From Pseudofabraea citricarpa (lineage: Eukaryota; Ascomycota; Leotiomycetes; Helotiales; Dermateaceae), in assembly GCA_029641185.1 (NCBI GenBank), contig JAPWGK010000008.1:248001-312000 (forward strand): a DNA stretch of 64,000 nt. The letters run 5' to 3'. Below are positions 1 through 64,000 of this stretch, one piece after another; position 1 is the stretch's first letter, and each line of letters opens with the position of its first letter. Under the pieces are notes generated by a model. The model was not told where the DNA came from. It did no database searches and saw only the letters and a list, made by a program, of their open reading frames with translations. Position numbers and translations under genes: made by a program.

Positions 1-534
1 ATGGCTGGCCCGCGTCATCTTTCTCGTATTATATCCTCAACCGTATCCCTCTAGCCGCAAGTGGGGTTTGTGATATTATGAAGCACTGCATATCTTTGCT
101 TCCTGCGGTACCACAAACACTGCTTTGACCTCGCAAAGTTGCTGGTTGAAGGTACACGTCTTACCAGACTTGCCATCAGAGCGACGTTGCAATAGGGCTG
201 TGGAACTTGCAGTCGCAGTCTCCAGCCATCTTGCTGCAGCATATCTCCACACCGGCATCGATCCTGCATGAGGTCATACAAAGAGGTAAGCTGGTGAGCT
301 GTGTATGCTCTGCCGTGTTACTGGGGCGAAGGAAGCAGAGATTCTAATCTTTGATGGTACGCAGCTTCTTTTTTTCTTCTTTTTCTTCAATTCAAAACTG
401 TCATATAAGTGTTCCCTCTTTCTTTCAAGCCCATGCCATTGTTCAAAACCTTCCATATCACCAATTCTCTTCCCATTACTCTCAACACCACAACTATATT
501 CGTTAATAATACAGTTGAGCATACCACTGCAAAC
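1..534. other. Window edge and alcohol dehydrogenase promoter
   Basis: No complete gene is supported here. The first 70 bases can be read as the last codons of a protein ending in a TGA near position 70, but too little is visible to name it. From about 370 to 395 there is a T/C-rich stretch, followed by a pyrimidine-rich leader, as expected for the promoter of the dehydrogenase gene that starts at 535. Short open frames on the minus strand lack a convincing start or family match. Confidence 0.4.
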
Positions 535-1605
535 ATGAATTCTCTTCCCAAATCCTATAAGGCGGTTACGTTCGAGAGGGCAAATGCACCCCTCGCCATC
601 AAAGATGTCGAACTCAGGATGCCCGCGGCTGGCGAGGTGCTGGTGAAGGTAGTAGCTGTTGGACTGTGCCATACAGACGCCAGCATACTGGATGGAGACT
701 GGGGCGATCGTTTCCCCATAGTTCCCGGCCACGAGATTATTGGAAATGTTGTCGCCGTTGGAGCTGGTGAAAATAGATGGAAAGACGGAGATCGAGTTGG
801 CGGGCCGTGGCATGGAGGTTAGTTGCTCTTGATTGTTGATAATGACTCCATGCTAAATTCTGTAGGTCATGACGGCACTTGCAAGCAATGTCAGCGTGGA
901 GAAATGCAAATGTGCCAAAATCAAGCTGTCAATGGACTTACTCGGGATGGCGGTTACGCCGAATATGTCTTGCTCCGATCTGAAGCCGTTGTACGAGTTC
1001 CGACCGATATCGACCCTGTGGAATACGCTCCTATATTATGCGCCGGTATCACAGTCTTCAATTCTATTCGAAAACTAAATATAACGACAGGCGAGGTCGT
1101 GGCGATACAAGGACTCGGAGGATTAGGGCATCTCGCAGTACAATACGCGAACAAGATGGGATATAAAGTCGTCGCTCTGAGTAGTGGAGACAAGAAACGA
1201 GAATTTGCCAGAGAACTGGGAGCGCACGAATATATTGATGCATCAAAGAGCGATCCAAATGCAGAACTGCAGAAGCTGGGTGGGGCAGCATTGATTGTGG
1301 CCACTGCTCCGAACGCCAAAGCAATAAGTCCATTGGTTGGGGGTCTTGCGGCCGGGGGAAAGTTATTAGTTCTCGCTCCATGCGGTGATCTTGAGATCAA
1401 CACCCACGATTTAATTTCGAAGGCTGCGAGCGTTTGTGGATATCCATGCGGTCATGCGTTGGATAGCGAGGAGGCTCTTGAATTTACAAAGCTCCATGGA
1501 ATCAAATGTATGGTTGAGACATTTCCTCTCAGCGATGCACAGAAAGCTTTCGATCACATGAGGAGTGGAGATGTTATGTTTAGGGCCGTCTTGGTAATGC
1601 CGTGA
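535..1605 (+). CDS. Zinc-dependent alcohol dehydrogenase (MDR family)
   Basis: Two exons, 535-817 and 866-1605, joined across a 48-base GTTAGT...TAG intron, give 340 residues, the usual length for a microbial MDR alcohol dehydrogenase. Such enzymes oxidise primary alcohols or reduce aldehydes with NAD(P)H in the cytosol. Visible marks are the catalytic zinc segment GLCHTDAS (Cys45, His46, Asp48) and PGHEIIG (His66, Glu67). The structural zinc loop contains Cys100, Cys103 and Cys111, with Asp at the place of the first of the usual four cysteines (GGHDGTC). The Rossmann motif GLGGLGHLAVQYA follows. An ATG at 409 is in another frame; 535 is chosen because it begins the conserved N-terminus. The substrate cannot be told from sequence. 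No operon-like partner is seen; the next gene on the right is unrelated. Confidence 0.93.
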
Positions 1606-2546
1606 GAAAAGGATAGATAGAATTGAGTGAGGGTTTCCGGAGCTTAGAAGGTTGCATTTTTAAACAGCGTTTTCATTTTTATCTGTCAATAGAATTTATT
1701 TCCTCTCTGTGTATGGGTCACAACGCGCCGTTTCTTTCGGTATTATTCTTTCATTTTCTCTTCGTACAACGTAGCTACTACTTGGTGGTCAGATACACGA
1801 CGGTTCTACGGACCGCCAAGGTTTTTCCTCAATACGGAGGTTTTTCCGACATCAACAGCAGGTAAATTATTCTATATCTCGTGTCATGGGACTGGATATG
1901 TGTAATAGGAACTTGCTGACAGGGGTAGGTACCGAGCCTCTTGAGGCACAGCAATGTCAGCGAGTACGAACGACCTTGCTTGCGGACCAAGGTACAACAG
2001 GACGTATAGCCAATGAGGAATTATGTCCAAGACTGGTCAAGGAAGAACCGGATGCACGTCGTGAAGCTGAATTAAGACTATTTAAGATTCCTGACGTCAA
2101 ATGCTTATATTCAATTGGTAACGGGCTATTCTGTCACTTCCCCGACATGGCATTGATAATTTAAAGGGCAGCAAACCCTCTTATCACTATAGATTTCAAA
2201 AGGCGGTAAAGAGTACATGGGCTTTAGCTCTGATGTCAGAAGTCTGGTTTCTCATAATTCAATGCTTGATGTTTCGGAACTTCGTACCGTCTTCCTATTT
2301 TCCTTTTGTTTTTCATGTGTCGTTTGAAAATAGGGAATGATTGCAGTTTCCTAAAAATGTGAGTAGCTTTCATGCTGAATGACAATATGCAGGCACCACA
2401 AGATCTATAAGAAGCTATATATCCTCTAGCAAATCCATACCTTCAAACTCCAACCTCCAAACTCCAGTGTCTTCCAAAGAAATTCCAACCATCGCCACAT
2501 TGCTTGCTTCAATATAGCAAAAGCCGAACCACCAAACAAAACAATC
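1606..2546. other. Intergenic region
   Basis: This holds the 3' end of the dehydrogenase transcript and the promoter of the small secreted protein at 2547. Open frames near 1623 and 1886 have no splice-supported extension and no recognisable family. The last 100 bases are A/C-rich, like a fungal 5' leader. Confidence 0.4.
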
Positions 2547-2924
2547 ATGCGTCTCGCAATCTTCACGCCCCTTCTTGCGCTCCCAGGCCTCTCACAAGCC
2601 TGCCTCGGTGTCATCGGTCTCTTGTATCCTCTTGAACCAGGAGTCTTCACTCTCTTCGCCAACGTCGACTCCAACACCGAGGCGACTTGCGGCAGCGGCA
2701 GTAACAGCGGACCCGGAACCGCCAGTCCTACAGGACCATGGTTTGGAAACTGCAACCCTGGTATCACACTTGAGGTTGCTGCTGGTGGCTTGTCGGTTAC
2801 GTATACCAATGCCACGGGTACTTATGTACGCGGCTTGAACCACACAAATCCTGATTTCCTGGAGAATGGAGAGCAGACGAGCTTTATTAGCACACCCAAT
2901 GATTGTGTCAATCCTTCCGCTTAA
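2547..2924 (+). CDS. Small secreted four-cysteine protein
   Basis: A single exon of 125 residues. The first 18 residues (MRLAIFTPLLALPGLSQA) form a clear signal peptide ending in an AxA-like cleavage site, so the product is probably secreted. The mature part has four cysteines (residues 19, 48, 69 and 120, enough for two disulfides), a Gly/Ser/Pro-rich stretch at 49-66, and two N-glycosylation sequons (NAT at 88, NHT at 98). No catalytic motif and no family I recognise. Size, signal peptide and even cysteine number are features shared by fungal effector candidates and small cell-surface proteins. That role is inference only. It sits at the left edge of an AT-rich block, a common location for fast-evolving genes. 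Confidence 0.7.
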   Translation: MRLAIFTPLLALPGLSQACLGVIGLLYPLEPGVFTLFANVDSNTEATCGSGSNSGPGTASPTGPWFGNCNPGITLEVAAGGLSVTYTNATGTYVRGLNHTNPDFLENGEQTSFISTPNDCVNPSA

Positions 2925-4989
2925 GGAAGACCGAGACAGTCGTTGATGGTTGAGGAATTTAGTTGAGAGGTGGATTTGGAAAATTGAGAGTGGAACTTTG
3001 ATGGTTGGATTCGTTCGTTACTTTGCTTGTGTTTTGTGGTATTTTGTGTGTTTGTCGGTTTGTACTTAAACTCTCCAGTTTTCCTTTCGAGAGGATATCT
3101 GCAAAGCAATCAAAATGGAAGCTTGATGCATTCTATAAGTGCTTCAAGATCTCAATGTGGCTCATGATGCGATTGTGTACTTCTTCTCTGCATCCGATAA
3201 ACTTATTCAAGCATTGGGGTAATTAAGACGAAGTTTACGTTTTCATGAAATTCAAAGGATCAATTCCTCATTGATGCTCATTCCTTTGCTTCAATCTTCT
3301 TACTTCTCTTAAACCACTTTTTATTCCTCCTCTCATGGCAGCCTGTTGGAAGTCAGACACTGTTATCACTGCTATTAAACTCAATCAGGGGATATATCTC
3401 CCACAAAACATGCATCTAGGTCATTACTAGAGACATGGTATCACCAAAAGGAGGATGAAACCAAAGAGGTTGCTGACAAACACATATCTTAGACGGCTTT
3501 CTTTCGTGGTTATTAAAGGTCGTGAAAGATGTTAGACTCAATATCATCCAAGAGATATTTTTACTGTACAAATAAATTCTTGTTCTTGAAAAGAATTCTG
3601 TCGTCATTCTAAATCCCATCTTCACACTTCTGGCTGAATCTGCTAATAGTGATAGTAAGGCATCTCATAAACAAAAAGCGGGAAGAAGAATGACCGAATC
3701 CGATAGAAAGTGGCTGACAACAGAAGTATGACTGACAACAGGATTGTATGATCTGTAGGCCAGCTAAAGGCAAGGAATGTCCAAGTAAGTTTGCCTGTTT
3801 GATTGAAAACAGATAGCAGAACAAGAACTCTTCATCAACCTCCCATCTTTCTTCTGACTATTCTGGTTCTGGCGTGCAGTTACTATGTATGTCAAAGTTC
3901 AACATGATATAACAGAATTCAAATTTTTCATTGCTAACAAGAACTGAGTTATAAAGAACAGAACACTGTCTCAGAAGACTTTTTGTTAGCAACGCCTTAC
4001 TTATAAAATCTAACCTGAAATATCACCTATCCCCGGTTCGGTCAAACGATCTCGCGAATTTGAAGATTATTAGCATACATGCTTTCCTTACATGCATACC
4101 ATGTCTGAAGTACCTGAATAGATTATTATTTAAACCCGGCGCCGGTCAAACAATTCCGCGAACCATTGATAATTAAAAAACCACACACACAGGTCGAATC
4201 CAATTCATGGGTGGGTTGAAGGAAGTCCATGTTTTTTCGTGTTCTCCTAGCTCTAACCTCAAGTATACAAATATCCGCTTGCTAGAGGTCTTTTCTTAGA
4301 TTTTGGTGTGTCGTTGTCAAATTCGTTCTTGCTCTTGTTGTCAGCTTCATTCTTATTGTCAGTTTATAATATTAATAGTAAACGGGAAATTTTTCACCGA
4401 AAACAGGTGGTATAGAATTCCAGGTAAGGTTAATAATTGAGACTATAATTTAAACACTTTTGATCTTTTAAATCTTTTAGACTTTTACGATTTACAGAGT
4501 TCTATTTAATTGATATAAGTAAACAAGAAACATAATTCTTTTATTATTATCTTTAGTTAAAGATAATATAATGCTTCATTTGAACTAGAGCTTGTGATAT
4601 ATAATAAGTTAAATCTACTAACTAAAAATCCTTTTTTTTTTTTTCAAGCAAGAACTTTGTTCAAAGTAATAATTTTAATTCTCTTTGAGGGTTTACCAAA
4701 TCCAAAAGATTTCATGTCTCTTGCTAGAAGCTAAGCTACTAAATCTAATTCTTACTAAAACTTTACCTTAGTGGTTATCGCGTGATGTGTGTCTTTATTA
4801 ATAAACCTGAGTATCGACCAAGAATAATAAGCGATTCCCCCTAAATGCCTGAATGGTAGCGAGAGCCATTTTTGACGCCGCGCGAAAGTTAAAACTCTAG
4901 TTCTCAACCTATAAATTTCTTCCTTCCTCTTTCCTTATTGTATTAACTCTTTCAATCAAATTTATCTTCGCAATTTCCAAGATTACGCT
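2925..4989. other. AT-rich gene-free block with two diverged direct repeats
   Basis: About 2 kb without a supportable gene. Base composition turns AT-rich with many TAA/TAG in all frames, which in Pezizomycotina often marks old repeats altered by repeat-induced point mutation. Two 20-base sequences, at 4039-4058 and 4143-4162, share 17 of 20 bases (CGGTCAAAC...CGCGAA). Poly-T occurs near 4630. The final 100 bases before 4990 are the leader of the BTB gene. Confidence 0.5.
4039..4162. repeat. Pair of direct 20-base repeats, 104 bases apart
   Basis: Both copies begin CGGTCAAAC and end CGCGAA, with three substitutions in between, and both follow a CCCGG-like sequence. They may be remnants of a decayed repeat or paired binding sites; no gene start is close. 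Confidence 0.5.
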
Positions 4990-6096
4990 ATGCAATCACA
5001 GCCCTCGAGCCCCCGCGACCGCGCCCTCGCCCGCGCTACATCGAACAATTCCGTACTAGACCAGTCACTCTCTACAGGTAATTCTTCTAGACCTGAAGGT
5101 ATGTTCTGTTGTCATAAGTCACGTTGTTGCCATTGTCTCACGCTATGATTACTGCTGTTCAAGTTTTATCCGGTAGCTAATGACTGTGTAGAAAAAGGAC
5201 GAGATCATACCACCATCGTATTAAGAGAGACGGGAAAGGAATACAATGTTGATACTGAGCTTTTGGGATACGCATCGGCTTTCTTCAAGGCCGCAGTAAG
5301 CTCGCGGTGGATGAAAAGCAACGAGAAGGTGATGGAGCTCAGCTTGACAGAGAACATGTGGCACACTGTCTTAGCATGGCTCAACGAGGTTGCCGCCACA
5401 ATCTTCGCGATACCCGAGGAGACGCGAACTCCAGTTACGATCTCACGAGTTCTATGGAAAGACAAGTCCATTGCTCGCCAGATCAGGTTTTTGCCTGACC
5501 TCTACCTGCTCGAGCAGAGCCCTGCTTCCTCAATGTATGCGAAATCGACTGGAATTTGCTTTCGCGATCGTTGCTACTTTTTGGACTTTTTGGTGGACAC
5601 TTGGATTACTGCGGACTTCCTACGGATTCCAGACCTTATGAACTCTACCCTCGACAAGATCATCAGCGTTTTAAGGGAAATGGAGCACTTACATCATGCA
5701 ATTCCACTGTACGATTTGAGATATATTGAGCTTTCGACCGTCCCGGAAGCTCCATTACGTCACGTATTTCTGGATAGCATTCAAGCTTGTCTTCCTAGAC
5801 ACGTTATTCAAGCCACTGTCGAATCTGGCGCTATGTCACAAGATATACACACAGAAATGCTTGCGAGAAAAGACATTGCATGGGGAGAAGCGCCATGGAA
5901 TCGACCAATCTGCCCGTATCATGAACACCCGGAAACTAGTTGTAGTTGGGGATACGATTGCACCTCAACCTGGTTCGAAATGTCGCCGCTTGAATGGAAT
6001 GTATACTGCGAGTCACTAGAGACCAAGGTCTGTCTTGTAAACACGCAGGACTCTGTTATCGGCAGTTCAATCGACTATGACACATATTCCTGGTAA
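4990..6096 (+). CDS. BTB/POZ domain protein
   Basis: Exons 4990-5098 and 5192-6096 are joined across a 93-base GTATGT...TAG intron and encode 337 residues. A low-complexity Ser/Arg/Asn-rich N-terminus (about 1-36) precedes a BTB fold: DHTTIVL, then GKEYNVDTELLGYASAFFKAAV and the strand pattern KVMELSL at roughly residues 40-90. This is the usual arrangement of the very large fungal group of orphan BTB proteins. BTB domains mediate dimerisation and often link targets to cullin-3 ubiquitin ligases. No kelch, BACK or zinc-finger domain is evident in the rest, so the partner is unknown. The gene lies between two AT-rich blocks. Confidence 0.8.
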
Positions 6097-6441
6097 GAAG
6101 AAGGAAATTGGGGGTGTCTGAATTGACTAGATTCTTCTGAGTTTGTAAATTGTAGTAGCTGAAATAGTTCCTGAAACCCTAAATTACTCACTATTATTAA
6201 CCCAAATCAACCTACCTACTTAATGTTCCTGAACTGAGACTATAATGTAAAAGCCCCACCCGTGAAATTTATCACGCACTCTACTAAAATTTCGTAAAGA
6301 ACCTAAGTGATTTATATTATTAAGTGAGTTGATATAACCATCGAAGTCAGGTATCTTACAAATTATACGTCAAAAATATCTTGCTTCCCCTATTTCTTCA
6401 ACACTATAAAATATGTGAAAATAGGTATCCTTTGCTACGCT
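6097..6441. other. Short AT-rich intergenic region
   Basis: Convergent 3' ends of the BTB gene and the minus-strand gene that follows. I see nothing else in it. Confidence 0.4.
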
Positions 6442-6954
6442 TCAATCTTGAACATCTGCCTCCAGCAAAGTATCTACCATCTCGTCCACGGCCTTTTTTG
6501 TGCTACCAGGAGAAATAATGTCGTCTTTTTCCAGACCCTCCAATCCATCACCAACCCAGCTCTGGCAATTCCAGGATCGATCTTTATTGTTTACCAGCGT
6601 GCTGCGAATTCGGTTGCACATGGTCAAGTCGTCATCACTGGATATCTGAGTTGTGATGACTGGAATGAAGCGGAGAAATATGCCAATTTGGGTGGGATCG
6701 GTATCCCATTCTTCATCATATGCAAAGAACCCATGTGCTCCAGTTACCTGCTGATAGACGTTCCGGCCAGAGGAAAATTTAGTGAAGAGGCCTACATGTC
6801 GAAGCAAGTAGTGGTCGACTGGATCTCCTTTATACACAACAATACTCAACGTCTGGTATAGAGACATCGGCAAGGTATCTACACTTGCGTGTTGGTTAGC
6901 CTGCGTTGGATTGAAAGTCCATTTCAATGATGGGCAGATGAATTTGCTACGCAC
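6442..6954 (-). CDS. Hypothetical protein, possible fungus-specific family
   Basis: An open frame of 170 residues on the minus strand. The first Met is at 6954, but Met30 (6867) may be the true start, because the segment before it has little protein character and could be leader sequence. Coding character is clear further in: hydrophobic/charged alternation around SIVVYKGDPVDHYLLRHVGLF, and a compact block WNCQSWVGDGLEGLEKDDII near residues 128-147. Block of this kind (Trp-x-Cys-Gln-x-Trp-Val with downstream Leu) resembles that of small uncharacterised fungal proteins, but I cannot name the family. No signal peptide or membrane segment. Function unknown. Confidence 0.5.
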   Translation of the reverse strand: MRSKFICPSLKWTFNPTQANQHASVDTLPMSLYQTLSIVVYKGDPVDHYLLRHVGLFTKFSSGRNVYQQVTGAHGFFAYDEEWDTDPTQIGIFLRFIPVITTQISSDDDLTMCNRIRSTLVNNKDRSWNCQSWVGDGLEGLEKDDIISPGSTKKAVDEMVDTLLEADVQD

Positions 6955-7311
6955 ATACTATCTGCCTAACTTCCAAGGTGAACGAAGAGGATGCTTTATT
7001 GAAGATGATTGGATGTTTCAGACAGAAAATTTAATCTTTGTCATTGATTGGGAATTTAGAAAATGGTGATATAGTGTTATTAATGTATTGACTGTAGTGG
7101 ATATAAAATTGAAGTGGGGGGGATAGCCACTTATAAATTTCTTTACGGACTGCTCGTTGATCCGATCCGAGCTAGGCGATCCTGATGTTGGATCTGCGCG
7201 ACTGGTTGAAGGTCACTTTTAAACTCTTGAGAGTTATAAAGTGACTAACAATAAATTGAACAAATCTTGACGGTAAGTTTAAAAGAAAATCATACGCTAT
7301 CGTAGTGTTTC
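6955..7311. other. AT-rich intergenic region
   Basis: Promoter side of the minus-strand hypothetical gene. A GATCCGATCCGA stretch lies near 7157. The frame of the decayed gene further right may begin in the last part, but stops accumulate here and I cannot place its start. Confidence 0.35.
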
Positions 7312-8082
7312 TTCTACTATAATGATGGAAGTATCTCCCTGTACCCACACACGTATTCGAGTCCTTTTCCAATATTAGCGAGGATACATATACCAATAAT
7401 CCCGGCCAGCTGACAATCCAACTTTTGGCTAGCTGAGGACATTAACCAGCAACAAACGAGACAATAGAGAATAGCTAGGGTTATCACTTGGAAAGTAATT
7501 TCTGTCAATACTAGACGTCGATCTCAACGATTGGAGCAGTTTAATTACCAAACGGTCGCTAAAAGAGGTCAGATCAGTTCTACGACTGGAGGTGCAGTCA
7601 AGGCAGCCGATAAGGAACTGAAGCAGAAAGCTAAGGATGATTTGGATATTATTAAGCAGCTATTAGGTTCAAACCTAAGTGAATATTAGCATGAGCTCAA
7701 CGAGCGTGTAAAGCTTCATTCTGAAAATTCAAAATTAACATCCCTAGTAGTATCTATCTATAGTAGAATCCTAAATACAGTGGAAGCGACTCTCTGAGAC
7801 TTACAAAATGCCCTGGGATACTAGCATCATACTGTCTCTGGGGTAGCGCAACCATTGGTTGAGTCTCAAGAACGCCGAGTTTGTCTTCTTCATTAGCGAA
7901 TATGCAGGTATGCGGCTAAGTCAGACAATATCCGCTCCTTGCGCCTTGACAGTTTCTTTTTGGGGAGATGACGAGCACAACGTGACTGGATCAAGAAAAT
8001 TTATAAGAGAATAGAGAATGCGGGGTTGGAGAAAGTAGAAGGCTTATCGACACATGTCAAAGAAAGAGACGGTGACGCCTAA
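7312..8082 (+). pseudogene. Decayed gene with RIP-like C-to-T stop codons
   Basis: One reading frame (codons in phase with 7321) keeps protein-like content for about 250 codons but is broken by TGA at 7411, TAG at 7465, 7687, 7822 and 7894, TGA at 7795 and 7969, and TAA at 8080. Each stop is one C-to-T step from a sense codon (CAG, CGA or CAA). Five of the eight are CpA-to-TpA changes, the signature of repeat-induced point mutation; the other three are CpG-to-TpG. The stretch without stops from 7468 to 7686, with AADKELKQKAKDDLDIIKQL, is strongly helical and charged, as in a coiled coil; a second helical part follows near 7990-8060. The frame may continue slightly past 8082. I do not recognise the family; a multicopy gene or mobile-element gene would fit this type of decay. 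Confidence 0.6.
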
Positions 8083-9050
8083 CTTGCCAATAAGAAATTG
8101 GCAAACAAACACGATTTGCAAGAAGGTCTTTGGTTTGTTGAATTTTCAAACAGATTGACATGGTGTATGGTGTGATTGTGTTCTTTTAGCCGTGGTAGCC
8201 TGTATGAATGATCATTCATCATTTGCCTCCTGCAGCAAAGAGATATTCGCTTCTTTCCTGCTCGAAGTAGATGATTCGAGGATTTAGTAGATAGAGCTCT
8301 AAATGACTGAAGCAAGATGAATGTATACCTCTCAAGGTGTACGTTATATCCTGGTGTCAGCTGAATGAATTTATGCACTGCAACCACATTATATCAAATA
8401 AACAGGAGATGAACAATCGATAAGATAATTAGAACTAGAAACTGAAGATCAAGCAATCCACATGTTAATTTTTCAAATGAATCCAAAGAAAACTACAAGT
8501 ACCTATTACGATTAGGGCGAAGGAGTTTTTTGACCTTTTACTCTTATCTCCTTTTCACACTGCAATTTGCTCGTACTTGGGCCTTTGGCATGAACATGTC
8601 GCGTCGAAGTTTCTCTTTACCGAGCACTAAAATGATCTTTTGCGAACCATGTTATCTCATCTAAGATATTTCTACTGCATGGACTTGGTTCTCGATCGTG
8701 TCTCACTTTCCAAGAATTGACTTATGTCAAATATCCACCCTTCATCGTCCGATTGCACAAAGATCCAACAATACATTCCGGTAGCCGTTACACGTGACTC
8801 CAACATGACATCACAAGCCACCCATGACATCACCCCGGTCCCCTTTCCCCGCCTTGGTGTCATGGTCAGCTTCCCAGCCGCCAAGTCGGTGTCACTAACC
8901 AAGAACAGGTACAAAAGGTAAAGCTGCCGTTCCAAGGTATTTAAAAGAAGCTTCTTTCATCCCAAGTCTCCATTTTTCAAGCACTTTCCAAGCACAAAAG
9001 AGCACTACAGAACCAAGATATCGCTACTTTCTTCATATCAAATCATCAAT
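8083..9050. promoter_or_regulatory. Promoter region of the small hydrophilic protein gene
   Basis: The proximal part (8790-9050) looks like a strong stress-type promoter. It has ATGACATCAC at 8806-8815 and again at 8825-8834 (CRE-like, one base from TGACGTCA, a type of site bound by ATF/CREB bZIP factors), a CACGTG around 8792, and a TATTTAAAA box at 8938-8946. A C/A-rich leader with TTTCAAGCACTTTCCAAGCA follows, ending in the ATG at 9051. The distal part (8083-8700) is AT-rich and I see no gene in it. Confidence 0.5.
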
Positions 9051-9349
9051 ATGCCTCTCCATACACACGGACACGCTCAAGAGGCAGCATTCCATATTCC
9101 TGATTCAATTCCAACTGGAAAGTTCAAAGAGCCACATCACGAGAAGAAGCATGAGGGGGATGACGAAAATGTCCAAGGCAAATCACATGAAGCCGGAATG
9201 GAAGAAGTCACCGATATGAAGGTATGTTGACTTACTGAGTTACTCACAGCTTGTGTTAACAATTTTTCTAGAAGGAGGGCAACAAACAGAATGAAGGTAT
9301 GAAGAGTGATGAAGCAGGTTTGGAGGGACAGCCCCACGGTTCAGCTTAG
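9051..9349 (+). CDS. Small hydrophilic, probably disordered protein
   Basis: Exons 9051-9221 and 9272-9349 are joined across a 50-base GTATGT...TAG intron and encode 82 residues. The product is rich in Lys, Glu, Asp, His and Gly, with no cysteine, few hydrophobic residues after the start, and no signal peptide or membrane segment. It begins MPLHTHGHAQEAAFHIPDSI and ends in GLEGQPHGSA. Composition is like heat-soluble, LEA-like or conidiation-associated small proteins, but no diagnostic motif is present and I do not assign a family. The paired CRE-like sites and TATA box just upstream suggest expression under stress or during sporulation; this is inference. Confidence 0.7.
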
Positions 9350-9958
9350 ATGAAGAGGGTTTATTGTATTGGGAGGCGTATTGCTCAGTATATCATCTTT
9401 GCTTTCGGTTTATGTTTTGAATAAACAGTTTCTTTGTTCCTTGGTCATGATTTTGATGTTTGCCCTTCCAAAAGTGATACAGCCTTTTGATAACAGTCAA
9501 GTATGTAAAATGAACTCAGATTTCGCGTGTTCTTAAAGGCGTTTAATGTGCTAACGTGCTTTTGCGGGCCGTGAAATATAGAAATAGTCATGAAGGAAGT
9601 GTAATCAACTCTGGCATGTTTCATCGAGTTAGCCTAGAATTTTGAGAGGATGGATAAAGCATTGATCTAGCAAGGCCAGCGTAAATGTAAGGAATCAGCT
9701 AGGTGAAACACTTCGTGATCTATTGCAATACTAAAACATTATTATATAAGGTCTATACTTATGCCAGCTAGCCGATTCGCGAAGTATATGGCTCCCCCAT
9801 TTTTCAAAAATTGAACATTATCCTGCTCCTGTGTCCAGGCTAAAAAAAAAACGAGGCTAGAAACCCTGCCGAGAGATATGTTCGCGACTTTGGAAGACGT
9901 AACTTCTTTGACGCCGTATGTATTCTTTTAAGAAATTCGAGGCTAACGAATACAATAA
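9350..9958. other. Intergenic region
   Basis: 3' flank of the small hydrophilic protein gene and 5' flank of the tRNA gene. No open frame with support. Confidence 0.4.
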
Positions 9959-10093
9959 GGCGCTATGGCGGAGTGGTTAACGCGACGTACGTTAACTCCT
10001 GTAAATTAATCCCGGACCACCATCACTAACATTCATCAAGGCCCTGCTAAGGCGTTTCTTTCGAGAGCAAGAGTTCGAATCTCTTTGGCGTCG
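9959..10093 (+). tRNA. tRNA-Ser(GCU) with a 54-base insertion in the anticodon stem
   Basis: After removal of 9987-10040 the sequence folds as a complete 81-base type II tRNA. Acceptor stem 9959-9965 pairs with 10086-10092 (two G-U pairs); D stem GCG/CGC; anticodon stem ACGCC/GGCGT, five Watson-Crick pairs. The loop is CTGCTAA with anticodon GCT at 10046-10048, the variable arm has a three-pair stem, the T arm is AAGAG-TTCGAAT-CTCTT, and the discriminator base G10093 is the one required by seryl-tRNA synthetase. A box (TGGCGGAGTGG) and B box (GTTCGAATC) are intact and an eight-T terminator follows. The insertion is not at the canonical position after base 37 but after base 29. With the insertion in place no anticodon stem forms that has U33, so removal seems necessary for function. 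CCA is not encoded, as normal for eukaryotes. Confidence 0.85.
9987..10040 (+). other. GT-AG intron-like insertion inside the tRNA gene
   Basis: The 54 bases begin GTACGT, contain CACTAAC eleven bases before the end, and finish CATCAAG. Length, 5' site, branch-like site and AG match the spliceosomal introns of protein genes in this window; the argininosuccinate-synthase-like gene, for instance, also has GTACGT. Because a G lies at both junctions, the boundaries could shift by one base with the same product. No canonical tRNA intron in the 37/38 position is present. Confidence 0.65.
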
Positions 10094-10099
10094 TCTGAA

Positions 10100-10107
10100 T
10101 TTTTTTT
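10100..10107 (+). terminator. RNA polymerase III T-run terminator
   Basis: Eight T residues, seven bases after the tRNA discriminator base. Confidence 0.85.
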
Positions 10108-11233
10108 CAATCTAGTGAAAAGACCCCTTTTCTTTTGCGGGGCACTCGGTTGAGGAACCTTTGTCCGACAGGCGAGCTCTCTCTTTTGCGGTCTTGAAAT
10201 TATATTAAAGTATAGGTTATTAGGATTAATTGGTATAACACCTTGTGAGTGATCTTCCTTATTTGAGTTTGGAGAAGGCTTCTACCGTTTACTTACATAG
10301 AGATCAGATACTATTTGTCAGCTGATGACGCATGTCATCTTAACCAGAATCCTAGAGACATCAGAGTCTGCGCAAGTAAGAGCAATACTACCACTGGATG
10401 TTAATTTTGCATACTGTTTCCGAAATATAAATGTAAGGATGTTGAGGATAATCGAAGAGTTTTTCACGCTTGTTGTTAGTTGTTACCTTGTTGCTAGGGG
10501 CCACGAGTTACGCTCAGTTGGTTGGAATTCCCTGTTCTTATTCACATGGCAAGTTTCTAGGCATTGAATAATATAATAGACTAGGCGGAAACATGGTTGT
10601 GTCACCTCCCTTAGCCTGTGAAACCCAGACTGCTCCCTCCAATGTAGCAAACTACAATGAACTTGGTGTTCCAGGACTCCGCATACAGGACAATAATATC
10701 GTTTAGCGACACCTCATCGTGACATTACAAGCCAACCAACAGCACCTCGTTCTCCGTGTTCTCAACATCAAACTTCAAAAGCCTCTCCCCAAGCCTCGGA
10801 AATGCGACCCATTTCCGCTCTCCCCAGGTTATCAGGTCCAATTCCGAGGAGCACCCCAAAAAGGACGGGCTTCTATGAGCTTGGCGATCTTGGCCGGACT
10901 TGGCTGGTCAACTCCAATTCGCCAATTTTATTAGTCTTTGAGACTTGTCCCAGATTCTAGTCCCATCTCCGCCAAACCCCATTTTCCCCACCAGAACCAC
11001 CTGGTCACGTCCTTCAACTCTGCTGCCCACGTTTCCATTTCCCCAGCCAGTCAATTCCGAACCCCAGAAATCTCCTGATAACCATGCGAGGTAGTGATTG
11101 TCAGATATATAAAGCATGCTTATAACCCACCATGTGCTTACCTTTGCCATCCTCAGCACGGCCACCCACTCTCGACTCAACCTTCGTACCAGTGCAGCCT
11201 CACAGCACGGATTGAACCGAGAAAGCTATCGCA
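10108..11233. other. Intergenic region
   Basis: No supportable gene. Open frames near 10325 and 10719 do not carry splice-supported extensions or recognisable motifs. The right end is a C-rich leader leading to the transporter start at 11234. Confidence 0.4.
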
Positions 11234-13137
11234 ATGGCAGCTCGTAGCAGTTTGGAGAAATCTGATGAGATGTTCAAGGTAGAAGATATCCATGATGAAG
11301 GACTCAAGTCTATTCCGCGAGCTGGAGGAGAGTTACCAGAGAGCATTAAGCACATGTCAGAAACCGAGATCCTTGCTCTGCGAAAAAGGCTTGTGAGAAA
11401 GATTGACTTCAGGCTGATGCCCATGTTGATTCTACTCTTTCTGTTAAAGTAAGTTTACCACGGCGCAAGGCAAAGTGCACGAGTTCTAACAAGCACTCAG
11501 CATTCTCGATCGCAACAACTTTACCAATGCCCGATTAGGTGGGCTCGAAGAGGACATTGGGCTCACTGATCATCAATACAATACCTGTTTGATGATCATG
11601 TATGTTGGATATCTGCTGTTCCAATTCCCCAGCAATGTGATTCTCTCGAGATTTCCACGACCAGGAATCTACCTTTCAGTTGCTGGTGTGCTTTGGGGGA
11701 CAGTCTCATCTTGCATGGCTGCTGCCCACTCATACGGTGCGGTTATCGCTATCCGTTTCTTCTTGGGTTTTGTTGAAGCCCCTTTTTTGTAAGTTGGACT
11801 CTTCAAATTCTGTAGCTATGCTAATGATGATAGCCCTGGCGCTCTACTGATGCTTACCTCATGGTACGCAAGATCAGAATTGCCATTCCGGTAAGTTTGT
11901 CCCATTCTTAGCCAAAGCCTCTTCAATTGACTGATAACGCCAGGATTGCAATTCTCTACGCCGGTAACACACTGTCAAACTGCTTTGGGGGTTTGATCGC
12001 GGCAGGAGTTTTGGGCAATATGGAAGATGTTGGTGGCCTTCGAGCGTGGCGCTGGTTGTTTATTCTCGAGGGATGTATCACCGTGGTGATTGCGATCATT
12101 GCCGGGATTGTCCTTCCAAATTATCCTAAGGGTAGGTGGCATTTTCATGTTGCAATCTTGGCTTGGAATCTTTGCGATGACTAAAACTTGCCACAGATGC
12201 AAAGTGGCTTAGCCCAGAGGAAAACGATTACGCAGTCTGGAGAATCGCCGAAGAGGCAGCTGGTGTTGAGGACGGCGAGGATGGCCAGTCTGTCTGGGTT
12301 GGAGCTGTCCAAGCTTTGAAGGATCCAAAGGTCTACATGTTGATCTTGCTTCAATTTTCTCTGCTCACGGGCATGGCATATGTAAGTTTTGCTTGTGCGA
12401 GGCTAAATAATACCTCAGCATACTAACTCATCCCAGACCTATTTCTTCCCCTCGATCGTCAAGACTTTGGGATATAACAAAATTACTACGCTTCTTCTAA
12501 CTGCGCCACCTTATGCCCTCGCTTTCTTCACCTCCTTGGGTAACTCTCTTCACTCTGGAAAGACGAACGAGCGTGCCTTCCATATTGTAAGCCTCTGGAA
12601 AAAGCTAGTCACGTAATATGAATTACTAACATCTTCCAGGCAATTCCTCTTACCGTCTCTATGTTGGGAAACATCCTTTGCATTACTCTGACCAGTACTG
12701 CCGGCCGCTATGCTTCCATGTTCTTAATGACTCTTGGTGTCTATTCGGCATTCAATGTAACGCTTTCATGGGTCTCTTCCACAATTCCACGACCAAAGGT
12801 AAGCTTTCAAATTCTAATACGCACACCAATGAAGTAACTAATAATCAAACAGTCCAAACGTGCTGCTGCATTGGCCATGGTCAACTCTCTCGCAAACTGC
12901 ACTCATCTCTTTACCAGCTACCTGTACCCGGATTCTCAAAAGCCAAGATACCTCACAGCCGGTATCACCCTCTCCTTGTTCTGTGGTCTTTGCGCAGTCA
13001 CCGCTATGGCACTTAGATTCTACTTGAAGAGAGAGAATTCCAAGATGGACAGAGAGGAAGCTTTGATAGCAAGCGGGGACCCTGAGGCTACTCAGACCAA
13101 GAGAGAGACTGGCTTTGGATTCAGGTATACACTTTAA
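11234..13137 (+). CDS. MFS transporter, allantoate permease (ACS) family
   Basis: Eight exons (11234-11448, 11501-11788, 11834-11890, 11944-12131, 12197-12381, 12437-12586, 12640-12798, 12853-13137) encode 508 residues, typical for the anion:cation symporter group related to yeast Dal5. Characteristic segments are KIDFRLMPMLILLFLL (first membrane helix), LDRNNFTNARLGGLEEDIGL, the LLFQFPSNVILSR segment, and WYARSELPFRIAILY followed by GNTLSNCFGGLIAAGV. The central RWLFILEG...VLPNYPKDAKWLSPEE ends the first half. Twelve membrane helices are expected in the plasma membrane. Members import allantoate, nicotinate, pantothenate, vitamins or small peptides; the exact substrate cannot be read. Seven introns, all GT-AG and 45-65 bases long. 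It has no partner genes nearby. Confidence 0.92.
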
Positions 13138-13900
13138 GATAGCGGTGAACGCTATGAATATCTCTTCTAAGATGCGGCGGGAAATACATATTTCATTGGA
13201 GATGTTACATTAGCTCTTATTTATGTGGCTATAGAATTCTATCTGATTTACGTTCTACCACCACAATGCTGAGTCACTCAACCTCCCAAATCATCTACTG
13301 TCCATCATTTAATTACTTAAGCACAATTTTAGCCTACTTGCTGTCATATTCTTTGTAAGAAACCCCCAACTTACACCTCGCTTGAACCAACACTTTGCTC
13401 AACTCGTGCGCGCTAAGGCCTTTTCCGCTTTCAAAAACACATCATGGTATATACTCGAGGCAAATCTCTCAGTACTAATAAATTTGTCTGGAAATATAAC
13501 TTCTGCGAGGTTATACATAATCTTGACGCATTAGAATGCTTGGGCTGAAGACCAAACCACTCCGGCAGCTAAATTAGCGGGACAAGTAGCGGCATTCACG
13601 GTAACCCTATGCCCATTTAAGCTAGGTATTTGTCAACCAAGGCTAGAGTATTCGAGCCAAAGTTCTTTGTCTAATAATGGGCACTAAGGGTTAAACTACC
13701 TGGGCATCTAACTTTGCTATATAAGCGATCACAAGCCAACACTTGGCAATCTTCTTTGTTCACCTACCTAGTTTTCAATTACCGCAACGCAGAGTACTCA
13801 AACAAAGACATAAGATCAAATCACCTCTACCTCGTACGTCATTCAATCTTTGACCATCTCAGCCTCTTGGGTCATGTGCAATCAAAAACTGTCATCGACA
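13138..13900. other. Intergenic region
   Basis: 3' flank of the transporter and promoter side of the tiny gene at 13901. C/A-rich leader sequence precedes that ATG. Nothing else recognised. Confidence 0.35.
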
Positions 13901-14220
13901 ATGAGCAGCATGGGCAGTCAAATGGAAATCGATGGTCCCGATTATGGTAAGATGACGCGAGAGGCTTATGTGGCAAACTGGAGCTTGTGAGTCTTTTCTG
14001 GCTTTGTGTGCCTTGTTTCCCGTCAGTACTAATGCATTTTGAAAGTGCAAATCTACCTCCCTTATCACCAACTGCGCAGGAATCAGAGAATGCTAGAAGC
14101 TTTACTGGGGATCTGATCAAATCAATGCAGAGTCTTTCTCTACATTCCAGCTCGTCTCGTGTTTTAATGCCGATGGGGAACTGTCAGCAGTCTCAACAAC
14201 AGCCGTGGATTAGGCGATGA
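13901..14220 (+). CDS. Possible small two-exon protein, unknown
   Basis: Exons 13901-13986 and 14046-14220 with a GTGAGT...TACTAAT...AAAG intron of 59 bases would encode 86 residues. The intron carries all three signals, and the reading frame stays open only when it is removed: without splicing the frame ends at TGA directly after the 5' site. The product is polar and Ser/Gln-rich, with MEIDGPDYGKMTREAYVANW near the start and a C-terminal tail ending in QQPWIRR. No domain, signal peptide or membrane segment is seen. It could be a real short protein or a chance frame in a non-coding transcript. Confidence 0.35.
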
Positions 14221-17059
14221 GAATTATGGGTGCGTCTTTGTTAGATACCCTGGTGTGAGAATCGTTGGGGTCGTCTGCAGAGTAACTGACTAACAGAAAG
14301 TTGAAGTAATGATTCTACTTTCATCGGAGAGCGGGGAAGAAAGGATGAGAAACATACTTGCCTATAGCACTAGCACTAAATTGAAGGCGATCTGCCGACT
14401 TTAAGCAATGACCCACAAAAGAAACATGGGACTTCCAATTTGATACACATCTTCCGCTAGATTTCTCTTTATTTCAGAATGACCGGAATAGACCGACTTC
14501 TTTTAAAAGGGCCAAATGAGATACACACTAGAAAGAATAGTCTGAGGTGCGCGTAATAGTAATCCATCTTTGCTCATGTTTTGCACTCTTGTTTATTTTG
14601 ACGCGTAAGTGATATGTTCCTAGGTAAAGTAGTTCATTAGGACATTTTTATAGATGCTGCGTACTCTCTATCGCTACTTAAAATCAAGGTCTATCTCTCT
14701 TTGGAGATTATACTCGAGATCTTTTTCAACCGCCGCTCAGGCACTGTTAAAATTCCACCCAGATATCTTCCTCTCAACTTCGACTTTGCTTGAGAGCGTT
14801 CCAAACCAAGCATAGCTGATCCGGTAAGGCTTCCACCCAGACTCGTCGAGATATCGAGATTGGAAAGTTAATCACAGAGAACCAGAAGACTAGTCGGACG
14901 GTTGTCTTGTGATTATCCTAGTGGTGCTACAGATGTTTCATAGATGAAGAAAGCTGTGGGGTCCAATGATCGAGTCTTGCAGGGTTGGGTCTTCCTATAC
15001 CCGGGCGTTGAAGAAACGAGTCGCGGATCCACTTCCCTGGGCTTGCTAGGTCGTTGCTTGTTTCTTGATATCCTTTACTCTGATTTTGCCCCTCGCCATT
15101 TTTCCTCTCTTCTCTCAGTTACCTATTCTGTCCTTTCTACATATACTCCACATATAAACACCAAAATCAAAAAAAGCGATCCAGTCACCCTAATTCTAGA
15201 GATTTGTTGCCCTCTGCTTTAGGCAGCTTTTCGAGACGATACAGTTATAACATGTCATCAATACAAATCCTGGAAACAAAGTTGGGTCGTCTGTAGTTTT
15301 AGAGACAGAACTGGGCTTTTACATTCTGTTTTGTCGTTAGACAATTGAACCATGTCGGCTATTTTGCTGTCGAATACGCTAAGCCAATATTCTTTGGGCA
15401 TAGTCCATGTAAGAGGAAAGTGATATATATATATACTCCTATAACTTGACGTATGTATCTTTCTTGTACTATATGTCATATTACGACGGTTAGTCTAATG
15501 TCAAACCTGTCCTTCTCGCCCTTCCTCTTTGTACACTTTTCTTCTCTAGACCAGGTGATTCCTTGAAAAGATAGATGGGAGATGTTTTTGTATTTGGCAA
15601 TCCGTACATACGCCTAAAGAGGCACTCAAACGCATCGTCGCCTTTTCAGCCTGTAGTTTGCTACAGGGACTTTCAATTTCAAACCAGAAAAACAACCTGA
15701 CGACACATTTTTGATGTTAATCCCCTGGCGGTGCGGGAGCTTTTGGGGAAGGCATGGCAGACCAGGTCTCGAATTCAACTAAAATTCTGCATTCATATAT
15801 ACGAGCAGCATGGTTTGTTCTTTCTTTCGCGGCTTGAGCCATCTAATGCTTCTTGAATTATACCGCATTCTAAATGGGTGAGCCGATTCAACAGCTCCAT
15901 GATTGCCGTGTCGTTCAGAGTTATTGTATATTGTATTTCAATACATTCACTACCAAATAACACTAGTATAGATCCATGAAGCCGTTTACAGCGAGGAAAT
16001 TGTAAAGAACTGAGCAGTCGTAGCGTAATCACATCAGTAAAATGGTTGTCGGACCGGAAGCGACGATATCAGCTGTTGTACCAATCCCCACGAGCTACCC
16101 CCTCAATTTTTCGTATTTTACCATCTTGGAAAACTTCGTTCAGAATACGAGAGGGCTTCAGATCAAGGGTCCCTCCTCGAACATGCTGCCGAAAGTGTTA
16201 AACAGACCCTCGTTGGGAGAGAAACTATAGATCTGGATATATGTCGGTAAGCTCGGTAATCTGGCAGCACTGTAATATTTTGGGTAATGTGTGACACACA
16301 AACCTTGCATGGATAATTCCATTTAATAAAGAGCTGGCCGTCGGCTCAAGGCAGAGTCAAGAGCGCAACTGAATAACTCTCTTCGGGCCAGGGCATGCTG
16401 CTTACTCGGTTCTGTGAGTACTCCCCCATGCTCTAATTCGTTACAACACGTGCCTTGAAGAAGTCCTCGTCTTTTACGATAAGTTTCTGCAATGGTCTCT
16501 GGCAGAGTTCTTTCGCATTACACTTAGCCCGCACGAATCTTCCCTGTAGGAACTTAGGGACGCAGCGAGGTTGCTCAATAAATGTCCATGTCGTCATTAG
16601 CAAATGATTCGCCATTGCCAGTCAGTCTTAATTCTTTCCACTTCCATAATTGCTCTGTTTCTCACTGGACTTGAAACTTACTGTACAAATGGCTAGTTCT
16701 CCGCCTCACTCCCGCTGCTAACCCTCCATACGCACCATCGCTAGTCTCCGCCTCACCTCCGCCAGTCCCCCGCTCGACTCCCGCCTCACTACCGCTTACA
16801 ACCCGTTTAAGATTTTATACCGAAGCATACTTTGTACGTGGTGAGGATGAAACTCAACGCAAGCTAGCACCTCATTCCGAGCGTCCGCTCACATTTATGC
16901 CGACCACGTTCTATAAAGTCCCTCTGGTCCGTACCTATCTATACATGTCAAATGTACGGCGTCAAAACTTTTTTTCTCCTCTTTTTTAGAACTCGTTCAG
17001 CCGTGGGACGCAGTATTGAAAGCCAACATACCGGCATCAGACGATTCACTCAGAAAACG
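14221..17059. other. Long gene-poor region
   Basis: Nearly 3 kb without a convincing gene. Open frames near 14944, 15258 and 15793 lack splice-supported extension or family features. A (TA)-rich run lies near 15423. From about 16699 to 16798 imperfect copies of CTCCGCCTCACTCCCGC form a small C-rich minisatellite. The last 100 bases are the leader of the dehydrogenase; an in-frame ATG at 16952 would add a basic 36-residue N-terminus. Confidence 0.4.
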
Positions 17060-18259
17060 ATGTCAAAACAGTGGGATCCACGGACCGACATGCCCTCGCT
17101 CCAGGGCAAGGTCGCCGTCGTGACGGGTGGCAAGTATGTTTGGCGACGTATCTCTAGGAGCGAGATTCTGACAATTGGTGTCTAGTAGCGATATTGGTTG
17201 TGCTATAGTCAAGCTCCTTGCTTTGCGAGGAGCCAAGGTCTACTTCACAGCACGATCTGAAGCCAACGCTCAAAAGACGCGAGATACTATCCGAATCAAC
17301 GAGCCGGAGATCACTGAAGAGAATATCGAATGGCTCCCGCTCGACCTGACTGATCTTAAAAGCATCACTGCTGCTGCCGATACATTGAAGCGGAAGGAAC
17401 GCAAAGTCGATATCTTAAGTATGCTGACTGACAGTAGATACCCATGACTTCTGACCGGCAGTGCTAACAGCTATCTACCTACCTAGTCAACAATGCTGGG
17501 GCTGGAACAAAGGCTACCGAACCCGTGGGCTACGGATGGGAAATCCACATGACAGTGAAGTATGAGCTACTCCGAGAAAGAAGCACATGGCGAGCGCTCT
17601 ACTGACAACGTAACATCAGTTTCGTCGGCGCTTTTGTCTTCATTAATCGCTTGCTGCCTCTACTCGAGACGGCCGCAGCCGAGAAGGAGGCCGACGTCAG
17701 GATCATAACCATGAGCACGACTGCGCAACATATCCTGCTGCCCAGCAATTTCAAGTTCAATTTCAACTCTCCGACTGCGCTCACGAAGCCAGTCCTGTCC
17801 TATCCCTGGCTATGGCGCTACTTGGGGAGGTTCATGTTCAACTCGGACCTCATTCGATATTCCGTGTCGAAAGCCGCGACTCTGATCCTGGCGCAGGAGC
17901 TGCAACGCCAGCTGAGCAGGCGGAATCTGCCAATCCTCTGCATGGCTGTGCATCCGGGAGAGGTGAATACCAGTGGATTTTTGGCGGTCAATACTGCACC
18001 CGTTAGGCTCCTGGTACATTTAACCTTCCTCACGCCCGATCAGGGCGCAGTGACACCTCTGCTTGCGGCGACTGCTACAGAGATTCGACGGGATTCTGAC
18101 AGGTATAAGGGACAGTTCATCATGCCTACGGGGAAGATTGGCAATGTGAACCAGGTCACGAAGGATGATGCGCAAGTGAGGGGGCTTTGGCAGACTACCA
18201 CGGACGAGGTGAATAAGCAGCTTGCCATCGATGACCTTCCCCCTCTCGAACCATGGTAA
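17060..18259 (+). CDS. Short-chain dehydrogenase/reductase
   Basis: Exons 17060-17133, 17186-17418, 17487-17559 and 17620-18259 encode 339 residues. The fold marks of a classical/extended-length SDR are visible: cofactor loop TGGNSDIG (residues 22-29), NNAG after KVDILI, and the catalytic YSVSK (Tyr-x-x-x-Lys) within SDLIRYSVSKAATLILAQEL. After it comes the HPGEVNTSG segment. This resembles retinol-dehydrogenase/WW-domain-oxidoreductase-like fungal SDRs that use NAD(P)H; the substrate is not predictable. The first intron could end at either of two AG; the upstream one keeps the serine of the TGGNSDIG loop and was chosen. An ATG at 16952 is in frame and would give an Arg-rich, Ser-containing N-terminal extension that could act in mitochondrial import; the shorter start fits the family better. 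Confidence 0.9.
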
Positions 18260-19379
18260 TTCGATACAGAGCAAGGAGATGTAAAGAAGGTCGTTGGTCG
18301 AAGGGGTTATAAAATTGGATAGGCGTTAGCTCAAGGCGTCTGGTAGGGACCGACAGCAAACACATCGGCAGCTTCAGTCTGCAGCTTCATAACACTAGGC
18401 GGAACCTCAATTGTTTGTATGCTTGGCTTTTTACTTACTCGTTTGCTTAACTTTGTCTGTTTTAAAATGTACCAAGTAGAAACTTAGCTTAAATTTGAAA
18501 ATTCTCATGGCATGAACTATATAAGGTCGGTCCTGAGGCGATTTTAGGCCAAGTATATCGCATCTCTGTTGTTTTTGACGTGGTTTATGGTTTATTAGTA
18601 TAACAATCGGTATTGAGGTGCGCCTTATATCACCCAGCTTTTAAGGTATCATTGTTTCTCTTCCTCGGAGGCTTCAAATCTCGACCGGTAACTTTGTAGC
18701 ATGATACACAAGACGAGGTTTAGATGACTTTCGTTGTTAAAAGGTCAAACGACAATATACTATACACTTTGATTAAAGGAAATCTAGGTTAATTAGAAAG
18801 GCGCCAGAGTACTCGGAAGCATCAAAGATCTTCCTCTATCCCTGCCTCTCAAGGACAACCAGCTAAGAAAAAGCGTCTCGTCGAAGGCAGTCGACATGAT
18901 TGATATTCGGCGGAATAAAAACAACGGCGTGCTCACTTCATATGTCGACGAGCAAGTCACTTTATCGATGTGTCCGCGCTAGACGACGTCCTTCGCTTTG
19001 AAGCAGCCGTGGCGAGTGCAGATGTTAGTTTCGAGTTTCTGACGCGTGTTATAGATGTAGATTGGAAATTGGCCGCGCTCGTCAAGGTTGAGTTTACGAG
19101 CTGCTGGGTCTCGAAGTGGGATTTGTCACCTGCAAATACATATTTGGTTTCATATGAATAATTTGTTATTGGCAAACCAATGTGGTGCAACTTAAAGAGT
19201 CAGGGACACGGTCGGTGGAGAAGCGAGCTGAGTGTGCGATTGGCTCCTTTGATCCACGATCACATGACTCTTGATCTAATCTAATCTAATCGCGTATCAC
19301 CAAATAAAAATCCCATTTCAAGTTCTGTAGGATCACCAGCTTGCCCATCCCCTCAGACACAGCTCCCACCAGCGTCAAA
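18260..19379. other. Intergenic region
   Basis: 3' flank of the SDR and promoter of RRP41. An AT-rich stretch lies at about 18480-18800. Short open frames on both strands near 18960-19190 overlap each other and cannot be distinguished from chance. A CTAAT triplet repeat (atctaatctaatctaat) lies near 19275. Confidence 0.4.
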
Positions 19380-20241
19380 ATGCCGCTCGACACCTCTACA
19401 TACTCATTAGCGCTGCTGCGTCTCGATGGTCGGCGCTGGAACGAGCTTCGCCGGCTGACGGCGCAAATTAGCACTCAAGCTGCCGCAGACGGATCGTCTT
19501 ACCTCGAGATGGGCAACACGAAAGTCATCTGCACGGTGACAGGGCCGTCGGAGGGAAAGCGCACGGGAGGAGGAAGTGCAGGCGGATCGGCTAACGAGGC
19601 GGAGGTCAGGGTGGAGATTGGGATCGCGGGGTTTAGTGGGGTGGATAGGAAGAGGAGAGGGAGGAATGATAAGTATGTATTTTCTCTTCTTGCCCGAGTT
19701 GCCCTCTCGATATTAGGCTCGACGGGAGGTTTAGGGCAATGCTGATTATCGTGTGCTGTGTAGGAGAGTCTCGGAAATGCAGACGACGATTGCGAATACC
19801 TTCTCCGAAACACTCTTCACCCATCTCTATCCCCACAGCACCATCCTGCTGAATCTTCACGTCCTCTCTCAAGATGGTTCCCTCTTAGCCGCATGTCTCA
19901 ATGCATGTACAATCGCTCTCATCGATGCCGGCATCCCAATGCGCGATTACATCTGTGCCTGTACAGCAGGTTCTACATCTTCATATTCGGCGAACGATGA
20001 GCAAGCTGATCCGTTACTGGATCTGAATATGATGGAAGAGCAGGAACTGCCATTCTTGACTGTTGCAACAGTGGGAGAGACGGACGGGGTCGCCGTTCTG
20101 GTTATGGAAACGAGAGTCCAAACTCAAAGATTGGAGGGCATGCTGGCGGTTGGTGTGGATGGTTGTAAACAGGTTAGGGAGATTCTCGATGGCGTTGTCA
20201 GGAAGAGGGGAAAGAAGATCTTGGAAAGCGCTGCTGTATGA
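19380..20241 (+). CDS. RRP41: Exosome complex core subunit RRP41/SKI6
   Basis: Exons 19380-19672 and 19764-20241 (91-base intron) encode 256 residues, close to the yeast Ski6 length. The hallmark RLDGRRWNELRRL is at residues 18-30, followed by the RNase PH fold: GSSYLEMGNTKVICTVTGP, then EIGIAGFSG, and in exon 2 LLNLHVLSQDGSLLAACLNACTIALIDAGIPM. RRP41 is one of six RNase PH-like subunits forming the ring of the RNA exosome, needed for 3' processing and decay of rRNA, snoRNA and mRNA in nucleus and cytoplasm; the eukaryotic ring is catalytically inactive and acts as a channel. A Gly/Ser insert (residues 62-72) separates two strands, as in other filamentous fungi. An upstream ATG at 19341 adds 13 residues that do not fit the family. 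Confidence 0.95.
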
Positions 20242-20622
20242 GAGGGCTCCAAGGAATTGCGACATGAAAAAATAATTGCTACCAGCCCATCTGAATGCTG
20301 GATCCTGTTGACATAGCGCCGTGGGCGTTTTGAACGTGCCGTACGAAGAGAGGAGAGAAAATCTTTGACCATAAGGTCTTGTTTAAAGACCAAGCACCAA
20401 CAGGAGGAGGGGAAAGTCAAATAGTTATACCCAGAGTCCTTTGGGAGAAGTTATATTACAAGCTGTGTCGGAGCCGTGGTAGTTGCCAAAACAGGTTTAT
20501 AACCATAGCTTCATGGCCTGAGATTGATGAGATTGTGACTAGTATGGATTGCTAACTTGCTTGGCTAATGTACAACAAAATTAAAACAGAAGTTGCACCT
20601 ATGACTCTCCACCAACTGATAC
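20242..20622. other. Convergent intergenic region
   Basis: Between the 3' ends of RRP41 and the PDI-like gene. Nothing recognised. Confidence 0.4.
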
Positions 20623-22257
20623 TTAGAGCTCATTGTGGACGGTCTTTGCCTCCTCGACAACTGGCTCATCCGTCTTAGGCTCTGCCTCCTTCGGCGCAGT
20701 GGTCTCAGTTGTCTCATCAACAACCACCTCTTCAATTATGATAGGACTGTCCCCATCAACAATTGGCTTCTGTTCCTCGGTGGCTGGCTCTTCGACAGGC
20801 TCTGGCTCAGTGGGGATGAGACCCTCTGGTAGTTTTTCCTTTGCGCCCTCGCCAAGTTTGATGGCATCAACCCAGTTCTCAATGGCCTCGATGGTGACAT
20901 CTTCCTCGCTGACATCTGAGCCCTTCTTTGGAAGAGATCTCCACCATCCTCTGCGGCCGTTCACAGCAACAAGCTCATTGGCGCCTGTAAGGCCGATCGC
21001 TGGCTTGAGTACCGAGACAGCAGTGTTGTCACTGGGCACGACGTAAAATGGTAGGCTATTGCGTTTGGCGATAGTATGTTTATGTGCGATCTCCGCAAGT
21101 CCTTCTAAAGCCTTGGTGGAGACAACATCGTGGGTTTCAGGAACAAGGGCAAGGATGCATGTGCCGGTCTTCTCACCCAAGCACTGCTTCCGGAATTGTG
21201 CTTCTGTGGCCAGGGTGGGAATCGGCGGTGCTGGATCTGGAAGAACAATTGGCTTCTCAACGGGAACCTCTGGATCAGGTGATTCAGTAGGCTTTGCAGA
21301 ATCTTCCAATACCTCTTCTGTTGCGCTAGCGGCTGCTGAGGAACCTTCTGACTTGGCGTGCGAGGCAGATGCCTTCTCGAAAGCCTCCTTTGCTTTCTTA
21401 GGATCCGTCTTGGAGTCCTTCTTCTTGGGGATCTTGACCTTGGGTGGTGCAGGGTCGGGATTGGGCGCGGCGACTTGCGACAAGAACTTGACCATGTCAT
21501 CCTTCTTCAGCTCGCCGTCATAGACGATGCCTTCTGCCTCTTTCCCTCCAGGAAGGAGAATGAGAGTTGGGAATTTGGTGACGCCAAAAAGCTCCACCGA
21601 TGCCTTGTTTGTGTTTCGGATCTGTCCAACCTTAATGCTTCCCTTGAAATCAACCGCAACTGCCTTCAAAAGAGCACTTGTTGTGCCCTTCTCCGTGAAT
21701 AATAGAGCCTTCGCTGTGTCATTTGCTTCCTCCAAGAATGCCTCGAGATCCTTATCCGTGATTCTCTTGACCAGGTTAGGAATCTTGTCCTTCACAGCTT
21801 CGACGATTCCCTTGGCAGTTCGCGGTCCCTGGTAGTCTTCCACAACTGGGCGTCCAGGCTTAGATCCAGGCTTGACAATCTTGAGAGTAGGGAATCCTTG
21901 TACGCCAAAGGTACCGCAGAATTGTTTGTTCGCATCCTCATCGCAGTTTACGGCTGCGACTTTCGCGATGCCCTGGAGGCTTTGCGCAGCCTTTTCGTAA
22001 GCAGGCTGTAAGCTCTTGCAGTGGCCGCACCAAGGCGCATAGAATTCGACAATCTGCCATCACACATCAGCTCTGGTGCTCTATAATGGGGAACTCAGAC
22101 TTACAGATGTGTGGTTGGATTGCGCAATAAGGCGATCGTAATTCTTGCCATCGACCTGCAGGACTGCGGAGCTCTTGGGGTACAGGCCGGCATTAACAGG
22201 CAAGGCACAAAGTAAAGCAGCTGCCGCAGCAGCGGTAAAGGCAGTGGCGTGCACCAT
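20623..22257 (-). CDS. ER thioredoxin-domain protein, PDI-like
   Basis: Exon 1 is 22105-22257 and exon 2 is 20623-22053 on the minus strand, 527 residues. A signal peptide (MVHATAFTAAAAAALLCALPVNA) is followed by a thioredoxin domain with the active site APWCGHCKSLQPAY (Cys60, Cys63) and the cis-proline segment QGFPTLKI. A second thioredoxin-like region without CxxC lies around 125-280 (SVELFGVTKFPTLILLPGG), then a third region and an acidic Glu/Pro/Thr-rich tail from about 430. The last four residues are HNEL, a fungal variant of the HDEL retrieval signal, so the protein should reside in the ER lumen. This is the domain plan of the fungal P5/Mpd1-like disulfide isomerases that form or shuffle disulfides in secreted proteins. 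The intron has GTAAGT and lies eight codons before the active-site Cys. Confidence 0.9.
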
Positions 22258-25200
22258 TTTGAAGACTACTGGAGCTGTAGTGAATAGAGAACAAATCTGT
22301 ACATGAATAACAAAGAAGAAAGAGAAACGGCGGAGGAATTGGCAAGCTGTCAAGTTCAAATGGGAGGGGAAATCTGGTGATACGAGAACTGGCCTTTTTG
22401 GCTTTATTATGTCAGAATCCGGGGTAAAATGTCATGCACCGACCCGCCGCCGAGCCCGAAATAAGGTGCCAGGGCCGGGTTCTGATTGGCTACGGAATAT
22501 CTTCTCTTCATTTGCGTTCCACCTCTGCCTTTTAACCTGCCGGTCGCTGCACCGTCTGGAATAATCTCTAGGGATAATTGCGAAAGCGGTGGCGTTGGAG
22601 CCTCTGATTCTGAACTCATATCCATACACGTTCCATATAGCTCACTAGTGTAAATTTTTCTTCCATACCAAAGCCCGCAGCAAGCGAGACACCAATGCGA
22701 GGCGACAAGCACAGTGCGGATGACCAATAACCTCCTATGCAAAAACCACAAGACACTTAAGTAGAAATATAAATCAGTCGAGAAAGAGGCCGGGAAGTTT
22801 CAGAAGGACAATAGAGGAATGATCCTCCTGTAACTGATTGTAAACGAGGAATGGTTGATTTGAAGGACCAAGAACTATCTTATAGTGTGGAATCAGACAC
22901 AAATTTCTTTGTAGCACCAAAACTGGTCTGATGAATTGAACGAATTCGGCACCTCAACAGAATTTACCTATTATTCTTATCCATCTTCGTTTCAGTAGAA
23001 TCACTACACGATGCCACTATCTAAACCTCGATATAGGCGCAGCAAATAAGTACAGTGTGACACATCGTACAGAGTGCATCCTGTAAGGGGATCTAACCAT
23101 TGTAGCACGCAGGAAGGCGCGCTAAGGATATTGCCTGTATTTAAGCCTCTTCCTCCGTTACAGGAGCTTTCTCTTCTCCAACCACCCAGACAATCATTTC
23201 ACACAACCTATTCAACCCTTGCCACACCATAAGCCCCAAGCAAAAGAACTAGCAGTTACCATGACAACACGCAAGTTTCTAGCAACGAGACGGTACTGTT
23301 TCTAGATTCAACAGCTAACATTTTCTTAACAACAACTTAATACTTCCAAAAAAATGAGGCCTGCAATCGGTGGAATGTAGCAACATGCTCTTCTCTTCAG
23401 GCTTTAGATCTTTTGCGTGATGGCGATAAATGTACCGGTACAGGTCCATCTCGGTCGTTGAGTGTGTTTATATCCATATGGAAAAGAGTCAGAACCAGCA
23501 AGGAAATTATCAAGTGCGTTCATATCATGAATAAGCTTCCCATTGAAAAACGCACGTCGACTGGTTTCTGCTTGTGGAACATCCTAAATGAACGAATGCA
23601 GAGATCATATAGCAGGGCTATGTCAGCTAATTTATGTAAGCAAGAAGAAGTGGTGTAATAGAAGGTATTGCAATCTAAGCTCTCTTATCTTGCACTTGTC
23701 ATTGGCGAGTCCTGTTTCTAGCATGTTGATGGTGAGATACTTCAGTTCGTCTCACTGGTAACATAATTAATGTCCGGAGAGCGGTACGGATTTCAAAGTC
23801 AGGAAAAGAGGATGCAGACATGCATGTTTTGAGAAGCAATAAATTTGGTTCGTATAAGAGTATCCTCTCATCCTATGAAACAGTTTAGAGATTTATTTAT
23901 CTGGGTACTTGGGTAAAACTGATGCTTGAATTCTAGCCAGTTTCAGTAAGATTCGATTTCAATTTTTTTTGCATGTATTTAACCTGATCAAATTTTGACT
24001 TCAAAACTAATTTGCTATAGCTAATATCATTGTCTGTAAGATAACGTCACATGTAGTTGATGTTTACATTAAGTCACGTCTTACATATCACAGATTATGT
24101 GTAGAGAGAATATCTCAAAACACCATCAGGTAAATGTGAAGGCTATCTGCTATTACCATGTGTATTTGGTTTAGCATTTCATTCTTGATCGCATTAATTA
24201 TTTCAAGGTTATTCATAGGGCTCAGTTTCCTGAATCAAGATACACAAACCAGCAAAGCGTTGGAAGAGCTTAGGCTGAGAAGCGGTTCGTCTATGACCTC
24301 GCTTAATTGAAAATTGGATCTTCACCGAACCGAGAATCCACCGCCCCCTCACTCTTGCACCAGGAATCTACTTCTCCACGAATTTCATAGCACCCTTCTA
24401 TCTTATATTGTATACTCGGTTTCGGTGGGGCTGACGTGAAGCTTCCTCTAAACTCCCTTCTCGGTACTGAGTGCTTTTCTGCCTGGAAACCAGTGTATTT
24501 GGTATTCTTTGGCACACCGCTAACGACGACATATGATTGAGTACCGCACAGGAGAAGCTGGAGTGAGGGCGGAGCAGAATAGAGCAGGAGAGGTTAGGGC
24601 ACACATGCAGTAACGAGTCAGGCTGTCTCCTTTACTCATTTCAGTGCTTACCCTCAGAAATCTGTGTGGAGGGAGGGCGGAGGGGCGATGTCGGCATATT
24701 GATGAAGGGAAGAAAGAATTTTCGATTGGGGGGTTCGATGGCTATCTGAGCCGCGTTCCGCGTTCCTGGCGGTGGATCGAATACGAAAAGGAATTTGGCG
24801 TGTGGACCAATGCTTCGGTCTGCCTTGTCAAGATTGGCACGGGCCGGGCCAGACTAGCCAGGTGTAGAAGCCCCTTGTGCGAGTGCCCTGCAGCGTTAGG
24901 ATTGCTTACATTGTGGAGAAGTGGATTTCAAGCTTCCCTCCAAGGTCTGGATGCGGTACATGCTGCATGAAGATAGCGCTCACTCGGCCGGCCACAAATC
25001 AATCTTACTGTACTTTAGCTACGGGCGAGCATCTTCTCGCTTGGCACCGCCTGCTGCTCAAAGACCGAGTCAAATCCCTTCATCACGTGTACCCCAGCAG
25101 GACTCGGAAAACGCCCGGCATCACTCACTGGTGGAGCTTGTTGGAATTCTCAACACAGCTAAGGCTGATATTATGTGGGTATTTGCTACTGACACGCCGG

Positions 25201-25462
25201 ATATTAGTGACTCATCTTCTTCTACTTCTTCTCCTTCGCCCTTCACTCTTCTCTCCTTCTTCTCTTCTGCACCATACACATGCATGCGAATTGACTAGGT
25301 GAGTTGACTTGCTCGAGAAAACTCCACAATGCTGATTTGGCACCCCAGTTTCATCTGCTCACTCGAAAAAGAAGGCGATTTGCGATCCAAGTGCATCAGC
25401 ATATCCGTACCTTAGATTCTAGTGACCAGGTGGTACGAGCTCTTCGCCCGACATTTATCAGC
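22258..25462. other. Large intergenic region
   Basis: 3.2 kb without a supportable gene. The 22258-22500 part is the promoter of the PDI-like gene. Around 23130-23260 a TGTATTTAAG box, C/T-rich leader and an ATG at 23261 look like a gene start, but the frame closes after 14 codons and I could not find splice sites that reopen it. An open frame from 23413 to 23658 remains unconnected. Frames in 24644-25300 overlap on both strands; the last 400 bases are the leader of the transporter at 25463. Confidence 0.4.
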
Positions 25463-27110
25463 ATGGCCGAGAAGGGAGATCTGGAAGCATATCCAGAGGT
25501 TGTGAAAGAACCCCAAGATGAGACAGTCAACAACGGGACCATCAAAGAAAAAAGTCTGAGAGTACTGTCGAGAACGAAGAGTGCTGCGAATGTGAAAGAT
25601 CCGGGTCCTCCCCCAGATGGCGGAGCCGTGGCGTGGACGCAGGCCTTGTCAGGACATTTGATTGTTTTGATTACTTGGTAGGTCTCAATGCTCTCGTACA
25701 CGTAAATGCTCAGTCGGTTCATCCAAGAGCGTGATTCCACCTCCCGCGGGCCGAAATGCTGCAATTGTGCTGATGTTGGTCCAGGGGCTGCATGAACTCG
25801 TTTGGTGTCTTTCAGACTTACTATGTCGATTTCCTCGGCCGTTCTGAATCGGACGTGTCATGGATCGGCAGCATCCAGGTCTTCCTGACGTTCTTCATTG
25901 GTACATTCACGGGCCGTCTTACCGATGCAGGATACTTCCGTCCGGTCTTCAGTGAGCAAGACCTTCTTTTATCCTTACTCCGCGCTGCTGCTCTCAGAAA
26001 TGATGCGTCTCAGCGTCTCACCAACGTGCCAGACACCTCAGCTTCGCTGTCGAGGAAGATATAGCGCTAATTGGTTGCAGTATTTGGGAGCGTGTTTAGT
26101 GTCCTCGGCTTATTTATGGCCTCGATATCGACGGAGTACTGGCAAATTTTTCTAGCTCAGGGAGTTTGCTGCGGTCTCGGCAACGGGTTTCTATTCTGCC
26201 CGATGTTGGCAATTGTCTCGACGTATTTCTCAAAGAGAAAGTCGCTGGCCGTCGGGATTTGTGCGTGCGGTGGTGCCACCGGAGGATTGATCTTTCCAGC
26301 CATGGTCCAACAGCTGATCCCAGCCGTCGGCTACGGGTGGACCATGAGGGCCTTGGGGTTTGTCACTCTGGCCTGTGTGACGATCTGCAATCTTCTCGCA
26401 AGACCGAGAGTGCCACCGCGGAGAACGGGTCCCATCCTGGAACTCGCCGCCTTCAGAGAAGTGCCGTACACCTTGTTCGCAATCGGCATGTTTCTCGTCT
26501 TCTGGGGCATCTACTTCGCCTCGTACTTCCTGGGCTCCTTCGGCGTCGCTGTCATCAAGATGCCCGAGACGGAATCAATCAACCTGCTGCTGGTCCTCAA
26601 CGGTGTTGGTATAATCGGTCGCACCGTACCTGCCTACGTGGCAAACCACTATGTCGGTCCCATGAATACCCTCCTGATAGTCACCATCGCCTCGGTCATC
26701 TGTTCCTATGCCATGGTTGGCGTCACAAACAAAGGCGGCTTCTATGCCTGGACCGTGGTGTATGGCATTGTGGGAAACGCCGTCCAGGGCATGTTTCCCG
26801 TCGTGCTGAGCAGCTTGACGGCAGATTTGTCGAAAGCAGGCGTCAGGATGGGCATGATTTTCGTAAGCGCTTCCCCACAAGCATTCCTGTGAGAGGCGGA
26901 GTGGTGAGATGGAAATGCTGACTTTGGTAGACGATCGTGAGTTTCGCTGTCTTGACCGGTCCACCCATCACGGGTGTTCTGATCACGAGAGACCACGGTC
27001 GCTACGTGTATGCCCAGGTCTTCGCCGCGTCGGCTATGCTCCTCGGCTTCCTTCTGACCTGTGGGGCTCGGTTTGTGGTCACCGGCAGAGTTTTGTTCTA
27101 CAGAATCTAG
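25463..27110 (+). CDS. MFS transporter, monocarboxylate-porter type
   Basis: Exons 25463-25677, 25785-25951, 26081-26862 and 26931-27110 encode 447 residues, the usual size of fungal MCT/Mch-like proteins. A charged cytosolic N-terminus ends in the family mark PPPDGGAVAW, and the next membrane helix carries NSFGVFQTYYVDFLG with SDVSWIGSIQVFL. Then follow GLGNGFLFCPMLAIVSTYFSKRKSLAVGI and ACGGATGGLIFP. Members move monocarboxylates, riboflavin or secondary-metabolite intermediates across the plasma membrane; the substrate is unknown. The gene lies next to the 2-oxoglutarate oxygenase and may belong with it, which is inference from position only. The exon 2/3 junction (GTGAGC...GCAG) gives FRPVF-IFGSVFSVLGLF and restores the expected helix. 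Confidence 0.9.
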
Positions 27111-27856
27111 TTCTGTGTTACGAATGTCGTGGCCACAGGCGACGGGATTGCCGGGCCGTCAGTTCGGCTTCCTGCTTGTGATTGAGATGGACGCAAGGAT
27201 GGATGGAATATGCTAAGCTGGAGTATAGGAGAGGGATAGAGAGCAATGTAGAGAGGATAGCAGAGTGAAGATAGGGGAGTAAGCAGGACAATATTAAATA
27301 AAAATAGAACCAAAAAGTCCGGAGTAGATGGAAGATTGAGGGTTGTATATAAGATGTAAAGATCTCGCTTCGGATCTACTCAGTCACGAAGCAAATTGTA
27401 TTAGAAAGAGGTAAAGCCATAGAGAGAAGTATCTATTCTCTAAGCCCTTGTATGACAAGACGCTAAAATATCGAGGGAAGTATTTATTTCTGAATCCGTG
27501 CATTACAAGAAACTAAACCACCGAGAGAAGTATCTACTCTCCGAGTCCCTATATTCCTCGTCGCTTAGCATCTCGCGTGGATCTCCAGTTCTACTCTCTA
27601 GATCGCCGAGATACTATTATCTAATGTTAAAGATAAAGGTCAACTGTGGCAGGTCAATATGTATCAGTCAAGACAGTGACAAGCACTGTGAGTAACACTC
27701 TTTATCCCCCCTCTAATCAGTTATTTCAACGAGAATCGAGAATCTAAAACAGACAAAAGCTTTTATTCTAGCTAAGAGAAAAATGTAGCTACGAGAGGGC
27801 TCAAACAGGGTAGCACAGTCTCAACAAGCAGGCCGTGCGTCGGCAACGAGCCGACT
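27111..27856. other. Convergent intergenic region with a degenerate tandem repeat
   Basis: Between convergent 3' ends. A purine-rich stretch at 27180-27300 is followed by three diverged ~50-base repeat units; after that I see nothing. Confidence 0.4.
27422..27575. repeat. Degenerate tandem repeat, about 50 bases, three units
   Basis: Units share GAAGTATYTAYTCT and CTAAGC/GAATCC-like cores; the AAGTAT word recurs at 27427, 27478 and 27528, i.e. with periods of 51 and 50 bases. Confidence 0.55.
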
Positions 27857-28587
27857 CTAGACGGAGGTGATTCCCTCTCTAACGACCATCTTATCATTCT
27901 CCTCCATCATAGCCGTCAAGAACTGGCCCTTCGCATCGAGCGTCTCGGGACTCCTGAAGACGTCGAACTTGAAATCGTGCCACTGCTTAGCGGTCCACTC
28001 CTTGCCAGTCGCGTCGTTGAAGCTAACGTCGTCATTGGTGCGGAAGAAATAAGCGATGCTGTAGCGGTCCTCGTCCTGCCTCTCCTTGAGCGGGATGACG
28101 CGGTGCACGATACTGGCCAGCTCGCCGCCCGACCGGAAGCGCAGGAAGTCGCCGACGTTGAGGATGGCGTGGCCCGGTCGCGGCTCGAGGAACTCCCACC
28201 GGTTGGTCTCCGGAGACAGGAACTGCAGCCCCCATTGCTCGACGAGCAGGAACGTCAGCGTGCTGACGTCTGTGTGCTTCAGGTGCCCGACGTTCGTCGG
28301 CGCCGTCGCGTCGCTGTGCTTGGGGTAGTGCAGCAGCACGAGTGTCGAGAGAGACGGGCCCGGCTCGGCGTGGTCGGCTTCGAATCGTGCTGACCCTGTC
28401 AGGCCGAGCTGAGTTGATAGTCGCTCTAGGATCATGATGGTGATGGCATGGGCATGCTTGATGAAGGAGAAGAAGTACTCGGATTCAGAGCGCACGGCTG
28501 TTGTGAGGTCTGCTGAGCCCTTGAGGAACTCTCGGCGCGAGAACTAAGAGCGAGGGATTAGCTGGTTTCGAGAACAGGTTGAGGATT

Positions 28588-28645
<58 letters not shown>

Positions 28646-29048
28646 AGCATACCTTGAGCGTCTCGTAGCCGTCTTTCGTCTCGGGCTTGGAGCCTGCTTC
28701 GGTTCCCACGGGGATGTAGCTGGATGGAAATGGCAGTTAGTAACTGCTAACCAAGACACAGCTGCCATGTATAGGGAGTTAGGAACAAACTCACCCGTAG
28801 TTGTCGCTCCCCCGGGCGTCCTGCATCTTGACTTCAAGCGGCTGCTCGAAGTAGTCCTTCATTCTCGCTAGCATGCCCTCCCACAGCTTGCAGAGCTCTG
28901 CATCGCTAGTCAGGTCGAGATAGAAGAAGCCCTGAGTCCGGCAGGCGCTGAGCAATTTCTTGCTCTCGGCTTCGTCTTCACTTCGAAGCTGGTCGAGGTG
29001 AATGGTCGGCAGAGACGTCGACACGATGACGGGCTCACTGATAGCCAT
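27857..29048 (-). CDS. 2-oxoglutarate/Fe(II) oxygenase, isopenicillin N synthase-like
   Basis: Minus-strand exons 28795-29048, 28653-28719 and 27857-28543 encode 335 residues. The N-terminal half is the DIOX_N region of plant/fungal 2OG oxygenases (STSLPTIHLDQL, then FFYLDL and the pattern YGYIPVG). The C-terminal half has the iron triad His197, Asp199 (HLKHTDVSTLTFL) and His254 (IVHRVI), and the 2-oxoglutarate-binding Arg267-Tyr-Ser269 (RYSIAYFF). The iron and cosubstrate residues are all intact, so an active hydroxylase, desaturase or related oxidase is expected; substrate unknown. It is divergent from the argininosuccinate-synthase-like gene across 3.2 kb and convergent with the monocarboxylate-type transporter, a set that might act on one small molecule. 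Intron 2 contains a 46-base (CT)n tract. Confidence 0.9.
28597..28642. repeat. (AG)23 microsatellite inside an intron
   Basis: A pure dinucleotide run of 46 bases within the 109-base second intron (28544-28652) of the oxygenase gene; on the coding strand it is (CT)n and starts about ten bases after the 5' splice site. Confidence 0.9.
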
Positions 29049-32000
29049 TGTGAATGATATGGGGGAGATATAAAAGTGCTTGGTGAGGGAAGATATGTAT
29101 ATATGTTTAAAGAGGTTTTGGGTTTGGAAATGTCACTATGAAGCTCGAGAGAATTGCAACTTTACAGCATCTTATATATCCGCTGAGCGGAGTTGGCACT
29201 TTCAGCCTTCGTGACGAGCAAGTGAGTAGCAAGCAGCAAGTGCCGCCACAATAACCACTGCTCGCTAGCTACGAGGACGGCGACGACTGCCGAGCATGCC
29301 ATGATTTCAGCAGAGGCTAGAAACGGCGTGATATCCGCCTGGAGCATGGATTCGACGACACGGCACGTACATGTGCGTGTCAGACTTTTCTCCCTCTCTC
29401 TCCAGGACCCGTTCGTTGTACGTAGCATGAGGGTGAAGAAAAATTCAATCATCTATCTCCGGCGTGGCGTATTGCACGGGAGTTACTCGACGGCGAGGGC
29501 GGGTGGGTAACGTGCTGATGCTCTCGAGTGTGAGACGTTGTGCACGTCGTTGGAAGAGGCATTCCATTGCTAACAGCAAACAGCTTTGCCGTCGGGATAC
29601 CTGTTTTTTCTTTTTTTCTTTGGTCTCTTTGGGTCTGTTTCTTTTTCAATAGATCCCCTTCTGCACGCACGCCCTCCCTGGCTGCCTGGTTTGAAACCAG
29701 AGTCAGAGTCGCTGCTGCGGCTTACTTGCATAGACAGCATCTCTGATCCACCAGACGATTATATCCTCGTCTGCGAAGATCAAGCAAGCCTCCCTGAATC
29801 GCCGACCGTTCTGGCCTGTTCGACAATGAGATGAGCGATTTTGTAATTATACCGTGGCCGTAAACGGCAAATGGTTATTACGTTATTATCTAACGCCGTC
29901 GACTAATATCATTTGCACAAACAATGTCAAGCATAATTGCACGTCCAATGAAGTAGAATAGTGTAGAGATATGGCCGAAAAAAATCAAGATTCGATCACT
30001 TCTCGCATAATTTTCTTCTCGGGCTGAACCAGTCTTCATCTATGATTCGTGCATGTTCCCCTATCAAAACAGATATGTTGTTGTTTACTGCCTCAGGTCC
30101 CGAGTCAGATTCGGTAGGTAGATGCATATTAGGAAGTATTCCATTGGCTCAGCCCCTACGCGGGAGTGTTATATGACAAAATTACGTATCCCACAGGCAA
30201 ATTATACAATATCGCCTACGGTGCTACATGCAGAAGGGGCATCCGCTCTGAGCGACGCACGCACGTCCAGTACGTGATGTGGGGCGCGCTTGTCCCCCTG
30301 CACTGCACTGCAGATTCGGCATCGCAAACTCATCAGATCTGACGGAATAACGTAAGGTCGATCTCGCAATGCTGCCAATGAGAAGCTGGTCTTTCGCCAT
30401 AAGCTCATCGGGCAGGCTGGGCAGGGTCCAGGGCCAGGGGACGTGTCTATAATTACTAGTGCCGGCATTGGCATTGGGATGACACATGGAAACCACGCCC
30501 AGGACCTATAGGATGCTCGGCCAGCCTCGAAACAGCTCAACAACTTCAGATGGCGCAGCAGGAGACAGACAGACACCCCCTCGTGATGATCCAGATGCCT
30601 ATAGGTATTGTGCAGGCAATATAGATCTGCACCAACTCTTCCACCAATCGAAGTGCCTACCGCGTATGCTTCGAGGATCTTTACTCTCTGTGTATGGGAG
30701 ACGTTTCCCTGTTAGAGACCGGCTACCTAGACAGTGGAGTGTGTATATTTTGTCTCTCTCTCTTTAAGTGCTACATCTGGCCGAAGAGGGGGTGGATTTC
30801 AAGACGAAGATCAATTATCACACGGTTGGTTAGCTTACGTGGGGATCCAGATGCGGCCAACTTCTCATGCTACGTACAGGACTGGACATGGTACATTGTA
30901 CGAGCCAGCCGGCAGACTCAAGCCACCCGGGCACTCGGGCCAGCCAGACTTGGCCGATACAGTATGAAGATGAAGATGAAGAGGCCAAGAAACAATGCAA
31001 TCCCCGCGCGGCACTTCATCGGGGCCGAGAGCTAGAGCTTACAGCACCCCCTCTGGGCCCGCGCCACCAACGGTCACGCTTCCTACCTGGCTCTAGGGCA
31101 ACGGCAGGTCAGCCTCGGCATCTTGATATGAAGTAAGCTACCTAACTCTAAACCAGCCTTACCAGAGCAGCCTATAGCGGGTCCGAATCGTGGCTGTTCA
31201 TCAGATTGATCACATTGATGAATATGACGAGTCAGAATTAAGGCTCGTAGAGACGGCAAGCTGCCACGCATAACCTCGAAACCAGTTCGTAGAAAATTGT
31301 GGAATCGCGTGTTCGAGCTGTAGCTGGCAGCCGGTACTCGTGTCGTCGTGCCGACCTGGCATGATATGATGGAGTTCGCAGCGCGGAAACAGGCAAGTGG
31401 AGTTTCGATGGACGAAGAGACTCGTCTCTTGTGCCTCGTGCTTCGCTTACGGTACGGGCCGGGGGTGTTGACATGCATGCAGGCAGGGGAGGGGGATGCA
31501 GGGGGATGAGGATGTAGGGATGCTCGCACGTGGGTCGAGGCGTGGGGGCCTGTCAGCTTGCAAGCTCAGTACCTCCGTAGAGCCTCTTGCTCGCTCATGC
31601 AGCTTACACCTGTCCGTGCACGCGCGCCCAATGGCATCGGGTGAAAAAGTCAAACTCTGAGCTGGGGTCGGTTGAGCCCCCGCTCTCACTCGAGCTGAGG
31701 GCGGATCGGGGAGGTAGGCACAGGAGGTAAATTGCGCAATGCGTGATAGGGAAGTCGATAGCTGACCTTTGGCACAGAGGCTGATGGCGCCTTACTGTAT
31801 CCTTCTCGCGCTCCCGCTCGGCTTGTAAGAAGCAGGGCAGAGGCACAGCGGAACAGTGGGATACGGTATAGAGAAGAAGAGACGGCGGAAGAGCAGGTCG
31901 GTGGCACAGCTGCATAGTGGGACTGCCGGCGGGACATGGAGAGAGAGAGAGGGGGACTTTTATGCGAGCGCTCTAGGCGCACTCACTTTTTTCTTTAGCG

Positions 32001-32292
32001 AGCAGCGAGCAGTACGGCCAGATGTATGTTGAGAGGCTGCTCACTCAGTCACTTAGTGAGTATATAAAAAGCCAAATATAAGGCTTTGATATCTCCTCTG
32101 GTTGATTAGCCATTGTGATCTTGAGTACTGCTTGGACCATCATTCAAGACATTTTTACTTTCCACCCCGTTCTTCTTACAATTATAATTACACCAATAAC
32201 CCCAAGAACAACAACACCAACACCACACAGCAAAATATAACAACCAACAACCCTATTGATACCAACACCAACACCAAAACCAACATATCAAA
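29049..32292. promoter_or_regulatory. 3.2-kb divergent region between oxygenase and ASS-like genes
   Basis: No supportable gene: open frames here overlap in several frames on both strands and none has matching splice sites or a recognisable domain. C/G-rich and purine-rich stretches alternate, with a T-rich part around 29605-29650. The right 250 bases contain a dyad and TATA box followed by a long A/C-rich leader (32160-32290) that ends at the ATG of the ASS-like gene. A non-coding transcript cannot be excluded. Confidence 0.45.
32040..32069 (+). promoter_or_regulatory. CTCACT/AGTGAG dyad next to a TATATAAAA box
   Basis: CTCACT at 32040-32045 and AGTGAG at 32055-32060 form an inverted repeat around CAGTCACTT; TATATAAAA follows directly at 32061-32069, some 225 bases before the start codon of the ASS-like gene. 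The core ACTCAGTCA is similar to Gcn4/CPC1-type bZIP sites but not a perfect match. Confidence 0.45.
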
Positions 32293-33538
32293 ATGGTACG
32301 TGCCCTATTCCCCCTCCCCCCTTCCAAGTCATCAATCATGTTAACCTCCGCAGCGTGAACGAACCATCGAAAGCTTTGACCACATTGCCAAACTCGGCAA
32401 GAAAGATGCTCCCGTCGTGACCATGTTCAGCGGCGGCCTAGACAGCACATACCTGCTCTTCCGACTCCAAGGGCTGGGCTTCACCAACATCCACGCCGTG
32501 GCCGTCGATGTCGGGGCGCCGGTCGACGAGGAGGCACTCACCAAGAACGCGGCACACTTCGGGGCCAGCTTCAAGTGCCTGGACGGGCGGGAGCTGTTCG
32601 TCAAGCAGGGCGTGCTGCCAGCAATCCGCGCGCACGCAAACTACATGGGCCTGAACCCGATCAGCAGCTCGTTGACGCGACCCGTCATCGCGCGGCTGAT
32701 CACCGACTACGCCAAGGGCATGGGCGCCGAGCTGCTGCTCCACACGGCCAACCTGTCGCAGAACAGCCTGCCGCGCCTCAACAACAGCATCGGCCGCTGC
32801 GGCTTCGCGGGCGACTTCGGGAGCCCCTACGTGCACTCGGTCGTGTCGCGCGAGAAGAAGGCCGAGGAGCTGGCTGCCGTCGGCCTGGCGCTCATGTCGG
32901 AGCGCAAGCTGAGCGGCGACGAGAACCTCTGGTGTCGCGAGTTCGAGGACGGCCCCGTCAACGATCCCGAGGCCTTCTGCATCCCCGAAGACGCTCACGA
33001 GTGGACGCGACGCCGCGACGATGCCGATGCGAACGAGACCAAGAAGCTCTCGCTCAGCTTTGAGAACGGCAGTCTCGTGTCTGTCGACGGGAACACACTC
33101 CCCCTCATCGACGCCATCGCCCTGTTGAATACTGAGGTGGGCAGATTTGGCCACGGCCGATTCGTCGGGCTTGAGCCTCTCAGCACTGATCACAAGGTCT
33201 TGGAGGTTCGCGAAGCTCCCGCCGCTGCCATCATCATGGATGCGCTCCGCCATCTCGAGATCGCGACGCTGGACAGCACCACGCTCGAGTTGAAGCAGCA
33301 GCTCGAGCACAGATGGGTCCGCGAGGCCGTGTCCGGTAACTGGGGAAGCGTCTGCCATAGCATGTGCGACGCGGCGATCGCGTCGGCTTCGAATGGCGTC
33401 GGTGGCACCGTCACCTATGATATCGATCACCGCCGTTTCCAGCCCTGTTCTATCGTCGCTCAACATCCTCGCTATGTTCGGAATCGCGACGATTGGGAAC
33501 TGGAACGCTCGCAGCTGCTGTACGGCAAGCGCCACTGA
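32293..33538 (+). CDS. Argininosuccinate synthase-like enzyme with altered substrate region
   Basis: Exon 1 is only the ATG (32293-32295); a 58-base GTACGT...GCAG intron follows and exon 2 (32354-33538) carries the rest, 395 residues in total, the usual length of argininosuccinate synthase (ASS). The adenylating PP-loop is present ([11 protein letters not shown]), as are [11 protein letters not shown] and [13 protein letters not shown], equivalents of the ASS segments that frame the substrate pocket, and the late block [18 protein letters not shown] with [10 protein letters not shown]. However, the highly conserved glycine-rich GCTGKGNDQVRFE segment of true ASS reads [16 protein letters not shown] here. 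So it should adenylate a ureido or similar oxygen and add an amine, but probably not citrulline plus aspartate. It is divergent from the 2OG oxygenase and next to the proline block. A specialised-metabolism role is inference. Confidence 0.82.
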
Positions 33539-34489
33539 GGGCCCGTTCTGGGGAGCCCTCTATTGACGAGCTTCATCTTTGGAGGCGGGAGTAGAGTAGT
33601 GGCTATACGTGGCATAGACGTACCGTGCTATCGTCCTTTGGGATGGGTGGCTTGATTGAATGGAGTATGTTTCTGGGCCTGGGATTTTCTTTGGGGTGAT
33701 GCCATCTACACATCATGCGGGGGTTTTAGTATAGAGTGGGTATAGGTTGTGATGTTGACATGAGAGTGAGAGGCGACTGGTGTGGCTCTGATGCCCAGTA
33801 CCTATAGCGTGATGAGCGATAATAAGCCGCGTGTTAGTGTACATATCCTCACCTCTAAACCCCTCGGGGCTAGGAAAAGTTATGCGTTCTGAATTTATTT
33901 TGCTTCCACATTCTCGTGGCTTCTATACATATGCTTTATAGTGAAGCTCTTCTGCATCATCGCCTGTACCTGTAACCCCTTTTGACTTAAGGCACGGTTT
34001 CTTCTCGACTCTCATTTCTCTAGCTGCTAATGAATGGAGAAAACTACATCTTAAAACTATTAGCTCTTCCAGTCCTGACTCTAAAATACAATTATAACTA
34101 ACTATACCATTAAGCTGAGAGGCTAGAGAGATCCTATCTGTACTCTTTTATAAAGGGTACATCGATACTTTGATCTTGATACTCTCTCGTCGCCTGTCTT
34201 GATTTGATCAAGGGTCGATATCTTCGAGCGCTATTTCAAATATTGCAAAGTCTGCTTCGGAAATGTATTGGCAGTTGTCCCCACGACATCTCGGCTATTG
34301 GTTCACAGACCGCCATCTCTGGATAGCTTCGAAAAGAGACAGGATCGGATCGAGATCCGAGATTTGAAACTTGGAGCTATTCTTTACCCCACTGCAAGAT
34401 CGATTCTTCTAGATTTTCGGATTTCAAGACGAGATCTAATATGATTTAGATATTTACATCGAGGGAAAACGAAAACACAATTTCAATTT
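33539..34489. other. Convergent intergenic region
   Basis: Between the 3' ends of the ASS-like gene and the reductase gene. It is unremarkable except for the dyad at 34345-34360. Confidence 0.45.
34345..34360. promoter_or_regulatory. TCGGAT-N4-ATCCGA dyad (Zn2Cys6-type CGG-N8-CCG site)
   Basis: TCGGAT-CGAG-ATCCGA. The outer CGG...CCG spaced by eight bases is a form of site bound by Zn2Cys6 dimers. The same 12 defined bases with the same spacing recur at 35521. This copy lies 3' of the reductase gene rather than in a promoter. Confidence 0.55.
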
Positions 34490-35414
34490 TCAACCCGTCC
34501 CCTGGCCCAGTTTACTTGCTAACAGAACACCGTCTTGCGTCGCACTAGCTATCACTCCTCTGACTCCTCCCCTCTCTAGAGTCATCATGGCGCCTATCGT
34601 GCAGCCAGGCTGGGCACAGACATCTTCGCGCAAGTCGGACGGGCTTTTACCATTTTGCATCAGAGCAGCGGCACTGCTCAAGGCCTGGACGATAATGGGC
34701 TGAGCCGTTTTGCGAGAGACGCCAGCTGCAACGGCGCCATCGATCATGGCATCGCAGAACAAGGCCACCGCCGCTGGCGTGGACCCGCACAGGAACGTGC
34801 AGGCGTTGAAAGATGTCTCGGGCACGTGGATGATGGTGCCCACCTTTTCGAAGAGAGCCTCGCCCAGCTTGATTTGTTCCTCCGGTGGTGCTGGCTTCGT
34901 CACGTCGAGGGCTGTTATTGATTGCCCTACGGATGCTGCTAGGTTCGGCATGGCTCTCATGATGTGGCAGCGCTCGCCAGCCTCCTCGGGTAGTGTGTTA
35001 CTGCCATAGAGAGCTGAGTTGATCTGGGCCCGCGTGACGCCAGCTGCCACGCTGATGAGTAACTTCCCCTTGAGGAGATCTCTCATGCCAGATGCGCCAA
35101 GGACACTGGATACGTCATCGGGAGGAACAGCTAAGAGGATTACATCGGACTCTTTTGCCGTCTGGATGTTGCTTCCTGTGTATACCGATAGGCTGGACTT
35201 CAAGCCGGAGAAATTGGTGCGTAATATTGTTGCTGACTCTTCAGACCTGACACTGACAGCAACACTCTCTATAATTACCGTATTTGGTCGTTTATCCGAA
35301 TCAAGGCCTTGCAATATTGCCGTTCCAAGACTACCTAGAGTGTGTTAGTTGTGTGATGCAGTTGCATATTGAACCAGACAATGGCTTACCACAACCGATA
35401 ATGCCGAGTCTCAT
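34490..35414 (-). CDS. Pyrroline-5-carboxylate reductase family protein
   Basis: Minus-strand exons 35390-35414 (25 bases) and 34490-35334 encode 289 residues, normal for P5C reductase. The N-terminal NAD(P) motif MRLGIIGCGSLGTAIL (G-x-G-x-x-G) is assembled across the intron, and further on come SDVILLAVPP, LISVAAGVT and the family segment RAMPNLAASVGQSITAL. Near the C-terminus AGVSRKTAQPIIVQALSSAA matches the dimer helix region. P5CR reduces 1-pyrroline-5-carboxylate to proline in the cytosol; paralogues also reduce related cyclic imines. It shares a 346-base divergent promoter with the FAD oxidase. Its presence beside proline-degrading enzymes is odd: a true P5CR would reverse their reaction. 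A related cyclic imine made by the FAD oxidase is an alternative substrate (inference). Confidence 0.92.
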
Positions 35415-35760
35415 CTTTGAATATTATTGCTTCGATACAGAGTAGAGGAACCAAATGGCACTCGAAACATGGGAGATAGAGGAGACTTGGAAGTAAGGTT
35501 GATAAGCGACGACGATCATCTCGGATGCGCATCCGATATCACCTGAGACGACCGGTAATCTAATCACACTACGGATGCCCGTATCACCCCATCTATGGAC
35601 TTTACGTGGAGCCGGGAATTTTGCGAGATGGCAGACGCATTTGCGCTGGGCATGACTGCTTGAATGTAAACATTCAAAAGAACGTATAGTTAACTAGATA
35701 TCTTCCATGCAATATCGTCACCTCGCTTTAAACAAAATCACCAATTGGATCAAACCAAAA
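35415..35760. promoter_or_regulatory. Shared divergent promoter of reductase and FAD oxidase
   Basis: 346 bases between two divergent start codons, with the perfect palindrome at 35521-35536 roughly 110 bases from the reductase start and 230 from the oxidase start. Additional CCGG/CGG words lie around 35550 (ACCGGTAA) and 35568. Confidence 0.65.
35521..35536. promoter_or_regulatory. Perfect 16-base palindrome TCGGATGCGCATCCGA
   Basis: TCGGAT-GCGC-ATCCGA is fully self-complementary and contains CGG-N8-CCG. Its arms match the dyad at 34345 exactly. It is centrally placed between two divergent genes, as expected of an operator for the Zn2Cys6 regulator encoded nearby; binding is inferred. Confidence 0.65.
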
Positions 35761-37135
35761 ATGGAGAGAAATAAATCACTACCAACAGCAATCCTGGGCA
35801 GTGGTGCCTGGGGACTGTCAGTGGCTCTCTCTTTGCTTGAGACTGGATACACGGATGTTACTGTGTTCGATCGAGCTTCAGAAATCCCATCGCCTTACTC
35901 AGCAGGCTTCGACTTGAACAAGATCGTTCGCGCGGAGTATGAAGATCCATTCTATACCAAACTAGCGCTTGTAAGTATTGGGAGCCTGTTCGTACCATAC
36001 GCATAATTTAACAACGATGTAGGAAGCTATTCAGAAATGGAAGACACCTTTATTTGGGGCCGATTTCCACCAGACAGGCTATGTCGTTGCAAACTCAAGC
36101 CAGGCGCCACAAAAGGCCATCGATCACCTTGAGCACGCATTGTCTTCCATCCAGAATCATGCCACGTTTGCACCTGGCATTAGAGCGCTGAAAAGTCGCC
36201 AGGACTTCCAAGATGTGTTTTGGCAATTCACTGGCCCTATGACAGGCTTCAAGGGCTACCACAACAGACTTGCTGGCTATGTACACTCATCCAATGCAAT
36301 GAAACATCTACACGAGCACCTGGCGGCAAAGGGTGTCAAGTTTGTCCTCGGTGATCGTAATGGCCAGGTAACGAAGCTGCTCTACTCGGGAACGGGTTCA
36401 TCGCGGCGCTGCACAGGATTTCAGACCGCTAACGGAGTCACACATCAATCACAATTAACCATCTCGTGCCTTGGCGCATACCAGGCATCGTTGATTCCTG
36501 AAGTCGGCTACTTTACCGTCGCGAAGAGCTGGTCCGTAGCACATGTTCAGCTCAGCGAAGCGGAATGTGATTACCTCCGCGGGATTCCAGTCCTGAACAT
36601 GCGGGACCTGGGTTTCTTCTTCGAGCCCGACCCAGTCACTCATCTCTTCAAACTCTGCCCCTTGGGCGCTGGCTACATCAACACGGATGGCAAAACAGGC
36701 ATCTCCGTGCCGCCGCTCGACAAGCTCCCCCCGCCACAGGATTACATCCCGGCCGAAGACGAGAGGAAGCTGCGGAGGCTCCTTCGCGAAACCCTACCCT
36801 GGATGGCTGATCGGCCGTTCGTCGACCAGAGAATGTGCTGGTTTTCCGATACGCGAGATTCGGAATACTGTATTGACTTTGTGCCTAATACAAGCAACTC
36901 GCTGATTGTCCTGACGGGAGACTCGGGTCATGGTTTCAAGATGATGCCGATTGTCGGCCAGTGGTGTATGTCTTTGCTCAACGAGGGCCGTCAGAAGCTC
37001 GAGAGGTGGCAGTGGCGAGATAATGGGAGTGCTCAGCAAGATTGGGGCGATGCTGTCTCGTGGCGGATCGGGACGACTAAGGAAATTTCAGAAGTTATTG
37101 CTGAGAAGAATGGCAAGATACAGGCCAAGTTGTAG
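35761..37135 (+). CDS. FAD-dependent amino acid oxidase (sarcosine/fructosyl-amino-acid oxidase type)
   Basis: Exons 35761-35970 and 36023-37135 give 440 residues. The N-terminus has the FAD dinucleotide motif AILGSGAWGLSVAL (Gly13-x-Gly15-x-x-Gly18) and VTVFDR, then SAGFDLNKIVRAEYEDPFY, a segment typical of fungal amadoriases and related N-methyl or secondary amino-acid oxidases. The C-terminal GDSGHGFKMMPIVG is the conserved flavin/substrate loop, and QRMCWFSDTRDSEYCIDF lies where covalent-FAD family members have their cysteine. Such enzymes oxidise a secondary amine (sarcosine, pipecolate, saccharopine, proline-like, or glycated amino acids) to an imine with H2O2. No obvious C-terminal SKL/AKL: the end is QAKL, close to a PTS1 form. 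An upstream in-frame ATG at 35707 would add 18 residues; 35761 fits better. Confidence 0.88.
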
Positions 37136-37571
37136 CTTTTAATCTACGGTACTACTTCCTATACACTTTCTCACTTGTCAGGCAGTCCTTCGTGAACATG
37201 GCGTATCCTAATGCCCGTTTCAATCATTGCCTGCCTTGAACACTTGACTTTTGATGTACATGTTGCATTTTTTGGCATTACCAAATAACCACATGTAGAG
37301 CATCATAAATTGGAACAGAGAACGTATAAAATAGTTGCTTCACAGGTTTACAGCGCTTGTCTTAAACTAAATGCTGGTCGTTAAAAAGAGGAAGATACAA
37401 ATAGCGTTAGACAAAATTCCAGGACAAGTCTAATATTACAAGTTATCGCACTTTGGAGACAGACCCTTGGCCAACTGGGGGTTTCATGTTATTCAAGATT
37501 CTCGAAACGCAAAACGCCAACATTGAGGTGGTCAAACTTGTATTTAATTTTTGGCTATTTCGAAGCTGATA
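37136..37571. other. Convergent intergenic region
   Basis: Between the 3' ends of the FAD oxidase and proline dehydrogenase. Nothing recognised. Confidence 0.4.
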
Positions 37572-39066
37572 TCACCCTCTCCGTATCTTGGCCTTCGCGC
37601 GCCGTTTTAACTCGCCCACAAATTGTGAAATCCCTTCGCCCATTCTATCTGCCGCGCTACGGTTCTCCACCAGTCTGCGGAGTAAGTATTGCATGCACTC
37701 CTGCACCGATCCCCAGGTCAAGCACTTATAGACTCGGAGGTTAAAGTCTGCCGGCACCTGAGAGCCGCTAGAATTCTTTACATCGTCTCCGAATTGCAGA
37801 AGTTCACAGCCGATATCGTCTGCCATGCCCTGTAGCTGAGCAAATTCTGGCACGACTTTCAGTTTAGAGTCTGCAGCGAGGCTTGTTGCGAGCTCAGCCG
37901 CAGTTCGGATCGTATGCGAGTTGTGACCTGCGAGCAAAAGATCGAAGTTCGGCGACTCGTATGTTTTAAAGGCCGGGAAATTCCCACTCAGCAGATCTCG
38001 AACGATGCCATTGTACGAAGCGTCTGTGTCTGCCTTTGTATCGTGGATCTTCTCGCGAATGTCGTTGTTGATATATGCACCACGGACCAGTTTGATGCCC
38101 AGCCTCCAGTTTTCTCGTTGGGAAAGCTGTAACTGATGTTCGATCTTATCTCTAGACTCCTTGAGATAAGCCTGAATGGTATTGTAGATCAGAGGCTTCT
38201 CTCCCGTGTTATATTTCTTCATGAATGCAAAGGTCCATGCGTCAATCGTCGGCTCGAGAAACTGCTGTTCGGCATCAATCCAAATTCGACAGCTCTTAGT
38301 AATCGCTCGCTCGCATATTGCATCCAGGGCTTCAACAAACTCCTGTGGGGCTTTCTCGCCCTGCATCAGAGAGTCTGTGATGTGCCTCCCAGCCCCTGAG
38401 AACCTGCTATCATTAGCTCAAATCCCATGTGGAGTTGAATGATAGAGCTTACTTGATCCCCAGCCAGTCACCTTCTTGCACCATATCCAGGGTTTCTAAG
38501 TTGCCATCTCTCCATTGCGCGACTTCCTCCTTCAATCCTACTTCTTTCAATTGCTTGTATCCCACGAATGTCTTCTCAGAGCTCACTTGGACTTCCTTCC
38601 CATAGCACAGCACAATGCCAGAAAACCCTAGTCGCTTAATATCCGACGACGTCCTCCGAATTTCAGCTGCATTTGTGCCCGCACAGAAATGGTCGTAGAT
38701 CAAGGGGCGGACGATAGCATGGATGAGCGGGTTCTTGTCGGGGTTGAGGAACTTGGAATTCGAGTTGGCGATCCTTTCGAAGATGGCAAAGCCTGGTCGG
38801 AACAGCACTGGCGTTGTCAGGAATACGCTCAGGAATAGATTCTTCAGAAGGCTTTTTGTGGACAGGCGGGCCAAGTGATTTAGATTTTTGTTTGGTATTG
38901 GGTCCTGTCTTGAGAGATATGCTCCGCCAATACTGGCCGAGGGAGGCTTATGGCTCGGAACTGTATGCGCTGTGGATTTGTTTCGGAGATGCACTATCGT
39001 CAGGGAATGAGCAGGTCCAAGACTTGCACGGAACTTAGGGCCGGGACGGGCGAGACTGAACATCAT
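37572..39066 (-). CDS. Proline dehydrogenase (proline oxidase), mitochondrial
   Basis: Minus-strand exons 38453-39066 and 37572-38406 (46-base intron) encode 482 residues, the normal fungal length. The N-terminus is basic and Ser/Arg-rich with few acids, as in a mitochondrial presequence; Met1 and Met2 are adjacent codons. Core segments of the PRODH barrel are CRIWIDAEQQFLEPTIDAW, WRLGIKLVRGAYI and NFDLLLAGHNSHTI, followed by EFAQLQGMADDIG; the C-terminus has YLLRRLVENRSA, where the two arginines and ENR(S) bind the proline carboxylate in this family. It oxidises L-proline to P5C, passing electrons through FAD to the respiratory chain. It corresponds to prnD of Aspergillus. The regulator gene lies upstream on the same strand. 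Confidence 0.94.
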
Positions 39067-39861
39067 TACGGCCTTAGGCTTTTGTGTCAGTGTATACTAT
39101 TACTTTGACAACGTGCCTCCTCCTTATATTTTGGAGAGATGGCAACTTCATTGTGCGTGTTTTGTCGGACATACCTCCCGAACTTGATTGAGATGCTCCC
39201 AAGAGCTATCTCACATCAGGGAAAAACTTCCAGCTGTGTCTTGATCTAAGTGGAAGCGGAAGATATCATATCGGCATCATAGGTCATCCGATCCAAATAA
39301 TCGCTTCCGTATCAAACATAGATAGCCAGATTAAGGAATGGACAGTCTCGCCCACTTATGGTAGTATGTCCGATTGGCTCCAAAAAAGGACCAACGCATA
39401 GATCTAAGTTCATATATCCGGATTGGAAATAGCAACGGGATACGTTTCCGACTGTGCGTTGCTGTATTGCTCGGCATTGTTCTATCAGTTGACCCACATG
39501 CTTCTTCAGATGAGAACTGGGTTTATACGTATTGGGCTCGACGTATTGGCCCCGTAATTTCTAGCTGGTATGTCATTTGACTCCTCTATTTATCTTGACA
39601 AATGATTACAATCACATGTATCCATTCTCTTCAAACTCCAAATTTAACGAAACGCATGAAATCACTCCATCCATATAACAAAAAATAAACATATTATCAA
39701 GTCAATCGAGTAGTAGCCCTCTATCAAAATACCATCGGAACCCGAAATTCAGTGATCACGAGAAAGAAAATGGAAACAGAACAATGCGAGCGGCTGATAT
39801 CAAGAAGATATGTCTTCTAATATTAGAGTAGGTCTCAAATTTGAATTTGTGTTAATGTGAT
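39067..39861. promoter_or_regulatory. Proline dehydrogenase promoter region
   Basis: Near-miss regulatory words: CGG-N9-CCG at about 39166-39180 (CGGACATACCTCCCG) and ATCGG...CCGAT with a 13-base spacer around 39270-39292. The left part of the region is the promoter of proline dehydrogenase; the right part is the 3' flank of the regulator. Confidence 0.4.
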
Positions 39862-42499
39862 TCAGCTAACATTTGGAGATATATTGGTATCGCTCATCGT
39901 CATCCAGTCAATCCCATCCAGATCTAGAGAATCTGCCAGTGCGAGTAATTGTTCTGAAGTCAGATCATAGCTCCAGTAATCATACGCCGGCATCTCCAGG
40001 CCCGGAATTGGAAGGACACTATTTTGTTCCAATCCATGTACATCTGCACCAGCCGCCTCCAATTGATCTTGTGAAGGCTCAGCTTGCGCATTTCCATGTG
40101 CAAGTGAGGTGCTAAGACGAGAAGTCGACACATTTGGGAGTGGGATTCGATTCATAAGATCTTCGAGGAGACGCAACTCTGACTTTCTGGTTGCAGCAAT
40201 CACATTTCCGCGATAAGCCATCTCGTCCAAGATGTTGTATGCAATCTCCAGCGAGTCTTGAGGGTTCTCTGAGAGAGAAGGATCAACAGCGGGCGTAAGT
40301 GCCAGTACAAGAGCTGCGGCAAAGACAGACTCGAGATCAAAAGGTAAGAAGCTCTCTGCTCGAACGTCAATACGGAATAGATTTTAGGTTTCTTTGTTCT
40401 GGGCTTGGACTCAGAGCGTACTTACCAAGGAGACTGTGCTTTTGTAGGCCAGAAAGAACAACAAGAATTTGATTCGACGATTCAAGACACATTTGCAATA
40501 GTGCCCTGGCGCTACTGGACTCTAATGCGTCAAGAGGCATAATCTCTGGGGCATCTAGTCTGGATTTAAAACAGCTGAAAAACAGTGGCCTGGTTGCTAA
40601 CACAACACACTTCAAGAGTCCTCTGGTTAGTGACTACTCGGAGAATCAATTATTGGAGGCATAAATAATCATGAACGTACCTGATGATAAAGGAGGTGGA
40701 GGTAAGCCGATAGACGAGAAACGCCTGCCATGGAAGCCGAAACTGGAATATCGAAGTATTTATTCAACTGGTCAGTAACAGATGCGATACTTTTGAGAGC
40801 TGCTTTCGTAGAGTCTAAATATTTTCTACTCAAACGACCATCCTGACCATAGACGGCTAAAATTTAACGTTAATTACTCCAAAATTAAGCAGATAGACGA
40901 AAAACAACTTGACTTACTGTTTAGAATCTGTGAGATAATTCTGGACAATTTAACATGAATTTCTAGAGCCACAGTTCTCTGATAAGACCCTGAAAATGTT
41001 GGGAGGAATGCGCCCACGTCTTCGTCCCGAAACCCTACTGGCATACCCATAAGAGATGACATTTGTCGATCTAGCACATAAACAGTCCACCACGTATTAC
41101 GGCACCGTTCTACGAATTGATCATCCAGGCCCTGGTTCTCCATACTCGTGTGCATGCCCAGTGACATTGCGATACGCAAAGCTTGGCCAATCTAAAGCAT
41201 CGTTAGCGGGAAGTGCAACTAATTATTAATGTGATTCGAGATAACGCACAAAGTTGTATGCCGAGCATCGAAAGTCAAGACTCTGCAGATACAGAGCTAC
41301 ACAGCATAATACTTCCACAGATTCTACGGATTGGGCACACATAAATATCGTATCCGGAAGGCATTTAAGAGCCCAAACAAACATGTCAGCTCCAGGCGGA
41401 GAATGACCAGCATTACCACGAACGATAAGAGCTTTCCCAAAAGCAAGAATCAATAAATAGTGAATAAACCACAAGTCTGACCTGTCCGCTTGTTGGCCCG
41501 GGGCCTGATGAAATTGAGTGAATCGTTGCATAAATGATTGTTCGTCGAACAAATGGAACATTTGTCCGCAATGGAATTTGACTGCGTTAATAAGATAAAT
41601 TGCGTAATCTGATGAAGGCAGACTGGTTAAGTCGGGAGTAAATTGGCTTCTTATTCCATCCCACCCTATATTATAGATCTTTCCATCAAATGATAAGTCT
41701 TCGGCCGCAAGAGGTGCACTATAAGCACGCTCATGGGCAATGCTTAAGACCCGTCTAGCAAAGGACCAATTCGACGAAGACCCAAGATACCCTATTGGGC
41801 GTTGTGTCAGCTATGAATTTATTGTAAGGAGTACCATACATGGTTTGCCATTGCTATCTGAAATATAACCGTTTCTGTCGCCAGACAATGGATTGACCAA
41901 GCGAGGTTCCGGCGTACTTCGACTGGAGGCCACATCATAATGCACCTCTGGTAGATTCATCGATTGACCCCCTGCGATAGCATCCGTACTATTTTGGCAT
42001 CTATCTGGCGAATCATTGCCTCTATCTTGATTTAGTCAGAGCTTGATCGTGCAGAATTTCTTGAGGTTACATGCCAGATTCAACAGGCGTATCATGATCA
42101 TTAGCCACAATTATGGGAGATGGTACTCTGTTTTCGTCTGGTATCTTATGAGAGGCATTCTCGAGTCTTCGCTGTAGGTTGTTGATGAACCTGTGTAATC
42201 TGTTACAACTGTACCAAATAGAGAGCTGAGGTACAAGATTCACTCTTTCGAGACAAGAACTTTGGGATCTCTATCCTCAAAGCTGCAAGCGAGACTCCTC
42301 TTGTTGCATTGCTCACAAGGCTGTCTACCAGAACATTTGATCTTTTGTTGCCGACATCGATTGCAGCTACACCCACACCGCAGTTAGTAATTGTTCACTT
42401 ACTCGTGCACTATCTCCTTAAGTCAACTTACGCATTTGAAGTCCGTTTCTTTACTTTTGATTGTAGACTTCGCGCTCGTATAGGTCCCTCCTGTGGCAT
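39862..42499 (-). CDS. Zn2Cys6 transcription factor of the proline block
   Basis: Nine minus-strand exons (42432-42499, 42244-42366, 42071-42199, 41840-42021, 41250-41791, 40918-41191, 40681-40856, 40426-40609, 39862-40355) encode 723 residues. The binuclear zinc cluster CNRCRQQKIKCSG...CEQCNKRSLAC uses Cys24, 27, 34, 40, 43 and 50, preceded by a basic KVKKRTSN and followed by a coiled-coil linker (LHRFINNLQRRLEN). The fungal_trans middle domain is clear: SSNWSFARRVLSIAHERA, FHCGQMFHLFDEQSFMQRF, then IGQALRIAMSLGMHT and RNTWWTVYVLDRQMSSLMGMPVGF. The acidic tail could activate transcription (LLALADSLDLDGIDWM). It is placed like prnA of Aspergillus beside PRODH, permease and P5CDH, so a proline-responsive activator is likely. 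The exon 7/8 acceptor was set so that YHQ runs into CVVLATRP. Confidence 0.9.
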
Positions 42500-43250
42500 G
42501 CTTGATACACTCAAATGGTAATTTTAACACGGAAATTTGGCAATGCTGATTGATATCCAGATAGGAACACATGCTTGCTTTGAGTTGTGATGTCAATAGT
42601 GGGGTTGAGGAACGCGGGGTCACATTGGGAGATGTGAAGCGAAGAGATAAGAGAAATGATTGGACGTGATTCTATCGCAAAATGAAGTGGGATGAGCAGG
42701 TGAACAGAACCTTTGAGGTTATTCAAGCTATACTTGTTATCATGCATCTGGTTATCAGTACCCCGCACTCGTACAGTCGTCACATATTGATGCACACGAC
42801 CGCAGATTGACTTAGACATATATTACTGGACGGCAGGATAAGGACAATGTGGAATCCTCGAATACTTTACCTGTGGTGTTAAGCGAGAATCCCATCGGAT
42901 GAGAACCCGTAGCGTATTCTGCTTATCCTTTCTGGCCAGGTACAGGGCAAGCTTATCGCATCGATACCCATGGGTAAGATTTAATCAGAGATAAAGAAGA
43001 AGTGTCATTGAATGCTGTCCATGTGATACAAGTTTTGATTCCAAGAAATACAAGGTTGATAGTGTCCTTATCTTGCAGGGTTCTCCTTAAACCATTACTA
43101 TATGAATTCTCCACCTTGAGTAGTTTGCAATTCTGCCTTACCTACTAAACATATTGTTGCACATTTTGAGGTTACTTTACATCTCGAAAATTGAAACTTC
43201 TTCGCTGGTTCCCACGACCTACTAAAGCCCTTTGTGTTATTGAAAATATA
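42500..43250. promoter_or_regulatory. Divergent promoter of regulator and permease
   Basis: 750 bases between the divergent start codons. CGG-N8-CCG occurs at 42896-42909 (CGGATGAGAACCCG), about 340 bases before the permease ATG; its left half TCGGAT is identical to the arms of the two dyads near the reductase gene. No gene is seen within. Confidence 0.5.
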
Positions 43251-45280
43251 ATGGAGTCACTTGAAAAGAACAAGTTGAATTCGACAGGTCTTGATAAAAA
43301 GGCGGAAGAGAGCCCAAGCTCTTTGGAACAAACCACAAGCATTAGCCAGGCAGAGCTCATTGAACTCCATGACAATCGCAATGGCCAATTCCACCGGCCG
43401 TTTACAGCTCGCCAGATCCATGTGAGTTGAGATTCTGTCAAGCACCTCACGTTCTAGATGTTCTCTTGTAGGTTCCTCAATTACTAACAGAAGTCCAGGT
43501 CATATCTTTGGGATCCAACATAGGAAGTGGTGTTTTTATCGGAACAGGGAAAGCGCTCGCGAATGGTGGGCCAGGGAACATGGTGGTTGCATACGCATTA
43601 GTTTGCAGCGCTGTTTGGGCGGTCTTGCAATCTTTGTCGGAGATGACAATTGCTTTTCCAACTTCTGGAAACTATATTGACTATGTTGATCGATGGGTTG
43701 ACCCTTCATTGGCTTTCGGTGCTGGCTTTGCAGAATGGCTTGGTATATATACCCCATCTGGATAAATCGGATCGGTAACGATTGCTAACGCTCACAATAG
43801 GTTGGACTGCAGTGAGTCGATTTTTCTACTGGATTGATGATGGGAACAACATGAGTTGCTAATTTCAAATTATTCAATTAGATCGTTGCTGCCGAGGCTG
43901 CATTTTTTGATATCCTCATTCAGTATTGGGCACAAGATTCGTTTCCATTGCCGGCCACGCGTAAGTACTCGATTATGCCTACTGTTAGATTAACCTGTTG
44001 ACAATCATTTTGCTAGTTACGATATTTCTACTCGCTACACTTGTGATTTTCCTGCTTCCAAGTGTGGTCTTTGCGTGGTTCGAATACATCACCTCTATTA
44101 TCAAAATCTTTCTTTTCTTGATCATTATCACCGTCTCCCTCGCTATTGTTTGTGGAGCTGGACCTCACGGTTACGTTCACGACGGCTCGTATTGGACAGC
44201 TCTTCCACCTTTCAAGAACGGCTTTGCTGTAGGTTTAGAATCACCGACACGCATGAGACTTTCTAATCAGAATAGGGGTTTTCCAATGCAATTTTGCTAG
44301 CCACCTGGGCTGTTGGAGATCAAGTATTCATTGGAATCATGGGTGGCGAGGCAAAGAGCCCTAGATTTTCCATGGCCCACGCCACGAAACTCGTTCCTTT
44401 CCGAGTCAGTTTTGTCTATATGCTCAGTGTTATATTTATCACTCTTTTAGTGCCCTCGGATGACTCAAGACTACTAGGTAGCACTGGTATAACAGCGTCG
44501 CCTTTCGTGGTTGCTGTAACAGATGCCAGTATACCAGTTATTCCAGATCTCCTGAACGCAGGAATGATGGTCGGCATTCTTGCTATCAGCGCAGAATCCA
44601 TCTATATTTCTTCAAGAATCCTGCGAACTATGGCCCACTCTCGATTAATACCTGAGGTTCTTGCCAAGGTTGACGCCGCTGGAAGACCTCGATGGGCTCT
44701 TCTGATTACTGCATTGGTCGCTACGATACTCACATACATTAATATAACTGGTTCGATCTTTCTCCACCCTCTTGATGTTGGAGTAATGCTTACCATTTAT
44801 GCAATAGCTGGTGGATCTGTGGCTCTGAACTGGCTTGTCAATATCACGAGTTCCTGCTACTTTATCAACTGGTTCATAATCGCCTTCACAAATTGGCGTT
44901 TTCACCAAGTCCTCGAGGCACAGAATGACAATCTCTTCTCACAGCTACATGCTTGGAAATCAACTAAATGGCCGCTTGCACCGTTCTGGCTTACCATAGT
45001 CTCAACATTGATCTTTGCTGGCTGTTGGGCTGCTGGAATCAAGCCCATTGGTGCCCCGCCATCTGCCTACAATTTCTTCCAGTATATGCTAGGGATGCTG
45101 ATTGTTGTTTTCTTCACACTGATCTATAAGTTGGTGATGCGGACACCTTGGCGAGACCCGAAGACTGCTGATCTGGTGACTGGAAGATGGGTTCTCAGAC
45201 CAGAAGAATTGCAACAGCTGGATGATTATTATAGAATGCCAAAGTGGAGGCGGTTCTTTACATATGTGAAGTTGTGGTAA
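43251..45280 (+). CDS. Amino-acid permease (YAT/APC family), probable proline permease
   Basis: Six exons (43251-43421, 43499-43742, 43801-43811, 43882-43960, 44017-44228, 44276-45280) encode 573 residues, about the size of Aspergillus PrnB. A hydrophilic N-terminus precedes the first helix with the amino-acid-binding motif GSNIGSGVFIGTGKALANGG. Others are LSEMTIAFPTSGNYIDYVDRWVDP, then WLGWTAIVAAEAAFFDILIQYW (formed across three exons), ATWAVGDQVFIGIMGGEAKSPR and the late helices. Twelve membrane segments are expected in the plasma membrane. Exon 3 is only 11 bases but keeps frame and the WLGWTA motif. Divergent from the regulator and just left of P5C dehydrogenase, so proline (or a related imino acid) is the likely substrate. 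Confidence 0.93.
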
Positions 45281-46378
45281 AATCTATACCCATGACCCAA
45301 ATCTGGTTACTACATACCAAGAAATCTGAGAAGAAAAAGTCATCTAAACTAGAATAGAAAGCAATGTAAAATGTAACTGGGGAATTTGAGAGTTTTATTT
45401 GATTGAATGTCATTTGCGTGGAACGGGCGTTCTCATCTATTTGAACGTTGGATATTTTACCTGCATATATTGCACTGCCGGCGACTAAGACTTATTTCCA
45501 TCCTATCAAATACAACATAAAACAATTCTATGTTTAAGTGAAAACCCCATGTCTACACTATCATTGAGGCCATTCTGACTTGTAAAATTACATTAACTTC
45601 TTTTTCTCGTGCTGCGCTGAATTTGATTACGTCTCTTCAAAATATTTTACAGCCTGGCACCTGAAGTAAAACCTGTAGCACCAATAACTGCACTATGATT
45701 AGAAACTGCACATTAGAATGAGTTTTTGAGTATATACAATCTCGCGAAAGAAATTCACAATCATATCTATACTATAGACAAAGATCAAGTTTCTTAGCCT
45801 TTAGGTTAGCTACCTTTGATGCCATTGTATTAGAGAGTTCCAACTCTTTTATCGTAGTAATGATTTTCCATTTAGGGGAATTTATATATTGATCAGGGGT
45901 TGGTAACACGGTGTATGGAAATATTTTTGTTATCTCCCATCTTCTTAATTGAGCCCATTGACAAATTGAAATACTAAGGCTATCTACCGCCAGATGATTA
46001 AAGCTTCGAAAAGATGCTGACTTTGACTTTCTACTGATTAACTGTATCAAATTGTGGATCGGGTAACAAAGCCGTAGCGCGTCAGGCCCGCGAGTCATTC
46101 GGTAAATCAAAACCCTTGACTGCCGACGACAACTGAAGATCTTAGAAATGGGGTTAGAAAGCCCTGTTTAAGTCTGAAGCTCGTTCTGCATACTTATCTT
46201 TCGGATTATGAAGCCGAAGTCGCCGCTTGAAGTTACGGCATTTTGCTTAGAGCAAGCAAGGCAGGTGTTCAACATCGGGTATCAGTCGGAACGTGCACTC
46301 TTATATAGAAACAATTCCAAACTGGATTGAATTGAAGTAGCAATCAAAGTACACGCATTCCTTGCCAGCTTCAGAATT
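45281..46378. promoter_or_regulatory. Permease 3' flank and P5C dehydrogenase promoter
   Basis: A TCGGAT-N5-AGCCGA-type sequence (CGG-N9-CCG) lies near 46202-46218, about 160 bases before the P5CDH start. An open minus-strand frame at 45772-46110 shows no family features. The left part is AT-rich. Confidence 0.4.
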
Positions 46379-48199
46379 ATGAATAGGCACGCAGCTTCCA
46401 GATTTTCGGCCAAGACAAATTTCCAAACAACGTTTAGAAGATTTGTGGGAACATCTGGCGCATATAGATTACCTAAGCCATACAATGAGAAGAACGTGAG
46501 GCATCCCTCTCACTGAAAAGAATTGAACTAAACATCATAAAGCTCGACTATGCCAAATCATCTCCAGAGCGTAGAAAACTTCAAGATGCTTTAGCTCAGT
46601 TGCGATCAAAGCTCCCTCTTTCGGTGCCAACTTTACTTAACGGCAAAGAGATAAAAGCGAACTCGAACGCAAAGGTATTGTCACAGCATTTGCCAGCCGA
46701 GAAGTCTACAGTTCTGGCAACATATACACCAGCAACAGAAGAAAATGTAGCCGCAGCTATTGAGTCCGCCCTTGCAGCGAAGCAAGAGTGGGCTGATATG
46801 TCCTTCTATGATCGTGCTGCCATTTTCCTACGAGCGGCAGACCTCGTTTCCAACAAGTATCGTTTCGAAATTATGGCAGCCACAATGCTTGGGCAGGGCA
46901 AAAATGCCTGGCAGGCGGAGATCGACGCGGCTGCTGAAACGGCAGATTTCTTCCGATTCAACGTTTCTTTTGCGCAAGAAATCTTGGAAAGACAACCAAC
47001 TATCAATGCCGAGGGCCATGCTGGGTTAGTACCTAACTTTCTAGCCATCTATGATATTGGTGGCTAACTTTGAGCCCAGGCGAACTGATTGGAGGCCACT
47101 GGAAGGATTCGTCTACGCTGTTTCGCCCTTTAACTTTACAGCTATTGGTGCTAATCTCATCTCTGGCCCAGCACTGATGGGTAATACTGTTGTGTGGAAG
47201 CCTTCGCCTAGCTCTCTCTATGCAAGCCATCTGCTCTACAACATCCTTCTTGAGGCTGGTCTTCCTCCAAATGTGGTACAACTCGTGAATGGCGACGCGG
47301 AGATGGTCACTCGTCAAGTATTCGATCACCCCAGCTTTGCAGCTTTGAACTTCACTGGATCCTCGGATGTATTTCGTGAACTCTATGGCAAAGTTGCTGA
47401 CGGAATCAGGAGTAAGAAGTACAAAGACTTCCCACGTCTGGTTGCAGAGACTTCTGGCAAGAACTTCCACCTACTCCACAATTCGGCCGATGTGTCGAGC
47501 GCAGTGAAGCACACCATCAGAGCTACATTCGAATATTCTGGTCAGAAGTGTTCAGCATGCTCTCGGATATACGTGCCAGAGAGCCGTGCTCGGCAGTTTT
47601 TCGACGAGATGAAGCAGGAGTTAAGTCATGTCAAGATGGGCCCACCCGAGGATTTTGATAGCTTCTTGGGACCTGTTATCAATCAGCAAGCATTCGACAA
47701 GGTTACAAAAGCAATTGACTTAGCAGACAAAGATCCTCAATTGGAGAAAGTCCTAGGTGGATCATACGACAACAAGACGGGCTACTATATTGAGCCAACT
47801 ATTTACGTGGCCAAAAGCTTGGAACATCCAATGTTCAATCAAGAACTCTTCGGTCCAGTCCTGATCGCTTATGTCTACCCGAATGCTGAGTTTGATACGC
47901 TTCTTGACAAGATTGACAAACAAGGTGGTGGATTCGCACTGACCGGCGCCATATTTGCGAATGATCCCAAGGCTATCAGGTTGGCGGAGGATAAATTGCG
48001 ATATGCCGCAGGAAACTTCTACATCAACTGCAAGACAACTGGCGCGGTAATTGGCCAGCAATCTTTTGGCGGAGCAAGAAGTAGTGGTACCAATGATAAG
48101 GCTGGAAGCTCTGACTCGTTGAGACGTTTTGCATCACCAAGGACATTGAAAGAAGAGTTCAACAGATTGGATTCAGTATTGTACCCTAGCAATCTTTAA
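46379..48199 (+). CDS. Delta-1-pyrroline-5-carboxylate dehydrogenase, mitochondrial
   Basis: Exons 46379-46495, 46543-47024 and 47080-48199 encode 572 residues, the normal fungal P5CDH length. The Arg/Ser/Thr-rich N-terminus without acidic residues for 36 residues looks like a mitochondrial presequence. ALDH features: EGFVYAVSPFNFTAIGANL, GNTVVWKPSPSSLYAS, the NAD-site FTGSSDVFRELY, LVAETSGKNFHLLH (conserved Glu) and the catalytic cysteine in FEYSGQKCSACSRIYV; GPVLIAYVY and FYINCKTTGAVIGQQSFGGARSSGTN end the fold. It oxidises P5C/glutamate-semialdehyde to glutamate, the second step of proline breakdown, corresponding to prnC. Confidence 0.95.
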
Positions 48200-49065
48200 G
48201 TGCTAGCTTAGAAATCTAGATTCTCTCTTTGTATATAAGACAATTCCAGACAAAATTCCATTTGACCACTCGAAGCTTAATAGTTCTCACCAAAGTGGGA
48301 CTTATATCTTGCCAAATGTGCAGTGCTTTTCAGCCCACCAAGTTCCCCGAATTATCTCCTATTCGTTTTTGTAATTTTACCTATCCTAAACTTGCTATTC
48401 CATTTGTTAGACCTTTGTATTTCTAGCCTTTCTTCTTTTAACTGTCGTAACTTGTTCTAGTGTCGTCTGTCAAAACGTGTGAGCGAGGATAATAAGACGG
48501 AATTAGACTTATTAATCTTTGAGTTATTGTGATTAATAAAGAATAAAACCAGCTATCTGTTTGAGATTCCTTGTTCATGTTTCTTGTCACTCCTCGTCAA
48601 GTTTTGCTTGTAACTAGACGTTTGCTGTGGGAAAAATATTACTAGAAAATCACAGGCATTAGTATAGAAGTGTCTCAGGAATTCAAAATAATATAGAATA
48701 GATTTCAGTGTCAGTTTTGCAGTTCTATAAGCGGATGATAATGTTGAAGCGGACATTGACATTTCTGCCAGTTCGTGAGTATCACGCGTATGTACCTTAG
48801 TCATGGAATTTCCGGCCTCTTCTGACGTTTTCTTAGACCTGAACAACGACAACAAAACATCAACCGCAGTGATCATCCGCAGTGATCAACCGCAGTGATT
48901 AACCCCCGTCAAGAACCGCAGTTAAGACCTAATAAACGCAGTTAACAACCCACAACCACGGTCAATAACCAACAACCACTCAACCACAACCAACCTCTAT
49001 CGACAACAACCACCGCTGTCCACAACACTTCCTGAAATCAAACTCCCACAAGGGCAAATAGCAAG
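48200..49065. other. Intergenic region with short tandem repeats
   Basis: 3' flank of P5CDH, then the promoter/leader of the MYND gene. The leader is strongly C/A-rich. It contains the 13-base repeats listed separately. A minus-strand frame at 48553-48876 has no supporting features. Confidence 0.4.
48864..48940. repeat. 13-base tandem repeat, CCGCAGTGATCAA-like
   Basis: CCGCAGTGAT occurs at 48864, 48877 and 48890, period 13, then degenerates into ACCGCAGTTAAG and AACGCAGTTAAC copies up to about 48940. It lies 125-200 bases before the MYND protein start. Confidence 0.75.
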
Positions 49066-51013
49066 ATGGATAACGATTTCAGCATCAAGCCATGCTGTGT
49101 AAACGCTTGGTTGACTACTGAGGGTCCGCCATGTGGTCAAACAGATTCGTTCACTTGTGGAAACTGTTTCCTGGTCCAGGCAAGTCAACCTGAAGCTCCC
49201 CCCTCTTGGTTGCTAACCTCTCATGTTCACCATAGTATTGCAGCAAGGAGTGCCAGCAAGCCCACTGGGATGCCCACAAGGTTGACTGCAAAGGCCCGTT
49301 GACGAAGCCAACTTGGAAGCCACGCTTCGAAGTTGAGCGTCGTGAACCAGCTTTCCTCCATGGTGCTCCGACTATCAAGATACATGGCGTGGCTAAATAT
49401 CTGTGGGGCAATGTTCCAGCTGTGGATATTATCAAGCATGAACAAAACGAAGGAGAGGATCTTCCTGCTAATCTCCGCCTTCTGTTTGCAGGTGAGTGGT
49501 CCATGTCCCGTCCAACGTGCAGTGCTAACTTTGCAACAGCTTCGGGAGATCTTAGGAACGTCATCAAGTCTCTCATTGGGCTCCCAAAGTCTTATACCGG
49601 CAAATGTGAGGTGGTAATCAACGATTTGGAACTCGACGTTGTGGCACGAAACGTAATTATGCTTCTCGTGTCACTTACCACCGAACCGAAGAAGGCAGCG
49701 GCAATCATGATGCATGTATGGTACTCGTCATTCATGCCCAAGGAAATGGTTCAATTCCTCCAAGACAATATCCTGCCTATGGTACAAGATGTTTGTTCTA
49801 ATATCCAGGACAAGGCGGAAGATGCTCATTTATCCAGAACCTGGGAATACGGCACACAGTCCTTACGCCTCGTTCTACAGAAGTCGGCATGGGATCGTGT
49901 TCTAGACTTCTTCCAAGTTCCGGAAGACCTGTCTACTGAAGAAGCACGAGAAATCATGGTCTCCACGACCTTCTCGGATGACAGACAGGACTACATCGAT
50001 AGAGCTCTTTACAATCAAAAGCCAGCAACCCGACTGTGCATTATCAAGTTCCGTAAAGAGGGAGCACTTATACCTTATGGAGCATCTGCTGATAAGTTCA
50101 ATACTCCTAATCCGTAAGTGCCCCAAGTCTAGAAGATATGAGAAATACTGATTTCATGGAAAGGACCTTATTTCACAAGAAGGACCCCTGGCCGATGATG
50201 GATTCCGCAGATCCCCTCAAAGGATGGAACCCCAAAGAGGTAAAGGAAAAGGCCACCATTGCAAAGAATGATGTCTATGGCAGCCTATGCATGTATCTCC
50301 AAGATCTGTTGGAGGAATTCTGCAGCCGGTCCAAATCACTCAATATCTTCTTTGATATGTATCAATTCGACGCTACGCATTTGCCCTTCATTATCAACCA
50401 GTGTGGTTTTCCCAAAGGTTCCTTTGATAGAATTGAGGTCAGTTGCTAACTCCTCGAAAACAAATATCCCTTGCTCTTAGTATCCCGGTACTGATAGTTT
50501 CAGGTGTCCAATCTCACAGATACCCATTGTCTTGGGGTCGAGCAGACCTTGGAGACATTCGGACCGCTTCTCAAAGACAAATCTGACAACCGCCATGCTA
50601 CTCTGATCGGAGCTTTTCTGAACGCCATCTACGAAGCAAAGACGAATGCTGATGATAGAATGAGCACCTTCACTTTGAGTTACCAGTGCGACCGGTACAT
50701 GGACATGTCTATCACAGGACTCGAGGATAGGGAAGTTTTTGATGCGGATTTCCACAAGTATACTGGGGCCGCCACTCTCTTTTATAGATTTGATGAGCTT
50801 TTCCAGCGCTACGCTTTGAGATTTAACTTCGACGCAGCCACCAAGTCCGCTGGGCTTAAAGTAAAGCCAGACCATACGATTATTGATCCATGGCCCCTCC
50901 GACTCAATCAGAGACCCACTAGAGAAGAATTTGAGCGTCTCTTGGAGTCTAAGTGCACAGGTGGGGAGAGATACGTCGAATGGGAGAAGGACGACGATAC
51001 CCCAACTGCCTAG
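49066..51013 (+). CDS. MYND zinc-finger protein with DUF4470 domain
   Basis: Exons 49066-49179, 49236-49491, 49540-50113, 50164-50437 and 50504-51013 encode 575 residues. An N-terminal MYND-type zinc finger is assembled across intron 1: SFTCGNCFLVQ then YCSKECQQAHWDAHKVDCKG, with the Cys/His ligand pattern of the family. It is followed by the fungal DUF4470 domain, including AASGDLRNVIKSLIGLPKSYTG and VVINDLELDVVARNVIMLL. The rest resembles the large set of fungal MYND/DUF4470 proteins of unknown function; MYND fingers bind proline-rich peptides. Intron 1 starts with GCAAGT instead of GT: this GC-AG boundary is required to link LVQ to YCSKEC. Four other introns are GT-AG. Confidence 0.9.
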
Positions 51014-51542
51014 GTTACGTTCTTGATAGAATTGGCTTCTTTTGCTTTCTGCTGCGTTTGTAAATACTGGAGGCTTTCTTAGAGTCGGTGTTGCCAGTCC
51101 ACTGGTGGTAGTTGATCACACTTTATTTCTTGAGATTATGAAGTCCCTGATGTAGTTAGTTTTCTCGGAAAATCCAATCGATTTGAAGGAAACTTCCTCT
51201 TTTACGTACTAGAGTTCCTATTCTGTTTATCGCGTGATATGATTCTAAGATATAAAAATACATCAGCTACCTTCCTTCCTTACAGTTCGGTATCATGTTC
51301 AAGGAGAATTTACTGAACACAATTATCTCGTCTTCCACATTTCCTTTAATGAAAGTGAAAATTTTATGACCATAATACATGACGGACATTTCAGAGGAAT
51401 TTGTGTGCACCAAGATGATTTGCGGCGCAGTTATAGAAGTACGCTATGTTGATCTGATAGATGTACATGATTAATCCCAAGTAGCAGTTGTAGACATATT
51501 TAAGAAGGGAAATCGACTCTCTTATGTTTGTCCCTTCACTTC

Positions 51543-51576
<34 letters not shown>

Positions 51577-52055
51577 CCCCCCCCAAAAAAAAATGAATCT
51601 GCCCAAGTGAGTCCTTCAAATCTTCTTCCGCCAGAAAGATAGCTACCAAGAACCTCTTTCTGCAAATCTCAAAAGAGACTCTCCATTATGAGATCCATAA
51701 CCAATGAACGCAACTGTAGACAAATTTTATCTTCTACCTTTCAACATCCCAGTTGTAGCAAAATGCCACAATTGCAAACTCCCGAATGCCTTTGTAGATC
51801 TGATAGCATACGTAGAGAAGGCCCACCCTATATGCTGCGTGACAAAATACATCCGTAGCTCCCATTATGCATAAAGAGTTCTCTATCCGGTCTACGCACG
51901 ACATGTTTTTGTCGAGAGAATGAAAACTGAATGTGGTCTGCGCGGTGTGAGGATTTCGAGGAAAGCGAATCGAGTCGTGTTCGGAAAGTTTGCTGAATCT
52001 GAGATTGCAAATGTGGAAAGAAATAAGACGACTGAGGGCTAGGTGGGCTGCTAGT
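51014..52055. other. Intergenic region with poly-C tract
   Basis: 3' flank of the MYND gene. Apart from the C tract it is AT-rich. An overlapping second minus-strand frame at 51734-52210 could be coding but has no support. Confidence 0.35.
51544..51593. repeat. Homopolymer C tract followed by poly-A
   Basis: 32 C in a row (51544-51575), one G, eight more C, then nine A. Read-length errors make the exact count uncertain. Confidence 0.85.
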
Positions 52056-52418
52056 TTAGCTCCCCTGTGATCTGGCTTCCCAGAACTTCCACACACAATT
52101 TCTACCCTCTTGATGGCGCCAAAACCATGCCGGCAAATCTTGGTACACGGAATAGAGTAGCCTAGCCGTAAATGATCTCCCACGTTCAACTTCGCAGCCA
52201 GCAAATTCAATCCAAAACCTGGCTTTAATATAAGCCATCAATGGGTTTTTTGATGCCTGTGAAGTGCAGGGAAAACAAACTTCCGAGCCTCTTGGTAGAT
52301 ATCGTGTAGTATGATTATAATCAATAAAATGGCAGCCCAAGAGAACAAAGTTTCCACCTTCTCCTTCAAAAAGGTCACACCGGAGCACGTATCTTGGTCC
52401 GGCATCTTTTTCTGTCAA
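52056..52418 (-). CDS. Possible hypothetical protein
   Basis: A minus-strand frame of 120 residues beginning MTEKDAGPRYVLRCDLF with aromatic and charged residues throughout (WFWRHQEGRNCVWKFWEA near the end). The overlapping frame in 51734-52210 shows comparable content, so a spliced or frame-shifted older gene is possible. No family recognised, no signal peptide. Could be a gene fragment or chance. Confidence 0.25.
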   Translation of the reverse strand: MTEKDAGPRYVLRCDLFEGEGGNFVLLGCHFIDYNHTTRYLPRGSEVCFPCTSQASKNPLMAYIKARFWIEFAGCEVERGRSFTARLLYSVYQDLPAWFWRHQEGRNCVWKFWEARSQGS

Positions 52419-52678
52419 GGGAGGTAGAATACGAATAGCTTGAGATTTTGCAGCCGCGACGTTTCGAAGGTAGGATGGAATGTATTCTGGTCTTTTTCCT
52501 GATAATTCCTTAACAAGACCGAGGAAGTGGGACTCTGTCTAGATATCAAGCGTGCTAATTTAGCTCCCGAGATCTCATCCGGCCTTATCTTCAAGATCCA
52601 AGTTCAGAATAGGACAGTGTATTAATAGAAGCAAATTTCAATTTCTCGTGCGACAGAATCAGCTACGAAAGAAGAACC

Positions 52679-53602
52679 TCAAATTGAGATGCGGAACTCA
52701 ACGTCCTGCGTTCTCGCGCCATAGAGGACATCCAGATCGCGAATCCAATGAAACAAGCAAGCTCCACAGCCACTGGTGGCACCAAAGCTGTTCAGTTCAA
52801 CCAGAACCGCCTTCCAGGTCTCAGGCTCCTCCTTGGGGAACAGCACATCAAAAGTCCAGCCCTGCTTCATGATAAGATCTCCCTCCGACGAGTCTTTCAG
52901 AGAAACCTGCTCCACGATATCCTCATAAACCCTCTGGATCTCCTTCATCATCTCCTTGACAGCAGCCTCTCTCTCGTCGTCTGATCGGTCGGAGAGAAAA
53001 GATGGCTGGTGCCACTTATACTGCGACACGGCCGTGATCCTGCCACCGAAGCAAAACACCCTAAACTCGCGCTTCGTGTCCATACGCGCATCGAACGGGA
53101 GGAAGAAGATCTCAATTGGAGAATCGGTGTCTAGCTTTCCGAGCAGCGCATTCCGAGCACGTCCAGACGTCGTAAGACACAGCAAGATGTCGTCGATGGA
53201 ATGCAGAGGTTGAGCGCCGCGGACCCCATCTTTAGGTGAACATGCATCCAAGCGTGCAAAGAGTCCTTCAGGTGGGAATGTGAGATGAGCTAGGGAGGGC
53301 ACGATATCAGATTCAAGCTCTTCGGCGTAAACGCGATTCAGGACGCGAGTGTGCATGGAGCTTCCTGCGGCAGTGACCAGCAGCCGTGCTTGAGCTGGCG
53401 AAAAGGTAACCTTTTGAACATTGGAAAGTGAGAGGCTGCGAGATTGCGCAATGAGAGGTAGCCAGCGCGAGAAGTGCTGTGGCTTTTCATCTGGTGCTGC
53501 TAGGTGGGATACGGATGGCTCGTCATGGAAAGAACTGTTGTAGTCCTCTAGATTTGAGGCGACGTGCGCGGCGTCGATCTTGACAAGATGATGATCTGCC
53601 AT
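52679..53602 (-). CDS. D123/Cdc123-family protein
   Basis: A single-exon gene of 307 residues. Family features in order: LFARLDACSPKDG (the ATP-grasp region typical of D123), RMDTKREFRVFCFGGRITAVSQYKWH, and the C-terminal block VLVELNSFGATSGCGACLFHW followed by DVLYG. Cdc123 is an ATP-grasp assembly factor for translation initiation factor eIF2 and is cytosolic. Fungi often carry additional D123-like paralogues; this one is short and ends soon after the last conserved block, so it may be the paralogue rather than the essential factor. It contains no intron. Confidence 0.85.
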   Translation of the reverse strand: MADHHLVKIDAAHVASNLEDYNSSFHDEPSVSHLAAPDEKPQHFSRWLPLIAQSRSLSLSNVQKVTFSPAQARLLVTAAGSSMHTRVLNRVYAEELESDIVPSLAHLTFPPEGLFARLDACSPKDGVRGAQPLHSIDDILLCLTTSGRARNALLGKLDTDSPIEIFFLPFDARMDTKREFRVFCFGGRITAVSQYKWHQPSFLSDRSDDEREAAVKEMMKEIQRVYEDIVEQVSLKDSSEGDLIMKQGWTFDVLFPKEEPETWKAVLVELNSFGATSGCGACLFHWIRDLDVLYGARTQDVEFRISI

Positions 53603-54106
53603 CGCTGTGATTATGTGTTGTTGTGTTTAGTTGTGGCAGAGGCGAATGTAACTTGCGTGGCTCCTCGGGTGGTGCCTGCTATGAATGCTGCCTTTTGAAG
53701 GCCATCTCATCTCATGCTATTCACTAATGTCTTTGCGTGATTCGATATGTGAGTCTCATAAACAAGGGGAAAGCAAGTCATACTTGAGCATGACTCTGGG
53801 ACTCTGCTGATTTTCTTTAGCTGGCTGGATTACTAATCCGATATGACTCAGACCGGCGAGTGTCAAGCAACCCAGAAACCGTTAAATTCCTGAAGGATTT
53901 GAAGTGAATTCAATATTTTGTATGAGCTGAATAGTAATAATTTACGTCCACGAAAAAGCTAAGAACTAAAACTAATGTTTCCTCCGCGCCAAGGAAAGAG
54001 ATAGGATCATAAGCGAGCAACCCCTTGTCGCGAAGCGAGGTTATGAGAACCACTCAAAAAGACCCAAATTATCCTCGAACTCGCCATCATATGTGTGACA
54101 GAGAAA
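53603..54106. other. Intergenic region
   Basis: Promoter of the D123-like gene on the left and 3' flank of the mucin-like gene on the right. I see nothing else. Confidence 0.4.
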
Positions 54107-55189
54107 CTATATCATGTTTGCTGTATCAATCTCTGTATCCTCAAAATCCACGTCCCCCAACAGAGTCTTCTCATTGTTCCTCCTCGGTCTCGTGGTTAGT
54201 GACACAGCCGTCATCGAAAGGATCCACTTGGCAGTGATACCGACCAGCACCATTAGAAAGGTCAACAGCATGGCGATCATGAAGCTAATGAGAAGGAAAT
54301 CGTACTCGGTCAAGATGAAATCTCTTTGACTTGCTTCTTGTGTGCTTGGCGGCGCCTCGGCGTCCGAAGATGTGGTTTCTGTCATCATGCTTGTGATGGA
54401 GAGTATCATCTGCTCGCTATTTTCTGGCGTAGAAACTGTGGTTATTTCATGTGGTGTAGAGATGGAAGTTGAGCTTTGTGATGTTTCCGAAGATGACTCG
54501 AGGAAGGGGCTTGAGATTGTACTTGATATCGATTCTAAAATCGAAGATGATGTAGTACTCGAGATGGTAGAAGTTGTTGGTGAATCTTCGATCAAGCTGG
54601 AAAATGAGTCTGGTGGTACTGATTCACTCATAGTCGATAGCTGTGTGGATTCAGACGACAGAACTGATGCAGAGGATAAAGACGCGATTGAAGGCTCAAT
54701 GAAGGACGTGGTCGTGCTCAAAGCGGGTGTGAAAATAAGAGTCTGGGTTGTATGGGTGGTGCTCTGAGTATTGTCAAGTGTGGTAACGCTCGTTCTCGTG
54801 GTGCTCGCGACAATGTTGTTCGGACTGGCCAGCACATCTCCCAAACCACCACAGAAGCCTCTCAGACCATCCACATCACCAAATGCAAAAGGGGCAGCAC
54901 TCTGCGCAAACCCTGCACATCTTTCAACCGCGGTGTCGAAAATGCTCGGAACCCAACTCGTGCTAGAGTAACAGAGGCAAGGGGCCTGAAGTGTGGCAGC
55001 TAACCCAGTGAATGAGGGCGTGAGGGTCTCGCAGATATAAAGGGCAGTGCCGAGGAGCAGACAGGCAGTATTGTCGTTGAGAGAAGGCGCATTCATGGCT
55101 GATTGAGGTGTTTGACGTTCTTCGAGGATGCTGATGGCAGGTCGTGTGATGATGGCTAGTGTCAAGGTGATAAGGAGGAGGAGCATCAT
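54107..55189 (-). CDS. Mucin-like single-pass membrane protein
   Basis: A single exon of 360 residues. Signal peptide 1-20 (MMLLLLITLTLAIITRPAIS), then an N-terminal domain with six cysteines (43, 53, 71, 73, 91, 113), a Ser/Thr-rich stalk from about 125 to 285 likely to be O-mannosylated, one hydrophobic segment at about 296-324, and a cytosolic tail containing RPRRNN and an acidic end (DVDFEDTEIDTANMI). This architecture is that of fungal cell-wall stress sensors and other surface mucins, but the cysteine domain is not clearly WSC or CFEM. It probably sits in the plasma membrane with the stalk in the wall. Specific function unknown. Confidence 0.8.
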   Translation of the reverse strand: MMLLLLITLTLAIITRPAISILEERQTPQSAMNAPSLNDNTACLLLGTALYICETLTPSFTGLAATLQAPCLCYSSTSWVPSIFDTAVERCAGFAQSAAPFAFGDVDGLRGFCGGLGDVLASPNNIVASTTRTSVTTLDNTQSTTHTTQTLIFTPALSTTTSFIEPSIASLSSASVLSSESTQLSTMSESVPPDSFSSLIEDSPTTSTISSTTSSSILESISSTISSPFLESSSETSQSSTSISTPHEITTVSTPENSEQMILSITSMMTETTSSDAEAPPSTQEASQRDFILTEYDFLLISFMIAMLLTFLMVLVGITAKWILSMTAVSLTTRPRRNNEKTLLGDVDFEDTEIDTANMI

Positions 55190-55646
55190 CTTGTTGAAAT
55201 TTGTAGCAGTGAATTGCCAAGATATGAATGCTGTGCGAAGAAGTATTAGCTCTCATTTTGCGCTATTCGGCAAGGGCGTACGTTGTTCCTGCCCATCGTA
55301 GGTATAGAACAATGGTTTTGGTGTATGACACATCGAACCCAATGATAGCAAGAAAGTAAATTTGTTGACATAGAATAAAAAATACAACTACGACAGAGAA
55401 TAATTTTTAGGTAAGTGCACGAAGTGGATTAGTTTCTTTGGTATCCCAGACAGAGATACTTCAGGTTTGGCTCGTGGTTACCCGCGGTCTTTTTTTCAAC
55501 GCATGTTTTGAATAAGAAACTCCATATCAAAAGGAATGTAAAAGCAAAGCTAACGCAAGAACGAATGTAACGATTCTCCTACTCATGTAATGAAATACGA
55601 CCTTATTACCCGCCAACAACATCTTCTCGATCAACACCATGACCTC
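55190..55646. other. Intergenic region
   Basis: Promoter of the mucin-like gene and 3' flank of the hydrolase. AT-rich; nothing else. Confidence 0.4.
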
Positions 55647-56937
55647 CTAAGCTGAAACCAATCCCTTAGAAGCAAGGAAATCATTGATGACTTGGTAAGC
55701 ACCTGTGGCGTTATAATGCAAATTAAGACCATGCGCAGTATCTGGTTGGATATAAGCCGTGAAGTTGCTGGGATCCACATTGGGAAAGTTGCTTGCCGCC
55801 GTAGCTGGAATGGATGCCGCTGCTCCACCGGTCGCAAGGCAGTTGCCCCCACAAAAAGGTATATCGTTCTCTAAGAAGGAGATTAGTGGGTAGGAATATA
55901 AATCTCAGGGCATGAAGACCAACCTCCTGTAAGAAACATAACAGGTCCAGCAAAATTGCTCATTCGGGAGAAGCTGCCGACGGTCAGAAACTCGCCTACT
56001 GTCGTTGGCTGCTTCGTCTCCTCGGCAAATTCGAGAACGGCAGGGTCATAAAAATTCGGCTTCATGAACTGATACTTGTTTGCCACGATATTCGATCCCA
56101 CTATATAACCGTTTGGATAATCCCCAAATCGCTCTGGCTGGTTGTTGTTCGCTAGCACGTAGTTGCCCCCAGCAGCAAACAACCCGTTAAAGGTAAAGTT
56201 CGTGGAGAACCCAGTGAGGATTATGGCGTCTGTCAGTTCGGGATAGTAATCCGCCAGAATATAAGTCTGAGAAGAGCCGAATGAGTGGCCTACATGCACA
56301 ACCCGGCTGAAAGAGCGGCTTACGCCTGGAAAAGTGCCGTTGCGAAGCATTTTTGTGAGCTGCACAGTAGCTGCAATCTCGAGGAAACTCTGAATTTCGT
56401 TCAATGGCTCTCCATGAGAAGAGTTGCCCACACCAAGTCGGTCAAAGTTGAGTGTGTAGTATGCACTGTTGGTAGCGAAGTCCACATAGCTATAATTCTC
56501 TGGGTTCAGTGGGAAGTCCCAGTAACTTTTGGAATGTTAGTACCGAGTTCAGAATATGGTCAAGAAGCTTAGAAACAATTGCCAATAGAAATAACTCACG
56601 TCTTGTCAAAAGCGACCCCGTGAGTCAACACTTGCACAACAGGATCGGTACTGGTATCATCATCAGGAGAACAGAACGAAGTGCTGATATTGTAAGTGCC
56701 CGCTGTGGTGGCATATCCTGTGAGGACCTCATCTGTAAAGTTACGACCCTGCATGGTCCGATTGAAGTTGTAATCTGTTACCTCGAGATCGGTCTGGGGA
56801 ATATCTATGTTGAAGACTCCTTGTCGAACAGACAGATTAACGGGCACTGTCGCGTTTATACACTGCTTGGCAGCTGCTGAGGTAGCCAGGGCTACAAGTA
56901 TAACCAAGGTAGACGGAGACATTGTAGTTGATATCAA
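55647..56937 (-). CDS. Secreted alpha/beta hydrolase
   Basis: Minus-strand exons 56600-56937, 55924-56525 and 55647-55870 encode 387 residues (starting at Met1; Met6 is equally possible). The signal peptide is followed by an N-terminal beta domain, then the alpha/beta core: LNFDRLGVGNSSHGEPLN, the nucleophile elbow VGHSFGSSQ (Gly-His-Ser-Phe-Gly), the acid in LTGENDIPFCGGNC (GEND) and histidine in DTAHGLNLHY. Eight to ten N-glycosylation sequons are visible in the mature part, as for an extracellular enzyme. It is most likely an esterase, lipase or related hydrolase; substrate not determinable. Intron 2 (GTTGGT...CTTAG) restores FLTGENDIP across the joint. Confidence 0.87.
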
Positions 56938-57641
56938 TTAATAACTGCCCCCCGAACATTGAAGGCCCTCACACTTTATATAGTCATTATTGCAATTAAA
57001 AAGGATCCAACGTAAGCTTTAGAAAATGGCATAGCTCTTGGAGGCGGAAATACTGCCTGCTCTGATTAAATGAAGATAAAAATTATTCATGTTTCCTTAG
57101 GAAATGAGATACAAAAGCGCTCTCAGCGAACCACCGGTGACCTGGAGTGCGCTGTCCTACTCTGGCTGGGGTGATGCTGCCCTCCAATCTACGGGTCATA
57201 ATCATGTGGCTGTCTTGTCAGATCAGAAAGGCTTGGTAAAACCGAAATTCACGGTGTTTAGAGCGAACTTGCATAGCTACCTACGCGATAGTTGGTATGC
57301 GATAGGTTGACTGTGCGAACGATGCTTGCGGAGGCTCCTCCATAGGCCCTGAGAACCCTAGCTTTTCATGTTGTATGCTTACCTTTGGCATGCGGCACTA
57401 GCAACGTCCACCGGTACCCTAAGCATCCACGTGAGGTCAATGGAGTTGTCTCGGGCAAAAGAACCGAATGTGACGAAGTGTCATGCGACAAAATGTGCTC
57501 AAACATGTGTGATTGTGATTATCTACTTGCCAACAGTAGATTGGCTCGTCAGACATCGAAAGATATTTACGCCGACCGCCAAGCAACTCCAACCCAAATC
57601 CAACAGCCCCGAAACTTTTAAAATCCGAAATATTTATTTAC
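56938..57641. other. Intergenic region
   Basis: Promoter of the hydrolase and 3' flank of IMP dehydrogenase. No supportable gene; short plus-strand frames at 57104 and 57368 lack features. Confidence 0.4.
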
Positions 57642-59530
57642 TTAAGCGTAAAGCTTCTTCTCATAGCTCTCCATGTTTACACCTCCCTCAAGCTGTGCAC
57701 TGGCGGTTCTCAACTCAAAGCGAGTGCCACCGTTCTTAACAGACTCGTGGAGTGCCAAAAGGCTCTTCTGGCCACAGTCCTGGAGAGAGTGCTGAAGACC
57801 AGCAGCAAGGTACGGAACGAACTTTGTCACGGATCTAAGGATAATCAGCGCTAGAAAATGGAGTCATGCAAAAGTGGACCTACCCTCTGTGTGCTACGGC
57901 GCCAGCTACACCCTGTGCAACGAGAACGCTGTCACCTTCGGAGAAATATCTGGCGGTTCCAGCATTGCTCTTCTGGCTATCCTTGGCACCTGCACCGGCC
58001 TTCTTGTCTTGCATTGCATCAATGCTGCCCATACCACGATAAGCGTTGACAAGCTTTCCTTCGCGGTTAACAAAGGAGGTTCCTGGCGACTCCGTAGTAC
58101 CAGCAAGAAGACCACCCATCATGATGGTGGTAGCACCCAAGGCCAAACCTTTGACAATGTGACCAACATTCTGGATACCACCATCGGCCATGCAAGGGAC
58201 GCCAAACTTGGCTGCGAAAGAGCTTACGTTGTAGACAGCAGCTGCTTGAGGTCGGCCAACTGCCATAACCTCCTGCGTAATACAAGCACTTCCGCTTCCC
58301 ATTCCGATACGAAGACCATCAACACCAGCAGCAATGAGAGAAGCTGCTTGTTCTCTGGTGACAACATTTCCTCCAATCACGTCAAGACCAGGGTATTTCT
58401 CCTTGATAAACTTGACCATTTCAATTTGGTACATGCTGTTTCCTTGACTGCTATCCAGAATGACGATGTCCAGACCAGCGTCAACCAACTTCTGAAGACG
58501 AATCTTATCCTCTGGTCGGGTACCAATTGCTGCAGCACAAATCAATTGCTTGGAGTCTGGTAGCTTGGATGCAAGCGGGAAGTGCTGGTGCTTGATTAAA
58601 TCGGAGCGAGAGATCATAGAAACTAAGTTACCACTCTTGTCCACGATAGGAAGCTTTCCCTTCTTGGACTTTGCGAGGATCTCGTTGGCCTCCTTGAGGG
58701 TTGTTCCATAAGCGGCAGTTGTCAAATCAGTAACCATGACTGAAGAAACCAAAGCATCGGTATCGAATTCGAATTGGATATCTCGGTTGGTCACAATTCC
58801 AATGAGCTTGGATCCTAGCTTGCCGTTTTCTGGAAAAGCAATGTCAGCCAATGATCTCCTCGAGATGTTCAAAAGTGCTAAGTAAATTGGCAATTTTTTT
58901 CATAAAGAGCATAGATTTGATCCCCACGACCTTGCGGTCAATACGGATGAACGAAAGTTATTTATCAATTTTGATAATCATAAAGATGCGAGGGAGGAAG
59001 AGTTCAGGATGGGGATGCTAACCTGTTACTGGGAAACCCCCGAAACCCCACTGCTCCTTCAAAGCCTTGACCTCGCCAACAGTTGCGTTGCGATCCAGAA
59101 CAACTGGGTCAAGGATGAAACCGTTCTCGAATCTCTTAACCTTTTGAACCATCTCAGCTTGCTCGTCGGCAGAGCAGTTGTGGTGGATGACACCCAAACC
59201 TCCCTGCAAAGCCATCTGCACCGCCATTTCGTGCTCAGTGACTGTGTCCATGGGGGATGAAACGAATGGAGTCTTAAGGGTAATGCGCTTTGTGACAGGT
59301 GCTTCTAGATCAACCTCGGAGGCAGGGAATCCGATATAACCTGGCAGAACAAGGAAGTCATTGTAGGTAAGACCGCCGTGCTTCTTGGAGTCAAGAAGCT
59401 CCTCAATTGCAAGACCATCGCGGGACTCGTACTCTTTCAGCACCTCCAATGCCTTGCTTGGGTCCAAGATGCTCTTGGAGGGGCCAAAGAAGGCCGACGT
59501 CCCATTAGCGGAGCCGTTTGTGTGAGGCAT
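57642..59530 (-). CDS. Inosine-5'-monophosphate dehydrogenase
   Basis: Minus-strand exons 59023-59530, 57884-58829 and 57642-57834 encode 548 residues. It catalyses the NAD-dependent oxidation of IMP to XMP, the committed step of GTP synthesis, in the cytosol. Segments: [36 protein letters not shown], a CBS pair (about 125-245) and the catalytic loop [19 protein letters not shown] with Cys352. Later come [33 protein letters not shown] and YRGMGSI, followed by the mobile flap ARYFSEGD; the C-terminus ends before the usual helix. The residue before the catalytic Cys is Ala, where yeast and human have Ile. Intron 1 is long for this window (193 bases). Divergent from the IQGAP gene. Confidence 0.96.
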
Positions 59531-60233
59531 CTTGTGCAGGAATCGACGAGGGAAAAGAGGAACTGGTGATGAATGGATATGAACTATGAGATAGTCGACG
59601 ATAGATATGAGAAACGTATGGTCGACGGGTTGAAGTTTCCTTCTCCCAAGTAAGAAGAAGAAAAGAGAGACGAAAATGGCGCGTCAAATGTTATGTGGGC
59701 TCGAAAAAAAGTAGAATAGTGCTAGGCTGGATTGGGTCACCGCCCAGTCACGTGTCGTCCCAGCTCTGACGTTGAGCTGGTCCTCGAAGCTTAATCGCAG
59801 CTCTGCCGTGATTGGCTGTGGGATTTCTCGAAAGTAAACAACAACATTCGCCAACCTTGCTGTTTTCACCCCTCCCTCCTCTACTCCAGGACAATACTCC
59901 GGTCTCTTTTCATAAGACACCCGTGGCTGACTCTCAAACATTCCTCACTTATCTCATCGGCGTCATTGTCTAGACTTTCAACTTTCAACTTTCAACTTTT
60001 GCTTCTGCGCTGCGCGCTCTAATATTGCCCGGCTCGAAAATAATCTCGCACGAACCTTGGAGTAATATCGCACGACCTTTCTGCGCCAGCTCGCACTTTT
60101 CCCAACCGAATCCTCTCAGCCGGCCAGCTTTGCGGCCTTCTCAGTGCATGTGTGTACAGCATACATGTTTCCTGTTCTAGGTGCTGCGGCGTAGACAATC
60201 ACTCAGCAACCGCTGCAACGCAAAGAAGTCGTT
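59531..60233. promoter_or_regulatory. Divergent promoter of IMP dehydrogenase and IQGAP genes
   Basis: Contains CACGTG at 59749-59754, a bHLH-type site, and a triplicated heptamer ACTTTCA around 59974-59995. The right part is a long C/T-rich leader reaching the IQGAP start codon. Confidence 0.45.
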
Positions 60234-63200
60234 ATGTCGTACCGCCATCCTCTTCGACAAACACAAAATACTGACTACCACGGTACAAAGCGACAACCAT
60301 CAAACGCCTCTACGAACTCTTCGGCCTACTCAAACGCATCTAGTGTGTTTGAGTTGAGCCGTACAAGCACGTTGTCTTCTGCAGCATCGAGCGGGTACGG
60401 CCACAGGAGAGGACTCAGCGAAGCTACATACATGTCTCCCGCTGCGATTGAGAACCGAAGGAGCCATACATCAAGTCCAAGTCCCGAAAGCCCATATAAG
60501 AGTGTTCGAGAGACCCTCCGACCATTACCGCAGCCACCTGGATCTTCCCCGATCAAGAACAAACATGCCTTTTTGCATACTCGAACCCAGAGTATGGACG
60601 TGAAGCCTTCGTTTACCGAAGTATATAATCCACCTCTTTCGGCAGTTCCTTCGTCTATGCGACCACCGCGCACTCGAACACAAAGTATGGATGGAAGATC
60701 ATCATATATCGATCCGCAACCTCGACCGCTCTCTGCGGTCCCTGCATCGATACGGCCGAATTCTATGCTCCTCAGTCGTTCTGATTCCATAAGCAGATCA
60801 GGCTCAGTGCGCAATCAAGGACTGCAACATCCGCACAGTCCATTAACTGCTCCTGACTTGGAAAGCCTGCAACGATCATCTACTAGTCAGCTTCGTACAC
60901 TGTCCAAATTTGCTGAAGGTTCCTCGCCTGAGCAATTCAATATTACAACACCAGCGCAGGAGGTTGTTGGTCTCCATGGGCGACGAAGATTACAACGTAG
61001 CGACAATGGGAAAGGAGGCAAAAATAACGTTGCATCATCGAAGGGCAGCGGATATGGCTGGGAAGGACGCAATTGGATGGACAAGCAAAGACAGTTCTTG
61101 CAAGCCTACGAATATCTGTGCCATATCGGAGAAGCAAAAGAATGGATAGAAGACATCTTGCATCGACCAATTCCCGCAATTGTGCAACTGGAAGAAGCAC
61201 TCAGAGATGGAGTGACTCTTGCAGAGATTGTGGAAGCTCTTTATCCTGACCGTCGGATACGAATTTTCCACCATCCGAAACTCCAATTCAGGCATTCTGA
61301 CAACATTGCCGTCTTCTTTCGATTTCTCAGCGAGGTTCAGCTCCCAGATCTCTTTCGGTTTGAGCTCATCGACTTGTATGAAAAGAAGAATATTCCCAAG
61401 GTCATCTATTGTATCCACGCTCTCAGTTGGCTTTTGTACCGAAAGGGAATTGTAGACTTCCGTATCGGAAATCTCGTTGGCCAACTTGAATTTGAACATC
61501 ATGAGTTAGAAGCTATGCAAAAGGGCCTAGATAAGGCAGGTGTTAGTATGCCCAGTTTTGGGAACATGGGAGCAGACTTTGGTGTAGATCCCACTCCTGA
61601 ACCAGAACCTGTTGAGTCGGAGGAGGATCGAATTGACCGTGAACTTGGCGAGAACGAGCATGTTATAGTGGATCTGCAAGCTCAGATGCGGGGGGCAGCA
61701 GTACGGATGCGTCTGGGAGATACTATGCAGAGGCTGTGGGATGCCGAGCATATGATAGTTGACCTACAATCGAGGATTCGAGGGGATTTCTCTCGCCAGA
61801 TTGTGGAGTATCGCTTAAATATGCGTCGTTTTGCCGTCAATCTTCAGAGCGGCGTACGAGGCTTCTTAGTGAGACGAAGACAAGTAGATCGAGATGCATT
61901 CTGGAAAAGCCGAGAAGGAGATGTTTTGAAACTACAGAATCTGATCCGGGCAAAGAAAGCCCGCGACGAGGTACGCATGACGAAATCTCAGTTAAAAAAC
62001 GAAGAATTTGCAGTGGAAGAAATTCAAGCAAACGTTCGAGGTTTTCTTGCTCGAAGGAGAGTGGTAGCTCAGGAGAAGGAAACCAAAATGGTGGCCGGTC
62101 CTGTAAAGGATCTACAGGCAGCAATCCGGGGCATGATGCTCAGGAGAGCTATTTCGGACGACCAGGAGGATTTGTGGCGAGAGGAACCCGCAATTGAAGC
62201 ATTACAGGCTTTAACCAGGGCCATGCTAACTAGAAACCAGATTTCGCGTCAGCAAGAAGCACTTGAAGCAGCTGGTCCAATTTGGAAGTCGCTTCAGGCT
62301 ATTTCTCGCGGGAACTTAGTTCGGGCGCAGATAGAAGCAGACAAGCAGGAAATGGAGCTTCATGCTGAAGGCATTGCTCAAATTCAGTCTTTCCTCAGAG
62401 CTGCTGCTGTACGACGCGGTGTGGTAGAGATTCTTGGCGATCTTCAGCACGAAGAGCCATCAATCATTACCTTACAAACATTGATCAGAGGCATGCTACT
62501 TCGACGTAGAGTTGCCAATGATCAGGAGACTCTTGAGGCACAATCATCTCAAATCGCGTTACTTCAAGGCCTTGCTCGAGGATGTTTGCTTCGCCAGCGT
62601 ACTGAAGTCCTGCTAGATGAACTTCAACAACATTCTGCGGAGGTTACTCAGCTACAAGCAATATCCCGAGCACTCCTTCTCCGAACCGATATCGGAATGG
62701 TCCTTGGCGAATTGGACTCGGAACAAGAATCTATTATTGCCATTCAAGCTGCGGCTAAAGCGAGCATTGTGCGTGCAAAGTTCATCGAAAAGCAACGATT
62801 CTTCAAGCAAAATATGGAGAAGGTGGTCAAAATTCAGAGCTTTATCCGCGGAAAAATTCAAGGAGAGGCATACAAAAGTTTAACAACCGGCAAAAATCCT
62901 CCTGTCAATACGGTCAAGAACTTTGTGCATCTACTCAACGATAGTGACTTCGATTTCAACGAAGAGATTGAATTCGAGAGGTTACGGAAGACTGTGGTGC
63001 AGCAAGTGCGACAAAACGAAATGGCTGAGCAATACATAGATCAGCTTGATATCAAGATCGCGTTGCTTGTCAAGAATAAGATTACTCTCGATGAAGTTGT
63101 TAAACATCAGAAGAACTTTGGAGGACACACTGGCAATCTTCTAACAAATACCTCCATGTCATCAAGCAACCACTTTGATCTCAAGGCTCTAAACAAAAAT

Positions 63201-64000
63201 TCTAGGAAGAAGCTCGAACATTACCAGCAACTCTTCTTCACTCTCCAAACCCAACCACAATACCTGGCACGGCTATTCAAGAGAGTGCGTGAGCAGGGTA
63301 CCAACGAGAAAGATAGCAAACGTATCGAGACTTTGATGATGACCCTTTTTGGTTACGCCCAAAAGAGAAGAGAGGAGTACTACTTGCTCAAGTTGATTGC
63401 TCGTTCAGTTAGGGAAGAAGTGGATGGAATGAACGCAATTCAAGATTACTTACGAGGTAACTTTTTCTACCCCAAGTTATTAGCCAACTACACCAGATCG
63501 CCACGAGACAGGAAATATCTTCGGGAGGTCCTTGGACCACTCATCCAGGCCAATATTATTGAGGATCCTGCTCTTGATCTCGAAAGTGACCCAATGCAAA
63601 TTTATCGATCGGCTATTAACAATGAAGAACTACGAACCGGACGACCCAGTCAGCGGCCTCTCGACATTCCACGAGAGATTGCAATCAAAGATGCTGAAAC
63701 GCGTGATCTTTTCATCGACCATCTTCGCGACTTGCGTGAAATTTCAGATCAATTCCTATACGCGATGCAAGCCTTGTTGCACAAAATGCCTTACGGTGTT
63801 CGCTTCATCTGCCAGCAGACCTTTGAATCCTTGTGCCAGCACTTCCCACGAGAGCCTCAACAGCACCTTCTACAGGTTGTCGGAAACTGGGTTTGGAGGT
63901 TTTACCTACAGCCAGCTTTGATTGAGCCACAGCAGTTTGGTGTGATTGAGAGACAATTAACACCACTGCAGAAGCGAAATCTGGGAGAAGTAGCAAAAGT
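60234..64000 (+). CDS. IQGAP scaffold protein (3' end outside window)
   Basis: An uninterrupted frame from ATG 60234 to the window end, 1255 codons plus two bases, no stop and no intron seen. The Ser/Arg-rich N-terminus (1-260) contains a 31-residue internal repeat with RTQSMD. A calponin-homology domain lies at about 285-400 (YEYLCHIGEAKEWIEDIL, VFFRFLSEVQLPDLFRFELIDLYEKKNIPKVIYCIHALSW). From about 470 to 880 there is a long series of IQ-like motifs (LQSGVRGFLVRRR, IQANVRGFLARRR, LQTLIRGMLLRRR, IQSFIRGK) that bind calmodulin or light chains. From about 995 comes the RasGAP-related domain (FFTLQTQPQYLARLF, YYLLKLIARSVREEV), which binds Rho-type GTPases. The homologues Rng2 (fission yeast) and SepG (Aspergillus nidulans) build the actomyosin ring for septation. 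Confidence 0.94.
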   Translation, partial: MSYRHPLRQTQNTDYHGTKRQPSNASTNSSAYSNASSVFELSRTSTLSSAASSGYGHRRGLSEATYMSPAAIENRRSHTSSPSPESPYKSVRETLRPLPQPPGSSPIKNKHAFLHTRTQSMDVKPSFTEVYNPPLSAVPSSMRPPRTRTQSMDGRSSYIDPQPRPLSAVPASIRPNSMLLSRSDSISRSGSVRNQGLQHPHSPLTAPDLESLQRSSTSQLRTLSKFAEGSSPEQFNITTPAQEVVGLHGRRRLQRSDNGKGGKNNVASSKGSGYGWEGRNWMDKQRQFLQAYEYLCHIGEAKEWIEDILHRPIPAIVQLEEALRDGVTLAEIVEALYPDRRIRIFHHPKLQFRHSDNIAVFFRFLSEVQLPDLFRFELIDLYEKKNIPKVIYCIHALSWLLYRKGIVDFRIGNLVGQLEFEHHELEAMQKGLDKAGVSMPSFGNMGADFGVDPTPEPEPVESEEDRIDRELGENEHVIVDLQAQMRGAAVRMRLGDTMQRLWDAEHMIVDLQSRIRGDFSRQIVEYRLNMRRFAVNLQSGVRGFLVRRRQVDRDAFWKSREGDVLKLQNLIRAKKARDEVRMTKSQLKNEEFAVEEIQANVRGFLARRRVVAQEKETKMVAGPVKDLQAAIRGMMLRRAISDDQEDLWREEPAIEALQALTRAMLTRNQISRQQEALEAAGPIWKSLQAISRGNLVRAQIEADKQEMELHAEGIAQIQSFLRAAAVRRGVVEILGDLQHEEPSIITLQTLIRGMLLRRRVANDQETLEAQSSQIALLQGLARGCLLRQRTEVLLDELQQHSAEVTQLQAISRALLLRTDIGMVLGELDSEQESIIAIQAAAKASIVRAKFIEKQRFFKQNMEKVVKIQSFIRGKIQGEAYKSLTTGKNPPVNTVKNFVHLLNDSDFDFNEEIEFERLRKTVVQQVRQNEMAEQYIDQLDIKIALLVKNKITLDEVVKHQKNFGGHTGNLLTNTSMSSSNHFDLKALNKNSRKKLEHYQQLFFTLQTQPQYLARLFKRVREQGTNEKDSKRIETLMMTLFGYAQKRREEYYLLKLIARSVREEVDGMNAIQDYLRGNFFYPKLLANYTRSPRDRKYLREVLGPLIQANIIEDPALDLESDPMQIYRSAINNEELRTGRPSQRPLDIPREIAIKDAETRDLFIDHLRDLREISDQFLYAMQALLHKMPYGVRFICQQTFESLCQHFPREPQQHLLQVVGNWVWRFYLQPALIEPQQFGVIERQLTPLQKRNLGEVAK

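Follow-up and report, generated by a model that had tools for sequence, protein, structure and literature searches.

In Pseudofabraea citricarpa, a tRNA-Ser(GCU) gene is interrupted by 54 bases that look like a spliceosomal intron. The gene lies in the stretch of 64,000 nucleotides analyzed here (the window) and has the genome coordinates C42:257959-258093. We regard it as very probably a working nuclear gene from which the spliceosome removes a U2-type intron. Judged by sequence, the window gene is one case of a genome-wide feature: at least 19 tRNA genes, this one included, carry 24 mRNA-type introns at 16 positions, in 18 combinations of isotype and position. We also think it likely that spliceosomal introns have spread through the tRNA genes and that Thr(AGU), perhaps all Thr decoding, and hence translation, have become spliceosome-dependent, with many pre-tRNAs needing the tRNA-splicing endonuclease too.

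In the proposed pathway, RNA polymerase III (Pol III) would transcribe tRNA-Ser(GCU) from the internal A and B boxes, and the ordinary spliceosome would excise the insert, an intron of the common (U2) type, via GT, CTAAC and AG. The anticodon-loop insert that 13 of the 19 genes have in addition would presumably be left to the tRNA endonuclease. With both kinds of intron in one gene, a single pre-tRNA would be handled by two splicing machines. We infer these steps, and the use of the products by the cell, from gene structures, splice signals and the conservation of paralogues.

Table 1. Features of the window and positions of the mRNA-type introns in tRNA genes of the genome
Feature	Window coordinates	Strand	tRNA position	Remarks
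tRNA-Ser(GCU) exon 1	9959..9986	+		acceptor 5' strand, D arm, anticodon-stem bases 1-2; identical in C42:662627-662761
A box TGGCGGAGTGG	9966..9976	+		matches TRGYNNARNGG 11/11; uninterrupted
Putative spliceosomal-type intron, 54 nt	9987..10040	+	28/29 (hand numbering)	second copy: same position, diverged sequence
5' splice site GTACGT	9987..9992	+		opening hexamer in 3/24 tRNA introns
Branch-site-like CTAAC	10026..10030	+		presumed branch A at 10029, 11 nt from intron end; ACTAACATTCAT exact in second copy
3' splice site AAG	10038..10040	+		AAG ends 6/24 tRNA introns
tRNA-Ser(GCU) exon 2	10041..10093	+		remaining anticodon arm with GCT, variable arm, T arm, acceptor 3' strand, discriminator G; 53/53 bases identical at C42:662709-662761
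B box AGTTCGAATCT	10072..10082	+		9/11 vs GGTTCRANYCC; uninterrupted
T8 run, presumed Pol III terminator	10100..10107	+		from sequence; T runs common downstream of interrupted genes
PDI intron	22054-22104	-		51 nt, GT-AG, CTGAT near end
P5CDH intron	46496-46542	+		47 nt, GT-AG, CTAAA near end
P5CDH intron	47025-47079	+		55 nt, GT-AG, CTAAC near end
IMPDH intron	58830-59022	-		193 nt, GT-AG, CTGAC near end
IMPDH intron	57835-57883	-		49 nt, GT-AG, CTGAT near end
Ser(GCU), two genes			28/29
Thr(AGU), four genes			19/20 (one), 23/24 (three)
Thr(CGU)			33/34
Thr(UGU)			26/27 and 45/46
Glu(UUC), two genes			49/50 (both)	one of them also in the D loop
Gly(GCC), three genes			53/54
Ile(UAU)			9/10 and 46/47
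Pro(CGG)			7/8
Leu(UAG)			54/55
eMet			23/24
Arg(UCG)			23/24 and 30/31
Ala(CGC)			15/16 and 67/68
Interrupted loci, part 1				window, L053, L067-L070, L072, L073, L075, L076, L088, L096
Interrupted loci, part 2				L097, L058, L130, L141, L162, L183 (with L226), first gene of the L076 pair with L227

An intron-like insert in the anticodon stem of tRNA-Ser(GCU)

The original prediction described a tRNA-Ser(GCU) gene split by an insert whose removal gives a good tRNA, and both parts held up. At gathering scores, the sole Rfam match in the window is the tRNA family (RF00005), at exactly 9959-10093 (38.6 bits, gathering score 29, E 1.4e-4). With positions 9987-10040 removed, ARAGORN called an 81-nt tRNA-Ser(gct) with a 7-bp acceptor stem (two G-T pairs), a 5-bp anticodon stem made up entirely of Watson-Crick pairs, and the long variable arm, discriminator G73 and GCU anticodon expected of this serine tRNA. 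An intron-free ARAGORN search of the unspliced 135-mer found no gene. The fold also places the insert, as had been claimed, in the 5' strand of the anticodon stem and away from 37/38, the canonical position of nuclear tRNA introns. It follows base 28, by our count, rather than base 29 as first given.

The insert starts GTACGTTAAC and ends CACTAACATTCATCAAG. The predicted splice signals, a GTACGT start, an AAG end and, 11 nt from that end, the presumed branch A of CTAAC, were all found, as were the intact A and B boxes and the T run of a presumed Pol III terminator (Table 1). Two other types of insert were considered and rejected. An intron in the anticodon loop is what ARAGORN draws if one is allowed there, and the anticodon stem of this fold is broken and thus worse. 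For a group I or II intron, the Rfam search at gathering scores found the tRNA alone in the window, and 54 nt is far too short for the catalytic core of either group.

Paralogues of the window gene

The intact tRNA-Ser(GCU) genes against which the original prediction was to be weighed do exist, and so does a second interrupted copy. When the 81-mer was used as a BLAST query on the entire genome (44.0 Mb in 43 contigs), four Ser(GCU) loci matched. Two are uninterrupted genes (C2:337485-337565 and C39:820514-820594) with the same anticodon arm as the de-introned window gene; because of them, the window gene alone need not be essential. They favor the view that the window gene is dead or dying, broken by a stray insertion, and that intact copies serve the cell.

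The second interrupted copy (C42:662627-662761), 405 kb from the window gene on the same contig, argues against this view. Its insert lies at the same base, all 81 of its exon bases agree with the window gene, and each copy is followed by a T run. The two introns align at 0.63 overall versus 0.49 when shuffled, a likeness that comes from their first bases, GTAYGTT, and their last, ACTAACATTCATSAAG. Their middles are at the shuffled level (0.44 versus 0.47), and the flanks (60 bases upstream and 40 downstream) align at 0.54 each, figures given without a shuffled yardstick. Identical exons, a diverged intron middle and kept signals form the pattern to be expected of a spliced intron between exons under selection. 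Gene conversion of the exons could be an alternative route to this pattern and could thereby mimic part of the conservation in dead copies.

Interrupted tRNA genes across the genome

The set of interrupted genes (Table 1) was assembled from genome patterns, BLAST and reading of the fetched loci, with tRNA positions numbered by hand. Gene counts are lower bounds: Rfam scored 63 of 1716 candidates and BLAST 40 of 63, two pattern lists gave ~100 matches each, of 257 and 101 places, and the CTAAC-pattern matches (79 places, two patterns) were fetched in part. Among 102 distinct tRNA calls, misparses included, the interrupted genes are a minority. By the hand numbering, none of the 24 mRNA-type introns lies at position 37/38. 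First exons can be very short, down to 7 nt in Pro(CGG).

Once de-introned, 19 of 19 sequences were called tRNAs by ARAGORN, 17 of them with the anticodon we expected; the other two, Thr(UGU) and Ile(UAU), were given other names, which we put down to the insert in their anticodon loop. One acceptor mismatch was seen by hand in de-introned Ala(CGC). Exon junctions were set from splice signals and tRNA fold jointly, so that GT-AG helped in part to place them; their freedom to shift is small, given the paralogues and the fold. Copies without a splice-like intron were met for Gly(GCC) (L104), Ile(UAU) (L098) and Glu(UUC) (L103) and, by reading, for eMet (L041, which ARAGORN called Thr and which has CAT) and Arg(UCG) (L004-L009). 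L104 and L098 have the same exon junctions as their interrupted counterparts (by eye), and the de-introned Glu and Gly paralogues differ solely in the anticodon-loop insert left in (by eye). For these five isotypes too, then, copies free of a splice-like intron fit the view that interrupted genes are dead.

Two further tRNA-like loci are not among the 19. In L191 (C16:221630-222080), the T arm is intact, a T run is present, and a long insert of ~120 nt near the anticodon is neither splice-like nor clearly canonical. L074 (C40:1109380-1109830) is His(GUG)-like, with a long insert that contains CTAAC and has no clear splice-like junction.

Splice signals and comparison with mRNA introns

All 24 tRNA introns are GT-AG, a retention that would be unexpected in dead genes, and 20 have the extended 5' splice site GTANGY. 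The opening hexamers are GTAAGT (11 introns), GTACGT, GTATGT and GTAAGC (3 each), and GTTAGT, GTAATT, GTCAGT and GTAAAT (once each); the closing triplets are CAG (17), AAG (6) and TAG (1). Length is 50-56 nt in 23 introns and 66 nt in one. YTAAY with a branch A 10-17 nt from the intron end was found in 23 of 24, the exception being the first Ala(CGC) intron. GT-AG ends with an extended 5' site, a branch site near the 3' end and the build of the host's mRNA introns are what a U2-type intron should have.

Ten of the 19 genes were chosen by a CTAAC pattern or as neighbors of such a gene, which favors CTAAC. The other nine were chosen without a branch-site motif: the window gene (from the first reading of the window), the second Ser(GCU) copy, Leu, Pro, Ile, eMet, the fourth Thr(AGU) copy, Ala and Arg, the last of which recurs among the CTAAC-pattern matches. 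Their 12 introns are GT-AG in 12 of 12 cases and have YTAAY in 11 of 12. As a stand-alone finder, the branch-site pattern was rejected. Its versions showed no enrichment over a backward control (5 versus 12, 35 versus 67 and 44 versus 52 matches), and several matches were not tRNA-like by eye (L071, L077-L080, L083, L085-L087, L089 and L090). The case therefore rests on tRNA context, and no weight is placed on motif counts.

Homologous proteins aligned to the window gave five mRNA introns in three genes, a small sample (Table 1). The best matches were the PDI (87%) and IMPDH (96%) of Phlyctema vagabunda and the P5CDH (90%) of Coleophoma cylindrospora, species that we take to be Helotiales or near kin. 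The claim that the insert resembles the mRNA introns of the window stands for the overall build, and for length in four of the five (47-55 nt); the branch site is looser in the mRNA introns (YTAAY in 1/5, CTGAY in 3/5, CTAAA in 1/5) and stricter in the tRNA introns.

Introns at one position in paralogues have ends that are alike throughout. The middles of the three Thr(AGU) introns at 23/24 are also somewhat alike (0.58, 0.64 and 0.66 versus 0.50-0.53 shuffled; P 0.065, below 0.005 and 0.005), and those of the two Glu and three Gly introns are not (0.48-0.55 versus 0.47-0.51 shuffled; P 0.115 or more). A single recent mobile intron family was not supported: the 24 introns, BLASTed mutually at E 0.05, gave matches of 10-14 nt alone, between paralogues or across isotypes. 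TTTT occurs in 1 of the 24 introns where 2.8 were expected (P 0.18), so selection against T runs within introns was not detected in this set.

Elsewhere in the window, an argininosuccinate-synthase-like reading frame (32345-33538; Pfam E 7e-22) lies in the GC-richest 2-kb stretch (0.56); both strands have long open frames there.

Promoter and terminator signals

A run of at least four T within 40 nt downstream was found for 18 of the 19 interrupted genes, the exception being the first of two tandem Gly genes, and a CAACAA-like motif within 40 nt upstream for 13 of the 17 whose upstream sequence was read. Among tRNA genes without such introns, the T run was found in 14 of 15 entries and the CAACAA-like motif in 12 of 15, or in 12/13 and 10/13 distinct copies, since three entries match one copy. 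At random window sites the frequencies were 14% and 4%. The A box matches its consensus fully in 17 of 19 genes and less well in Ile(UAU) and Ala(CGC). The B box matches GGTTCRANYCC at 9-11 of 11 positions in 16 genes and is damaged in Leu(UAG) (8/11); in eMet and Ala(CGC), where the script scored the wrong stretch, it is visible in the sequence. The introns mostly leave both boxes whole, and at Gly 53/54 the intron's terminal AG gives AG directly before TTCGATTCC. These promoter and terminator signals, with the conservation, suggest that the tRNA genes may be functional.

The loci might instead be parts of longer Pol II transcripts, with introns landing in tRNA-like sequence by chance. This would suit introns of mRNA type like the five of the window, and we give it next to no probability: 19 of 19 de-introned sequences are called tRNAs, and the T runs and CAACAA-like motifs around them far exceed what random sites show.

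The tandem Gly(GCC) genes (L076 and L227, C39:547844 to ~548160) each have a T-arm intron and an anticodon-loop insert. No T run lies between them, and they are perhaps one transcript.

Anticodon-loop inserts and the tRNA-splicing endonuclease

An anticodon-loop insert is additionally present in 13 of the 19 interrupted genes and absent from the two Ser(GCU) and four Thr(AGU) genes; that of Ala(CGC) was found by reading, as ARAGORN drew none. Over the fetched nuclear loci and the de-introned genes, ARAGORN drew 73 anticodon-loop inserts of at least 10 nt, at least 9 of them misparses of unspliced interrupted genes. GT..AG ends were found in 1 of the 73, a Thr(UGU) insert whose anticodon ARAGORN also misread; 3 nt of slack raised this to 2 by adding a Gly(GCC) insert. 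Counting the misparses, 13 of the 73 have YTAAY no more than 26 nt from their end.

This genome has many inserts of the endonuclease type, and ectopic tRNA introns are known at many positions (PMC4090602). Both points would fit a relaxed tRNA-splicing endonuclease that removes all inserts, as for the ectopic introns of Cyanidioschyzon merolae and nucleomorphs. We consider this highly improbable for two reasons: (i) 3 of 24 introns, the window intron not among them, have junctions that form a strict bulge-helix-bulge with 1 nt of slack, versus 4.5 expected by shuffling, and strict bulge-helix-bulge introns were rejected as being at chance level; and (ii) endonuclease sites need no GT...YTAAY...AG, and the anticodon-loop inserts almost never have GT..AG ends.

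Two other tRNA-like loci, L021 (C12:2107350) and L144 (C25:29580), have anticodon loops of seemingly 8 bases (TTTAACAA; by eye).

Thr(AGU) genes

A genome-wide pattern (any Thr anticodon loop with an intact T arm) matched 14 places. Four are Thr(AGU) genes, all interrupted; three are variable arms of Leu(CAA); and the remaining seven have 0-3 of 5 anticodon-stem pairs. De-introned, the four Thr(AGU) genes become one identical 72-mer, with introns at one of two positions. No intact Thr(AGU) gene was found by the pattern, the uninterrupted junction string was in no fetched locus, and BLAST, which scored 40 of 63 candidates, had no intact copy at its top, where one would be expected. A copy with an insert at 37/38 would be missed by the Thr pattern, and the claim is therefore limited to AGU. 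The assembly may lack an intact Thr(AGU) copy. Thr(CGU) and Thr(UGU) were met at one locus each, both interrupted.

An isoacceptor with four of four genes interrupted, identical exons and no intact copy among the loci found is hard to square with dead copies, and we hold death of the window gene by stray insertion to be very unlikely. The original prediction had offered three options. Spliceosomal removal is the one that draws support from the sequence; an unusual endonuclease and a non-functional copy are both disfavored by the paralogues and by the rest of the interrupted tRNA genes. Since the tRNA introns resemble mRNA introns, making some tRNAs of this fungus would probably require the spliceosome.

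Relation to known systems

In teaching, tRNA introns are the endonuclease's task and spliceosomal introns belong to Pol II. To our knowledge, the spliceosome has so far not been thought to be involved in tRNA making. Introns of mRNA type do occur in the U6 snRNA genes of some yeasts and fungi. U6, with the rDNA of ascomycetes, is the closest known system: its introns are likewise spliceosomal introns in a Pol III gene, whereas U6 has no tRNA fold, is a single kind of RNA and offers no isoacceptor without an intact copy. A yeast U6 sequence, used in a mixed query for the U6 of this fungus, gave no match. Canonical introns at 37/38, which the tRNA-splicing endonuclease removes, share the tRNA gene setting and co-occur with the present introns in 13 of 19 genes; the present introns lie elsewhere in the tRNA, resemble mRNA introns in length and carry splice signals instead of endonuclease sites.

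Among the papers listed by searches of the open-licence literature, none was a report of spliceosomal introns in tRNA genes. No word starting "spliceosom" occurs in the available main text of a tRNA-intron review (PMC4090602) or in that of the tRNAscan-SE 2.0 paper (PMC8450103), which deals with non-canonical introns for archaea. The nuclear rDNA of ascomycetes, mainly lichen fungi, is described as having spliceosomal introns (Bhattacharya et al. 2000, via PMC8527467), and PMC8527467, whose available text has no word starting "tRNA", reports that yeast removes such introns from Pol I transcripts. As described there, these are also spliceosomal introns in a structural RNA outside Pol II, in the same phylum; they differ in lying in rRNA made by Pol I, whereas the present ones lie in tRNAs with Pol III promoters, with exons down to 7 nt, in at least 19 genes and at 16 positions. 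The ectopic tRNA introns of C. merolae and cryptomonad nucleomorphs lie in D, anticodon and T arms, up to three per gene (PMC4090602, PMC3978253 and PMC9602550), and so resemble the present introns in position. Those sources ascribe them to the tRNA endonuclease, with a bulge-helix-bulge in C. merolae and no defined motif for many in Guillardia. They are as short as 3 nt, whereas the introns described here are 50-66 nt, GT-AG and nearly all with a branch site.

If the introns are spliced as proposed, the substrates of the spliceosome include compact Pol III RNAs that lack a cap and have exons down to 7 nt. The spliceosome would then have to be coordinated with the endonuclease, with tRNA folding and with the trimming of the ends, and would directly supply the translation apparatus. 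Several points count against spliceosomal removal: Pol III RNA has no cap, and the cap aids the first splicing step; some first exons are very short, as in Pro(CGG); the B box of Leu(UAG) is damaged, and the A boxes of Ile(UAU) and Ala(CGC) fit less well; an Ala(CGC) intron is without YTAAY, and its de-introned gene has the acceptor mismatch; and there are the two intact Ser(GCU) genes. The genes form a natural system with internal controls, namely identical exons with different introns, one isoacceptor with introns at two positions, and intron-free paralogues.

ARAGORN misparsed at least 9 of the interrupted loci. Finders that allow introns in the anticodon loop alone miss or misname such genes, so the tRNA sets of related fungi may be undercounted.

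Elsewhere in the genome, two mirror-image clusters of four Arg-type tRNA genes each lie ~111 kb apart (C12:2624-3940 and C12:113956-115272), perhaps as an inverted duplication.
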